Source: a virus. From it: a stretch of 38,546 nucleotides of DNA. The notes under the pieces were generated by a model, which did no database searches, was not told the origin of the DNA, and saw nothing but the letters and a program-made list of their open reading frames with translations. Made by a program: the position numbers and the translations under genes. How positions within the stretch are numbered: position 1 is the stretch's first letter; the number at the start of each line of letters is the position of its first letter. The DNA is taken from positions 1 to 38,546 of the IMG/VR virus record IMGVR_UViG_3300038701_001190. The stretch is one strand, 5' to 3'. Below, one piece after another: positions 1 to 38,546 of this stretch.

Positions 1-2
1 AG

Positions 3-128
3 CTCTACGCGGGTGAGAACCAGGTCGATGCTTACGTAGGTGCAGGATATGCGCGAAGCGATGCTGCGGCGTCCAAGTTGGCAAAGAATGGCAAAGTTCA
101 GGCCCGCCTCGCAGAACTACAGGAACGG
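3..128 (+). repeat. Terminal redundancy, left copy
   Basis: Bases 3-128 are identical to 38418-38543 (126 bases). This is what an assembler leaves at the ends of a circular or circularly permuted molecule. Bases 1-2 differ from 38416-38417. The repeat is inside the small terminase gene, an unlikely place for a physical terminal repeat. Confidence 0.9.
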
Positions 129-362
129 GGCCAGCGCATGACGGACATGACCAAGGAGCGGCTGACCGAGATGCTGCTCCAGGATCGTGACGACGCGCGG
201 AAGAACAACCAGTTCGCAGCGGCCATCAGTGCGGTGGAGAAGGTGGGCAAGCTGCATGGGTTGTTCGTGGAGAAGTCAGAGAACGTCAACCGCAACTACG
301 TCATCAGCGACGAACCCGAGAGCGGCACGGACGATTGGCTGAATTCGCACGCCCCGAACTGA
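3..362 (+). CDS. terS: Terminase small subunit (C-terminal 119 of 132 residues)
   Basis: DNA-recognition subunit of the packaging motor. The reading frame is open from base 3 and continues the ORF that starts at 38379, because bases 3-128 repeat 38418-38543; the joined protein is 132 residues. The N-terminal part (KWEAFAQGLYAGENQVDAY, then GYARSDAAASKLAKN) is the helix-turn-helix layout of phage small terminases that scan for AYV.AGY-type motifs, followed by a helical oligomerisation region and an acidic tail. It overlaps the large terminase by 28 bases, as is usual for this pair. An ATG at 78 would give only a truncated product and is not the true start. Confidence 0.9.
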   Translation, partial: LYAGENQVDAYVGAGYARSDAAASKLAKNGKVQARLAELQERGQRMTDMTKERLTEMLLQDRDDARKNNQFAAAISAVEKVGKLHGLFVEKSENVNRNYVISDEPESGTDDWLNSHAPN

Positions 363-1795
363 TCTGGTGGCCACAGTCAGGCCCACAGGCGGCATTGGTC
401 AAGTGTCCCGTCTTCGAGATCATGTATGGCGGCGCACGCGGCGGTGGCAAGACAGACGGCATGCTCGGCAAGTTCGCCATCAAGGCAGGCAGATACGGCG
501 AGCACTGCATCGGGGTTTTCTTCAGGCGGACACGTGAAGACCTCAAGGAAGCCGTGGAGCGGTCCAAGCAGATATATGGGCCATTGGGGGCCAAGCTGGT
601 CAGTGAGCGTCAATGGCGCTTCCCTAACGGCGCTCGGCTGAAGTTCGAGTATCTGGACAGGGACAAGGACGCGGACAACTACCAGGGCCACAGCTACACC
701 GACGTGTTCATGGAGGAACTGACCCACTGGCCTGACCCGACGCCGGTCAACAAGCTGAAGGCGACATTGCGGTCTGCGCATGGTGTGCCGTGCCAGTTCC
801 ACGCGACGTGCAACCCTGGCGGTCCCGGCCACCTGTGGGTGAAGGAACGCTACATCGACCCGGCCCCGAAGGGCTGGAAGATACTGACAGAGGAATTCGA
901 GAACCCGTTCGACGGCACGGTGCAGACGCTTGAGCGGGTATTCATCCCGTCCCGGCTGACGGACAACCGGCTCTTGCTGGACAGCGACCCGATGTACGTC
1001 GCCAAGCTTCAACAGTCCGGTTCCAAGGAACTGGTCCGGGCATGGCTTGAGGGCGATTGGGACATTGTTGTCGGGGCGTTCTTCGACTGCTGGAACGAAT
1101 GGAAGGCACGGGGTGGACTGGTCAAGCCATTCACCATCCCCAAGCACTGGGTGCGGTTCAGAAGCTTTGATTGGGGGTCTGCACGGCCCTTCTCTGTCGG
1201 CTGGTGGGCTGTTGCTTCCGAGCATTACGAGCCGCTGAACATACCGACAGGGGCGTTGATCCGATACCGGGAATGGTACGGGGCATCAAAGGCCAACGTG
1301 GGCCTGAAGCTGGATGCGGAACAGGTGGCGGACGGCATATCCGAGCGGACCCCGGAACAGATTGACTACTCGGTAGCAGATCCGGCCATCTTCTCCGTGG
1401 ACGGCGGTCCTTCCATTGCGGAACGGATGGCCCGTCGCGGTGTTGCATTCCGCAGGGGTGACAACAGGCGGGTTGGCAAGCTGGGTCATGGGATCGGCTG
1501 GGACCAAGTGCGGTCACGCTTCGTCGGTGACGACAGGCCGATGATGTACGTGTTCGACACCTGCACCGACTTCGTGCGGACGATGCCTGCCCTGCAACAT
1601 GACGAACTGAGACCTGAAGACGTTGATACGGACGGCGAGGACCACGTGGCGGACGAGGTTCGCTATGCATGCATGTCGCGCCCATGGACACGGGCGCTGC
1701 CTGACAAGCCGATGGATGCAGTGGTAAAGGCATCCCGGCCCCCGACGTTCAACGAGATGCTGGAACGCAGCAGAAGGAGACGGGCGAATGTGTGA
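335..1795 (+). CDS. terL: Terminase large subunit (packaging ATPase and nuclease)
   Basis: Powers DNA packaging into the procapsid and cuts the concatemer. It shows a Walker A motif GGARGGGKT at residues 32-40, a Walker B-like VFMEEL about 95 residues later, and the C-terminal RNase H-fold nuclease signatures SFDWGSARPF, VADPAIF and HVADEVRYACM, giving the acidic metal-binding residues. At 486 residues it has normal length. The start is TTG at 335, inside the end of the small subunit gene; an ATG start is not available upstream of the Walker A motif without losing conserved sequence. It sits between terS and portal as in most tailed phages. Confidence 0.97.
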   Translation: MAEFARPELIWWPQSGPQAALVKCPVFEIMYGGARGGGKTDGMLGKFAIKAGRYGEHCIGVFFRRTREDLKEAVERSKQIYGPLGAKLVSERQWRFPNGARLKFEYLDRDKDADNYQGHSYTDVFMEELTHWPDPTPVNKLKATLRSAHGVPCQFHATCNPGGPGHLWVKERYIDPAPKGWKILTEEFENPFDGTVQTLERVFIPSRLTDNRLLLDSDPMYVAKLQQSGSKELVRAWLEGDWDIVVGAFFDCWNEWKARGGLVKPFTIPKHWVRFRSFDWGSARPFSVGWWAVASEHYEPLNIPTGALIRYREWYGASKANVGLKLDAEQVADGISERTPEQIDYSVADPAIFSVDGGPSIAERMARRGVAFRRGDNRRVGKLGHGIGWDQVRSRFVGDDRPMMYVFDTCTDFVRTMPALQHDELRPEDVDTDGEDHVADEVRYACMSRPWTRALPDKPMDAVVKASRPPTFNEMLERSRRRRANV

Positions 1796-1803
1796 TGGTG
1801 TGA

Positions 1804-3987
1804 ATGACCACTGAACAGGTCGAACGTCCCGAACAGATGGAGAAGACGCCCGATGGGTTGGCGCGCCGCTGGATGCAGGAAATCGACGACGCATCGAAGC
1901 GCGAACGCGGCTGGCGCAGGGACGCGGTAACGACCGAGGAGGTCTACTCCGACGAAAAGGGGGCGGAACGGTTCAACATCCTGTTTTCGAACACTGCCAC
2001 GCTGGCCCCGGCGCTCATCAACTCCACGCCCCGGCCCGATGTGCGGAGGCGGTTCAGGGACAAGGACCCGGTGGGCAAGGCTGTCTCGGAAATCCTTGAG
2101 CGCGCGCTGTCCTACTCGGTCGATTCCTACGACTTCATGGACACGATGGATCAGGTCATTCTGGACTACCTGTTGCCCGGTCGCGGTATTGCCCGTGTGC
2201 GCTACGTCCCGACCTACGGCGACCCCGTGAAGGAACGGATTGCGATCCAGGCGGACACCCCCGATGCGCTGATGGACGATGAAGACGCATACATGGAGGG
2301 GGAGGAATACGAGCCGGTTGTCCACGAGGAAGCCGTGTGCGAACACGTGCAGTGGGATGACTTCCGTATCCTCGGCGACGTGCGGTCCTGGAACGATGTT
2401 CCGGCCATCGCCTTCCGCCACCGGATGACCCGCAAGCAGCTTGTGGCCGAGTTCGGTGAAATTGGCTCTGAAGTGCCGCTGAACGATTCCGCCCGCGAGA
2501 ACGGCGAGGACAAGCCGCGCGAGGAAATGACCCAGAAGGCGGAGATCTGGGAAGTATGGGACAAGGACAACCTGCGTGTTCTGTTCGTGACACAGGGCTT
2601 CAACAAGCCGCTGGACGTGCGCGAAGACCCGCTGGGTCTCAATGGCTTCTTTCCTGTCCCGCGCCCGCTGGTATCTGTGCCGAAACCGCGCAGCATGGTG
2701 CCGAAGCCGGAATACTTCATCTACAAGGCGCAGGCTGACGAACTGAACAAGATTTCCGCCCGGATCATCCGGCTGACGGACGCCATCAAGGCGCGCGGCA
2801 TCTACAATCCCGTGCTGGGTGACAACCTGTCCCGGCTGACCGACAACAGCGACGACGCCATTCTTCAGCCTGCGGACAAGGAAGCGGTTAACCAGCTTTT
2901 CTCGATGACGAGTCAGGTGGACTTCCAGAAACAGGTCTGGTGGATGCCCATCGACATGCTGGCGGCTGTCATGTTGCAGCTTCTCCAGCAGCGGGACCAG
3001 ATCAAGCAGACGATCTACGAAATCACGGGCATTTCCGACATTCTTCGGGGCGCATCGAACGCACAGGAAACGGCCTCGGCACAGCGGATCAAGGCACAGT
3101 TCGGCTCACTGAGGCTGAAGCGGCGGCAGTCGGACGTGCAGCGGTTCATCCGTGACCTGTTCCGGCTCAAGGCGGAGATATTCGCGGAGCAGTTTGACCC
3201 GGAAACCCTGTCCGTGATGACCGGCATTGAACTGCCGACCGAGCAGGAAAAGGCGATGGCGCAACAGGCCGTCCAGGCGTTCGAACAGCAGAAGATGGTT
3301 ATGGGGCAGATGCAGCAGCAGGGAATGCCGCTACCGCCCGAAGCACAACAGCAGGTGCAGCAGTACCAGCAGCAGGCCGAACAGGCGCAGGAAGTGCTCA
3401 AGAAGCCGTCATGGGAACAGGTCATGCAGGTCATGCGTGACGACCTTCTGCGCGGCTACAAGATCGACGTGGAGACCGATTCCACCATCGAGGCGGACGA
3501 AGCATACGACCAGCGCAGTCTGGCGGAACTCTACAAGGGCATCGGCGACTTCTCCGCGACGGTCGGGCCGCTGGTTCAGCAGGGCGCGCTGCCGTTGGGT
3601 GCCTTCAAGGCCATGCTCGTGTCCGCTGCCCGCAAGTTCAAGATGGGCCGTCAGGTCGAGGACGAACTGGAACAGATTCCCGACCAGCCGCCACAGCAGC
3701 AGAACCCGGATGCGGAAGCCGCAAAGGTCGAGGCCGAGAAGGCCAAGCTTGATCTTCAGATGAAGCAGGCCGAAGCGCAGATGCGGACGCAGAAGATGGA
3801 GGAGAACGCGGCCCATGAGCGCCAGCGCCTTCAGATGGACATGCAGCGCATGCAGGCCGAGGCGGCGAACGATCAGGCCGAACTGGCCATCAAGCGCGAG
3901 GAACTGTCGCTGAAGCAGGCCGAGCTTGGCTTGAAGCGGCAGGAAATGCAGATGCGCTACGAGGAAGCCAATGAGACCAACGAGTAG
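1804..3987 (+). CDS. Portal protein, P22-like
   Basis: Forms the dodecameric ring at one capsid vertex through which DNA enters and leaves. At 727 residues it has the size of the long P22-type portals (about 725) rather than the 400-500 residues of HK97-type ones. The N-terminal two thirds carry the portal core (WRRDAVTTEEVYSDEKG, LFSNTATLAPALINSTP); the last third is rich in Gln, Glu and Ala and should form a long helical barrel or coiled coil (about residues 590-727). It begins nine bases after terL and is followed by an overlapping small gene. The P22-like length fits the podovirus tail genes downstream. Confidence 0.93.
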   Translation: MTTEQVERPEQMEKTPDGLARRWMQEIDDASKRERGWRRDAVTTEEVYSDEKGAERFNILFSNTATLAPALINSTPRPDVRRRFRDKDPVGKAVSEILERALSYSVDSYDFMDTMDQVILDYLLPGRGIARVRYVPTYGDPVKERIAIQADTPDALMDDEDAYMEGEEYEPVVHEEAVCEHVQWDDFRILGDVRSWNDVPAIAFRHRMTRKQLVAEFGEIGSEVPLNDSARENGEDKPREEMTQKAEIWEVWDKDNLRVLFVTQGFNKPLDVREDPLGLNGFFPVPRPLVSVPKPRSMVPKPEYFIYKAQADELNKISARIIRLTDAIKARGIYNPVLGDNLSRLTDNSDDAILQPADKEAVNQLFSMTSQVDFQKQVWWMPIDMLAAVMLQLLQQRDQIKQTIYEITGISDILRGASNAQETASAQRIKAQFGSLRLKRRQSDVQRFIRDLFRLKAEIFAEQFDPETLSVMTGIELPTEQEKAMAQQAVQAFEQQKMVMGQMQQQGMPLPPEAQQQVQQYQQQAEQAQEVLKKPSWEQVMQVMRDDLLRGYKIDVETDSTIEADEAYDQRSLAELYKGIGDFSATVGPLVQQGALPLGAFKAMLVSAARKFKMGRQVEDELEQIPDQPPQQQNPDAEAAKVEAEKAKLDLQMKQAEAQMRTQKMEENAAHERQRLQMDMQRMQAEAANDQAELAIKREELSLKQAELGLKRQEMQMRYEEANETNE

Positions 3988-4198
3988 GTTCAACAAGCAG
4001 ACCGGCGAGTGGGAGCCATACGACGACCCCGCACCGCGTCCGGGCCTGACGGTGATCCGTGACCTGCCAGAGTACGTTTCGCCCCTGAGTGAGCCGGGCA
4101 AGCCGCCCGTGGTGATTGATGGCCGCAGACAGCGGCGTGAAGAACTTCGCCGGAACAATCTGCGCGAGGTCGATCCGTCCGAATGGAGAGCTAAATGA
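3971..4198 (+). CDS. Small conserved virion-operon protein, unknown function
   Basis: A 75-residue, proline- and arginine-rich protein starting MRPTSRFNKQTGEWEPYDD. It overlaps the portal end by 17 bases and its own stop shares ATGA with the scaffold start, so it is translationally coupled on both sides. The start has a purine-rich AGGAAG upstream, within the portal reading frame. No catalytic motif or membrane segment is visible. Short basic proteins in this position occur between portal and scaffold in many podovirus-like genomes, but I cannot assign a function. Confidence 0.75.
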   Translation: MRPTSRFNKQTGEWEPYDDPAPRPGLTVIRDLPEYVSPLSEPGKPPVVIDGRRQRREELRRNNLREVDPSEWRAK

Positions 4199-5220
4199 CC
4201 GATGAAATGAAGGCGGGTGACAGCCCGTTTCGTGCGTCCATGGCCGCAGCCTTCGATGAGATCGAGGCGCGGGACGATGCCGTTGAGGCGGCGAAGGAAG
4301 AGATTGAAGCGGTTGAGGAAGCTCCCGCTGATGACGAGATTGAGCAGGGTGCAAGCCCGGACGAGGAAGACCACGCCGACGGAGAAGCCGAACAGCCTGA
4401 CGGGGCTGACGCGGTTGAACCCCCGGACCACTGGTCAGCGGAAGAGCGGGAACGCTTCAACGCCATTTCCGACCCCGAGGCGCGCCGGATGGTGCTTGAT
4501 GTACGCCAGTCCATCGAACGCGGCTACAACCGCAAGTTTGAAGACCTGGCAGAGGAACGGCGACAACTGTCTGAATGGGACAAGGTGTTCGAGCCGGTTG
4601 ACAGTGACCTGAAGTTGGCGGGCGTTTCGCGTTCGCAGGCTGTCCAGCGTCTGTTGACGGCACAGCAGGTTCTCGAGAAGACCCCGGAACAAGGCATCCG
4701 GTGGCTCGCGCAGCAGTACGGCGTTGACCTCAACAACATGAACCCGGCCCCTCACGAGGAGGTCGACCCCCAATATGCCGGTCTGCAACAGAAGATCGGT
4801 TCCATCGAATCCACGGTGAACGGCTTCCTGACCCAGCAGCAGCAGGCGCAGGTACAGGCCGTTCAGCAGCAGATTGAGCAGTTCAAGTCCGCAACGGACG
4901 CGAACGGCAATCCGCTGCATCCGCACTTCGACAAGGTGCAGGCGCACATGGCCGCTCTCGCAGAGAAGCAGCCCGGTGCCGACCTTGACGCCCTTTACGA
5001 CCAGGCCGTCTACGCCCACCCCGAAACCCGTGCAGCGATGCTGACGGAACGGGAGAAGGCGGCGAAGGCCGAAGCGGAGAAGGCGGCGAAGGAAAAGGCC
5101 CGAAAGGCCCGGAACGCCTCAACGCCCAAGGGCGGCAGCGGCGGGAAGGAAGCCCCCAGGGGCCGAACCATGCGGGAGACGATGGAACTGGCTTATGAGG
5201 CATCACAGACCGGCTCCTGA
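4195..5220 (+). CDS. Scaffolding-type capsid assembly protein
   Basis: At 341 residues this is highly charged: the N-terminal 80 residues are strongly acidic (runs of Glu and Asp), the middle is Gln-rich helical sequence, and the C-terminus is a Lys/Ala/Glu coiled coil followed by a basic Gly-rich tail. This composition and the position directly before the major capsid gene are what phage scaffolding proteins show. Scaffolds assemble the procapsid and leave before or during packaging. There is no protease motif, so removal by exit rather than self-cleavage is likely. The role is inferred from position and composition, not from a catalytic signature. Confidence 0.82.
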   Translation: MTDEMKAGDSPFRASMAAAFDEIEARDDAVEAAKEEIEAVEEAPADDEIEQGASPDEEDHADGEAEQPDGADAVEPPDHWSAEERERFNAISDPEARRMVLDVRQSIERGYNRKFEDLAEERRQLSEWDKVFEPVDSDLKLAGVSRSQAVQRLLTAQQVLEKTPEQGIRWLAQQYGVDLNNMNPAPHEEVDPQYAGLQQKIGSIESTVNGFLTQQQQAQVQAVQQQIEQFKSATDANGNPLHPHFDKVQAHMAALAEKQPGADLDALYDQAVYAHPETRAAMLTEREKAAKAEAEKAAKEKARKARNASTPKGGSGGKEAPRGRTMRETMELAYEASQTGS

Positions 5221-5234
5221 CATGGAGCAAGCTG

Positions 5235-6185
5235 ATGGCATCCCCCAACAGCACGTTCACCGAAATGGTGACGACCACGCTTCGCAACCATCCGAGCGCT
5301 GTTTACGACAATGTCACGAACAACAACGCTCTCTTCGCCCGGTTGCGCAAGCGCGGCAAGATCAAGCGTCTCAGCGGCGGCTATGAAATCGTCCGTCCGC
5401 TGGACTATGCCGAGAACTCGACCTTCCAGTGGTATGACGGCTACGAGACTCTGAATGTCGGTCAGTCCGATGTTCTGTCTGCGGCCAAGTACGATTGGAA
5501 GCAGGCTGCGGTCAACGTCGTGGCCTCCGGTCGCGAACTCCGCATGAACATGGGCAAGGAACAGATCATCGATCTGGCCGAAGCCCGGACCACGAACGCC
5601 ATGCGGACCATGGCCAACAAGGTTTCCGAGGGCATCTACTCCGATGGTACGGGGTCGGGGTCCAAGGAAATCGGTGGGCTGGATCTTCTGATTCAGACCG
5701 ATGGCCTGGGTACGGTCGGCGGTATCAACGCCTCGGCCAACTCGTTCTGGGCCAACCAGTTCAAGGACGGCGGCACCATCACCACGACCAACATCAAGGG
5801 TTCGATGAACGAACTCTGGCTGGACTGCGTCCGTGGTGCTGACAAGCCCGACCTGATCTGTTCGTCCAACGAGATCTTCAACACGTTCTGGAACTCGTTG
5901 CAGGATCTGCAGCGGTATGCCAGTGCGGATGAAGGTGTCGCGGGCTTCACGTCGCTGAAGTTCGTCACGGCGGACGTGATTCACGACGGCGGCAGCGGCA
6001 TCACCGCGAACCGCATGTTCTTCCTCAACACGAACTACATGGAACTCGTGGTCCACCGCGACGCCGACATGTCCGTGCAGGAAGACAAGGTGTCGTTCAA
6101 CCAGGATGCGACGGCAATTCCCATCCTGTTCATGGGCAATCTCTGCGTGAGCAATCGTGCTCGCCAGGGCGTGCTCTTTACCTGA
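5235..6185 (+). CDS. Major capsid protein
   Basis: A 316-residue capsid subunit, probably HK97-fold. It starts at ATG 5235, preceded by GGAG. Recognisable features are the N-terminal ATTLRNHPSAVYDNVTNNNALFARL-type helix region (split here as TTTLRNHPSAVYDN and NNNALFARL), the GGYEIVRPLDY segment, the long spine helix (DLAEARTTNAMRTMANKV) and the C-terminal strands ending in GNLCVSNRARQGVLFT. It follows scaffold and precedes a small capsid-associated gene, the usual order. No prohead protease gene was found nearby, consistent with a P22-like assembly path that uses a separate scaffold. Confidence 0.93.
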   Translation: MASPNSTFTEMVTTTLRNHPSAVYDNVTNNNALFARLRKRGKIKRLSGGYEIVRPLDYAENSTFQWYDGYETLNVGQSDVLSAAKYDWKQAAVNVVASGRELRMNMGKEQIIDLAEARTTNAMRTMANKVSEGIYSDGTGSGSKEIGGLDLLIQTDGLGTVGGINASANSFWANQFKDGGTITTTNIKGSMNELWLDCVRGADKPDLICSSNEIFNTFWNSLQDLQRYASADEGVAGFTSLKFVTADVIHDGGSGITANRMFFLNTNYMELVVHRDADMSVQEDKVSFNQDATAIPILFMGNLCVSNRARQGVLFT

Positions 6186-6195
6186 GGAGGCTGAC

Positions 6196-6684
6196 ATGGC
6201 GATTATCAATGGCGTCATCGGCGGTCATCCCGACTTCACGGTGGCTTCGACCGAACAGGACCGGCGCTTTGCCCTTGGCGATCATGCCATCGGCGACGAC
6301 GGGTCCATGTGGGTCTACTGCGAGGCGGACGAGGCTCTGGAAGCCTTCGATGCCGTGCAGATTGCCTCGGATTGGGGCATGCAGGCGGTCGATACCACGG
6401 CCACCGCGAATGCCTTCGGCCTGTGGGTCGGCGTGGTCCCGGTTGCATTCGCATCCGGCGACTATGGCTGGGTGCAGCGTTCGGGCATCGCGACCGTGAA
6501 TGTCAAGACCAACTGCTCGGCGACCACGCAGCTCAACAGCTCGAATGTCACCGGGTATCTGGACGATGACCAGACCACGGGTGCGGAGAACATTGACGGC
6601 ATCGTGACGTTTGCAACGATCACGGCGTCGGCTTCGACCTCCGCCATCCTGAACTTCCCCGTTGTGGGGACCACACTCGCGTGA
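6196..6684 (+). CDS. Probable capsid decoration or stabilising protein
   Basis: A 162-residue protein that begins at ATG 6196 behind a strong GAGGAGG site; an upstream in-frame ATG at 6157 lies inside the capsid gene and lacks this site. It is beta-rich with small polar residues, has few charges, and contains repeated Thr/Ser/Ala stretches. It ends by sharing GTGA with the next gene. Small proteins of this kind placed directly after the capsid gene in phages are usually head decoration or cement proteins. The assignment rests on position and composition. Confidence 0.7.
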   Translation: MAIINGVIGGHPDFTVASTEQDRRFALGDHAIGDDGSMWVYCEADEALEAFDAVQIASDWGMQAVDTTATANAFGLWVGVVPVAFASGDYGWVQRSGIATVNVKTNCSATTQLNSSNVTGYLDDDQTTGAENIDGIVTFATITASASTSAILNFPVVGTTLA

Positions 6685-7505
6685 GTGGGCAGGTGGGGGC
6701 AGTGGAAACGCTGCCCCTATCCCGCTTTGCGGGTCAGAAGGTTGTCAGGAACGACAAGGGCCGCGTCCTGTTCAACATCATGGTCAACTCGGCCCGCGAT
6801 CTGCCATGGCTCTACGGACAGATGCCCCCGCGTGACGGTGAAGTCCTGTTCGTGGCCAACGCCCCCTCTGTCAAGGGGTCCATATCCACCATCCGCCGCA
6901 AGCAGAAGAAGGGCGCGAAGGTATGGGCCGTCAACGGGGCGCATGACTACCTCATTTCCAAGGGAATCATCCCGGATGCAGCGGGCTTCTGTGACCCGGC
7001 TGACAGGATGCCGACTGTTGTCACGAAGCTGAACGACCGGACGGTGTACCTTGTCGCCTCGTGCTGCTCGCCGGGGTTCTTCGACCACTTGCAGGGCCGT
7101 CAGACCATTCTCTGGCACATGAACAACGAATTCGGTGAGGAAGACCTGGTGCGCCGCCTTGGCCTGAAATACGGCAAGAAGGGCGAAGTCTTCTCCGGCG
7201 GGTCAACCTGTATGCTCAGGCTCCCGTCACTGGCCTATTACCGGGGCTATCGGAAGTTCCATTTCTACGGCGTGGATTCATCTTTCGAGGGGCCGTCGCA
7301 TATCAACCGCGACGACACGGACCTGTTCGGGACGATCTTCCATGTCGAATGCAACGGGCGGACGTTTCGGACCAACATCCCCCTTGCAAGGCAGGTGGAG
7401 GAATTCGCGTTGCTGACGGAAATCCTCACCCGCAACGGCTGTTCCATCCAGGTGCATGGCAGCGGCCTTCTCCCCTATCGGTTCAGGCAAGCGAGGATCA
7501 GATGA
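6681..7505 (+). CDS. DUF115/MptE-like protein (possible sugar- or phosphate-transfer enzyme)
   Basis: A 274-residue protein starting at GTG 6681 (GTGA overlap). The segment VLFVANAPSVKGSI...KKGAKVWAVNGAHDYLISKGIIPDAAGFCDP, then GSTCMLRLPSLAYYRGYRKFHFYGVD, follows the pattern of the DUF115 family (6-hydroxymethylpterin pyrophosphokinase MptE and the flagellin-modifying motility accessory factors): a Rossmann-like strand with N-A/G-P-S, a substrate loop ending in D, and a final F/H-YG-DS strand. In cellular proteins this fold transfers pyrophosphate or nonulosonic sugars. Its place between capsid and head-tail adaptor genes is unusual for an enzyme and suggests it modifies a virion or cell-surface component. 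Family membership is by eye. Confidence 0.68.
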   Translation: MSGQVGAVETLPLSRFAGQKVVRNDKGRVLFNIMVNSARDLPWLYGQMPPRDGEVLFVANAPSVKGSISTIRRKQKKGAKVWAVNGAHDYLISKGIIPDAAGFCDPADRMPTVVTKLNDRTVYLVASCCSPGFFDHLQGRQTILWHMNNEFGEEDLVRRLGLKYGKKGEVFSGGSTCMLRLPSLAYYRGYRKFHFYGVDSSFEGPSHINRDDTDLFGTIFHVECNGRTFRTNIPLARQVEEFALLTEILTRNGCSIQVHGSGLLPYRFRQARIR

Positions 7506-8068
7506 GCGTTCGGATCAAGTTCATTCTCAAGTCCATTCAGGACGAGGCGAAGACCCGCGAGACCGGGGAACCTGTATGGGAAGACGTGGAATACATGTCC
7601 ATCCGCACCGACGAAAAATCGGAAATGTCCATGCGCGCGGATGACTGGTTCGCCAAGAAGGAACAGCAGATCCACAATTCCAATTCCATGGAAGACCGCG
7701 AGCGTCTGGAACAGGAAATGGAACGGGCGCGACGTGCGCGGGAGAAGTGGAAGCAGGGCAGGGAAGACGAGATCGACGGGCGTCCGCTGGACACATGGGG
7801 CCGCATGACGCCCGCCCTGAAGATGACGCTGAACTATCACAACATCTTCTCGGTCGAGGATCTGGCTGAGGCAAAGGACTCGATTGTATCGCGCATCCAC
7901 AACGGCATCCGCTTGCGGAACGAGGCGAAACAGTTGATCGACAACGAGCCGGACAAAATGGCAACCCAGCTTGCCGAGATGCAGGCGCAGATGGAGGCGT
8001 TGATGGCTGACAATGCAGAACTCAAGGCGGCGCTGGCCAAGAAGCCCGCCCGGAAAGCTGCCGCATGA
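7502..8068 (+). CDS. Virion-operon protein of unknown function with C-terminal coiled coil
   Basis: A 188-residue protein; start ATG 7502 shares ATGA with the stop of the preceding gene. An in-frame ATG at 7349 lies deep in that gene and is rejected. Residues 50-90 are dense in Arg and Glu (helical), a central segment PLDTWGRMTPALKMTLNYHN followed by IFSVEDLAEA resembles a helix-hairpin-like module, and residues 145-180 (LAEMQAQMEALMADNAELKAAL) form a coiled coil before a basic tail (KKPARKAAA). Head-to-tail region location suggests a structural or assembly role; no family was recognised. Confidence 0.78.
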   Translation: MSVRIKFILKSIQDEAKTRETGEPVWEDVEYMSIRTDEKSEMSMRADDWFAKKEQQIHNSNSMEDRERLEQEMERARRAREKWKQGREDEIDGRPLDTWGRMTPALKMTLNYHNIFSVEDLAEAKDSIVSRIHNGIRLRNEAKQLIDNEPDKMATQLAEMQAQMEALMADNAELKAALAKKPARKAAA

Positions 8069-8769
8069 CCCTTCTGACGGTCGTTCAGCATGTTGCGGAG
8101 GAACAGGGGCTGACGACGATTGCCGACGCCACGTCGGATTCGACCGACGCCGCGACCCTGCGCAGGCTGGTGAACGTCGAATGCAACGCCCTGTCACGCC
8201 GGTTCGACTGGTCCGCGCTACAGGCAGAACACACGTTCGCCACGGTGGCTTCAACGGCCTCCTACGCCCTGCCCACGGACTATCTGCGCATCATTCAGGA
8301 CACCGCGTGGAACCGCTCTGACTACTGGCGCGTCCGTGGGGCGACCTCCCCGCAGGAATGGCAGCTTCGGAAGTCCGGGCTGGTTACAGCGTCCATTCGT
8401 GACCGCTTCCGCATCAAGGGGACAGGGTCCACGTTCTTCATCGACCCGACCCCGGACGAAGCGCAGACGCTGGTGTTCGAGTACATCAGCAAGAACTGGT
8501 GTGTGGACGCAGATGATGCCTCGGCCAAGTCGGAGGCGACCAAGAACGGCGATACGTTCCTGTTTGACGAATACCTGATCGAGCGCGGCGTGACCTGGCG
8601 TTTCCTGTCAAGGCTCGGAATGCCCTACGCAGAAGAACGAAGCGAGTACGACCGCATGTACAACATGCTCGCGGCCTCAGACGCGGGCGGCAAGCCCACG
8701 CTGGACATGGCAGGGCCGTCCCGTTACCGGCCTGTCGGTATCCTGCCGGATGGTGGCTATGGGGATTGA
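8065..8769 (+). CDS. Head-tail adaptor (P22 gp4-like connector)
   Basis: A 234-residue protein overlapping the preceding stop by ATGA. The N-terminus (LLTVVQHVAEEQGL) and the segment VNVECNALSRRFDWSALQAEHTF, then YALPTDYLRIIQDT, match the mostly helical adaptor proteins that bind the portal bottom in P22- and SU10-type podoviruses. The adaptor lengthens the portal channel and receives the tail nozzle. The next gene, which overlaps it by 20 bases, looks like the matching nozzle/stabilisation protein, supporting the assignment. Confidence 0.8.
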   Translation: MTLLTVVQHVAEEQGLTTIADATSDSTDAATLRRLVNVECNALSRRFDWSALQAEHTFATVASTASYALPTDYLRIIQDTAWNRSDYWRVRGATSPQEWQLRKSGLVTASIRDRFRIKGTGSTFFIDPTPDEAQTLVFEYISKNWCVDADDASAKSEATKNGDTFLFDEYLIERGVTWRFLSRLGMPYAEERSEYDRMYNMLAASDAGGKPTLDMAGPSRYRPVGILPDGGYGD

Positions 8770-10336
8770 CGCTCTCGCCCGTCAGCGTAGGGGCCAGATC
8801 CGGGGCAGGCAGCTAGGCGGGGTTTCTGTGTCGCAGACCGTCCCGGCCCCTGTCGGGGGACTGAACGCGCGGGACTCGGAAGACAACATGTCGCCGGTCG
8901 ATGCGCTGAAGATGGAGAATTTCTACCCGGATTTCGCCGGGGTGGCGCTTCGGCAGGGATACACGTCCTACGCAAGTTCGGTCGGCACGGCATCATCGTC
9001 GGTGCAGACGCTGGCTACCTTCATCAACGGGGCGAACGCCAAGTTCCTCGCCGCTGCGAACGGCGCGATCTATGACATAACCAGTTCCGGCACGGCGTCC
9101 AGTCTGGCCACGGGGTTCTCCGCGAACCGCTGGCAGTGGGCCAACTTCGACGGCAAGATGGGGCTGGTCAACGGCAGCGACACGCCGCAGCAGTACAACG
9201 GCACCACGGTATCCAGCCTGACAGTCACCGGGTCGGGGCTGACGGCGGCGAACCTCATCGGCATCACGGTCTTCAAGAACCGGACATTCTTTTGGGAGGA
9301 TGACAGCCAGGACTTCTGGTATTCCGCTCTGAACACCCTCGGCGGTTCGGTCTCCAAGTTCCCCCTTTCACGGGTCGGGGACTTCGGCGGCAAGCTGGTC
9401 TCGGTCGGTTCCATGGCGCGTGACGGCGGCGATGGGCCGGATGACCTGTTCGTTGCGGTCATGTCGAGCGGTGACGTGATCGTCTACCAGGGGACGGACC
9501 CCGGCTCCGCCTCGAACTGGGCCATCGTCGGGGTCTATGACAGCGGCGCGCCGGTAGACGTGCGGGGCGCGGTGAAACTCGGCGGTGACCTGATGATTGT
9601 GACGCGCGCCGGGTACGTCTCGATAGCGCAGTTGATGCAATACGGGTCCATCGCCAACGTCAACCCGCAACTGTCCTTCGCGTCCAAGATCAACCCGCTG
9701 GCGCAGACCAAGGTGCTTGACAACGCGGCCAATACCGGATGGCAGGCCCTGCTCGGCCCGCAGTCGGAGAAGATGATTGTCAACATTGCGACCAGTTCAA
9801 CGACCTTCGAGCAGCACGTTCTGAACCTCGGCATCAAGGCGTGGGGGGTCTGGAAAGACATTCCTTCGTATTGCTGGGGAACATTTAACGGGAAGCTCTA
9901 CTTCGGTGGCCTCGGCGCGGTGTTCGAGATGGGCGGCAACTCCGACGCAGGGACGGCCATCCGGGGGGACTGTCAGCAGGCGTTCAGTCAGTTGGGCGCT
10001 CAGGGTATCCGAAAACTGATAACGGGCATCCAGCCCGCCCTGAAAGGCTCCGGGAACGTGTCCCTGAAGATCGGGGTCAATACCGACTTCGGAACGCAGC
10101 AGCCGGTGTCGGTCGAGACCGCCTTTTCGGAGGAAGGCCAGCTTTGGCAGGATCTGAACGCCCCATGGAACGAATGGGAAGAACCTTGGGGGTCAGGCGC
10201 TGAGGGCGTGATTGACACGCTGACCATGGCGGGCGGGCAGGGCTTTCGGGTTTCCCCGCACATGACCGTTTCCACGACCAATTCCGTCGAATGGCTTTCG
10301 ACGCGCATCATATTCAAGCCGGGAGGCTCCCGATGA
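8750..10336 (+). CDS. Tail nozzle / packaged-DNA stabilisation protein (P22 gp10-like)
   Basis: A 528-residue, beta-rich protein with repeating W/F-containing blades (LATFINGANAKFLAAANG, RWQWANFDGKMGLVNGSD, ITVFKNRTFFWEDDSQDFWY, VKLGGDLMIVTRAGYVSI), the pattern expected of a beta-propeller nozzle. The N-terminal PVGGLNARDSEDNMSPVDAL, then MENFYPD, is the hallmark of podovirus tail stabilisation proteins. It closes the tail channel and plugs the packaged DNA. Two starts are possible (8750 and 8759); both overlap the adaptor gene. The next gene starts within its last four bases. Confidence 0.82.
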   Translation: MVAMGIDALARQRRGQIRGRQLGGVSVSQTVPAPVGGLNARDSEDNMSPVDALKMENFYPDFAGVALRQGYTSYASSVGTASSSVQTLATFINGANAKFLAAANGAIYDITSSGTASSLATGFSANRWQWANFDGKMGLVNGSDTPQQYNGTTVSSLTVTGSGLTAANLIGITVFKNRTFFWEDDSQDFWYSALNTLGGSVSKFPLSRVGDFGGKLVSVGSMARDGGDGPDDLFVAVMSSGDVIVYQGTDPGSASNWAIVGVYDSGAPVDVRGAVKLGGDLMIVTRAGYVSIAQLMQYGSIANVNPQLSFASKINPLAQTKVLDNAANTGWQALLGPQSEKMIVNIATSSTTFEQHVLNLGIKAWGVWKDIPSYCWGTFNGKLYFGGLGAVFEMGGNSDAGTAIRGDCQQAFSQLGAQGIRKLITGIQPALKGSGNVSLKIGVNTDFGTQQPVSVETAFSEEGQLWQDLNAPWNEWEEPWGSGAEGVIDTLTMAGGQGFRVSPHMTVSTTNSVEWLSTRIIFKPGGSR

Positions 10337-11436
10337 CCTCATTGACGGATCGCACACCCAAGGACACCTACAAGGACCTGGTACAGGTCTCCAACTCCAA
10401 TTCGGGTATCGACGGGACGCGACGCAACATCTCGGACGGCGAGGGGACGAACGCGCCCATCAAGGTCTCGACCTCGGCGGCGGAGTTCACCGGCATCGTG
10501 GATCTGTCCGCTGCATCCCTGCTGATCGCGGCAGACGCCATCCTGTTTTCGAACATCGACTGGTCAGGCACGGACACGCTGACCGGCGAGATCGACGTGG
10601 CTTCGGCGGCTTCCATCGACTTCCTGTCCGGGTCCACCCTGACGCTGGCGACCGGGGCCACTTTCACACTCCCGGCTGACTTCATCCCCCTGTCCAAGAT
10701 CGATCTTTCCGGCGATGACACGATTGGGGGTGCGCTGGCAGTCGCGTCCGGAGCGTCCATCACCTTCGTCTCGGGTTCAACCTTGAGCATGACGACCGGC
10801 TCCACCCTGAGCCTGCTGGACGATCAGATTCCGCTGGCAAAGGTGGACCTGTCCGACGATGACACCATCAGCGGTGCGCTTGCGGTGGCTTCGGGGGCGT
10901 CCCTGACCTTCGCGGCCGGGTCGAGCCTGACAGTGGACCCCAACGCGACCGTGTCCCTGGATGGCCTGTTGGATGGCGGCGCTCTGCTTGATTCATCGAC
11001 AGGATCGTCCCTTAACACATCGACGCTGGGGGCCACCACACCGCAGAAGATCGAATTGATTTTTGACCAGGTGTCGATGAACGGCACCGATAACCTTCTG
11101 GTGCAGATCGGCCCATCAGGAGGCGTTGACACGTCAGGCTATCTCAGCCGGTCAACAAGCCTGTCGGCGGGCGGCAATGGCCAGACAACGTCAACGGCTG
11201 GATTTATCGTTCTGGTCGCGACGGCTGCAACGTCAATAACCGGAAGATTGGTGTTGTCCAACGTGACCGGCAACGTGTGGGTTGCCGACGGGGCGTTCGA
11301 TGGCGACGGCGGCAGCGTCAACATTGTTTCGGCAGGCCGCATATCAGCATCCGGGACCGTTACGCAGGTCACGATCAAGCCAACCGGGGCCAACACCTTT
11401 GACAGTGGCCAGATCAAGCTAAGGGCCGTTGAATGA
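10333..11436 (+). CDS. Tail fibre or appendage protein with tandem beta-repeats
   Basis: A 367-residue protein starting at ATG 10333 (ATGA overlap, GGGAGG upstream). Residues about 71-210 hold three imperfect copies of a 47-residue unit with consensus IPLSKIDLSGDDTI-GALAVASGAS-TF-SGSTL, predicted to form a repeating beta-solenoid or triple beta-helix shaft. Residues 235-367 (PQKIELIFDQVSMNGTDNLL, then GYLSRSTSLS) form a separate C-terminal beta-domain of a type often at the tip of phage adhesins. It probably contacts the host surface. The low-charge, Ser/Thr/Ala/Gly-rich composition supports a fibrous extracellular protein. Confidence 0.8.
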   Translation: MTSLTDRTPKDTYKDLVQVSNSNSGIDGTRRNISDGEGTNAPIKVSTSAAEFTGIVDLSAASLLIAADAILFSNIDWSGTDTLTGEIDVASAASIDFLSGSTLTLATGATFTLPADFIPLSKIDLSGDDTIGGALAVASGASITFVSGSTLSMTTGSTLSLLDDQIPLAKVDLSDDDTISGALAVASGASLTFAAGSSLTVDPNATVSLDGLLDGGALLDSSTGSSLNTSTLGATTPQKIELIFDQVSMNGTDNLLVQIGPSGGVDTSGYLSRSTSLSAGGNGQTTSTAGFIVLVATAATSITGRLVLSNVTGNVWVADGAFDGDGGSVNIVSAGRISASGTVTQVTIKPTGANTFDSGQIKLRAVE

Positions 11437-11864
11437 ACATCATCGTCCCGGTTGACAACTCGCTGCATGACTGGGTCGCGGCGAGGATGCCGGATGATGT
11501 GCAGTTCGACACGAAGGACATTGCTGTCGGGGTGGCAGACGACCGCATCCGGGCGGGCGTCGTCTACCACGACCACGCTCCTGAATATCGCGGCGTACAG
11601 GTTTCATTCGCCACGGACGGGCCGGGCTGGGCAACGCGCAAGACCGTTGCCGCACTGCTCTGGCCTCCGTTCCGCGAACTGGACTGCATCCGCGTCACCG
11701 CGCTGATCCGCAAGAAGAACAAGCCCTCCCGGACGCTGGTCGAGAAACTCGGCTTTCGCCTGGAGGGCTCTCTCTGGCGCGGATTTGGCAACGATCACAT
11801 GTGCGTTTACGGCCTGAGACGGTCGGACGCTGAAACAAAATGGCTGGAGCGATACGATGGGTAA
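11433..11864 (+). CDS. GNAT-family acetyltransferase-like protein
   Basis: A 143-residue protein that overlaps the fibre gene by ATGA. The core follows the GNAT fold: a central acceptor strand (VSFATDGPGWATRKTVAALL), the strand CIRVTALIRKKNKPSRTLVEKLGFRLEG typical of motif B with the KxxEKLGF signature, and a final strand (WRGFGNDHMCVYGLRR). Similar small GNAT-like proteins lie among tail genes of many podoviruses, where their substrate is unknown. The acetyl-CoA pyrophosphate loop (Q/RxxGxG/A) is poorly preserved here (GWATRK), so it may not be an active enzyme. Confidence 0.75.
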   Translation: MNIIVPVDNSLHDWVAARMPDDVQFDTKDIAVGVADDRIRAGVVYHDHAPEYRGVQVSFATDGPGWATRKTVAALLWPPFRELDCIRVTALIRKKNKPSRTLVEKLGFRLEGSLWRGFGNDHMCVYGLRRSDAETKWLERYDG

Positions 11865-12885
11865 GCCCTCAGCGCCGAAAGCGCCCGATCCCGCCGCACT
11901 GGCCCGCGAACAGGCCGAGGCGAACCGGGTCACAACCTTCTCCCCCTTCGGGAACGTCAACTTCGGCACGGTCGGAGAAGATGGTTCGTTCATCCCCTCT
12001 CAGGGCGGGCAGGCGGCGGTACAGATCAACCCGACCGATCTTCAGACCGATACGCTGGGGCTACAGCAGCAGACGGAAAACGACATTGCGCGCCAGCTTG
12101 GCCAGCGGGTGTCATCGCTGCCGACTGACCAGATCGACATTTCCGGGCTTCCTGAACTCAGGACGGATTTCAGCGATCAGGCGCAGGAACTGGAACGCGC
12201 GACGTTCGACCGGGCCATGGGCCTGCTTTCCCCGGTGTTCGACCAGCGGGAAGGCGACTTGCGCAACCAGCTTGCGCAGCGCGGCCTGCCTGTCGGGTCG
12301 GAAGCGGCGGACGCGGAACTCAACCTGTTCGGTCAGAACCGCAGCAACGCGGAACTTGCGGCAGCACAGGACGCGGTTGGTCTTGGCCGTCAGGAACAGT
12401 CGCGGCTGTTCGGACTGACGCAGGGGGCAAGGAATCAGGGGCTTTCCGAAACCTCATTCCTGCGCAACCAGCCTTTCAACGAACTGTCGGCGGCACTGTC
12501 GGGGTCACAGCTTGGCCAGTTCCAGGCCAACCCGGTACAGGCACAGCCGGTTGACGTGCTGGGGGCCAACGCCCTTCAACAGCAGTCGCAACTGGCCAAC
12601 TTCAACGCGCAGAACCAGTTCCGCAGCGATGCTTTGAGCGGGCTGTTCGGGCTTGGCGCGGCGGCACTGCCCGCGATTCCGTTCTCCGACCGCCGCCTGA
12701 AGATGGACATTCGCAAGGTCGGCAAGACCGACGATGGCCTGAACGTCTACACCTATCGCTACATTACCGGCGGACCCGTTCAGATGGGCGTCATGGCGGA
12801 CGAAGTGGAGAAGGTGAAGCCGGAGGCTGTCGGGGAAATCAACGGCTTCAAGGCCGTCAATTACGGGATGATCGCCAATGGTTAA
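11857..12885 (+). CDS. Internal virion protein with short C-terminal S74-like chaperone motif
   Basis: A 342-residue protein rich in Gln, Asn and Ala. The body looks like an ejection protein: repeated Gln-rich amphipathic segments such as NALQQQSQLANFNAQNQF. The last 67 residues begin FSDRRLKMDIRKVG and continue MGVMADEVEKVKPEAV, the start of the intramolecular chaperone (peptidase S74) domain, including the Ser-Asp cleavage pair. However, the protein stops just after VNYGMI and lacks the long helices that complete a typical S74 domain. It overlaps the GNAT gene by eight bases and is followed by two further likely ejection proteins. Confidence 0.75.
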   Translation: MGKPSAPKAPDPAALAREQAEANRVTTFSPFGNVNFGTVGEDGSFIPSQGGQAAVQINPTDLQTDTLGLQQQTENDIARQLGQRVSSLPTDQIDISGLPELRTDFSDQAQELERATFDRAMGLLSPVFDQREGDLRNQLAQRGLPVGSEAADAELNLFGQNRSNAELAAAQDAVGLGRQEQSRLFGLTQGARNQGLSETSFLRNQPFNELSAALSGSQLGQFQANPVQAQPVDVLGANALQQQSQLANFNAQNQFRSDALSGLFGLGAAALPAIPFSDRRLKMDIRKVGKTDDGLNVYTYRYITGGPVQMGVMADEVEKVKPEAVGEINGFKAVNYGMIANG

Positions 12886-14161
12886 CCAGTACGGTCAGAC
12901 AGACATCATGCAGGCCCTGCTTGCACAAGGCACGTCACCCAGCCCCTACAAGACGGGTCTTGGTCAGGCTGCACGGCTTGGCGGTGTGGCCCTCGCGGAA
13001 TGGGGCAAGCGCAAGAAGGCCGATGAGAGCCGAAGCGCCCTTGCCGATGCACTGGCGGGCATGAACCGTGGCGCGCTGACAGGCGAAGGCCCGACCACGG
13101 ACGCAGCAGGCCGCGCACCCATCGCAGATCCGCAACTGCTGGCCCGGCTGCTGAGTGACCAGAACACGGCACAGGTGGGGCAGGCGCTGCTCGGAAAAGC
13201 ATTGCAGCCCGCACCGGAACGCAAGATCATCAAGGGCGCGGACGGATACAGCTACTATCAGGACACGCAGGACCGTGTGTTGCCCGGTGTGGAGAAGCAG
13301 CAGGACATGAACTTCGGCTGGCGCATGGGGCCGAACGGTCTGGAGCCTGTGCCGGGGGGGCCGAATGATCCTGCCTATATGGCGCAGACAGCCCCCTACA
13401 AGGGGTCCAAGACGAATGTGAGCGTGAACAACAACACGGCGGCGCCAGTTCCTGAGTACAGCAAGGCGCCGCAGGGGTTCGTTTATCTCCGCAATCCTGA
13501 CGGGCAAATCAAGATTGATGAACGCGGATTGCCCATGATGGCCCCGATCCCCGGCACCAAGCAAGAGCGCGAAAGGGAACTGGAAGAACAGGCCGCGCAG
13601 GCCAAGGAAGACCAGGCCGTGCAGCAGTCGAATATTGTGGTGGGCGACATTGACCGGATTCTCGGCATTGTCGAAACCGCAGACATTCCGGTCACTGGCA
13701 TGGGTTCGCTGCTTTCACGCATTCCCGGAAGTGGTGCGCGCGACGTTGCAGCGTTGCTTGATACGGTCAAGGCAAACATCGGGTTCGACCAGTTGAACCA
13801 GATGCGGGCATCTTCCCCGACAGGTGGTGCGCTTGGCAACGTGACGGAGAAGGAATTGAAGTTTCTCCAGAGTGTCGCGGGGAGCCTGGAACAGTCACAG
13901 TCCGAGGAACAGTTTGTCCGCAATGCCAACCGTGTCAAGGAAGCATTCCGGTACGTCGTGGACCGTTCCAACACCACCCCGCTGGAACAGATCACAAGCG
14001 GGAGTGATGCGGGAAACACGCCGCTCAGAACCGTGAATGATGTTTCCGCCGCCCCTGTCCCCGAGGTTCGTTCTTTCGTTGAGGGCGCGACCGTCGAAGA
14101 TCTGGACGCCCTGCCGGACGATGTGCGCAACGCCATCATGCAACGACTGAGGGGGCAGTAA
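12878..14161 (+). CDS. Probable internal virion (ejection) protein
   Basis: A 427-residue hydrophilic, Ala/Gln-rich protein. A central helical domain (about residues 240-375) contains LLDTVKANIGFDQLNQMRAS, then SPTGGALGNVTEKELKFLQS, a segment I recognise as recurring in large internal proteins of phages. A charged linker (KQERERELEEQAAQAKEDQ) precedes it. There are no transmembrane segments or enzymatic motifs. Position between two other internal proteins, in the segment where P22-type phages encode their ejected proteins, supports a role in carrying DNA across the host envelope. Confidence 0.7.
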   Translation: MVNQYGQTDIMQALLAQGTSPSPYKTGLGQAARLGGVALAEWGKRKKADESRSALADALAGMNRGALTGEGPTTDAAGRAPIADPQLLARLLSDQNTAQVGQALLGKALQPAPERKIIKGADGYSYYQDTQDRVLPGVEKQQDMNFGWRMGPNGLEPVPGGPNDPAYMAQTAPYKGSKTNVSVNNNTAAPVPEYSKAPQGFVYLRNPDGQIKIDERGLPMMAPIPGTKQERERELEEQAAQAKEDQAVQQSNIVVGDIDRILGIVETADIPVTGMGSLLSRIPGSGARDVAALLDTVKANIGFDQLNQMRASSPTGGALGNVTEKELKFLQSVAGSLEQSQSEEQFVRNANRVKEAFRYVVDRSNTTPLEQITSGSDAGNTPLRTVNDVSAAPVPEVRSFVEGATVEDLDALPDDVRNAIMQRLRGQ

Positions 14162-15450
14162 TGCCAACCGGACAGGAATTGAAAGCCATGCTCGGCGGCG
14201 CGCCTACAGGGGCAGACCTGAAAGCCGCTCTTGGGCAGCAGCCCCCTTCACAGCAAGCACCACAGCAGCAGCCGATGGGGCTTGAAGAACGCGGGCGGGA
14301 AGTCTTCGGATTCGCGGACTATCCAGAGCGCGGGGCCATCTTGCCTGTTGCCCGTGACAAGGAAGGCGAGCTGCAATTTGCTTGGCCGCAGATGGCGGTT
14401 GACGTTGCTGAATCCTTCCTGTTGCCCGGTCACGCCATGAAGGGCGGGAAGGTTACGCCGGAAGACGCCGTGCAGTTTACGCTTGACGCGGCCCTGCCTG
14501 CCGTCGTGAAACCGCCAGCCAGACTGCCAACGAAGGCCGCTGCGGCTCGCAAGATGGTCGAAACAGCGCCGTCAACAGACGACCTTCTGGCGGGTGGCGG
14601 AAAGTTGCTGGAACGGGCGCGTCAGTCGGGTGTGGAGTTCAGTGCCGACGATTACGGGAAATTCATCAACGATATTGCGGGGATCAACCGGGGCAAAATT
14701 GTCCCCGAAATCCACCCGAGAACCAGTGCGGCAATCAAGTCGCTTGCCAATGATGTTGGCCAGCCTCGTGACATGGAAGACATGATGATTGCCCGGCGCA
14801 TCATCCAGCAGGCGGCGAACACCGTTGACCCGAATCTGGCGGATGACCGGCGGCTTGCAACACAAATGATCGAGCGCCTGGACGATATGGTGAACAGCCA
14901 GCTTGCCGAAGACGGGCGCAAGATGTGGCAGGCCGCGCGCAAGTCGCAGACCATTGAGGGCATCATTGAAAAGGCCAAGATGCAGGCCAGCGGGTTTGAG
15001 AATGGCCTGCGCATCGGTTTCCGCAGCCTGCTCAACAGCAAGAAGGGGACACGCGGCTTCACGGATCAGGAGATCAAGCTGATGAAGCAGATCGCCAACG
15101 GTGATGCCCCGACCAAGGCGCTACGCCTGCTTGGGAAGATGTCCTTCGGCACGAACAGCGGCAGCAACTTCGTCGGCGGCAGCATCGGTGTGGCGGGCGG
15201 GTCTGCGATGTTTGGCCCGGTAGGTGCCGTGGCGGCTCCGATACTTGGTCACATTGCGCAGAAGACGGCAGAGAATCGCACGATCAGATCCACGGACCTT
15301 GCCCGCGCGTTGGCGGCAAGCGGTGGTTACATGCCCAAGACACAGCCCGCGATGAAGTCTGCGTTGGTGGAGGCCCTGATTCGGGCGGCGGGACCAGTCG
15401 CCGCGTCACAGAGCGAACAGCGAAATAATGCCCGTCAACAGCCCCGCTGA
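14161..15450 (+). CDS. Probable internal virion (ejection) protein with hydrophobic segment
   Basis: A 429-residue protein whose start shares its first base with the preceding stop (TAATG). The N-terminus has two short matching repeats (TGQELKAMLGG and TGADLKAALGQ) followed by a Gln/Pro-rich stretch. The middle is helical and charged. Residues about 340-370 (SNFVGGSIGVAGGSAMFGPV, then GAVAAPILGHIA) form a Gly/Ala-rich hydrophobic segment that could insert into a membrane, as expected of a protein that helps build a trans-envelope channel at infection. It ends the first late block, before a terminator at 15619. Confidence 0.68.
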   Translation: MPTGQELKAMLGGAPTGADLKAALGQQPPSQQAPQQQPMGLEERGREVFGFADYPERGAILPVARDKEGELQFAWPQMAVDVAESFLLPGHAMKGGKVTPEDAVQFTLDAALPAVVKPPARLPTKAAAARKMVETAPSTDDLLAGGGKLLERARQSGVEFSADDYGKFINDIAGINRGKIVPEIHPRTSAAIKSLANDVGQPRDMEDMMIARRIIQQAANTVDPNLADDRRLATQMIERLDDMVNSQLAEDGRKMWQAARKSQTIEGIIEKAKMQASGFENGLRIGFRSLLNSKKGTRGFTDQEIKLMKQIANGDAPTKALRLLGKMSFGTNSGSNFVGGSIGVAGGSAMFGPVGAVAAPILGHIAQKTAENRTIRSTDLARALAASGGYMPKTQPAMKSALVEALIRAAGPVAASQSEQRNNARQQPR

Positions 15451-15528
15451 TACGGCGAGGTAAAGCGACCTCTCCATGACGGCATAGTAAATGCCCACGA
15501 TAAGGCCGCACACGATGGCTGTTGTCAC
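15406..15528 (-). CDS. Putative 40-residue membrane protein on the opposite strand
   Basis: On the minus strand, GTG at 15528 follows GAGGT at good spacing and encodes about 40 residues forming two hydrophobic helices (AIVCGLIVGIYYAVM and LYLAVSAGLLTGIISLFAL) joined by a short ERS turn. A longer frame from ATG 15609 adds an Arg-rich N-terminus without a good ribosome site. It overlaps the 3' end of the ejection gene by 45 bases and is the only minus-strand ORF I credit inside the late region. A two-helix micro-protein could be a holin-like or exclusion factor; the function is unknown. Confidence 0.4.
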   Translation of the reverse strand: MTTAIVCGLIVGIYYAVMERSLYLAVSAGLLTGIISLFAL

Positions 15529-15618
15529 GTCGCTACCTCGCGGTGAGTTGGTGAAGGACACAGCATAGCGGGTCCCCCACCGCCGGGGAAAGCAACGAAA
15601 CACAGTCAAATCAACACA

Positions 15619-15640
15619 GGGTCATTCGTAACCCTTTTTT
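15619..15640 (+). terminator. Intrinsic terminator after the ejection-protein genes
   Basis: The sequence GGGTCATTCGTAACCC followed by six T residues forms a short hairpin with a TTCG tetraloop and one C/A mismatch. The U-tract lies on the plus strand, so it would end or attenuate transcripts reading through from the virion genes. The next gene starts 15 bases later with its own GGAG site, so partial read-through is likely needed for its expression. Confidence 0.55.
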
Positions 15641-15654
15641 CATGGAGTATGGCC

Positions 15655-16002
15655 ATGCCTCTCGCAACATCAAACACCCCGGTCGCAGTCGCGTCCGATG
15701 CAGGCCCCAATGGCGGCATCTACCAGGCGTTCAAGCCCGGCACCACGCAGGTTCTTGCGTCCGGTGCGGCCACAGCGGCGACCATGAGCGCGACTGTCGG
15801 CACCACGCTTGTCAGGCTGTGGGCCACCGCAGACGCCTATGTCGAAATTGCTGCCAGCCCCACGGTCACGTCAGCAGCGTCCATGCCGATTTCCTCCGGG
15901 CAGGCGGAATATCTGCTGTGCAACCCTGATGACAAGATTTCGGTGCGCGGCATCTCGGCATCGGCGAACGTCCACGTTACCCCGGCTGCGACGGTGCTCT
16001 GA
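15655..16002 (+). CDS. Small virion-associated beta-protein, unknown role
   Basis: A 115-residue protein. The start is ATG 15655, seven bases after GGAG; the ATG at 15649 is too close to that site. The sequence is Ala/Thr/Ser-rich, with a pattern (LVRLWATADAYVEIAAS, then EYLLCNPDDKISVRGISAS) of alternating strands suggesting a single beta-sandwich. Proteins with this pattern occur near tail or neck genes in marine phages. It is coupled to the lectin-like gene by TGATG. Assignment as structural is from context. Confidence 0.7.
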   Translation: MPLATSNTPVAVASDAGPNGGIYQAFKPGTTQVLASGAATAATMSATVGTTLVRLWATADAYVEIAASPTVTSAASMPISSGQAEYLLCNPDDKISVRGISASANVHVTPAATVL

Positions 16003-16775
16003 TGCAGTTCGTTGGCATGGGCCGGATGATGGGACCGCGCGGGGGTGGCGACACGGCCTTCGACCCCGCATCCCTGTTCGCAGGCGGAGAGGATGGTTTC
16101 TGGTATGACTACTCCGACCTGTCAACGATGTTCACAGACGACGCGGCGACGACCCCTGTCACGGCGGACGGCGATCCGGTTGCTGTCATTCTCGACAAGT
16201 CCGGGAACGACAACCACGGGCGGCAGACGACCGCTGCATCTCGTCCGCTATACAAGACAGACGGGACGCTGCACTGGCTCCAGTTCGACAACACCGACGA
16301 TTTCCTGGTCCCCGACAACGTGTCGATCCAGCCGGGGGCAGGAACCGCCACGTGGTCTCTGAACTACGGCACGCAGTACCTTGGGGCAGACGCATCGGTC
16401 ATCCTTCTTGGCGACCTTTCGTCCAACGCCTACACGCTGGTTTCCGTGCAAAGCAGCGCCACGACCACGCTGATCTCTCCGGCCCCGGCATCCTTGGTCA
16501 GTCTCGATATTGACGGCGTGGGGAAGACGCTCGCGGGCCGCACCTGGGGTGACAACTACACGGATTTTCAGGGGCAGCACGTCCTCCGCACGGAGATAAC
16601 CGTGCCTACGGCTGTTGCCTGGGGTTCCCCGGCCCTGTTCCGCTTCAGCGCCACCGGGCAGTTCAACTTCGGTGGGTTCTGCTACTCGACCATCTTTATC
16701 GACCGCGCCCTTACCGATGGTGAAAAGGCGTCTGTGGATACGTACATCGCCGCCAAGTCGGGGGTGTCGCTATGA
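16002..16775 (+). CDS. Lectin-like (concanavalin/LamG-type) tail appendage protein
   Basis: A 257-residue protein with the opening pattern DPASLFAGGEDGFWYDYSDL, STMFTDDAATTPVTADGDPV and LDKSGNDNHGRQ, then LHWLQFDNTDDFL, found in phage host-contact proteins with a concanavalin A/laminin-G jelly roll. The closing FCYSTIFIDRALTDGEKASV is also typical: the last strand followed by a short helix. Such domains bind glycans. Together with the fibre at 10333 it is a candidate for host recognition. Confidence 0.75.
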   Translation: MQFVGMGRMMGPRGGGDTAFDPASLFAGGEDGFWYDYSDLSTMFTDDAATTPVTADGDPVAVILDKSGNDNHGRQTTAASRPLYKTDGTLHWLQFDNTDDFLVPDNVSIQPGAGTATWSLNYGTQYLGADASVILLGDLSSNAYTLVSVQSSATTTLISPAPASLVSLDIDGVGKTLAGRTWGDNYTDFQGQHVLRTEITVPTAVAWGSPALFRFSATGQFNFGGFCYSTIFIDRALTDGEKASVDTYIAAKSGVSL

Positions 16776-17137
16776 GCAATTTTCCCTATTCCGTGTCTCT
16801 GGCGGTCCCGGTGGCGGATCGTGACGACGGCAATCGACTGGCTGTCGCTCTGGGCTGGGATCAGGCACCGGGCAGCACGTTTGGGGTTCCGCTGTCTGCC
16901 CATGGCCGCGCACCCGCGACCCATTACGGTTGCCACGCATGGGCCGGGCCGGAGTTCATCGCCACGCTCTCCGGCGCGCAGGGCGGCTCACTGCCGGACG
17001 TCGCATGGGCAGATTTCGGCCTGACGGCGGAGCGGGTGGGCGAGTTGATGGCCTCGATGCTGTCGCACGTCCAGACGGGAAGCGTTGGGTTTCAGGCGCT
17101 CATGGGCGCGCAGGACTTGCAGGTCGTGAACCCGTGA
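16772..17137 (+). CDS. Conserved small phage protein, unknown function
   Basis: A 121-residue protein coupled by ATGA to the lectin-like gene and by GTGA to the next lipoprotein gene. It contains an aromatic/His-rich core (HYGCHAWAGPEFIATL) and two helices near the C-terminus (AERVGELMASMLSHV). No signal peptide or membrane segment is seen. Its place just before the lysis genes, after appendage genes, may indicate a tail or lysis-associated role, but I cannot name a family. Confidence 0.7.
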   Translation: MSNFPYSVSLAVPVADRDDGNRLAVALGWDQAPGSTFGVPLSAHGRAPATHYGCHAWAGPEFIATLSGAQGGSLPDVAWADFGLTAERVGELMASMLSHVQTGSVGFQALMGAQDLQVVNP

Positions 17138-17301
17138 AAGCCCTTCTGTTCCTTGCCCTCATCCTCGCGGCCTGCGCACCGGAGCCTGTCACCGAATGGC
17201 CCGAAGGCCCGGTCATCGTGCCGCCTGCTGCGGCGCTGTCGCAATGCGCTGACCCGGATCGCTGGGACTGGAAATGGTGCGCGAACCGGAGGCCGGAATG
17301 A
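17134..17301 (+). CDS. Small lipoprotein in the lysis cassette
   Basis: A 55-residue protein beginning at GTG 17134 (GTGA overlap). Residues 1-14 (MKALLFLALILAAC) are a classical lipoprotein signal with the lipobox cysteine at position 14, followed by a short Pro/Trp-rich periplasmic segment. It resembles an outer-membrane spanin in size but a second, better Rz1 candidate lies nested in Rz at 18881. It may therefore be an extra lysis or superinfection-exclusion lipoprotein. A longer upstream frame from 16930 is just the shadow of the previous gene. Confidence 0.65.
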   Translation: MKALLFLALILAACAPEPVTEWPEGPVIVPPAAALSQCADPDRWDWKWCANRRPE

Positions 17302-17708
17302 CTGATGTAGCCATCGTTCAGCGTGTCCACCGGGCGGTATGGGACGGCATGATCTACGCCCCTGATCCTGACGGACAGGACGTGTGGGGCGCTGTGACAT
17401 GGCAGGACGGGAAGGCGGTAGGTGACTGCGAGGAATGGGCCGACAAGGCGGTTGAGGGCCTCCTGAATGCCGAGATCGACCGCGAGCATATCGGCTCCAT
17501 GCTCTGCCACACGGAGGGCGGTAGCGGCTACAACCACGCCGTCTGTCTGGTCAACGTGCCGGAGTTGGGCCTGATGACCTGTGGGGACGCCTATGACGAG
17601 GGCGGGCCGCGCCAGATCCGCACCACACGGTATTCGTTCCATAGCTTCATGCGTCTGTCAGAACCGGGCGTCTGGAAGAAATGCCCAGAAGGATGGCCCT
17701 ATGACTGA
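17298..17708 (+). CDS. Transglutaminase-like cysteine peptidase (BTLCP-type)
   Basis: A 136-residue protein starting at ATG 17298 (ATGA overlap, CGGAGG upstream). Residues AVGDCEEWADKAVEGLL place a candidate catalytic cysteine at 44; His80 in YNHAVCLV and Asp97 in CGDAYDE complete the Cys-His-Asp order of the bacterial transglutaminase-like cysteine proteinases. There is no signal peptide. In bacteria these enzymes act at the cell envelope. Being inside the lysis cassette, it could help degrade or remodel the envelope, or process a phage protein. The family call is from the motif triad and spacing. Confidence 0.62.
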   Translation: MTDVAIVQRVHRAVWDGMIYAPDPDGQDVWGAVTWQDGKAVGDCEEWADKAVEGLLNAEIDREHIGSMLCHTEGGSGYNHAVCLVNVPELGLMTCGDAYDEGGPRQIRTTRYSFHSFMRLSEPGVWKKCPEGWPYD

Positions 17709-17979
17709 CCCGACACACGGCGACATATATCTCCTGCTGGGGGAACTGAAAGGCGAACTGAAGGGGCTGCGTAACGACATGCAGGCCAGCAGCAAGCGCG
17801 CTGAAACCGTCGAACAGAAAGTGGACACGCTGACCGATCGCATGAACAACGGCGATGTATGGAAAGCAGAGGTCAAGGGCATGGCGCGCGGCGTCAAGGC
17901 CGGGATTGTGCTGGCGGCAGGCGGCGCAGGCGCAGGGGCGGTCAAGGCTATCGAGTGGGCAGCGGGGAAGGTCGGATGA
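17701..17979 (+). CDS. Holin-like protein, XhlA type
   Basis: A 92-residue protein starting at ATG 17701 with AGAAGG upstream; the longer frame from 17581 is a shadow. Residues 10-50 are a charged coiled coil (GELKGELKGLRNDMQASSK, then VEQKVDTLTDRMN) and residues 66-87 are a single hydrophobic, Gly/Ala-rich segment (KAGIVLAAGGAGAGAVKAIE). This coiled-coil-plus-one-helix layout is that of XhlA-type membrane proteins that assist holins. It directly precedes the amidase. Confidence 0.65.
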   Translation: MTDPTHGDIYLLLGELKGELKGLRNDMQASSKRAETVEQKVDTLTDRMNNGDVWKAEVKGMARGVKAGIVLAAGGAGAGAVKAIEWAAGKVG

Positions 17980-18371
17980 GACAGATCAATTTCATCATCA
18001 TTCACTGCGCCGACACCCCTGCCGACATGGACATAGGCGCGGAGGAAATCCGGCGCTGGCACGTCGATGACAACGGTTGGTCAGACATTGCCTATCACCA
18101 TGTCATCCGCAGGGATGGAACCGTGGAGCCGGGCCGGGACGAACGCCGCATCGGCGCACATGCCTACGGGCGGAACGAGGACAGCATCGGCGTCTGCATG
18201 GTGGGCGGAAAGCCCGATTGCAACTTCACGGCGGCGCAGTGGGCATCGCTGGCGACATTGGTCCCTGAACTGCTGGACCGCTACCCCTTCGCGCAGGTCA
18301 TCGGTCATCGGGACGTGTCGGGCAAGACCTGTCCCAACTTCGACGTGCTCGCATGGGCGCAGAGCCTGTGA
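17976..18371 (+). CDS. Endolysin: N-acetylmuramoyl-L-alanine amidase, T7 lysozyme type
   Basis: A 131-residue zinc amidase that cuts the peptide from the sugar strand of peptidoglycan. Zinc ligands are His10 (INFIIIHCADTP), His111 and Cys119 (GHRDVSGKTCPNFD); Tyr40 (DIAYHHVI) and Lys117 complete the T7 lysozyme active site, with 111/117/119 spaced exactly as 122/128/130 in T7. There is no signal peptide, so a holin is needed for export. The start shares ATGA with the previous stop. T7-type enzymes also bind phage RNA polymerase, but none is encoded here. Confidence 0.95.
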   Translation: MRQINFIIIHCADTPADMDIGAEEIRRWHVDDNGWSDIAYHHVIRRDGTVEPGRDERRIGAHAYGRNEDSIGVCMVGGKPDCNFTAAQWASLATLVPELLDRYPFAQVIGHRDVSGKTCPNFDVLAWAQSL

Positions 18372-18589
18372 CCGAGGGCTTCAAATGGGAGAACCGCCGC
18401 AAGTGGGTGGCGCGTGTCCTGTGGGGCTGCGGTGCGGGCTGGCTGGCACTGTTCGTGTCCCTGTTCCTGCCCGTCGTCCCTGAAGCCAAGATCACCGCTG
18501 TCGTCTGGCCGCTGGCCATGCTGACCGGCAGCACCGTCGGCGCATACATCTTCGGCGCGGCGTGGGAGAACGTGAAGGGGGGTCGGTAA
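18368..18589 (+). CDS. Putative holin with two membrane helices
   Basis: A 73-residue protein from GTG 18368 (GTGA overlap); an alternative ATG at 18353 adds five residues. After a basic N-terminus (FKWENRRKWVARV), residues 15-36 and 42-64 are hydrophobic, giving two helices around a short loop with Pro and charged residues. Size, topology and place between endolysin and Rz fit a class II holin. It would open the inner membrane to release the amidase. Confidence 0.7.
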   Translation: MTEGFKWENRRKWVARVLWGCGAGWLALFVSLFLPVVPEAKITAVVWPLAMLTGSTVGAYIFGAAWENVKGGR

Positions 18590-19011
18590 TGCCGACAACC
18601 CTTTGGATCAAGGCGGCGGTGGCCGCTGCGGTGCTGACCGCGCTGGGGGCCTTCTGGTGGTCATGGTCCAGCCGGGGCGAAACCATCCTCGAACAGCAGG
18701 CAACGATAGGCCGCATGTCCGCGCAACTGGAACAGGCGGTCACTGTCAACGCCGAACTCCGCGCCACCATGCAGGGCGAACGGGAACGCTACCGGCAGGC
18801 GCTTGATGCGCTGGCCAAGGCCGAGACGCAGGCCCGGGCCCGCGCTGACCGCCTCAACACCATCCGAAGGGAGACCCGCGATGCGGAAGACGGCCCTGTT
18901 GCTCCTGTGCTCGGTCGCACTCTTGACGGCCTGCGCGAAGCCAGACCCGGAAGTGAGGGTGGTGACGAAGGTCGAAGTGGTGCGCCCGCAGATCCCCCCG
19001 TCACTGACTGA
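18589..19011 (+). CDS. Inner-membrane spanin (Rz-like)
   Basis: A 140-residue protein with an N-terminal anchor helix (residues 7-26, IKAAVAAAVLTALGAFWWSW) and a long charged coiled-coil periplasmic domain (residues 30-100, rich in Glu, Gln, Arg and Ala). This is the i-spanin layout. The start is ATG 18589 with a TAATG overlap; an upstream ATG at 18562 falls in the holin. The nested lipoprotein at 18881 in another frame is the partner. Together they fuse the two membranes at the final step of lysis. Confidence 0.8.
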   Translation: MPTTLWIKAAVAAAVLTALGAFWWSWSSRGETILEQQATIGRMSAQLEQAVTVNAELRATMQGERERYRQALDALAKAETQARARADRLNTIRRETRDAEDGPVAPVLGRTLDGLREARPGSEGGDEGRSGAPADPPVTD

Positions 19012-19147
19012 CTGCCGCCCTGCACCGCCGGTCCCCGTGGCCGAGACGCAGGCGGACGTTGCCGGGTACATCCTGGACCTGTTCGACGCCCACGGCGATT
19101 GCCGGGAGAAGCTGCGGGCATTGGTGGAGGTGGTCAGGCCATCCTGA
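18881..19147 (+). CDS. Outer-membrane spanin (Rz1-like), nested in Rz
   Basis: An 88-residue lipoprotein encoded out of frame, starting inside the Rz gene at ATG 18881 behind GGGAGA. MRKTALLLLCSVALLTAC is a lipoprotein signal with the lipobox cysteine at 18, followed by a Pro/Val-rich mature part (VVRPQIPPSLTDCRPAPPVP) and an amphipathic C-terminal helix. Overlapping Rz/Rz1 pairs of this kind are well known. It is larger than the lambda protein (60 residues). It ends the late plus-strand operon. Confidence 0.8.
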   Translation: MRKTALLLLCSVALLTACAKPDPEVRVVTKVEVVRPQIPPSLTDCRPAPPVPVAETQADVAGYILDLFDAHGDCREKLRALVEVVRPS

Positions 19148-19195
19148 TCGACGCGGGAGAGGCGGGGAGGCTCAACGACGACAGGCCGGAGGGGA

Positions 19196-19423
19196 TCACC
19201 CATCGACCGTCGCAATGGTAACCAGACCGCCACCGTAAAGAATCCACAGCGGCCTTTGCGGAGCGCGGTTACGCTTTGAGTTCGCTTCTCGCTTCTGTGC
19301 TTCAAAGTAAGCTGCGACGAACTCCTTGTATTTGCGGTGCTCCGTTTTCGCCTCCGCAAGTTGGCGCTTCAGGTCGCGCACCTCGGCGCGCAACGCCTTA
19401 ACATCTGCATCAGCCTGCCCCAT
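19196..19423 (-). CDS. Small coiled-coil protein, last gene of the early operon
   Basis: A 75-residue protein; start chosen at ATG 19423, behind a strong AAGGAG. The next ATG upstream (19447) has no such site. Residues 5-45 are a charged helix (VKALRAEVRDLKRQLAEAKT) that probably forms a coiled coil, followed by a basic stretch and a hydrophobic C-terminus (LWILYGGGLVTIATV) that could touch a membrane. It overlaps the end of the basic small gene upstream by 14 bases. Function unknown. Confidence 0.6.
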   Translation of the reverse strand: MGQADADVKALRAEVRDLKRQLAEAKTEHRKYKEFVAAYFEAQKREANSKRNRAPQRPLWILYGGGLVTIATVDG

Positions 19424-19538
19424 CACCCTTCTCCTTCTTCCTGTCATACCGCTTCCGGTTTCGGACTTTGCGCGGCTTGTATTTCGGGGTACGCAGATCC
19501 GCCACGATGGGGGACCGGCGTCTAGGCTTGCGTTTCAC
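19410..19538 (-). CDS. Very basic 42-residue protein
   Basis: Starts at GTG 19538, sharing GTGA with the stop of the upstream gene, and encodes a peptide in which about half of the residues are Lys or Arg (KRKPRRRSPIVADLRTP, then PRKVRNRKRYDRKKEKG). The longer frame from 19721 is a shadow of the neighbour. Such a charge suggests nucleic-acid or ribosome binding. The start/stop coupling matches the rest of this operon, which makes it likely to be real despite its size. Confidence 0.5.
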   Translation of the reverse strand: MKRKPRRRSPIVADLRTPKYKPRKVRNRKRYDRKKEKGDGAG

Positions 19539-19873
19539 TCCGGTGGGGGCGGGAGTGGGTGCCAGTGGGTTGGGTTCCACCCTCCGCCAGCGGAGACAGC
19601 CCAAAACCCGTGTTCTTCCATGCCATCGTCCCAAACCCATTGGGTTACTCTGGCTTCCCAATTCGAGGCCGGGGTAGCTGCGTATTCTTTCTGCCGACAG
19701 GCCAGTATCCAAGGCCCGCACTTCACCCCATCCCTCGGCGCGCTCTCCATCGTCTGCCAGCGCGCGTCAAGTGCGTCGGCGGCTTCGCGGAGAATGCCGG
19801 GTATCACCCCCAAAAGGTCGCGGCGGTCATCGCGTTCCGCCATCTTACGCAGCCGCTTGCTCAGGTCAGTCAT
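19535..19873 (-). CDS. DUF551-like phage protein
   Basis: A 112-residue protein from ATG 19873. The C-terminal half has the repeating aromatic pattern of DUF551-type proteins: WQTMESAPRDG, then ILACRQ, then WVWDDG, GFWAVSAGGGWNPTHWHPLP. The N-terminus (MTDLSKRLRKMAERDDRRDL) is a basic helix. Such proteins are frequent in phage early operons and have no known function. An upstream ATG at 20092 lies in the neighbouring gene and is not used. Confidence 0.75.
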   Translation of the reverse strand: MTDLSKRLRKMAERDDRRDLLGVIPGILREAADALDARWQTMESAPRDGVKCGPWILACRQKEYAATPASNWEARVTQWVWDDGMEEHGFWAVSAGGGWNPTHWHPLPPPPE

Positions 19874-20138
19874 GGGTGATTTCCTGTGCTTCGTGGCAGC
19901 ACGTCGTGCAGACCCATTCGCCGTCATCGGTGCTCGCGAAATTGTCGCCGCAACCGAGAATCCCATTGCATATGTCACAATGCCCGAAGAAACCGCCGGG
20001 AAGCCCCTCGCCAATCGTGTCGCGCAATTCCCCCAGAGTGGCAATGGCCGGGACCGCATCCCGATACGGAAGTCCGCCCAGAGCCTTCTCAATCTTGTCC
20101 ATCGCCTTGTAGCAGTCCTTGATTGTTTCTCGGTCCAT
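19866..20138 (-). CDS. Small protein with a zinc-ribbon-like CxxC pair
   Basis: A 90-residue protein. Start ATG 20138 overlaps the stop of the transporter gene (TGATG) and has GGAG seven bases upstream; a GTG one codon earlier is possible. Residues 1-45 are helical; residues 50-85 hold two cysteine pairs (CDICNGILGCG and WVCTTCC), which can bind one zinc ion. Likely a nucleic-acid-contacting or structural zinc protein; no family named. Confidence 0.65.
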   Translation of the reverse strand: MDRETIKDCYKAMDKIEKALGGLPYRDAVPAIATLGELRDTIGEGLPGGFFGHCDICNGILGCGDNFASTDDGEWVCTTCCHEAQEITHD

Positions 20139-20629
20139 CACTTCTCTCCCAATGCTTCACGCACCACGCCACCGTCGCCGGGGCGGAGCAGGTACACGGC
20201 AACCGCAACCGCCAGTTTCGCGAGGGCCATGACCACCACGCCGAACCACGAGAACGCGCCGATGCCCAGCAGGAAAACAGCGGAATCGACGGGTGCTCCG
20301 AGCAGGGACGATGCAAGGACGCGCTCCCGGAACGGACGGCGCAGGAGGGTGTAAACCGCCCAATCCACCAGTTCCGAAACGGCGAAGGCCGCAGCAGACG
20401 CCAGAGCAACATAAGGCGATGCGAGCCAGTAGCTCAGGGCCACGCCTACCGCCATGCCGAACAGAACCCAATGACCGACGACCCGTTGGGCGAAGTCGCG
20501 GAGCACGAACACAGCGCCCACGAATACAGCAGCGGGCGGCACGACGCCCCACGGGGTTTCGATGAGCGGCAAGATATCGAACGCGATGTTCACGCCGACA
20601 ACAGAGGCAACATAGGCTGAAAGCCACAT
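20138..20629 (-). CDS. YhhQ-type (VUT family) queuosine precursor transporter
   Basis: A 163-residue membrane protein with five to six hydrophobic helices. The segment VFVLRDFAQRVVGHWVLF and the later AVSELVDWAVYTLL, then SSLLGAPVDSAVFL, follow the conserved plan of the VUT/YhhQ family (R-D-x-x-Q near helix two, S-E-x-x-D, and P-x-D-S). YhhQ imports 7-deazaguanine precursors preQ0/preQ1. The start lies 40 bases inside the end of the DpdA-like gene, behind GGAAAGGAAG, so the two are translated together. Its presence beside DpdA points to base salvage for DNA modification. Confidence 0.8.
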   Translation of the reverse strand: MWLSAYVASVVGVNIAFDILPLIETPWGVVPPAAVFVGAVFVLRDFAQRVVGHWVLFGMAVGVALSYWLASPYVALASAAAFAVSELVDWAVYTLLRRPFRERVLASSLLGAPVDSAVFLLGIGAFSWFGVVVMALAKLAVAVAVYLLRPGDGGVVREALGEK

Positions 20630-21342
20630 TGTATTCTTCCTTTCCGGGTTTCGACTTCTCGGCGGTAAGCCTCCGCCTCGCGCCAGTCATTCGGGTTTCT
20701 GCCAGCCTTCCGCGCGGCGAACGACCAGGCCATTGAATCCGCTGAATGCAGTTGGTTTGTCACGGCGCTCCAGGTCAGGGCGGTCAATTTCAGCCCAAAC
20801 CCGTGCAGCCTCAGATCTGGGCGCACGTCCTTGATAGCCGCAAGGACGCAGGCCACGCTGTCTGGTGCCGCATTGCGCTTGCAGACCGACCCGACACCGA
20901 CCCACGCGCCGGGCGCAAGCCGGTCCCCGTAGGCGCATGTATGCGCCGCGTATTCGTGCGGCTCGTATCCCTGCAAGACGGGCATGATGTACGCGCCTGG
21001 GTTCGCGGCCAGAAGGGCGTCGTAGCGCTCTATTGTCAGCCTCTGATGGTCCGGCACCGTCAGCCCGGTTTTGGCCAGAACGAACGCCTCACACATCCAG
21101 TCCTGCGCAACAGCTGCGAGCATCCTGCCGTTGCCCGCCCAGCGGCGGATCTGCTCGGCGTATTCCGCAACCGTGCTTCGGTATCCCCCGGTGATAGCCA
21201 CCTCGGTAAATGCGCCGCTATCCATGATCCAGTCACGCACAGCGAATGAACCCTTACGCTTTCGCAGCCGGTTCACGCTCACGAATGATCTGTCAAAGTG
21301 CTGGCAGTCACTAGGCTGATGGAGCCCGACGAAAAACATCAT
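20590..21342 (-). CDS. DpdA-like DNA guanine transglycosylase (7-deazaguanine insertion)
   Basis: A 250-residue relative of tRNA-guanine transglycosylase. Asp41 in IMDSGAFTE is the general acid/base position, VLQGYEP (122-128) and WVGVGSVCKRN (147-157) line the base pocket, and Asp202 in LHSADSMAWSFAAR is the expected nucleophile. These motifs match phage DpdA enzymes, which replace guanine in DNA with 7-deazaguanine derivatives and so block restriction. It overlaps the stop of the upstream gene and the start of the YhhQ-type transporter. Which derivative is inserted cannot be read from sequence. Confidence 0.82.
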   Translation of the reverse strand: MMFFVGLHQPSDCQHFDRSFVSVNRLRKRKGSFAVRDWIMDSGAFTEVAITGGYRSTVAEYAEQIRRWAGNGRMLAAVAQDWMCEAFVLAKTGLTVPDHQRLTIERYDALLAANPGAYIMPVLQGYEPHEYAAHTCAYGDRLAPGAWVGVGSVCKRNAAPDSVACVLAAIKDVRPDLRLHGFGLKLTALTWSAVTNQLHSADSMAWSFAARKAGRNPNDWREAEAYRREVETRKGRIQCGFQPMLPLLSA

Positions 21343-21584
21343 CCGCGCACCGACCCATCCAATGCTTCACGCACCACTCCCAGCAGGCGCATTTCGTTGT
21401 TGGCCACCGGCTCACCGTCGCTGGTGTCCACGTCCGCGCGGTCGTCAAAATATTCGGCGCACTGTTCCAGGGCTTCGCGGAGGCGGGCGTTCTTCTCGTT
21501 CTGTGCGCGCATTTCTTGGCAGACGCAGAACGTCAGGTCTTCGCAGCCGCCGGGGCCGGGACAGGGGTTCACGCGCTCACTCAT
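21339..21584 (-). CDS. Small cysteine-containing phage protein, unknown function
   Basis: An 81-residue protein sharing ATGA with the ASCH-like gene upstream, its stop overlapping the DpdA-like start. The first 25 residues contain four cysteines (VNPCPGPGGCEDLTFCVCQE), a possible small metal site; the rest is an acidic helix (EKNARLREALEQCAEYFDD). Position inside the modification segment may indicate a linked role, but this is only context. Confidence 0.65.
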   Translation of the reverse strand: MSERVNPCPGPGGCEDLTFCVCQEMRAQNEKNARLREALEQCAEYFDDRADVDTSDGEPVANNEMRLLGVVREALDGSVRG

Positions 21585-22273
21585 ACCGCCCTCCCTTCGA
21601 TCTGCCGTACTGTCACGCCGGTCTCCACCTCATCAATGTTCGCCTTCACCACGTCGAACGTCAGGGCGCAGACCCAAGGGTTCGCCTCCCACTGGTGTTC
21701 GGGGCGTTTGGCGTAGATCGTGTCCCAGAGGCGGCTGAAGTTGCCGCGCGCGCCTGCGCACAGGTGGTCAATCGGAATGTCACACTCCGGCGCGCCCTCC
21801 GCTATCGCATCCGCCTCGCTGATATACTGGACCCGCTGGACTCTCACGTCCGTGACGATCAGGGTCAGGCGGGATGCCCAGCGGGGCATCAGTGCGCCGG
21901 ACGCCCACGGCACATCCGCCCCGTAATCCGGCCCGGCCTTGTAGGCTATGTCGATCGTCGCGCCGTCAGGGTCTCTGTCTGGATCAACGCCCGCCGCATA
22001 GCCGCCGATCCCCTTTGACTGGAAATGCGCCTCGCGCACCCATAGCCGGTCTCTTAGCTGGTAGGGGAGAAGCACCGAAATATCGTCATTCGGATCGCCG
22101 CCCCGGTGGTTGCCCGCCGGGTTGAAGACGGCAGTCAGGTGCGGCGCGTAGATGCCAACAAGATCGTGCGACTTCGGCGGCTGATCCTTCAGCACCCGCC
22201 GCGTCTGCGTCTTCCGCCCGGCCAGCAGCGCCTGCACCATGGCGGCGGTGAAGTTCATGGGGTAGTCAGTCAT
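21581..22273 (-). CDS. ASCH-domain-like protein
   Basis: A 230-residue protein with the phage ASCH-type layout: an N-terminal MVQALLAGRKTQTRRVLKDQ, then RDRLWVREAHFQ, MPRWASRLTLIVTDVRVQRV, YISEADAIAEGAPE, and the closing NPWVCALTFDVV. The ASCH/PUA-like fold binds RNA or modified nucleosides. It sits two genes upstream of the DpdA-like gene in the same overlapping chain. A function in recognising or handling a modified base is possible but not shown. Length is normal for phage members of this group. Confidence 0.75.
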   Translation of the reverse strand: MTDYPMNFTAAMVQALLAGRKTQTRRVLKDQPPKSHDLVGIYAPHLTAVFNPAGNHRGGDPNDDISVLLPYQLRDRLWVREAHFQSKGIGGYAAGVDPDRDPDGATIDIAYKAGPDYGADVPWASGALMPRWASRLTLIVTDVRVQRVQYISEADAIAEGAPECDIPIDHLCAGARGNFSRLWDTIYAKRPEHQWEANPWVCALTFDVVKANIDEVETGVTVRQIEGRAV

Positions 22274-22440
22274 GCTGTCCTCCTTTGCGCGGGGTCATGT
22301 GTCGGAACACGAGTAGTCCGGCAGCAGATTCGGCATAGCACCGCTATAAAGCCGTCTGCGCCGTACCGCTGCAGCGTCCGTTCAATCTCGCCGCGCGACT
22401 GCTCCGCACTGACGGATGTGTTCTCGGCGTACCGGCTCAT
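22270..22440 (-). CDS. Short version of a conserved phage protein (probably truncated)
   Basis: A 56-residue protein from ATG 22440, behind GGAGGG. The first 32 residues (MSRYAENTSVSAEQSRGEIE, then RTLQRYGADGF) match the N-terminus of a widespread phage protein which, from memory, is normally well over 100 residues. After that the sequence becomes Arg/Cys-rich and stops at an ATGA overlap with the ASCH-like gene. The beta-rich remainder expected of the family is absent in all three frames, so this is a deletion product, functional or not. Confidence 0.55.
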   Translation of the reverse strand: MSRYAENTSVSAEQSRGEIERTLQRYGADGFIAVLCRICCRTTRVPTHDPAQRRTA

Positions 22441-22630
22441 GATGCCCTCCATTCGGTTGTACATTTCGCCTGCAAGTCATTGATATGTAATGGACGGCCT
22501 TGACAAGCTGCGGATAGCGCCCTTCCCGCACCCGAGCATGGCACGCGCTTTCACTCACGCCCATGTAATCGGCAGCGGCAGGGGCCATCATCCGTGCAGG
22601 CCAGTCAGGGGGGCGGGGCGGGTCAGCCAT
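22382..22630 (-). pseudogene. AlpA/excisionase-like HTH gene with a probable one-base frameshift
   Basis: From ATG 22630 the frame reads a small winged-helix DNA-binding domain (MAPAAADYMGVSESACHARV, then REGRYPQLVK) and then degenerates (AVHYISMTCRRNVQPNG). Restoring one A in the AA of GTCAAGGCC (around 22505) gives VKGRPLHINDLQAKCTTEWR, the expected beta-wing ending of AlpA-like proteins, and a stop that shares ATGA with the next gene, as everywhere else in this operon. So the intact gene probably encoded about 64 residues. It is either a real lesion, a slippage site or an assembly error. Confidence 0.55.
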
Positions 22631-22673
22631 TGTCGCCCGCCGCCTCGTCATATGTCATGCCGCGCGGGGTCAT
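22623..22673 (-). CDS. Possible 16-residue micro-ORF linking two genes
   Basis: Between the zinc-ribbon gene and the AlpA-like gene a tiny frame runs MTPRGMTYDEAAGDNG. Its ATG shares ATGA with the upstream stop and its own stop overlaps the next ATG by eight bases, exactly the coupling used by neighbouring genes. It could be a translation relay that keeps ribosomes on the message, or a remnant of a deleted gene. Evidence is only positional. Confidence 0.25.
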   Translation of the reverse strand: MTPRGMTYDEAAGDNG

Positions 22674-22843
22674 TGGGGCTTTACCTCGACGTCGATCTTG
22701 CCGCGCTGGCGTTTCACGATGATAGGGCGGTGAGTGCGGAAGCACGGGGAGCAAAGAGCCTTAATCATGCCCTTGGGAATATCCCCATATGGATCGTATA
22801 TCAGTTTCCTGCCGCACAACGCACATGGGTGCCATTCAGCCAT
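22670..22843 (-). CDS. Small zinc-ribbon protein
   Basis: A 57-residue protein from ATG 22843 with GGAGG upstream; the stop of the previous gene overlaps the start by eight bases. Two cysteine pairs (HPCALCGRK and ALCSPCFRTH) about 22 residues apart form a candidate zinc ribbon, followed by a basic tail (PIIVKRQRGKID). Likely nucleic-acid binding; no family name can be given. An ATG at 22861 is less well placed. Confidence 0.65.
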   Translation of the reverse strand: MAEWHPCALCGRKLIYDPYGDIPKGMIKALCSPCFRTHRPIIVKRQRGKIDVEVKPQ

Positions 22844-23132
22844 CCGCTTCCTCCATCGCAATCGCCCGTGTCAACAGGTCCAGGACCATGGCGTGTGTGG
22901 TGTCGGGGTGGTCGTTGAACCCTTCAAGTGTTCCGGGTCTGCCCATTTGTGTTCGCAGCGCGCGGATAGCCGTGACCGAAACGTCGGTGTTCGGCGCGGC
23001 CATGCTCACCGCGCCGAAGACGCAACACCTCTGCACGCCCCCGACCGTTTCGCAGTAGTTCGTCTGGCACCAGTTCTCCGGCTTCTCGATCAGCTTCCGG
23101 GCAGCGCGGAGGGTGTCGGATACTTCAGTCAT
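22836..23132 (-). CDS. DUF6197-like phage protein
   Basis: A 98-residue protein with the family pattern LRAARKLIEKPENWCQTNY, a cysteine pair around CVFGAVSMAA, and the ending FNDHPDTTHAMVLDLLTRAI. Members are common in phage and plasmid early operons and have no established function. The start overlaps the previous stop by eight bases. The protein is soluble, helical, and of typical length. Confidence 0.75.
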   Translation of the reverse strand: MTEVSDTLRAARKLIEKPENWCQTNYCETVGGVQRCCVFGAVSMAAPNTDVSVTAIRALRTQMGRPGTLEGFNDHPDTTHAMVLDLLTRAIAMEEADG

Positions 23133-23457
23133 CAGCCTTCTCCCGTTCCTTCATCATGGCGTCGGCGCACTGATAGGCCTCAATCGCGTGGCCATACGGG
23201 TCGCAGCCCGCTTCTGACCGCCCCGCCAGCAGCCCCGTCAGCGCCGCCATTGCGAACTCGTCGCGGAGGGTCTCGCCGCGAGCGAACGAGCGGGCGGTGC
23301 AGTCGTTCCAGCGTCCAATGGCGGATTCCCTCGACGGCCCGTCTGGCCCCAAAGCGTCACACTGACGGCATTTGGCTGAGTAGGTGAATTCTTCGATGCA
23401 TTTCACCAGGACATCCAGCGACCCGCAGAACGGGCATGGCTTCAGTTCACTCATCAT
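23125..23457 (-). CDS. Lar-like restriction alleviation protein
   Basis: A 110-residue protein; the first 50 residues carry the Lar zinc-binding layout: LKPCPFCGSLDVLV, then AKCRQCDALGP, and ESAIGRWND. Lar of the Rac prophage relieves type I restriction and enhances modification. The C-terminal half (DEFAMAALTGLLAG, then AIEAYQCADAMMKERE) is a separate helical segment often found on phage proteins alone, so this is a two-part protein. The start may be ATG 23457 or the adjacent ATG 23454. Anti-restriction would complement the DpdA-type modification genes downstream. Confidence 0.72.
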   Translation of the reverse strand: MMSELKPCPFCGSLDVLVKCIEEFTYSAKCRQCDALGPDGPSRESAIGRWNDCTARSFARGETLRDEFAMAALTGLLAGRSEAGCDPYGHAIEAYQCADAMMKEREKADD

Positions 23458-23698
23458 GAGAATCCTCTGATTGCGGCAAATAGCGCCATTCAGTAGGGCA
23501 AATCAGACCACCGGGCGGGGTGTGGAAAATGCCACCCGGGTCAGGTGTGCAATGGGACGTGAAGAACAGCGTGTTTCGGTGAACCACCCCGGCGGCGACA
23601 TAGCCACGGCTCGCCCGTACCGGGTAATCCATCACCTTGTTCCGCACTTCGACCACAACACCCCACGGGGCATCTTCGATTGGGTGCCATTCACTCAC
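23447..23698 (-). CDS. Conserved small phage protein, unknown function
   Basis: An 83-residue protein starting at GTG 23698, within the end of ninB, with GAGGAG upstream. It opens SEWHPIEDAPWGVVVEVRNK, reminiscent of DUF551-type proteins, then carries His/Gly-rich beta-segments (FFTSHCTPDPGGIFHTPPGG) and ends CPTEWRYLP. The repeated aromatic and Pro residues suggest a small compact beta-fold. No function known. Confidence 0.7.
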   Translation of the reverse strand: MSEWHPIEDAPWGVVVEVRNKVMDYPVRASRGYVAAGVVHRNTLFFTSHCTPDPGGIFHTPPGGLICPTEWRYLPQSEDSHDE

Positions 23699-24080
23699 AA
23701 TGCATCTCCTCTGGTTGCGGAAGGGCTATCCCCTCCGATGCGGCCCACCCCTGGACGCGGGTCATGAACTGAGCCATTTCAGCCACGTCCAACGCGGCGG
23801 TTGACTGGCGGACCTCCCTCAACTCATCCCCCATGGCGATGATGCGGGGCGGCAGGAACATCTGCTTCAGGGCGTCCTTCGTGGCCTCGTTGTCGTTGCC
23901 CGTTGCCGTGGCGATCAGATCCGCCCACTTGTGAAACAGGGCGTTCTGCGGAAGGGTCCGGCGCTTCCGGTAGCGGACCACCGTCACCCGCCACCGCTTG
24001 CTGTCTGCGAGCGCCCGGATATGCTCCAGCACCCGTTCCCGGACCTTCGGGGCGTCGGGGGACAGGATGAATTCAGTCAT
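23691..24080 (-). CDS. ninB: NinB-type recombination protein
   Basis: A 129-residue protein matching lambda NinB (Orf): the helical opening VRERVLEHIRALADSKRWRV, then VVRYRKRRTLPQNALFHKWA, the diagnostic NinB block with the RTxxQNxxxH-like motif. NinB binds single-stranded DNA and SSB and substitutes for RecFOR in phage recombination. The start is ATG 24080, coupled by ATGA to the small membrane gene. The N-terminal extension from 24149 belongs to another frame. SSB and annealase genes lie upstream in the same operon. Confidence 0.88.
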   Translation of the reverse strand: MTEFILSPDAPKVRERVLEHIRALADSKRWRVTVVRYRKRRTLPQNALFHKWADLIATATGNDNEATKDALKQMFLPPRIIAMGDELREVRQSTAALDVAEMAQFMTRVQGWAASEGIALPQPEEMHCE

Positions 24081-24325
24081 TGGGACTTGATCGTCCTGTT
24101 GCGCGGCAAAAACCCGCACACGAACCCCAGAACGGCCCCGACCTGCCACAGTTGAAATTCGTCAATACCCAGACGCACCTGGGCGGCTCGGAACGTATCG
24201 GCGAAGAACCAACTGACGACTTCTCCGCCGAGAGCACCAAGCACAGTGCAGAGGATGGAGCCGAAGAACAGCAGCATCCCGAACAGCGCCATCCCACTCA
24301 GTCCAGATACCAAAACCTTAATCAT
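24077..24325 (-). CDS. Small membrane protein in the early operon
   Basis: An 82-residue protein from ATG 24325, preceded by GGAAGGA; an ATG at 24340 is possible. Two to three hydrophobic segments are visible: KVLVSGLSGMALFGMLLFFG, SILCTVLGALGGEVVSWFF, and QVGAVLGFVCGFL, with a short amphipathic region between the last two. It is the only clear membrane protein in this part of the operon and might be an exclusion or host-takeover factor. Confidence 0.65.
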   Translation of the reverse strand: MIKVLVSGLSGMALFGMLLFFGSILCTVLGALGGEVVSWFFADTFRAAQVRLGIDEFQLWQVGAVLGFVCGFLPRNRTIKSQ

Positions 24326-24615
24326 CGTTCGTCCTTCCATTCTCTGTACAGCTTCTCCGCCAAGGCCCTGAACGCTGCACGGAGCAGCCAGTCAGGCGAC
24401 AGCCTGCGGAGGGTCGAAATCTCGCCCTTCTGGTGGCATTCCTGGTGAACCCAATGCGACAACGGCAATGCCCAACAGTCCGGGGACTTCACCCCCTTCC
24501 CTGCGGTCCCGATATGCGCGGCAACAACACTCTCGTTGTCGTTCGCGTACTGCCCCGTGATGATGCAGGGCTGGGACCGCAGGTGGAGCAGGTATGCCGG
24601 GTCGCGGAGGATCAT
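24322..24615 (-). CDS. HNH-like nuclease, Ref/YbcO group
   Basis: A 97-residue protein containing QPCIITGQYANDNESVVAAH, then GKGVKSPDCWALPLSHWVHQECHQKGE: a treble-clef HNH-like arrangement with His after VVAA, G-K-G-x-K-x-x-D, and closing H-x-x-x-H. This is the plan of the small phage nucleases related to Ref and YbcO, which cut DNA at recombination intermediates (Ref needs RecA). It sits beside ninB, as in the lambda nin region. The cysteine pairs of YbcO are incomplete here. Confidence 0.68.
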   Translation of the reverse strand: MILRDPAYLLHLRSQPCIITGQYANDNESVVAAHIGTAGKGVKSPDCWALPLSHWVHQECHQKGEISTLRRLSPDWLLRAAFRALAEKLYREWKDER

Positions 24616-25097
24616 TTCTTGAACATGTCCAGTACCCGGCCAGCCGGGACTATCGTTCCGGTCCTCTCGACTTCCGCCGCAACCGTGGGCGTCTTCCTGC
24701 CGTCTGCCATGAGAGAAATGGCTCCAAGTTGCGACCTGAACGCGATGATCCTGTCAGCATCCGCTTTCGGAATATCGTTGGCGCGGACGTTCCCGAGCCG
24801 GGCGACACCTCGCTTTGCCGCGCGACGAATGCGCTTGACCGTAGACAGTCCAACATCGGGCATGTCCGCCGATGCCAGGCGCTTGACGCCGACATTGTGA
24901 ACCGTGTCAAACAGTGCGCCGGTCTGTTCCTCCGCCTTGTCACGGGCGGACAGCAGAAGGTAGCGGTGGGCGCGAATATCCCGCCCGATGGTTTCTGTCA
25001 TCGCTTCATATGCAAGCGTCTCCCCCACCGGCAATTCGGCCAGCGCCGCAGTCAGCGCTTCAACATCGGCGGCGTTCTCGGGGTTGGATTTCAGCAT
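24612..25097 (-). CDS. Conserved phage early protein, unknown function
   Basis: A 161-residue helical protein; start at ATG 25097 with AAGGA eight bases upstream. The segment VGETLAYEAMTETIGRDIRA, then HRYLLLSARDKAEEQTGALF and GVKRLASADM, is one I have seen in phage early proteins and may be a winged-helix-like DNA-binding fold. The frame stays open upstream through the five-base repeat array as far as 25337, so a longer product of up to 241 residues cannot be excluded. Confidence 0.7.
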   Translation of the reverse strand: MLKSNPENAADVEALTAALAELPVGETLAYEAMTETIGRDIRAHRYLLLSARDKAEEQTGALFDTVHNVGVKRLASADMPDVGLSTVKRIRRAAKRGVARLGNVRANDIPKADADRIIAFRSQLGAISLMADGRKTPTVAAEVERTGTIVPAGRVLDMFKK

Positions 25098-25110
25098 GTC
25101 AGCAGTCCTT

Positions 25111-25331
25111 GCGTTGTGTTGCGCAGCGGCGCGTTGCGACGGGTCGCGCAGTGCGGCGCGGTGAAATGAATGAACAATCGTTGTGTTGCGATGCGATGCG
25201 TAGTGAAGTGGGGCGAGATGAAGCGAAGCGGGGTGTAGCGGTGCGTAATGCTGCGGCGGTAAATTCACTGAACAAATCCTTGCGTTGTGTTGTGGGGCGC
25301 TGTGCAGCGCTGTGTAGCGTAGCGCGGTTAA
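25111..25331 (-). repeat. Array of degenerate five-base units in three blocks
   Basis: The interval before the gene starting at 25097 is built of five-base units that read G-Y-G-N-N on the plus strand (N-N-C-R-C on the minus, message, strand). Block A is 25111-25165 (11 units), block B about 25178-25262 (17 units, three deviating) and block C 25282-25331 (10 units). On the message strand each block ends in AACACAACG; blocks A and C continue CAAGGA, a ribosome-site core. Spacers between blocks carry TTGTTCA. No gene is supported here except the open frame noted for the downstream gene. Confidence 0.75.
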
Positions 25332-25891
25332 ACCCACTTGATCTTCTTGACCTCGTAGCGGCCATAAAAGCCGCCGTTTTCGGGGCGAAAGCGTCCGATC
25401 CCAACGAATGCTCCCGCCTGTCGAAGGTGTTCTTCAAACACGTCCTCGGTGATTTCATCCGCGAGCACATGGAAGGTCACGTTTGCCTCCCATTCATCAA
25501 TCCGGGGGAAGATGCGCCAGACGCGCTTGCCTGATCCCCGCACACCGTCTGCATTGGCAAAGATACGGTCATGGGGTACGTCCGCGGCCTTCACCGAGAG
25601 CACCGGCCCTTCCATGACCAGAACGCCGGATTTGAAGAACTTGGTGAAGGTGGACTGGCCCTTGCCAGGAATGCGCTTGCCGAGCATCTTGGCTGCGGTA
25701 TCCAGTCCGATCTTGAACGACATGGGCGGGATTACGACGAAGCCGCCCTTGTCCGTGTGGCACTTGTTTCGCCACGTACGCTGTTCGTAAGCGTCGTGAC
25801 TTTCCTTCGCCAGCGTCTCGACCGCGTGAGAGTAAGAACGGCTTTGGGAATACGGCGATATGCTGGCGAGGGTGCAGGTTGCGGTTTTCAT
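25328..25891 (-). CDS. Conserved phage protein with a glycine-rich C-terminal loop
   Basis: A 187-residue protein from ATG 25891. Recognisable conserved segments are TATCTLASISPYSQSRSYS, RTWRNKCHTDKGG, FVVIPPMSFKIGLDTAAKML and the closing AFVGIGRFRPENGGFYGRYE. I have seen this protein near single-strand binding proteins in many phages but know no function. The Gly-rich G-x-G-R-F-R-P loop resembles those of RNA-binding ferredoxin-like (RAMP-type) proteins; this is a weak similarity. Between it and SSB there are only 35 bases, which hold a CACAACGCAA motif like that of the repeat array. Confidence 0.75.
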   Translation of the reverse strand: MKTATCTLASISPYSQSRSYSHAVETLAKESHDAYEQRTWRNKCHTDKGGFVVIPPMSFKIGLDTAAKMLGKRIPGKGQSTFTKFFKSGVLVMEGPVLSVKAADVPHDRIFANADGVRGSGKRVWRIFPRIDEWEANVTFHVLADEITEDVFEEHLRQAGAFVGIGRFRPENGGFYGRYEVKKIKWV

Positions 25892-25926
25892 GGGTCAGCC
25901 TCTTGTCGTTGCGTTGTGGAGGGTCA

Positions 25927-26334
25927 TCAGAAGGGAATCGAGTCGTCCAGATCGGCGGGGGCCGGTTCGCGGCGTTCTTCACCCCCGCCCTTGCTGTCGA
26001 GCATCTGCAAGTCACCACGGAAGCGGTTCAGGACGATCTCGGTGCTGTACTTGTCCTGGCCCTGCTGGTCGGTCCACTTCCTGACGGAGAACTCGCCAGC
26101 CACGAAGACCTTGGACCCCTTGCGCAGGTACTGTTCCGCGACCTTGCCGAGACCTTCGTTGAAGATGACCACCGGCACCCAAGTCGTGCGTTCCCGCTTC
26201 TCGCCGGTCGCCTTGTCAGTCCAGCGGTCGGAAACGGCGAGGCGTAGGTTGACCACCGCGTCACCGTTGGACATGCGGCGGACTTCGGGATCAGCCCCGA
26301 GGTTGCCAATGAATTCGCATCGGTTCAGGCTCAT
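25927..26334 (-). CDS. ssb: Single-stranded DNA-binding protein
   Basis: A 135-residue SSB. The OB-fold is clear (MSLNRCEFIGNLGADPEVRR, then VVNLRLAVSDRW, TTWVPVVIFNEGLGKVAEQY, KVFVAGEFSVRKWTDQQGQD) and the acidic tip ends DDSIPF, the tail that recruits partner proteins. The linker is short. The start is ATG 26334 with AAAGGAGGG upstream; the longer frame from 26475 is not used. It protects DNA during replication and recombination with the annealase and NinB. Confidence 0.96.
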   Translation of the reverse strand: MSLNRCEFIGNLGADPEVRRMSNGDAVVNLRLAVSDRWTDKATGEKRERTTWVPVVIFNEGLGKVAEQYLRKGSKVFVAGEFSVRKWTDQQGQDKYSTEIVLNRFRGDLQMLDSKGGGEERREPAPADLDDSIPF

Positions 26335-26357
26335 GACTGGCCCTCCTTTGTTGAATG

Positions 26358-26819
26358 TTAGGGAAAGCGGCGGCGGACAAGGTCCGCATACAGCGCAAGT
26401 TCTGGCACTAGGCGTTCGATGGCGTCCGCCGATTCCAGTATTTTGTCTAAATCGTCTCGGACGTGGGTCGCCCATCTTTCGAGGCGCACGGCGAGGCTGT
26501 GCAGCGCCTCTTCACGTGTCGGCTTGGCCCATGCGGAACTGCCGTCATTGGAGACCCATCGACGGACCAATCTCTGTTGTCTATCGTTCGCGAAGAACAC
26601 GTTGCCGACATCCCCGTATGGATATATCCAAGCGCCCTTGGGTGTCAGCCGCAGGACGGGGTGCGCCTGAACAATGATTCCGACCGGGTCGCCATCGTAT
26701 ACGCCTCTGAACCATTGCGCCCGCCAGCGGTGAGAATCAGGAACATCCCCCAATTCATTCGGGGTATACCAAACGCCATCATCGGCGGCGGGGATTCGTG
26801 TGAACGGGACCAGGCTCAT
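26358..26819 (-). CDS. Unknown protein between annealase and SSB genes
   Basis: A 153-residue protein, coupled by ATGA to the annealase stop. The first half is beta-rich and aromatic (DGVWYTPNELGDVPDSHRW, GAWIYPYGDVGNVFFA), the second half is a charged helix (SLAVRLERWATHVRDDLDKI). No motif was recognised. Context within the recombination cluster suggests a DNA metabolism accessory role. Confidence 0.7.
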   Translation of the reverse strand: MSLVPFTRIPAADDGVWYTPNELGDVPDSHRWRAQWFRGVYDGDPVGIIVQAHPVLRLTPKGAWIYPYGDVGNVFFANDRQQRLVRRWVSNDGSSAWAKPTREEALHSLAVRLERWATHVRDDLDKILESADAIERLVPELALYADLVRRRFP

Positions 26820-27451
26820 GCTGCTGTCCCCATTTCGGTCTTGCGTTGATCTGCCAGTGCTTTCAGCTTCTCCCGCCCTGCTTCGGGCATGTCTTCAAGG
26901 GTCTTCGCAGCCCCTGTCATGAGGGTGTCGAGGGCGCGGACGTTGGCCACCTGGCCTATCTGATCCTTCAGCCGGGCGAATGCCTTCCGGGCTTCCTCGG
27001 CGGGGTCAGGAGCGGCCTCCACGTTCGCCTGCGTCTTGTCGTACAGCGCCAGCCCGAACGGGTTGCCGAAGGTCATCAGGGCGCGTTTCATGGCGTCCGT
27101 CTCGGCTTCCTTCATCGCGCTTTCGTGGGCGTCTCCGAGGCTCTTTGCGATGCCGTGTCCGGTCCCGGTCCCATCTCGGATCACCATGTCATCACCGCGC
27201 CCGACGACGATGCGAACCTGCGCCAGATACGTCACCGTCGCCTTGCCGTCAGGGCGTTCGCCTGCATGGACGCAATCAAGCTGGATGGTCTGCCGGGTCC
27301 AGCCGTCGAATCCGAAGATGCGGTTTGCCTCGGCAATGACATGCCAGCCCTCGACATAGGACAGGGACTGCCCCGCTTGCTGGCGTGTCTTGACGTGCGC
27401 CCGGTCAAGCGGGCCTGACAGTGCCGCCTTCTGTTCGGGGGTGAAGGTCAT
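26816..27451 (-). CDS. Rad52/22-type single-strand annealing protein
   Basis: A 211-residue recombinase. The block LSYVEGWHVIAEANRIFGFD followed by GWTRQTIQLD, then the strand pair TYLAQVRIVVGRGDDMVIRD and the helix SAMKEAETDAMKRALMTFGN, is the Rad52/Rad22 core that binds and anneals single strands. A flexible charged C-terminal region (residues 150-211) follows and may contact SSB. It is coupled by ATGA on both sides. Phage Rad52-like annealases repair and recombine replicating DNA, here together with NinB and a Cas4/RecB-like nuclease. Confidence 0.9.
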   Translation of the reverse strand: MTFTPEQKAALSGPLDRAHVKTRQQAGQSLSYVEGWHVIAEANRIFGFDGWTRQTIQLDCVHAGERPDGKATVTYLAQVRIVVGRGDDMVIRDGTGTGHGIAKSLGDAHESAMKEAETDAMKRALMTFGNPFGLALYDKTQANVEAAPDPAEEARKAFARLKDQIGQVANVRALDTLMTGAAKTLEDMPEAGREKLKALADQRKTEMGTAA

Positions 27452-27837
27452 GACCGACCCTCCGCCTTGGCGATGGCGTCGTGGATCGTGTTCCAGATCG
27501 GGCGGGCATCGCGGCTGACAACCTCACCGTCGAGGGCCTTCGATTCTTCGTCTTCATACTCGCTCAGGATGAACGCCCGTGCCTCCATCAGCGCCTCCAG
27601 CAACTCGGGTGCAGCGGCGATCAGGCGGGCATCATCATCGTCAGCGTTCAGGTGCCACCCTGCCCAGTGATTATGGTCAGCAGTCACTGGCCCGATGCTT
27701 ATGGGGACGCGCCACAACTCATCCCCGATGGTCATTTCCTTCCCGTTCTTCTCAGCATGTTTCACGTCTGAGGCATTCGCCGTGCAGATGTACCAGTCGA
27801 TTTCCCAAGGCCCCGGCGTGTGCTTGATCTCGCTCAT
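27448..27837 (-). CDS. Conserved phage protein with HTPGPWE opening
   Basis: A 129-residue protein from ATG 27837, sharing ATGA with the nuclease gene. It begins MSEIKHTPGPWEID and later reads DDARLIAAAPELLEALMEAR, the two signatures of a small protein family abundant in phages. The central part has His and Trp residues (ADHNHWAGWHLN). Function is unknown. The codons upstream in frame (from 27864) belong to the nuclease gene. Confidence 0.8.
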   Translation of the reverse strand: MSEIKHTPGPWEIDWYICTANASDVKHAEKNGKEMTIGDELWRVPISIGPVTADHNHWAGWHLNADDDDARLIAAAPELLEALMEARAFILSEYEDEESKALDGEVVSRDARPIWNTIHDAIAKAEGRS

Positions 27838-28730
27838 TCCATTGTCTCCCTGATGCTTGCCCACTGGGTGCAGAAGTCCGCAACGGCGCAGTAATCAGCG
27901 CAGCGGACACATTCACCGGGCCGAACCTCGACGCTGTGACCCTTGGGCCAGTCGTCATCCGCCTCGGCCTTCACGCCCTTCCACACGGCCCATTCGTGCA
28001 GATCGTCCAGGCTCTCCGTGACACGCAGGGCGGACTTGCGGCCTTCCTTGTGCAGCGCGTACTTGGTCGGGCGTTCCCAGCGGTCCTCCTCCGTGCATTC
28101 GGGCAGATCGCCAGCCTGTGCGGCCTGATGCGCAGCAACCCGGTCGCGCAGGTAATCGTCAACGTCAGGCGTGGGCCACAGCGGCACATGAAAGACCTCG
28201 ACCTGGCGCGGCGGGTGCTGACCAAAGCGGGCCTTGGACTTGGACCAGTCGCGATAGATGCCGGTGATTTCCAGCTTGTCGATGCGAATGCCGTTGGCCG
28301 TGCAGAGCAGCGCCAGCAGGTTCAGTTGAGCTTCCTTGTCCGGCTTCAGCCCGTTCATGCCTTCCCACACGCTCATGACCTTCCAGTCGGACAGGACGCA
28401 TTCACCGTCTTCGTTCCAGCGCACCAGATCAACCTGACCAGAGACCTGCCAGCCGAGCATTTCCATGAACAGCCGCCGTTCCTTCATCACGATTGACGGA
28501 TGGTCGGGAATGCGTTCGAGGATGGTGTGGACCGACTGTCCGATGACGGCGTACATCAGATCCGCAACGTCTTCGGTGACCTCGCCCCCGCGGCCCTTCA
28601 TCAAGGCGACCTGACGCGGCGGTGCAATCAGCCGGGTGACGGAAATGTCCGATCCGGCGTCGTCATACGGGTCATTGGCGACGGCGGCGACAAGCGGCTG
28701 CGGCAGGTTGAGATTGTTGGTAATCAGCAT
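27834..28730 (-). CDS. Cas4/RecB-like PD-(D/E)XK exonuclease with C-terminal cysteine cluster
   Basis: A 298-residue nuclease. Active-site elements are His68 (GQSVHTILE), Asp101 (SGQVDLVRW) and Asp115/Lys117 (LSDWKVMS), the RecB-nuclease order. The C-terminal Cys274, 277, 281 and 287 (CVRCADYC, then ADFC) could hold an iron-sulphur cluster as in Cas4/AddB proteins, though here all four ligands are C-terminal. It would resect DNA ends for the Rad52-type annealase two genes downstream. The start is ATG 28730 behind AAAGGA lying in the loop of a hairpin. Confidence 0.8.
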   Translation of the reverse strand: MLITNNLNLPQPLVAAVANDPYDDAGSDISVTRLIAPPRQVALMKGRGGEVTEDVADLMYAVIGQSVHTILERIPDHPSIVMKERRLFMEMLGWQVSGQVDLVRWNEDGECVLSDWKVMSVWEGMNGLKPDKEAQLNLLALLCTANGIRIDKLEITGIYRDWSKSKARFGQHPPRQVEVFHVPLWPTPDVDDYLRDRVAAHQAAQAGDLPECTEEDRWERPTKYALHKEGRKSALRVTESLDDLHEWAVWKGVKAEADDDWPKGHSVEVRPGECVRCADYCAVADFCTQWASIRETME

Positions 28731-28802
28731 GTCAGTTCCTTTCTGACGGTTCGGTACGCCGGGCAGGCGGGGAGGTGCCCACCCGGCGCGCGGAGCCGTC
28801 AG
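28731..28802 (-). promoter_or_regulatory. Structured leader with alternative hairpins before the nuclease gene
   Basis: The message strand carries CTGACGG (starting at the last bases of the preceding gene) and its perfect complement CCGTCAG at 28743-28749, enclosing a second perfect stem CGCCGGG/CCCGGCG (28757-28763 with 2882-28788 shown as 28782-28788). The same GTCAG can instead pair with CTGAC at 28731-28735, a hairpin whose seven-base loop holds the AAAGGA ribosome site of the nuclease. The two folds exclude each other, the layout of a translational switch. No known riboswitch class was recognised. Confidence 0.5.
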
Positions 28803-29086
28803 TGGCTCACGCTTCCGGCGGGTGCGATCCGCTCGGAATGGGTGAAGTGGGGGTCGTCCAGACGGTCAATCTCGGCTTCCGCGTCACGCAGCAGGGCCTC
28901 GAACCCGGCCTGCACCACGTCGCCCATGAACTGCGCAGCCCGCCGGTGGTCCAGTTCGCCAAGGCAGTCAGGTGCGGTGGCAACGATCTGCTTGATGAGA
29001 CGCTGTTCCCATGCGTCCCGCTGCTGGATCAGGTCCATTTCCCGGTCGCGGGCGTCTTCGATGAGGTCGCGGAGGCGGTCGGTCAT
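28799..29086 (-). CDS. Small helical phage protein, unknown function
   Basis: A 95-residue protein from ATG 29086 (ATGA overlap; GGGAG eight bases upstream; GTG 29092 is an alternative). It is acidic and helical throughout (TDRLRDLIEDARDREMDLIQ, then AAQFMGDVVQAGFEALLRDA), likely dimeric coiled coil. No motif or membrane segment. Its stop codon forms part of the structured leader of the next gene. Confidence 0.65.
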   Translation of the reverse strand: MTDRLRDLIEDARDREMDLIQQRDAWEQRLIKQIVATAPDCLGELDHRRAAQFMGDVVQAGFEALLRDAEAEIDRLDDPHFTHSERIAPAGSVSH

Positions 29087-29478
29087 GTCCACTGCTCCCG
29101 GATTGCATCGCTGTTCGCTTCCAGCCAGTCCATTGCGGCGAGGTACTGGCCCCCGAGCAGGGGGCCGCGTTCGTAGTCACCTGCGCCCCAATGCGCCCGC
29201 GCCTCGTCAACGGTGAACCACCGACACCCGCTGGCGATCATCCACTTGTCGCCATGGTCAACCGCGACAGCCCGATATGTCGGGTCGCCAACGGGAAGGC
29301 AGATAGCGCCGCGAGCGCCCCCGAGGTTTGTGCCCCCAAGGTTTATGCCCCCGAGGTTTGCGCCCCCGAGGTTTGCGCCCCGGAGGTCTGTGCCCCGGAG
29401 GTATGCGCGTTCACCACCTTCACAACGCCGCCATTTGGCGTGACTGTCGAGAATGGCTTGCAGCTTGTCCGCGTCCAT
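29083..29478 (-). CDS. Pentapeptide-repeat protein
   Basis: A 131-residue protein with a short pentapeptide-repeat stretch at residues 26-55: AYLRGTDLRGANLGGANLGG, then INLGGTNLGGARG (pattern A/x-N/D-L-G/R-G). Only about six repeats are present, so the right-handed beta-helix would be short. The DNA shows matching 15-base repeats in 29318-29403. The C-terminal 70 residues (DKWMIASGCRWFTVDEARAH, then DWLEANSDAIREQW) form a separate domain. Pentapeptide proteins can mimic DNA, for example to protect gyrase; whether so here is unknown. Confidence 0.78.
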   Translation of the reverse strand: MDADKLQAILDSHAKWRRCEGGERAYLRGTDLRGANLGGANLGGINLGGTNLGGARGAICLPVGDPTYRAVAVDHGDKWMIASGCRWFTVDEARAHWGAGDYERGPLLGGQYLAAMDWLEANSDAIREQWT

Positions 29479-29738
29479 CAGAACACCCTCCGCTCGTAGT
29501 CGTGGCGGTCGGCCATCCGTTCCGCGTCCTGCTGGCGGGCAATGATGCGGTCGCGGTCTTCACGCAGGCTGGTCAGGGCGTCGTGGTAATGTTCGCCAAC
29601 CAGTTCGGCCAGTTCGTCGCTGAATGCGTCGGTGTTGAGGGTGGGGTAGCGCTTGGCGATGCCCATGCAGCCGCCGACGAATGCGTTGCGCTCCTGCTCG
29701 GTCATCAGGATGGCGTGGTTGATCTGTTCGAGGGTCAT
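29478..29738 (-). CDS. First gene of the leftward operon, small helical protein
   Basis: An 86-residue protein from ATG 29738 with GGAGG eight bases upstream; an earlier in-frame ATG at 29780 lies before the predicted transcription start. It is helical and charged (TLEQINHAILMTEQERNAFV, then DALTSLREDRDRIIARQQDA). It shares TGATG with the pentapeptide gene. As the first gene behind the leftward promoter it is likely to be expressed early and strongly. Function unknown. Confidence 0.7.
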   Translation of the reverse strand: MTLEQINHAILMTEQERNAFVGGCMGIAKRYPTLNTDAFSDELAELVGEHYHDALTSLREDRDRIIARQQDAERMADRHDYERRVF

Positions 29739-29767
29739 CACTGTTCCTCCATCGGTGTGATGGGTGA

Positions 29768-29796
29768 AGAATAATTGCACCCGTCATCTCGGTCAA
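29768..29796 (-). promoter_or_regulatory. Leftward early promoter
   Basis: On the minus strand TTGACC (29796-29791) and TATTCT (29773-29768) are separated by 17 bases, five and four matches to the sigma-70 boxes. Initiation about seven bases downstream leaves a leader of roughly 20 bases that contains the GGAGG site of the gene starting at 29738. It would drive the whole minus-strand operon down to 19196. Confidence 0.6.
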
Positions 29797-29803
29797 CATA
29801 AAT

Positions 29804-29836
29804 CGTCACACAATTTGAAACTTTTTCACCTTGACG
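29804..29836. promoter_or_regulatory. Candidate operator between the divergent promoters
   Basis: The palindrome TGAAA-CTT-TTTCA (29816-29828) lies just before the rightward -35 box, and an outer dyad CGTCA (29804-29808) / TGACG (29832-29836) includes that box. The position between two divergent promoters, next to a Cro-like HTH gene, is that of a phage operator. The binding protein is inferred, not shown. Confidence 0.45.
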
Positions 29837-29860
29837 CCCCAAGATAATCGCACGTAAGAT
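29831..29860 (+). promoter_or_regulatory. Rightward promoter with likely leaderless start
   Basis: TTGACG (29831-29836) and TAAGAT (29855-29860) are separated by 18 bases. The expected start of transcription falls at or within one or two bases of ATG 29867, so the message for the HTH regulator would have no leader, as for lambda cI from its maintenance promoter. No ribosome site is present before that ATG, in keeping with this. Confidence 0.55.
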
Positions 29861-29866
29861 GCGGCC

Positions 29867-30094
29867 ATGAACAGCATCAGGGAAATCATAAAGGCCGCTG
29901 GCGGAGCGTCGTCCGTGGCCCGTCGCGTGGGGAAAAGCCGGAATGCCGTGTGGGCGTGGCAGGACAACGGCATCCCGGATTGGCACTGGCCAACGGTCAT
30001 GTCAATGACGGGGGTTACCCCGCAACAGCTTTTCGAGGCAAACCAGAACTGCCCGAACCGGGTGGCGAAAACAAAGACGGAGACCGCAGCATGA
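29867..30094 (+). CDS. Cro/YdaS-like HTH repressor
   Basis: A 75-residue protein with a clear helix-turn-helix: IREIIKAAGGASSVARRVGK, then SRNAVWAWQDNGIPDWHW. This is the YdaS/Cro pattern in which alternation of A-S-S-V-A and R-N-A-V-W forms the recognition unit. The start has no ribosome site and coincides with the predicted transcription start. It faces the leftward operon across the operator region and is the likely regulator of the divergent switch. Its stop shares ATGA with the next HTH gene. Confidence 0.85.
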   Translation: MNSIREIIKAAGGASSVARRVGKSRNAVWAWQDNGIPDWHWPTVMSMTGVTPQQLFEANQNCPNRVAKTKTETAA

Positions 30095-30441
30095 ATCCAG
30101 CAACCGCAATTATCGTACGCGAAATCCGCAAGTTTCAGAAGGAACACGGGCTGACAATGAAGGCCGTGTCAGTCGGCGCTGGGCTCTCCCAGCCCACCGT
30201 CGCGAGCTGGTGTCGCGGTCACTGCGGTTCGACGCCTCGCACCCGCCACATGGTCCGCCAGTACATGCGGGAATATTCACGGAACGCCCCCAAGGCTCGC
30301 CAGGTCGAATGGGATGACGAGTTCGTCAGCGCCTACCAGAGCGCCCACGCCTTCAAGGTGGAGACGCCGGTTCATCCCGGCGTGTTCCAGCGCCTTGTCG
30401 CGCCGGTGCGGAAGCTGTTCAGCCGTGGAGCAGCAGCATGA
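30091..30441 (+). CDS. HTH DNA-binding protein (XRE-like)
   Basis: A 116-residue protein starting at ATG 30091. The N-terminal half has a helix-turn-helix (VREIRKFQKEHGLTMKAVSV, then GAGLSQPTVASWCRGHCG), the second half is basic and helical (TRHMVRQYMREYSRNAPKAR, LVAPVRKLFSRG). Following a Cro-like gene in the same transcript, it is a CII-like or second-repressor candidate. The longer frame from 29950 is not used. Confidence 0.78.
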   Translation: MNPATAIIVREIRKFQKEHGLTMKAVSVGAGLSQPTVASWCRGHCGSTPRTRHMVRQYMREYSRNAPKARQVEWDDEFVSAYQSAHAFKVETPVHPGVFQRLVAPVRKLFSRGAAA

Positions 30442-30443
30442 CC

Positions 30444-30866
30444 TCACCTGACACACTCCCCGGCAGCGGCTCTGAGCCGTTCGCGGACAACCACGGGAAC
30501 CACCCGGAACCATTTTGTCAGCAGGTCGGCATGGCAGGCCCGAAGCATGGCTTCCGACAGGTCCACGCCGCCCGACCGGCACAGGGCGACGGGACGGCCC
30601 CATCGGTCGGTGTCCACCACGTCACAGACCACGGCCCCACGGACCTGCCTCCGTATGTGATCGGTCGCCTCTTTCCCGCCACTGGCACCCCGCTCGGGCG
30701 CGTCGATACCGAACAGCCGAACCCGCACCTTTCCGAACGCGATGGTGTCTCCGTCCACGACACGTGGCGTCCCGCCTATCTGACCGACACCACCCTCCGC
30801 GAAGACTGGCGCATGGGTGAATACGACGACGACCAGCATGAACAGCGGCGGGAACAGGCGGATCAC
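30444..30866 (-). CDS. Secreted thermonuclease-like (SNase) protein, opposite strand
   Basis: From GTG 30866 the protein has 140 residues. Residues 1-23 form a signal peptide (core LFMLVVVVFTHAPVFA), then a staphylococcal-nuclease domain: VVDGDTIAF with Asp40, VRLFGIDAPER with Arg50, Asp55 and Glu58, and TDRWGRPVALC with the second catalytic Arg. All key residues are present, except that Thr41 of the S. aureus enzyme is Ala. It would digest nucleic acid in the periplasm or outside. ATG 30839 is an alternative start. It lies on the strand opposite to the surrounding operon, like a moron gene. Confidence 0.75.
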   Translation of the reverse strand: MIRLFPPLFMLVVVVFTHAPVFAEGGVGQIGGTPRVVDGDTIAFGKVRVRLFGIDAPERGASGGKEATDHIRRQVRGAVVCDVVDTDRWGRPVALCRSGGVDLSEAMLRACHADLLTKWFRVVPVVVRERLRAAAGECVR

Positions 30867-30989
30867 GACCGTCCCAATCTTCTCAGTTGGGCGCGCCTCA
30901 AGTGGGCTGCGTTCTGGATCGCGGCGTTCATCGGCGCAAGCGTCGTCGGCTTTGTCTTCGGCGTGATGATTGTCCGCTCGTTTCTCTGA
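30813..30989 (+). CDS. Small membrane protein downstream of the HTH genes
   Basis: A 58-residue protein, with an acidic/charged start (GEYDDDQHEQRREQADHDR) and one strong transmembrane helix (KWAAFWIAAFIGASVVGFVF, then GVMIVRSF). The same frame is open from ATG 30438, which has an ATGA overlap and GGAG site, but that upstream part is the complement of the nuclease gene. I favour the short form. The overlap of its start with the start region of the divergent nuclease gene suggests the latter was inserted here. Confidence 0.5.
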   Translation: MGEYDDDQHEQRREQADHDRPNLLSWARLKWAAFWIAAFIGASVVGFVFGVMIVRSFL

Positions 30990-31004
30990 CATTGGAGGCG
31001 TATA

Positions 31005-31241
31005 ATGACCGAAGCAATCTCAGCCGCGCAGCTACGCGCAATCGTGGAGCGCATCGAGCGCATCAACGCCAAGATTGACGACATGAACACCGGCAAGCGC
31101 GACGTGTACGCTGAGGCCAAGGCCAACGGCTTCGAACCGAAGATCATCCGCGAAGTCATCAAGCTGCGGAAGATGGACCGCGACGACCGTCAGGAACGGG
31201 ACGCCGTGTTGAGCCTGTATCTGGAAGCCCTCGAAGGCTGA
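31005..31241 (+). CDS. GapR-like (DUF2312) DNA-binding protein
   Basis: A 78-residue protein with the family sequence QLRAIVERIERINAKIDDMN, then DVYAEAKANGFEPKIIREVI and KLRKMDRDDRQERDAVLSLY. GapR of Caulobacter binds overtwisted AT-rich DNA ahead of replication forks and aids chromosome replication and segregation. All family landmarks (DVYAEAKANGF) are present. The start has GGAGG upstream. A phage copy may act on phage replication or compete with the host protein. Confidence 0.92.
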   Translation: MTEAISAAQLRAIVERIERINAKIDDMNTGKRDVYAEAKANGFEPKIIREVIKLRKMDRDDRQERDAVLSLYLEALEG

Positions 31242-31275
31242 TCCCTCGTGCGCGCACGTGAGAAGGAGAAATCAA

Positions 31276-31737
31276 ATGCTGAAAGTCTATCAGGAGAAGA
31301 CGGAGAGCGAGGAACTGTTCCTGCGGTTGATGCAGGGCTGTGAGCGGGCGCGTCTGAGAATTGTGAACCCATTTGGAGAGCCGGCCCCCGGAGGGGCTCT
31401 TCTTCAGTTGACCAAAGACGGCGTTCGTCTTTCGGGTAATATCGACCCAACCTGTGCCGCCCGCGCCGGTCTCACCAACGCCTTCGACGCCAACGGTCGC
31501 CTCAAGGTCATCGGGCAGGAGGTCGAGGCGGAGAGGTTTTCCAAGGCAAGATACCAGTGCGCATTCACCCCGACTGATGGCCTTGAGATTTTGCACGATG
31601 GCGACGGCGATTTGGAGTTCATCACGCACGATGGAGATCATCAAGCAAGCGTGTATCTCGACCCCACAGCACTCCGCTGCCTTCGTGACAACCTGTCCGC
31701 ACACCTCGCCTTTTTGGAGCAGGAGGGGCTGGCATGA
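31276..31737 (+). CDS. Unknown early protein
   Basis: A 153-residue protein from ATG 31276, seven bases after AAGGAG; the GTG at 31258 is upstream of that site. It alternates beta-strands and short helices (LRLMQGCERARLRIVNPFGE, LQLTKDGVRLSGNIDPTC, LEILHDGDGDLEFITHDGD) and ends in a helix (LRCLRDNLSAHLAFLEQE). No motif recognised. It overlaps the next gene by ATGA. Confidence 0.7.
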   Translation: MLKVYQEKTESEELFLRLMQGCERARLRIVNPFGEPAPGGALLQLTKDGVRLSGNIDPTCAARAGLTNAFDANGRLKVIGQEVEAERFSKARYQCAFTPTDGLEILHDGDGDLEFITHDGDHQASVYLDPTALRCLRDNLSAHLAFLEQEGLA

Positions 31738-31934
31738 CTGACATCAACTGGTCATCGGTCAAGGGCTGCACGATCCTCTGTGAGCGGATCACGCGGTACT
31801 GGACGGAGCGGGGCCTGGAAGGCGCGATTGCCTACCCCGTCAGCATGGGGCGGGACAACGAATATCACAGCGCGGTCGGGTCCAACGTCAAGCTTGTGAA
31901 GGCCTCTGACGGTTGGGCGGCGGTGGTCGAATGA
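31734..31934 (+). CDS. Small unknown protein preceding GcrA
   Basis: A 66-residue protein coupled by ATGA both to the gene before and to gcrA-like after. One helix (CTILCERITRYWTERGLEG) is followed by two strands. No motif. Its fixed coupling suggests that it is translated at a similar level to the GcrA-like protein. Confidence 0.65.
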   Translation: MTDINWSSVKGCTILCERITRYWTERGLEGAIAYPVSMGRDNEYHSAVGSNVKLVKASDGWAAVVE

Positions 31935-32383
31935 CACTCTCCCCGCAGATGGCCAAGGTCAATCGCGGCTGGACACTGGACGAGGAAACCACCCTTCGCC
32001 GCATGTGGGTTGACCATTCCGCACTGGCAATCGCCAACGTCCTGCGCCGCCCGCGCAACAGCGTCATCGGCAAGGCGCACCGGCTCGGGCTGGAGAAGAA
32101 AGTCGGGCCGGGCATCCGCAAGCCCCCGCGCCGGGCGTGTGGTGTGCGAAAGCCTGTGGTGTACCAGGACCCGCCGTCAGCACCCCCCTCCAAGCCGACC
32201 TTCCGCGCGCCTGCAAAGCGTCTGCCCAAGGGTGACCTGCCGACCCCGAAGTGGTGCCAGTATCCGCACGGCAACCCCGGCGAGCCGGACTTCCACTTCT
32301 GCGGTGATGAGACGGTCTCTGGTGGCCCGTACTGCGCCTATCACCGCTCCATCTGCTACGTGCAGAAGGCAGACGCGGCATGA
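31931..32383 (+). CDS. GcrA-like cell-cycle regulator
   Basis: A 150-residue protein. The N-terminus (GWTLDEETTLRRMWVDHSAL, then AIANVLRRPRNSVIGKAHRL) is the GcrA helix-turn-helix; after a Pro-rich linker the C-terminus (KWCQYPHGNPGEPDFHFCGD, then GPYCAYHRSICY) is the conserved Cys/His-bearing end. GcrA works with RNA polymerase sigma-70 at promoters carrying CcrM-methylated GANTC sites. A phage-borne copy next to a methylase could retune host or phage promoters. It overlaps the methylase start by ATGA. Confidence 0.88.
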   Translation: MTLSPQMAKVNRGWTLDEETTLRRMWVDHSALAIANVLRRPRNSVIGKAHRLGLEKKVGPGIRKPPRRACGVRKPVVYQDPPSAPPSKPTFRAPAKRLPKGDLPTPKWCQYPHGNPGEPDFHFCGDETVSGGPYCAYHRSICYVQKADAA

Positions 32384-32865
32384 GCCATTGGGAAGCAGAT
32401 GGCCAGTCCGATGAGTGGTACACGCCCGCCTATATCTTCGAGGCCATGCGCCCGGTGATGTTCGACATGGACGTTGCTGCGCCTGTTGACGGCCCACGTC
32501 ATGTGCCGTGCCGTGAATGGTTGAGCGCCGACAGTCTGACAGCGCAGTGGTCCGGTTTCGTGTGGATGAACCCGCCGTTCGGTGGCCGGAACGCATTGGT
32601 GCCGTGGCTGGACAAGTTCTTCGCCCATGGGAACGGCATTGCTCTTGTGCCGGATCGCACGTCCGCCCCGTGGTTCCAGACCTACGCCCGAGAGGCCGAG
32701 TTCGTCGTATTCCTGACCCCGAAGGTCAAGTTTGAACGGCGGGACGGGTCAACCGGGGATAGCCCGAGCACAGGCACCGCGCTGTTGGCCGCAGGTACAG
32801 AAGGCTCTTTGGCGCTTCTCCGCGCCGCTTCGGCACTCGGCCTTCTGGTGAGGCCCCTGGCATGA
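32380..32865 (+). CDS. Phage Dam-type DNA N6-adenine methyltransferase
   Basis: A 161-residue methylase of the phage Dam group (PF05869 type). Signatures are DEWYTPAYIFEAM at residues 11-23, FDMDVAA near 29, and the catalytic NPPF motif (VWMNPPFGGRNALV, residues 64-67). It methylates adenine in DNA, probably for protection from restriction or to control transcription and packaging. The FxGxG-like S-adenosylmethionine loop is replaced by the F-D-M-D-V-A-A segment typical of the group. It is coupled to GcrA-like and RusA genes. Confidence 0.88.
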   Translation: MSHWEADGQSDEWYTPAYIFEAMRPVMFDMDVAAPVDGPRHVPCREWLSADSLTAQWSGFVWMNPPFGGRNALVPWLDKFFAHGNGIALVPDRTSAPWFQTYAREAEFVVFLTPKVKFERRDGSTGDSPSTGTALLAAGTEGSLALLRAASALGLLVRPLA

Positions 32866-33395
32866 CGAATACCCGCCCCACCGTGTTTCGCGAGGATCAG
32901 CCAGAAGATCCAGAGACAAAGCCCGGCATGATGTGCGGTGGTGGGGACGGGCCTGCTGATGCAGGGCATGATTGTTCCGCCAATGCCGGGAAGCTTCGGG
33001 CCGGGAATGCGCATGACGGGATGAGCCGTGATGTTGCGCCCGTGCCTGGATTGCCCGTTGTCTACCAGATACCCCCACCTCCGTCTGTCAACGCCATGTA
33101 CCGCAACGTACCCGGCAGGGGCCGCGTCAAGACCAAGCGGTATCTGACATGGCAGCGGGCGGCGATGAACGAACTCATTGCACAGCGCGCCCGTCACTTC
33201 GATCAGCCGTGCAATGTCAACCTGTCCCTTCCTGACAACCAGCGCGGCGACATTGACAACCGCCTGAAGCCGGTTCTGGACCTGCTGGTGAGCGCCGGAG
33301 TGTTGACAGACGACAACAAGGCGCACGTTCGCGGGGTGAGCGCCTTTTGGGTGGCCAAGTGGCTCCCCTGCCAGGTCTCGCTGGTGGCCGCATGA
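32862..33395 (+). CDS. RusA-like Holliday junction resolvase with N-terminal extension
   Basis: At 177 residues from ATG 32862 it exceeds RusA (120). The core begins near residue 61 (VPGLPVVYQIPPPPSVNAMY) and holds the catalytic block RGDIDNRLKPVLDLLVSAGV, with Asp130, Asp132, Lys136 and a further Asp150/151 (LTDDNKAHV). It cuts four-way junctions before packaging. The first 55 residues are Gly/Ala/Asp-rich and look unstructured. ATG 33021 would give a normal 124-residue RusA, but leaves 155 bases without coding and loses the ATGA coupling. Confidence 0.85.
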   Translation: MTNTRPTVFREDQPEDPETKPGMMCGGGDGPADAGHDCSANAGKLRAGNAHDGMSRDVAPVPGLPVVYQIPPPPSVNAMYRNVPGRGRVKTKRYLTWQRAAMNELIAQRARHFDQPCNVNLSLPDNQRGDIDNRLKPVLDLLVSAGVLTDDNKAHVRGVSAFWVAKWLPCQVSLVAA

Positions 33396-33556
33396 CCCCA
33401 CCTGCCGACATACCCACCCGGTTCATGGCCGACTGGCTGTGGCGCTGTCTGGTGGAGTGCAACGAATCCGGCATCAAGGACGCTGTGCCGTTCTACGCCG
33501 CCCGGCTGAAGGCCGTGATGAATGACCCCCGATACATGGACAGGGAGGCCGCTTGA
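33392..33556 (+). CDS. Small helical protein before the replication gene
   Basis: A 54-residue protein from ATG 33392 (ATGA overlap with RusA). It is one long amphipathic helical segment (RFMADWLWRCLVECNESGIK, then DAVPFYAARLKAVMNDP). Its stop shares TGATG with the replication gene. No family recognised. The upstream frame from 33347 is a shadow. Confidence 0.65.
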   Translation: MTPPADIPTRFMADWLWRCLVECNESGIKDAVPFYAARLKAVMNDPRYMDREAA

Positions 33557-34302
33557 TGGACTGGTTGCGCCTTTGGCACGACATGCCCACCGACCCGAAA
33601 TGGCGGGTTATCGCCCGCAAGAGCGGCAGGACGATCCCCGAGGTCATCGCCGTCTACACGCACATGATGGTTGCCGCCAGTCAGGCAGAGGAACGCGGCA
33701 CACTGAGTTCATGGGATGACGAAGACGTGGCCGCTGCCCTGGACATGGACGATGACGCGGTGACCGCGATCCGCAACGCGATGCAGGGGAAGGTTCTGGA
33801 CGGCGAGACGCTGCGCGGGTGGGCCAAGCGCCAGCCCCGCAGGGAACGTGATGACGACTCCGCCGAACGGGTGCGCAGGCACCGGGAACGCAAGCGAAAT
33901 CAGGAAGATAGCCAAGGCGTTACCGATGATGAAACGCCATCCGATGAGGCTGTAACGCCATGTAACGCCACGAAACGCCCAGATAAGAGTAGAGAAGAGA
34001 AGATAAGAAAGAAGAACCCCCCTACCCCCCTTTCGAGGGGGGAGCGACTGCCTGCCGACTGGATCCTGCCCGATGACTGGCTGGCATGGGCGAAGGGCGA
34101 GGGGCTGAACGAAGCCACCATTCGGGGCGAGGCGGACAGGTTCCGGGACTACTGGCGAGCGCAACCCGGCGTGAAGGGGCGGAAACTCGACTGGCTGGCG
34201 ACCTGGCGCAACTGGTGCCGAACCGTGAAGGACAGGCAGAAGCCCCGTGACGGCCCACTGAGTGCGAACGGGCTGGGTATCCCGGATCTGACCAATGCGT
34301 GA
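33556..34302 (+). CDS. Phage replication initiator-like / DnaT-like protein
   Basis: A 248-residue protein with GGAGG eight bases before ATG 33556. The N-terminal domain (MDWLRLWHDMPTDPKWRVIA, then IPEVIAVYTHMMVAASQAEE) is the winged-helix opening typical of phage replication proteins; the middle is a charged linker of low complexity (residues 88-155); the C-terminus (LPADWILPDDWLAWAKGEGL, then FRDYWRAQPGVKGRKLDWLA, TWRNWCR) is DnaT-like. It is followed by the primase-helicase genes, so it probably loads or recruits the helicase at the phage origin. Confidence 0.8.
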   Translation: MDWLRLWHDMPTDPKWRVIARKSGRTIPEVIAVYTHMMVAASQAEERGTLSSWDDEDVAAALDMDDDAVTAIRNAMQGKVLDGETLRGWAKRQPRRERDDDSAERVRRHRERKRNQEDSQGVTDDETPSDEAVTPCNATKRPDKSREEKIRKKNPPTPLSRGERLPADWILPDDWLAWAKGEGLNEATIRGEADRFRDYWRAQPGVKGRKLDWLATWRNWCRTVKDRQKPRDGPLSANGLGIPDLTNA

Positions 34303-34642
34303 CCTGCTGAACAAGGCGCGGATCGAATGCCCGGCCACCGATGGCGACCACCGGACCACGTGTCCCGAGTGTTCCCCTCACCGGCGGAAAAAGCGGGACA
34401 AGTGCCTGAGCGTGACGATCTCGGCAGGCACCCTGCTTGCCCACTGCCACCACTGCGGATGGAGCCATGGCGATGACGAACGAAGCGACAGACTGGATAG
34501 AGGCGCGGGGCATCGACAACGAACTGGCGACCGCAATGGGCATCGTCGGGATGAGAGGCAAGTCGGGCAAACTTGGCGTCGTGCTCCCGTATCGCAAGGG
34601 TGGCGAGCTTCTGGGCCGAAAGTACCGGCTTCTCGACGGTGA
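34295..34642 (+). CDS. Primase zinc-binding domain, separate frame from the helicase
   Basis: A 115-residue frame. Residues 12-57 are a T7 gp4-type zinc finger: Cys23 and Cys26 (TTCPECSPHRR), then Cys51 and Cys54 (LLAHCHHCGWS). Beyond residue 58 the protein is an Arg-rich tail, read out of phase with the primase-helicase. In T7 this finger recognises the template for primer synthesis and is part of one protein with the Toprim domain. Here the Toprim domain begins one frame away (+1) right after the finger, so either the two act as separate proteins or a frameshift joins them. Confidence 0.65.
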   Translation: MRDLLNKARIECPATDGDHRTTCPECSPHRRKKRDKCLSVTISAGTLLAHCHHCGWSHGDDERSDRLDRGAGHRQRTGDRNGHRRDERQVGQTWRRAPVSQGWRASGPKVPASRR

Positions 34643-35873
34643 CCAGCGGTTCACGGCGGACAAGGGCTGGACCCGCGATCTGTGGAACGTGGACTGCCTG
34701 TACGACGCCACCCTGAGCGATTGCCCGGTCGTCATCACCGAAGGCGAATTCGACGCTCTGGCCTGTATCCAGGCGGGTTCCGTGCGGTCGGTTTCGATCC
34801 CTGATGGCTGGACCGAAGGATTGGAGACCGTCAACGGAGGGGCGAAGATGGAACCGCTGATCCGCAACGAGACGGCGCTGCGCAACAGCCCGCACGTCGT
34901 CATCGCGGCGGACAACGATCCGGTCGGTCATTCCTTCCTGAAGGCGGTTTCGAACCTTTTGGACGGGCATGACGTGCGCTGGACCAGGTGGCCGGATGGG
35001 TGCAAGGACGCCAACGACGTGCTACGGGAGCATGGCGAGGGCAGCCTGGCGAAGTGCTTGCAGGAGGCCAAGCCCGTCAACCCGGCAGGATCGATCATCA
35101 CCGGGGTGTCCGACATTCCGCCGCGCCCGAAGCGGATGCTGCTGAAAAGCGGTGTCCCGGCGGTGGACCGGATCAGCACCTTCGAGGTCGGGGCAATCTC
35201 CGTCCTGACCGGCGTTCCCGGCATGGGCAAATCGACCTTCGCCACATGGCTCGCGCATCGGATCGTGAAGAACCACGACGTGCGCTGTGCGCTGCTGATG
35301 ATGGAAAGCCACCCCGAGCGGGTGCGGAAGCAGCTTGCCTGTCTGGAGACCGGCAGCGCCTTTCCGAAGGACATCGATTTCGTGCATGAGAAGCTGGACC
35401 GCAACTGGCGCATCGTCCAGCTTGACGAGACCTTCGATGACGCCTTTGAACTCGGCTGGCTGCGCGGTGTCATTCACACGCTTGCGGTTCGGGACCAGTG
35501 CAAGCTGATCGTCATCGACCCGTGGAACGAGATCGAGCACTTCCCGGCGCAGGGCGAAAGCCTGACCAACTACATCAACGCGGCCCTGACGATGATCCGC
35601 AAGTGGGCGGCGAAGTTCGACTGTCACATCATGATCGTGGCGCATCCCAAGAAGATGCAGGACGACAAACCGCCCCTTGGATACGACATAGCCGACAGCG
35701 CGGCGTTCATGAACAAGCCCGCCATGGGCATGACGATCCACCAGACCGAGACCGAGTTCCAGGTCATCGCGTGGAAGGTCCGGGACGCGGAAGCCTACGG
35801 CTGTCAGCGCGGGCGTATCCGCATGGAATTCGACCCCGGAAAACTCTGTTACAGGGAGATGCTAGGCGGATGA
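34473..35873 (+). CDS. Primase-helicase (Toprim plus DnaB/T7 gp4-like helicase)
   Basis: A 466-residue protein from ATG 34473, eight bases after GGAG. The Toprim primase part has VVITEGEFDALACIQ and the acidic VVIAADNDPVG, then KDANDVL. The RecA-like helicase part has Walker A VLTGVPGMGKSTFATWLAH, MESHPERVR, Walker B-like KLIVIDPWNEI and the sensor IMIVAHPKK. It unwinds DNA and primes the lagging strand. It corresponds to the T7 gp4B form, without the zinc finger, which is encoded just before it in another frame. Confidence 0.9.
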   Translation: MTNEATDWIEARGIDNELATAMGIVGMRGKSGKLGVVLPYRKGGELLGRKYRLLDGDQRFTADKGWTRDLWNVDCLYDATLSDCPVVITEGEFDALACIQAGSVRSVSIPDGWTEGLETVNGGAKMEPLIRNETALRNSPHVVIAADNDPVGHSFLKAVSNLLDGHDVRWTRWPDGCKDANDVLREHGEGSLAKCLQEAKPVNPAGSIITGVSDIPPRPKRMLLKSGVPAVDRISTFEVGAISVLTGVPGMGKSTFATWLAHRIVKNHDVRCALLMMESHPERVRKQLACLETGSAFPKDIDFVHEKLDRNWRIVQLDETFDDAFELGWLRGVIHTLAVRDQCKLIVIDPWNEIEHFPAQGESLTNYINAALTMIRKWAAKFDCHIMIVAHPKKMQDDKPPLGYDIADSAAFMNKPAMGMTIHQTETEFQVIAWKVRDAEAYGCQRGRIRMEFDPGKLCYREMLGG

Positions 35874-36388
35874 AAAAGCGCAAGACGACGGTTCGGGGCG
35901 TCAGGCTCCGGGAGAAGAACGGACGGGCGCGCAGGGTCTCGCAGCGGGACCACGGGACGCCTGAACTGCTCGCTCGCAAGCTGGCCATGTCGGCGGCGTG
36001 TGAGGCACAGGTCAAGCGTGACAAGGACGAACCGAAGGGCAAACGGTGGTTCGACGTGTCCGCAAGCGGCCTCGACATGCTGTGGCGGACGGAGAAGATC
36101 AACGCGAGCGAATGGTCCGCCGGGAAGCAGTTCCAGCGGCTCTATCGGCTGTGCAGCGCGGCACCCGGCCTTCGTTCCGGCGCGGCGACAGGCGGTCTGG
36201 TGACGGATCTGACCGAGGATCAGGCGAGGCTCCGGCGGATGCAGCAAAGCTTGACGCGGGACGAACTGGAGCGCGTGACCGAGGTGTGCGGGCTGATGCT
36301 GTACCCCGGTTGGCTGTTGCGCCCTAGCCGGGAGCGGCGGGAACTGGTGCGGGGGCTGAAGGTGCTGGACAAGGGGGTGAGGGGATGA
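35870..36388 (+). CDS. Unknown basic protein following the helicase
   Basis: A 172-residue basic protein, ATGA-coupled to the helicase gene. The N-terminus is very basic (KKRKTTVRGVRLREKNGRAR), the rest is helical (RWFDVSASGLDMLWRTEKIN, then DLTEDQARLRRMQQSLTRDE) and ends KVLDKGVRG. Composition suggests nucleic-acid binding. Its last 31 bases are duplicated at the end of the next gene. No family recognised. Confidence 0.7.
   Translation: MKKRKTTVRGVRLREKNGRARRVSQRDHGTPELLARKLAMSAACEAQVKRDKDEPKGKRWFDVSASGLDMLWRTEKINASEWSAGKQFQRLYRLCSAAPGLRSGAATGGLVTDLTEDQARLRRMQQSLTRDELERVTEVCGLMLYPGWLLRPSRERRELVRGLKVLDKGVRG
36358..36388 (+). repeat. Direct repeat at the 3' ends of two adjacent genes, copy 1
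   Basis: A 31-base segment encoding KVLDKGVRG plus stop/start matches 36654-36684 at 29 positions. It ends the gene at 35870. Confidence 0.8.
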
Positions 36389-36684
36389 ACGATCTGATAT
36401 TGCGGCTGTTTTCGTGGTGGCTGAATCGATACCGACCGCATCACATCGTCTACGGCGAGACATTTCTCGACGGCATTCTCTGCGAAGAAGGCGAAGACCG
36501 GGCTGTGTCCGGTGCCTTGGTCCTTGCGGCAGATGCTGCTAGCGCACTCAGACCGGGCTGGAAGCGAACAGCCGAGTTCACGTCCATTCAGCACAAAGAG
36601 CGCGGCAACATCGGATCATATCGGGTGACGGTCGAGCGGCTGGAAGATGAGGCGAAGGTGCTGGACAAGGGCGCGAGGGGATGA
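36385..36684 (+). CDS. Small unknown protein with duplicated C-terminus
   Basis: A 99-residue protein, ATGA-coupled. It begins with an aromatic helix (LILRLFSWWLNRYRPHHIVY), then beta-strands (ETFLDGILCEEGEDRAVSGA) and ends KVLDKGARG, nearly identical to the end of the preceding protein. The duplicated 3' end lets the next start also overlap by ATGA. Confidence 0.65.
   Translation: MNDLILRLFSWWLNRYRPHHIVYGETFLDGILCEEGEDRAVSGALVLAADAASALRPGWKRTAEFTSIQHKERGNIGSYRVTVERLEDEAKVLDKGARG
36654..36684 (+). repeat. Direct repeat at the 3' ends of two adjacent genes, copy 2
   Basis: Encodes KVLDKGARG plus stop/start and ends the gene at 36385; two mismatches to copy 1. A shorter partial copy (GGGGTGAGGCGATGAAC) ends the following micro-gene. 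Confidence 0.8.
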
Positions 36685-36776
36685 CAACAGCAATCATATT
36701 CGGAACGGGATACGTGACTGGCGCGGTACTGACGCTTGCGGCGTTCATCCTGTTGGGCAAAGGGGTGAGGCGATGA
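36681..36776 (+). CDS. 31-residue single-helix membrane peptide
   Basis: ATG 36681 shares ATGA with the previous stop and opens a 31-residue peptide that is a single hydrophobic helix (TAIIFGTGYVTGAVLTLAAF, then ILLGKGVRR) with a basic tail. Its stop in turn overlaps ATG 36773. The GAGGGG run before the start is a workable ribosome site. Small, but the coupling and the clean membrane-helix composition make it credible. Confidence 0.5.
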   Translation: MTTAIIFGTGYVTGAVLTLAAFILLGKGVRR

Positions 36777-36898
36777 ACTGGGAAAATCGTAAGGAAATTC
36801 CCAAACACGAATCCCGGACGAAAAGGGTTGATTCCCTGTGCGGCATGTGGTTTTATGTCAGTCAAGCAACCTCCATCAGTGCGCCTGATGCGGTTTAG
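36773..36898 (+). CDS. Possible 41-residue terminal peptide of the rightward operon
   Basis: ATG 36773 (overlap with the preceding stop; GGGGTGAGG upstream) opens 41 codons starting MNWENRKEIPKHESRTKRVD, basic and then mildly hydrophobic (SLCGMWFYVSQATSISAPDA). No motif. It would be the last gene before a 237-base gap in which I see no gene. Confidence 0.4.
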   Translation: MNWENRKEIPKHESRTKRVDSLCGMWFYVSQATSISAPDAV

Positions 36899-37135
36899 AC
36901 GTTGTGCTGTTCCCAGCATGACACCCCAGGCGCTTCGGTGACCAGGGCATTCACAACGCCGCATGGTGTGCCCAGCGGCCCCCTCGGGGACTACGGTCTT
37001 CGGGGTTTCAATTGGCGGCGGCGCTGAAAGCAGAAGCGTTGATGGTCTCAAGCGGCGCTGTTAGAGGGCCAAAAGCCTCGAAGCAGTGACGAACGGTTCG
37101 CACAGCCGGAGTAGCGCCCGGCCCGCCAACGTTTT
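36899..37135. other. Gap without a recognised gene before the tRNA
   Basis: No plus-strand frame continues here. GC-rich inverted segments such as CCCCCTCGGGG (about 36980) could form hairpins, but no U-tract follows, so I do not call a terminator. A minus-strand frame crosses the gap but has no ribosome site I can support. The segment may hold the end of the rightward transcript and the start of the tRNA/late transcript. Confidence 0.4.
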
Positions 37136-37210
37136 GCGGGGGTAGTTCAACGGACAGAGCCCCAGCCTTCCAAGCTGGTGACGTGGGTTCGATTCCCACC
37201 CTCCGCTCCA
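37136..37210 (+). tRNA. tRNA-Gly (anticodon TCC)
   Basis: A 75-base cloverleaf. The acceptor arm GCGGGGG pairs with CCTCCGC (one G-U pair), the D arm carries TAGTTCAACGG, the anticodon arm is CCAGC-CTTCCAA-GCTGG with anticodon TCC, and the T arm is GTGGG-TTCGATT-CCCAC. The terminal CCA is encoded. All stems close. It reads GGA (and GGG by wobble), codons that are minor in a GC-rich host favouring GGC. It is the only tRNA found. Confidence 0.97.
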
Positions 37211-37373
37211 TCTAGCGCGCTCTGGATTGGGAATCACCCGGTCGGCGCGTTGTAACCCCGTCGCGGAATCAGATCCCCGGCGGGTCTCAGCAGGTGGCCT
37301 TGCGAGGCTTTCTCTGGCCGTCTCCGGGCGCGGTCCTGCAAAGCCCCGGACTTTCACACAGGAGGGCACCATC

Positions 37374-37685
37374 ATGATCAACACCGAAGCGCCCAGGGGA
37401 GCACCGGGAGTAGTGCCCCAGACCGGCGAAACAACCGAACTGGATGCCGTGCTCACTCTCCTGAACAGTATCAAGGAAGTGGCTGTGAAGAACCGTGCGG
37501 AGGCGGGCTTGATCAGGATTCAGCTTCTCGGCCCGTGCCTTGAGAGCGAACCTGTTCAGGAAGAGGGCGACCTCCATTTCATTGGGGTCCTTCCTATGCT
37601 CCAGAAGGAACTTCAGTACATCTTCAACACAACCGCCGAAACCAGTCTGACGCTCTCCGGTGTGCGGCGGGCCATCAAGGGCTGA
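37374..37685 (+). CDS. Unknown small protein downstream of the tRNA
   Basis: A 103-residue protein from ATG 37374 with GGAGG upstream; the long upstream frame from 37227 is not supported. It is helical (ELDAVLTLLNSIKEVAVKNR, then LPMLQKELQYIFNTTAETSL). No motif or membrane segment. It is the first gene after the tRNA on the path to terminase. Confidence 0.7.
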   Translation: MINTEAPRGAPGVVPQTGETTELDAVLTLLNSIKEVAVKNRAEAGLIRIQLLGPCLESEPVQEEGDLHFIGVLPMLQKELQYIFNTTAETSLTLSGVRRAIKG

Positions 37686-37697
37686 CAGAAGAACGCC

Positions 37698-38021
37698 ATG
37701 AAGCTGCTTGCACTCGCTGCGCTGCCATTCATCGCCTGTACGCCAGTCATGGCTGCCCCCTGCGCCCCCTACGACGACGCCCTGAAACAGTTGGACACCC
37801 GCCACGGCGAAAAGCCCGTGTTGCGCGCGATGGTCCCGGTGAAGATCGGCATGAACGCGGACGGATCGCCCATCGAGGTGATGCACATGCTGTCGGTCCT
37901 GGCATCAGAGAACGGCGAGACATGGACTATGCTGATCGTGGACCCGAACAAGCGGGCATGTCAGTACGGCCACGGCTACGGTTGGGAATCCCTCAAGGCT
38001 GAGTATGGGGTGGCGGGGTGA
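37698..38021 (+). CDS. Small exported protein
   Basis: A 107-residue protein with a signal peptide (MKLLALAALPFIACTPVMAA). Cleavage after Ala20 seems likely; Cys14 (FIAC) gives a weak lipobox alternative. The mature part is a small beta-fold (YDDALKQLDTRHGEKPVLRA, then ETWTMLIVDPNKRACQ) with cysteines that could pair in the periplasm. It resembles a group of secreted phage proteins of unknown function encoded near terminase genes. Confidence 0.72.
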   Translation: MKLLALAALPFIACTPVMAAPCAPYDDALKQLDTRHGEKPVLRAMVPVKIGMNADGSPIEVMHMLSVLASENGETWTMLIVDPNKRACQYGHGYGWESLKAEYGVAG

Positions 38022-38431
38022 ATCTGGCGCAAGGCCCGCGCCATCAAGACCTCTACGACGAAATTGACGAACTACGGGAACGCAACCGCCAGCTTGAAGA
38101 CATGCTTGCCGGTGCAGAGGGGTCGGTGGTTCTGGATGGCCTCACGCCAGCAGAGCAGCGCGTGTTCAACTGCCTGATGAAGCACGACCGCCCATCGACC
38201 GAAATGCTGCACCACGCTGCCCAGCGCCCCGGAGCCATGGACGATACAGACCCGAAGGGTGTTGACGTTCGCATCCATTACCTGCGTCGCAAACTCAAGC
38301 CATACCGGGTGGTGATCCACAATTCGTGGGGACAGGGCAAGTTCATCACCCCCGACGACAAGGAGAAGGTTCGACGCCATGTTGAGCAACGCCAAGTGGG
38401 AAGCCTTCGCGCAGGGACTCTACGCGGGTGA
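38018..38431 (+). CDS. Winged-helix DNA-binding protein (response-regulator-type C-terminal domain)
   Basis: A 137-residue protein from GTG 38018 (GTGA overlap). Residues 8-35 are a coiled-coil helix (DEIDELRERNRQLEDMLAGA); residues 40-115 follow the OmpR/CtrA-type winged helix: LTPAEQRVFNCLMKHDRPST, then PKGVDVRIHYLRRKLKPYRV and the wing VIHNSWGQGKF. There is no receiver domain. The gene overlaps the small terminase start by 53 bases, so it may regulate the late or packaging genes. Confidence 0.78.
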   Translation: MNLAQGPRHQDLYDEIDELRERNRQLEDMLAGAEGSVVLDGLTPAEQRVFNCLMKHDRPSTEMLHHAAQRPGAMDDTDPKGVDVRIHYLRRKLKPYRVVIHNSWGQGKFITPDDKEKVRRHVEQRQVGSLRAGTLRG

Positions 38432-38546
38432 GAACCAGGTCGATGCTTACGTAGGTGCAGGATATGCGCGAAGCGATGCTGCGGCGTCCAAGTTGGCAAA
38501 GAATGGCAAAGTTCAGGCCCGCCTCGCAGAACTACAGGAACGGTTC
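38379..38546 (+). CDS. terS: Terminase small subunit, N-terminal part (continues at base 3)
   Basis: ATG 38379, behind AAGGAGAAGG, begins MLSNAKWEAFAQGLYAGENQ and runs off the window. Bases 38418-38543 equal 3-128, so the gene continues there to the stop at 360-362, giving 132 residues in total. The last three bases of the window (TTC) differ from the corresponding GGC and are best read as a contig-end artefact. Confidence 0.88.
   Translation, partial: MLSNAKWEAFAQGLYAGENQVDAYVGAGYARSDAAASKLAKNGKVQARLAELQERF
38418..38543 (+). repeat. Terminal redundancy, right copy
   Basis: Identical to bases 3-128. Joining the copies gives a circular map of 38,415 bases and an unbroken small terminase. The three bases after it differ from the left copy. 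Confidence 0.9.

What the first reader, a model, noticed from the sequence alone, without database searches (positions are those of the whole stretch)
34295..35873. Primase zinc finger and Toprim-helicase in different reading frames
An intact four-Cys T7-type finger ends at residue 57 of one frame; one frame over, a GGAG-preceded ATG starts the Toprim-helicase at once. In T7 the two are one protein. Options: separate proteins acting in trans, a +1 programmed frameshift giving both gp4A- and gp4B-like forms, or a one-base assembly error. The 58-residue Arg-rich tail on the finger looks like non-selected sequence.
Basis: partly seen in the sequence, partly recalled or inferred. Interest (0 to 1): 0.65.

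Follow-up and report, generated by a model that had tools for sequence, protein, structure and literature searches.

The report
Split phage primase with overprinted tail
In a large, old group of phages the zinc finger that lets the replication primase read DNA is encoded as its own small protein, whose end is written in a second reading frame inside the helicase gene, so the one-base frame offset seen here is a conserved gene arrangement and not an error.

Summary
A four-Cys primase finger (34295-34642) and a T7 gp4/Twinkle-type Toprim-helicase (34473-35873) lie one frame apart. It is no assembly error: 216 distinct relatives keep finger and helicase as separate ORFs, 213 with this +1 offset, including isolated Bradyrhizobium phage BDU-MI-1, whose finger is unannotated. 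Against 109 fused relatives the split loci form one side of a single tree branch (trees on reduced sets). The helicase has its own start, usually with a Shine-Dalgarno site inside the finger gene, like T7's 56-kDa form. Programmed frameshifting is not supported: no conserved slip site, and three loci keep the parts separate without the offset. In the window's own clade only openness of the frame is shown. Best reading: two overlapping genes, with the finger working in trans on a gp4B-like ring. The trans action is inferred.

The parts
33553..34302 (+). upstream replication-initiation protein gene; its end overlaps the finger start by 8 nt
   Evidence: phrog_3729 replication initiation protein E 1.5e-31; phrog_1408; coordinates
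34295..34642 (+). finger gene: 115-aa protein, primase zinc finger plus overprinted tail
   Evidence: 24 of 38 finger proteins match phrog_47 DNA primase, best E 2.7e-8, the window's own does not at E 0.1 (weak E 0.2 match)
34361..34456 (+). metal-binding core, Cys23-x2-Cys26 ... Cys51-x2-Cys54 (Cys37 at least 90% conserved)
   Evidence: invariant or nearly invariant columns; AF2 residues 1-60 pLDDT 72-88
34457..34642 (+). tail of the finger protein: 61 residues after the last Cys and the stop; mostly overprinted on the helicase 5' end
   Evidence: frame kept open in the family; low model confidence
34461..34464 (+). GGAG, Shine-Dalgarno-like site of the helicase, inside finger codons, 8 nt before ATG 34473
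   Evidence: 137 of 199 split loci have such a site against 9% background
34473..35873 (+). Toprim-helicase gene, gp4B-like, 466 aa, frame +1 to the finger (alternative ATG 34467)
   Evidence: phrog_239 DNA primase/helicase E 2.1e-60; AF2 model best PDB match T7 gp4 5ikn, E 1.7e-24
34473..34642 (+). 170-nt overlap of the two genes
34731..35024 (+). Toprim domain with EGEFD and AADND motifs
   Evidence: PF13155 E 1.7e-8; invariant columns
35190..35660 (+). RecA-like helicase core with Walker A GVPGMGKST
   Evidence: PF13481 E 2.6e-12, PF03796 E 7.7e-7

Best explanation
Two overlapping genes replace one T7 gene 4. Gene A makes a small finger protein: the primase zinc finger plus a C-terminal tail of at least about 32 residues (at least 50 in the window's clade). 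Gene B starts at its own ATG inside gene A, one frame over, usually with a ribosome site made of finger codons, and makes the Toprim-helicase, an analogue of T7's 56-kDa gp4B. The frame offset persists because the end of gene A is overprinted on the start of gene B: the other frames would end gene A at the helicase start or fuse the two. Shown here by sequence: conservation of the split, offset and starts; one branch separating split from fused; purifying selection on the tail frame. Inferred: the finger binds the helicase ring in trans and gives the primase template recognition, the tail helps it do so, and the split began with a frame change in the linker of a fused ancestor that already had an internal start.
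For: Of 440 sequences, 325 were classified: 216 split, 109 fused; 212 split loci have the +1 offset and L419 also has it at the junction, so 213 of 216. Split is one side of one branch (84 split and 46 fused rows, support 99; 42 and 28 rows, SH-aLRT 95). ATG/GTG/TTG start in 199 of 212, with a Shine-Dalgarno-like site in 137 of 199 against 9% background. Finger-frame stops in residues 5-30 after the last Cys: 0 against 88 expected, shortest tail 32; first 25 overlap codons: 2 against 74, fused control 137 against 151, third frame 115 against 82. Clade-specific minima of 82, 32, 50, 44, 36 and 43 residues. One clade: Trp in the last two residues in 18 of 27 against 1.5 expected; the overlapping Gly codons are GGT in 24 of 29 against 197 of 1189. 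L250, kin of that clade but with a non-overlapping tail, still ends KRGW. In L003 an HNH gene starts between finger and helicase and the finger tail overlaps it instead. Toprim residues are invariant in 15 aligned members.
Against: No protein data exist. In the window's own clade third positions are not more conserved inside the overlap than outside and the C-terminus is only weakly basic (14 of 28 against 6.9), so there only openness of the frame is shown. Ten loci read for it lack a canonical helicase start near the junction; seven have near-cognate codons there and three (L149, L168, L340) have none. Neither Foldseek nor PDB sequence searches tie the finger significantly to a solved primase finger. 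Trans priming was not tested.
Confidence: 0.83

Rival explanations
1. Programmed +1 frameshifting in the overlap makes a fused gp4A-like primase-helicase, besides the gp4B-like form from the internal start.
For: The +1 offset is kept in 213 of 216 split loci through length changes of 3n between finger and start. Three loci have no obvious start for the helicase. T7 uses both a full and a short form (PMC12593628, section 4 read).
Against: No conserved slip sequence: 155 different 11-mers at the junction of 199 loci, and no raised third-position conservation in codons 12-40. L011 and L250 end the finger at the helicase start, and L003 has a whole HNH gene in between. The finger frame is kept open well past any sensible slip point and in one clade has a conserved own C-terminus. 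A shift at the junction would give almost no linker, whereas fused relatives have about 28 residues or more.
Confidence: 0.07
2. The finger frame stays open for a translational or RNA reason (ribosomes must not terminate near the helicase start), and the tail peptide itself does nothing.
For: The tail sequence is lax in several clades, including the window's.
Against: L011 and L250 terminate the finger right at the helicase start and still carry a 44- and a 34-residue tail. Minima are clade-specific, up to 82 residues, far beyond a ribosome footprint. One clade conserves a C-terminal Trp.
Confidence: 0.1
3. The small protein is no primase subunit but a separate zinc-ribbon regulator that happens to sit before the helicase.
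For: The finger's best Pfam and Foldseek matches are generic zinc ribbons, none significant for the window's protein.
Against: Its profile finds the N-terminal finger of fused primase-helicases (mostly 45-90 bits) in the same reading frame as the helicase; 24 of 38 members match phrog_47 DNA primase; Toprim residues of the partner are invariant, so a primase lacking its own finger remains.
Confidence: 0.07
4. A one-base sequencing or assembly error, or a decayed gene.
For: None beyond the look of the single locus.
Against: Same arrangement in 213 of 216 split loci from many samples, in bacterial genome contigs and in an isolated phage.
Confidence: 0.01

Closest known systems
Bacteriophage T7 gene 4 primase-helicase (63-kDa gp4A, 56-kDa gp4B)
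   Same: Zinc finger, Toprim and RecA-like helicase in the same order; helicase form from an internal start with its own ribosome site; best structural match of the helicase (PMC12593628 section 4 read)
   Different: In T7 the finger is fused in frame to one of the two forms; here it is a separate ORF in another frame with an overprinted tail
phrog_239 DNA primase/helicase, and fused phage relatives such as L019-L065
   Same: Helicase homology at 25-31% identity, same finger type
   Different: Finger and helicase in one reading frame with a linker of about 28 residues or more
Twinkle mitochondrial helicase
   Same: Same Toprim-helicase architecture
   Different: One polypeptide; the human enzyme has lost primase activity (start of the abstract of PMC9860392 seen)
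T4 gp41 helicase and gp61 primase
   Same: Priming and unwinding divided between polypeptides (title and start of the abstract of PMC10359460 seen)
   Different: In T4 the whole primase is separate (recalled); here only the finger is, and the genes overlap

Membership tests
T7 gp4-type primase-helicase | Toprim domain with catalytic acidic residues joined to a RecA-like hexameric-helicase core | tested here: met
   Pfam Toprim_2, AAA_25, DnaB_C; invariant EGE-x-D and D-x-D columns; 5ikn E 1.7e-24
T7 gp4-type primase-helicase | Zinc finger in the same open frame as the Toprim domain | tested here: not met
   Different frames in the window; 213 of 216 split relatives share the offset
T7 gp4-type primase-helicase | A finger-less form from an internal start with its own ribosome site | tested here: met
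   Start in 199 of 212, Shine-Dalgarno-like site in 137 of 199; sequence evidence only
T7 gp4-type primase-helicase | Hexamer formation and template-directed primer synthesis | not testable with these tools
   needs purified proteins
Programmed +1 frameshift gene | Conserved slip sequence in the overlap | tested here: not met
   155 distinct 11-mers in 199 loci; no third-position excess in codons 12-40
Programmed +1 frameshift gene | Fixed frame offset between the two parts | tested here: met
   213 of 216; also expected from overprinting
Programmed +1 frameshift gene | Downstream part depends on the shift, with no start of its own | tested here: not met
   199 of 212 have ATG/GTG/TTG at the junction
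Overprinted overlapping gene pair | Selection against stops in the second frame across the overlap | tested here: met
   0 against 88, 2 against 74 with fused control 137 against 151
Overprinted overlapping gene pair | Sequence constraint on the overprinted peptide | tested here: inconclusive
   Third-position identity raised in clades 0, 1, 3 and 5, not in the window's clade 2; C-terminal Trp conserved in clade 1

The most novel reading that the evidence does not exclude
A whole lineage of phages has turned the primase's DNA-reading finger into a detachable, separately dosed subunit. Its overprinted tail, made from the helicase's own 5' codons, docks the finger onto the Toprim-helicase ring, so the phage sets how many of the six subunits prime by protein ratio instead of by fusion, as T7 is thought to do with gp4A/gp4B mixtures.
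Probability: 0.35. Interest if true: 0.82.

Novelty: new variant of a known kind. Interest (0 to 1): 0.62.

Why it matters
It offers a natural test of whether the primase finger can work in trans, since evolution appears to have cut gp4 at that point and kept it cut. It is also a statistically clear overlapping gene in phages that annotation overlooks: in the isolated phage BDU-MI-1 the finger ORF is not annotated, and no Pfam or NCBIfam family clearly covers it. Primase-helicases of such phages annotated from the helicase alone lack their finger on paper.

Tried and rejected
Assembly error: rejected by homologues. Programmed frameshift: looked for a conserved slip site and for raised third-position conservation; found none. 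'Tail is unselected': tested by permuting synonymous codons and rejected for the family. A generic 'at least 32 residues' rule first looked universal; clade analysis showed different minima, so a single-cause idea such as ribosome exit-tunnel length was dropped. Biased charge or composition of the tail against simulated tails: nothing consistent. Known family for the finger: Pfam, NCBIfam, PDB sequences and Foldseek (a weak T4 primase match at E 1.7) gave no convincing match; PHROGs gave phrog_47 for 24 of 38. Literature: seven searches listed no paper that, by title or start of abstract, describes a split or overprinted gp4; passages of PMC9198812 and PMC12593628 were read. The library holds open-licence papers only, so this does not show that none exists.

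Numbers kept apart: the class counts are not prevalences, because the loci were found by similarity to split helicases and fingers and most scans kept only the best 80. Of 440 sequences (the window and 439 loci; L001, a copy of the window, had been removed), 100 were duplicates, 13 had no finger found (10 of these contigs begin inside the helicase; L093, L096 and L260 do not; list), 1 had no helicase, 1 lacked the four-Cys pattern, 325 were classified. L419 was scored as an exception and moved after reading its frames: its helicase changes frame downstream, and the junction is +1.

Full report
What is in the sequence. The window is an IMG/VR virus record of 38,546 bases with terminase, portal, head and amidase genes on the left and a replication module near the right end. 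There, a replication-initiation protein gene (33553-34302, phrog_3729) overlaps by 8 nt the ORF 34295-34642, which encodes 115 residues with C-x2-C...C-x2-C. One base over, a frame open from 34416 encodes a Toprim domain and a RecA-like helicase up to 35873. The conserved helicase start is the ATG at 34473, 8 nt after GGAG, and not 34467.

Homologues. The helicase was searched in viral and genome contigs, its alignment and the finger alignment in viral contigs, and three further helicases in viral contigs. Two reading frames or one were scored by profile searches of all forward frames. In one search, 440 sequences gave 325 distinct classified loci: 216 split and 109 fused. Of the split ones 212 have the helicase one base after the finger frame, 3 have the other offset and 1 is in the same frame but separated. 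Reading L419 showed that its helicase changes frame downstream and that its junction is the usual one; so 213 of 216 have the +1 offset. The three true exceptions still keep two genes: L011 and L250 end the finger at the helicase start, and in L003 an HNH endonuclease gene (PF13392, E 5.5e-17) begins at the junction and the helicase follows with a 4-nt overlap. Class counts are not prevalences, since loci were found by similarity to split members.

One isolated phage, Bradyrhizobium phage BDU-MI-1 (KY940711), has the same arrangement; its record annotates the helicase only, and the finger lies in the gap before it and runs into it. This and the breadth of samples exclude an assembly error as the cause. 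In the tree of helicase sequences the split loci are one side of one branch (84 split and 46 fused, local support 99, FastTree; 42 and 28, SH-aLRT 95, IQ-TREE). The root is not inferred; since T7 gp4 is fused I infer that the split is derived.

How the helicase is started. Of the 212 split loci left after setting aside L003, L011, L250 and L419, 199 have ATG, GTG or TTG at the junction (174, 18, 7); 137 of those 199 have at least four bases of AGGAGG 4-11 nt before it, against 9% for other such codons in the same genes. The distance from the last Cys to the start is mostly 19 or 22 nt and always 1 mod 3. Ten loci without a canonical start were read: seven have a near-cognate codon (ACG, CTG, ATT or ATC) in place, three do not (L149, L168, L340). 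These three are unexplained. T7 also makes a 63-kDa and a 56-kDa form, the latter from an internal start with its own ribosome site, and a mixture couples unwinding and synthesis better than the long form alone (PMC12593628, section 4 read).

The tail. For the family this is wrong. Permuting synonymous codons within each helicase gives the number of finger-frame stops to expect. In 77 representatives the first 25 codons of the overlap hold 2 stops against 74 expected; the same frame in 69 fused relatives holds 137 against 151, and the third frame of the split loci 115 against 82. In 121 representatives of the larger set, residues 5-30 after the last Cys hold 0 against 88, residues 30-35 hold 4 against 18, and residues 35-50 hold 64 against 59; the shortest tail among all 216 is 32 residues. 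Residues 50-80 are again low (66 against 148), which the clade analysis explains: clades differ in their minimum, 82, 32, 50, 44, 36 and 43 residues in clades of 72, 34, 31, 29, 18 and 16 loci (these clades were not thinned). The window belongs to the clade with minimum 50 (1 stop against 38 expected in residues 0-50) and has a 61-residue tail.

Is the peptide sequence itself constrained? In four clades fourfold third positions are more conserved inside the overlap than after it; in the window's clade they are not. In one clade the tail has Trp within its last two residues in 18 of 27 representatives against 1.5 expected, and the helicase Gly codons that create it are GGT in 24 of 29 cases against 197 of 1189 in these genes. 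L250, whose nearest kin are of that clade but whose tail does not overlap the helicase, ends in KRGW. So in that clade at least the finger protein appears to end at its own stop. The model of the window's finger is fair for residues 1-60 (pLDDT 72-88) and poor for the tail.

What the proteins are. The helicase matches phrog_239 DNA primase/helicase (E 2.1e-60), and its predicted structure matches T7 gp4 (5ikn, E 1.7e-24) and Twinkle. Toprim acidic residues and the K-D-A-N-D motif are invariant in 15 aligned members; I take from this that primase chemistry is kept, which would need a finger. The finger profile also finds the N-terminal finger of fused relatives, and 24 of 38 finger proteins match phrog_47 DNA primase; the window's own finger does not at E 0.1, and solved-structure searches are not significant.

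Mechanism. Most likely the phage makes two proteins from overlapping genes: a finger-plus-tail protein and a gp4B-like ring. The finger joins the ring in trans and supplies template recognition; the tail probably helps it bind. The two genes and selection on the tail frame are shown by sequence; joint function and docking are inferred. Frameshifting that fuses the two is unlikely: the junction sequence is not conserved (155 different 11-mers in 199 loci), third positions are free in codons 12-40, and three loci cannot do it. I give it 7%.

Known or new. The parts are known; the arrangement is a new variant. Seven searches of the open-licence library listed no description of it.

Noticed in passing
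L003 4585-5004: An HNH endonuclease gene (PF13392) begins exactly at the finger-helicase junction of an otherwise typical member; the finger tail now overlaps the HNH gene instead of the helicase.
   Followed up: partly
L259 (KY940711.1, Bradyrhizobium phage BDU-MI-1), about 2293-2625: Unannotated finger ORF ahead of and overlapping the annotated primase/helicase in an isolated phage.
   Followed up: yes
L149, L168, L340 (junction region): Helicase frame has no canonical or near-cognate start near the junction; how the helicase is started there is unknown.
   Followed up: partly
clade 0 loci such as L142, L159, L171: Finger-frame tails of 82-181 residues overlap the helicase, with raised third-position conservation to about codon 110; possibly a larger overprinted domain.
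   Followed up: partly
window 30444-30992 (-) and 30438-30989 (+): A staphylococcal-nuclease-like ORF (PF00565, E 7.3e-6) on the minus strand lies almost exactly opposite a 183-aa plus-strand ORF.
   Followed up: no
window 37136-37210 (+): tRNA-Gly (TCC) gene near the right end of the contig.
   Followed up: no
plasmid NZ_OY725970.1, 3850 bases: A very small Bacteroides finegoldii plasmid record carries a distant primase/helicase of this type, 28.5% identity.
   Followed up: no
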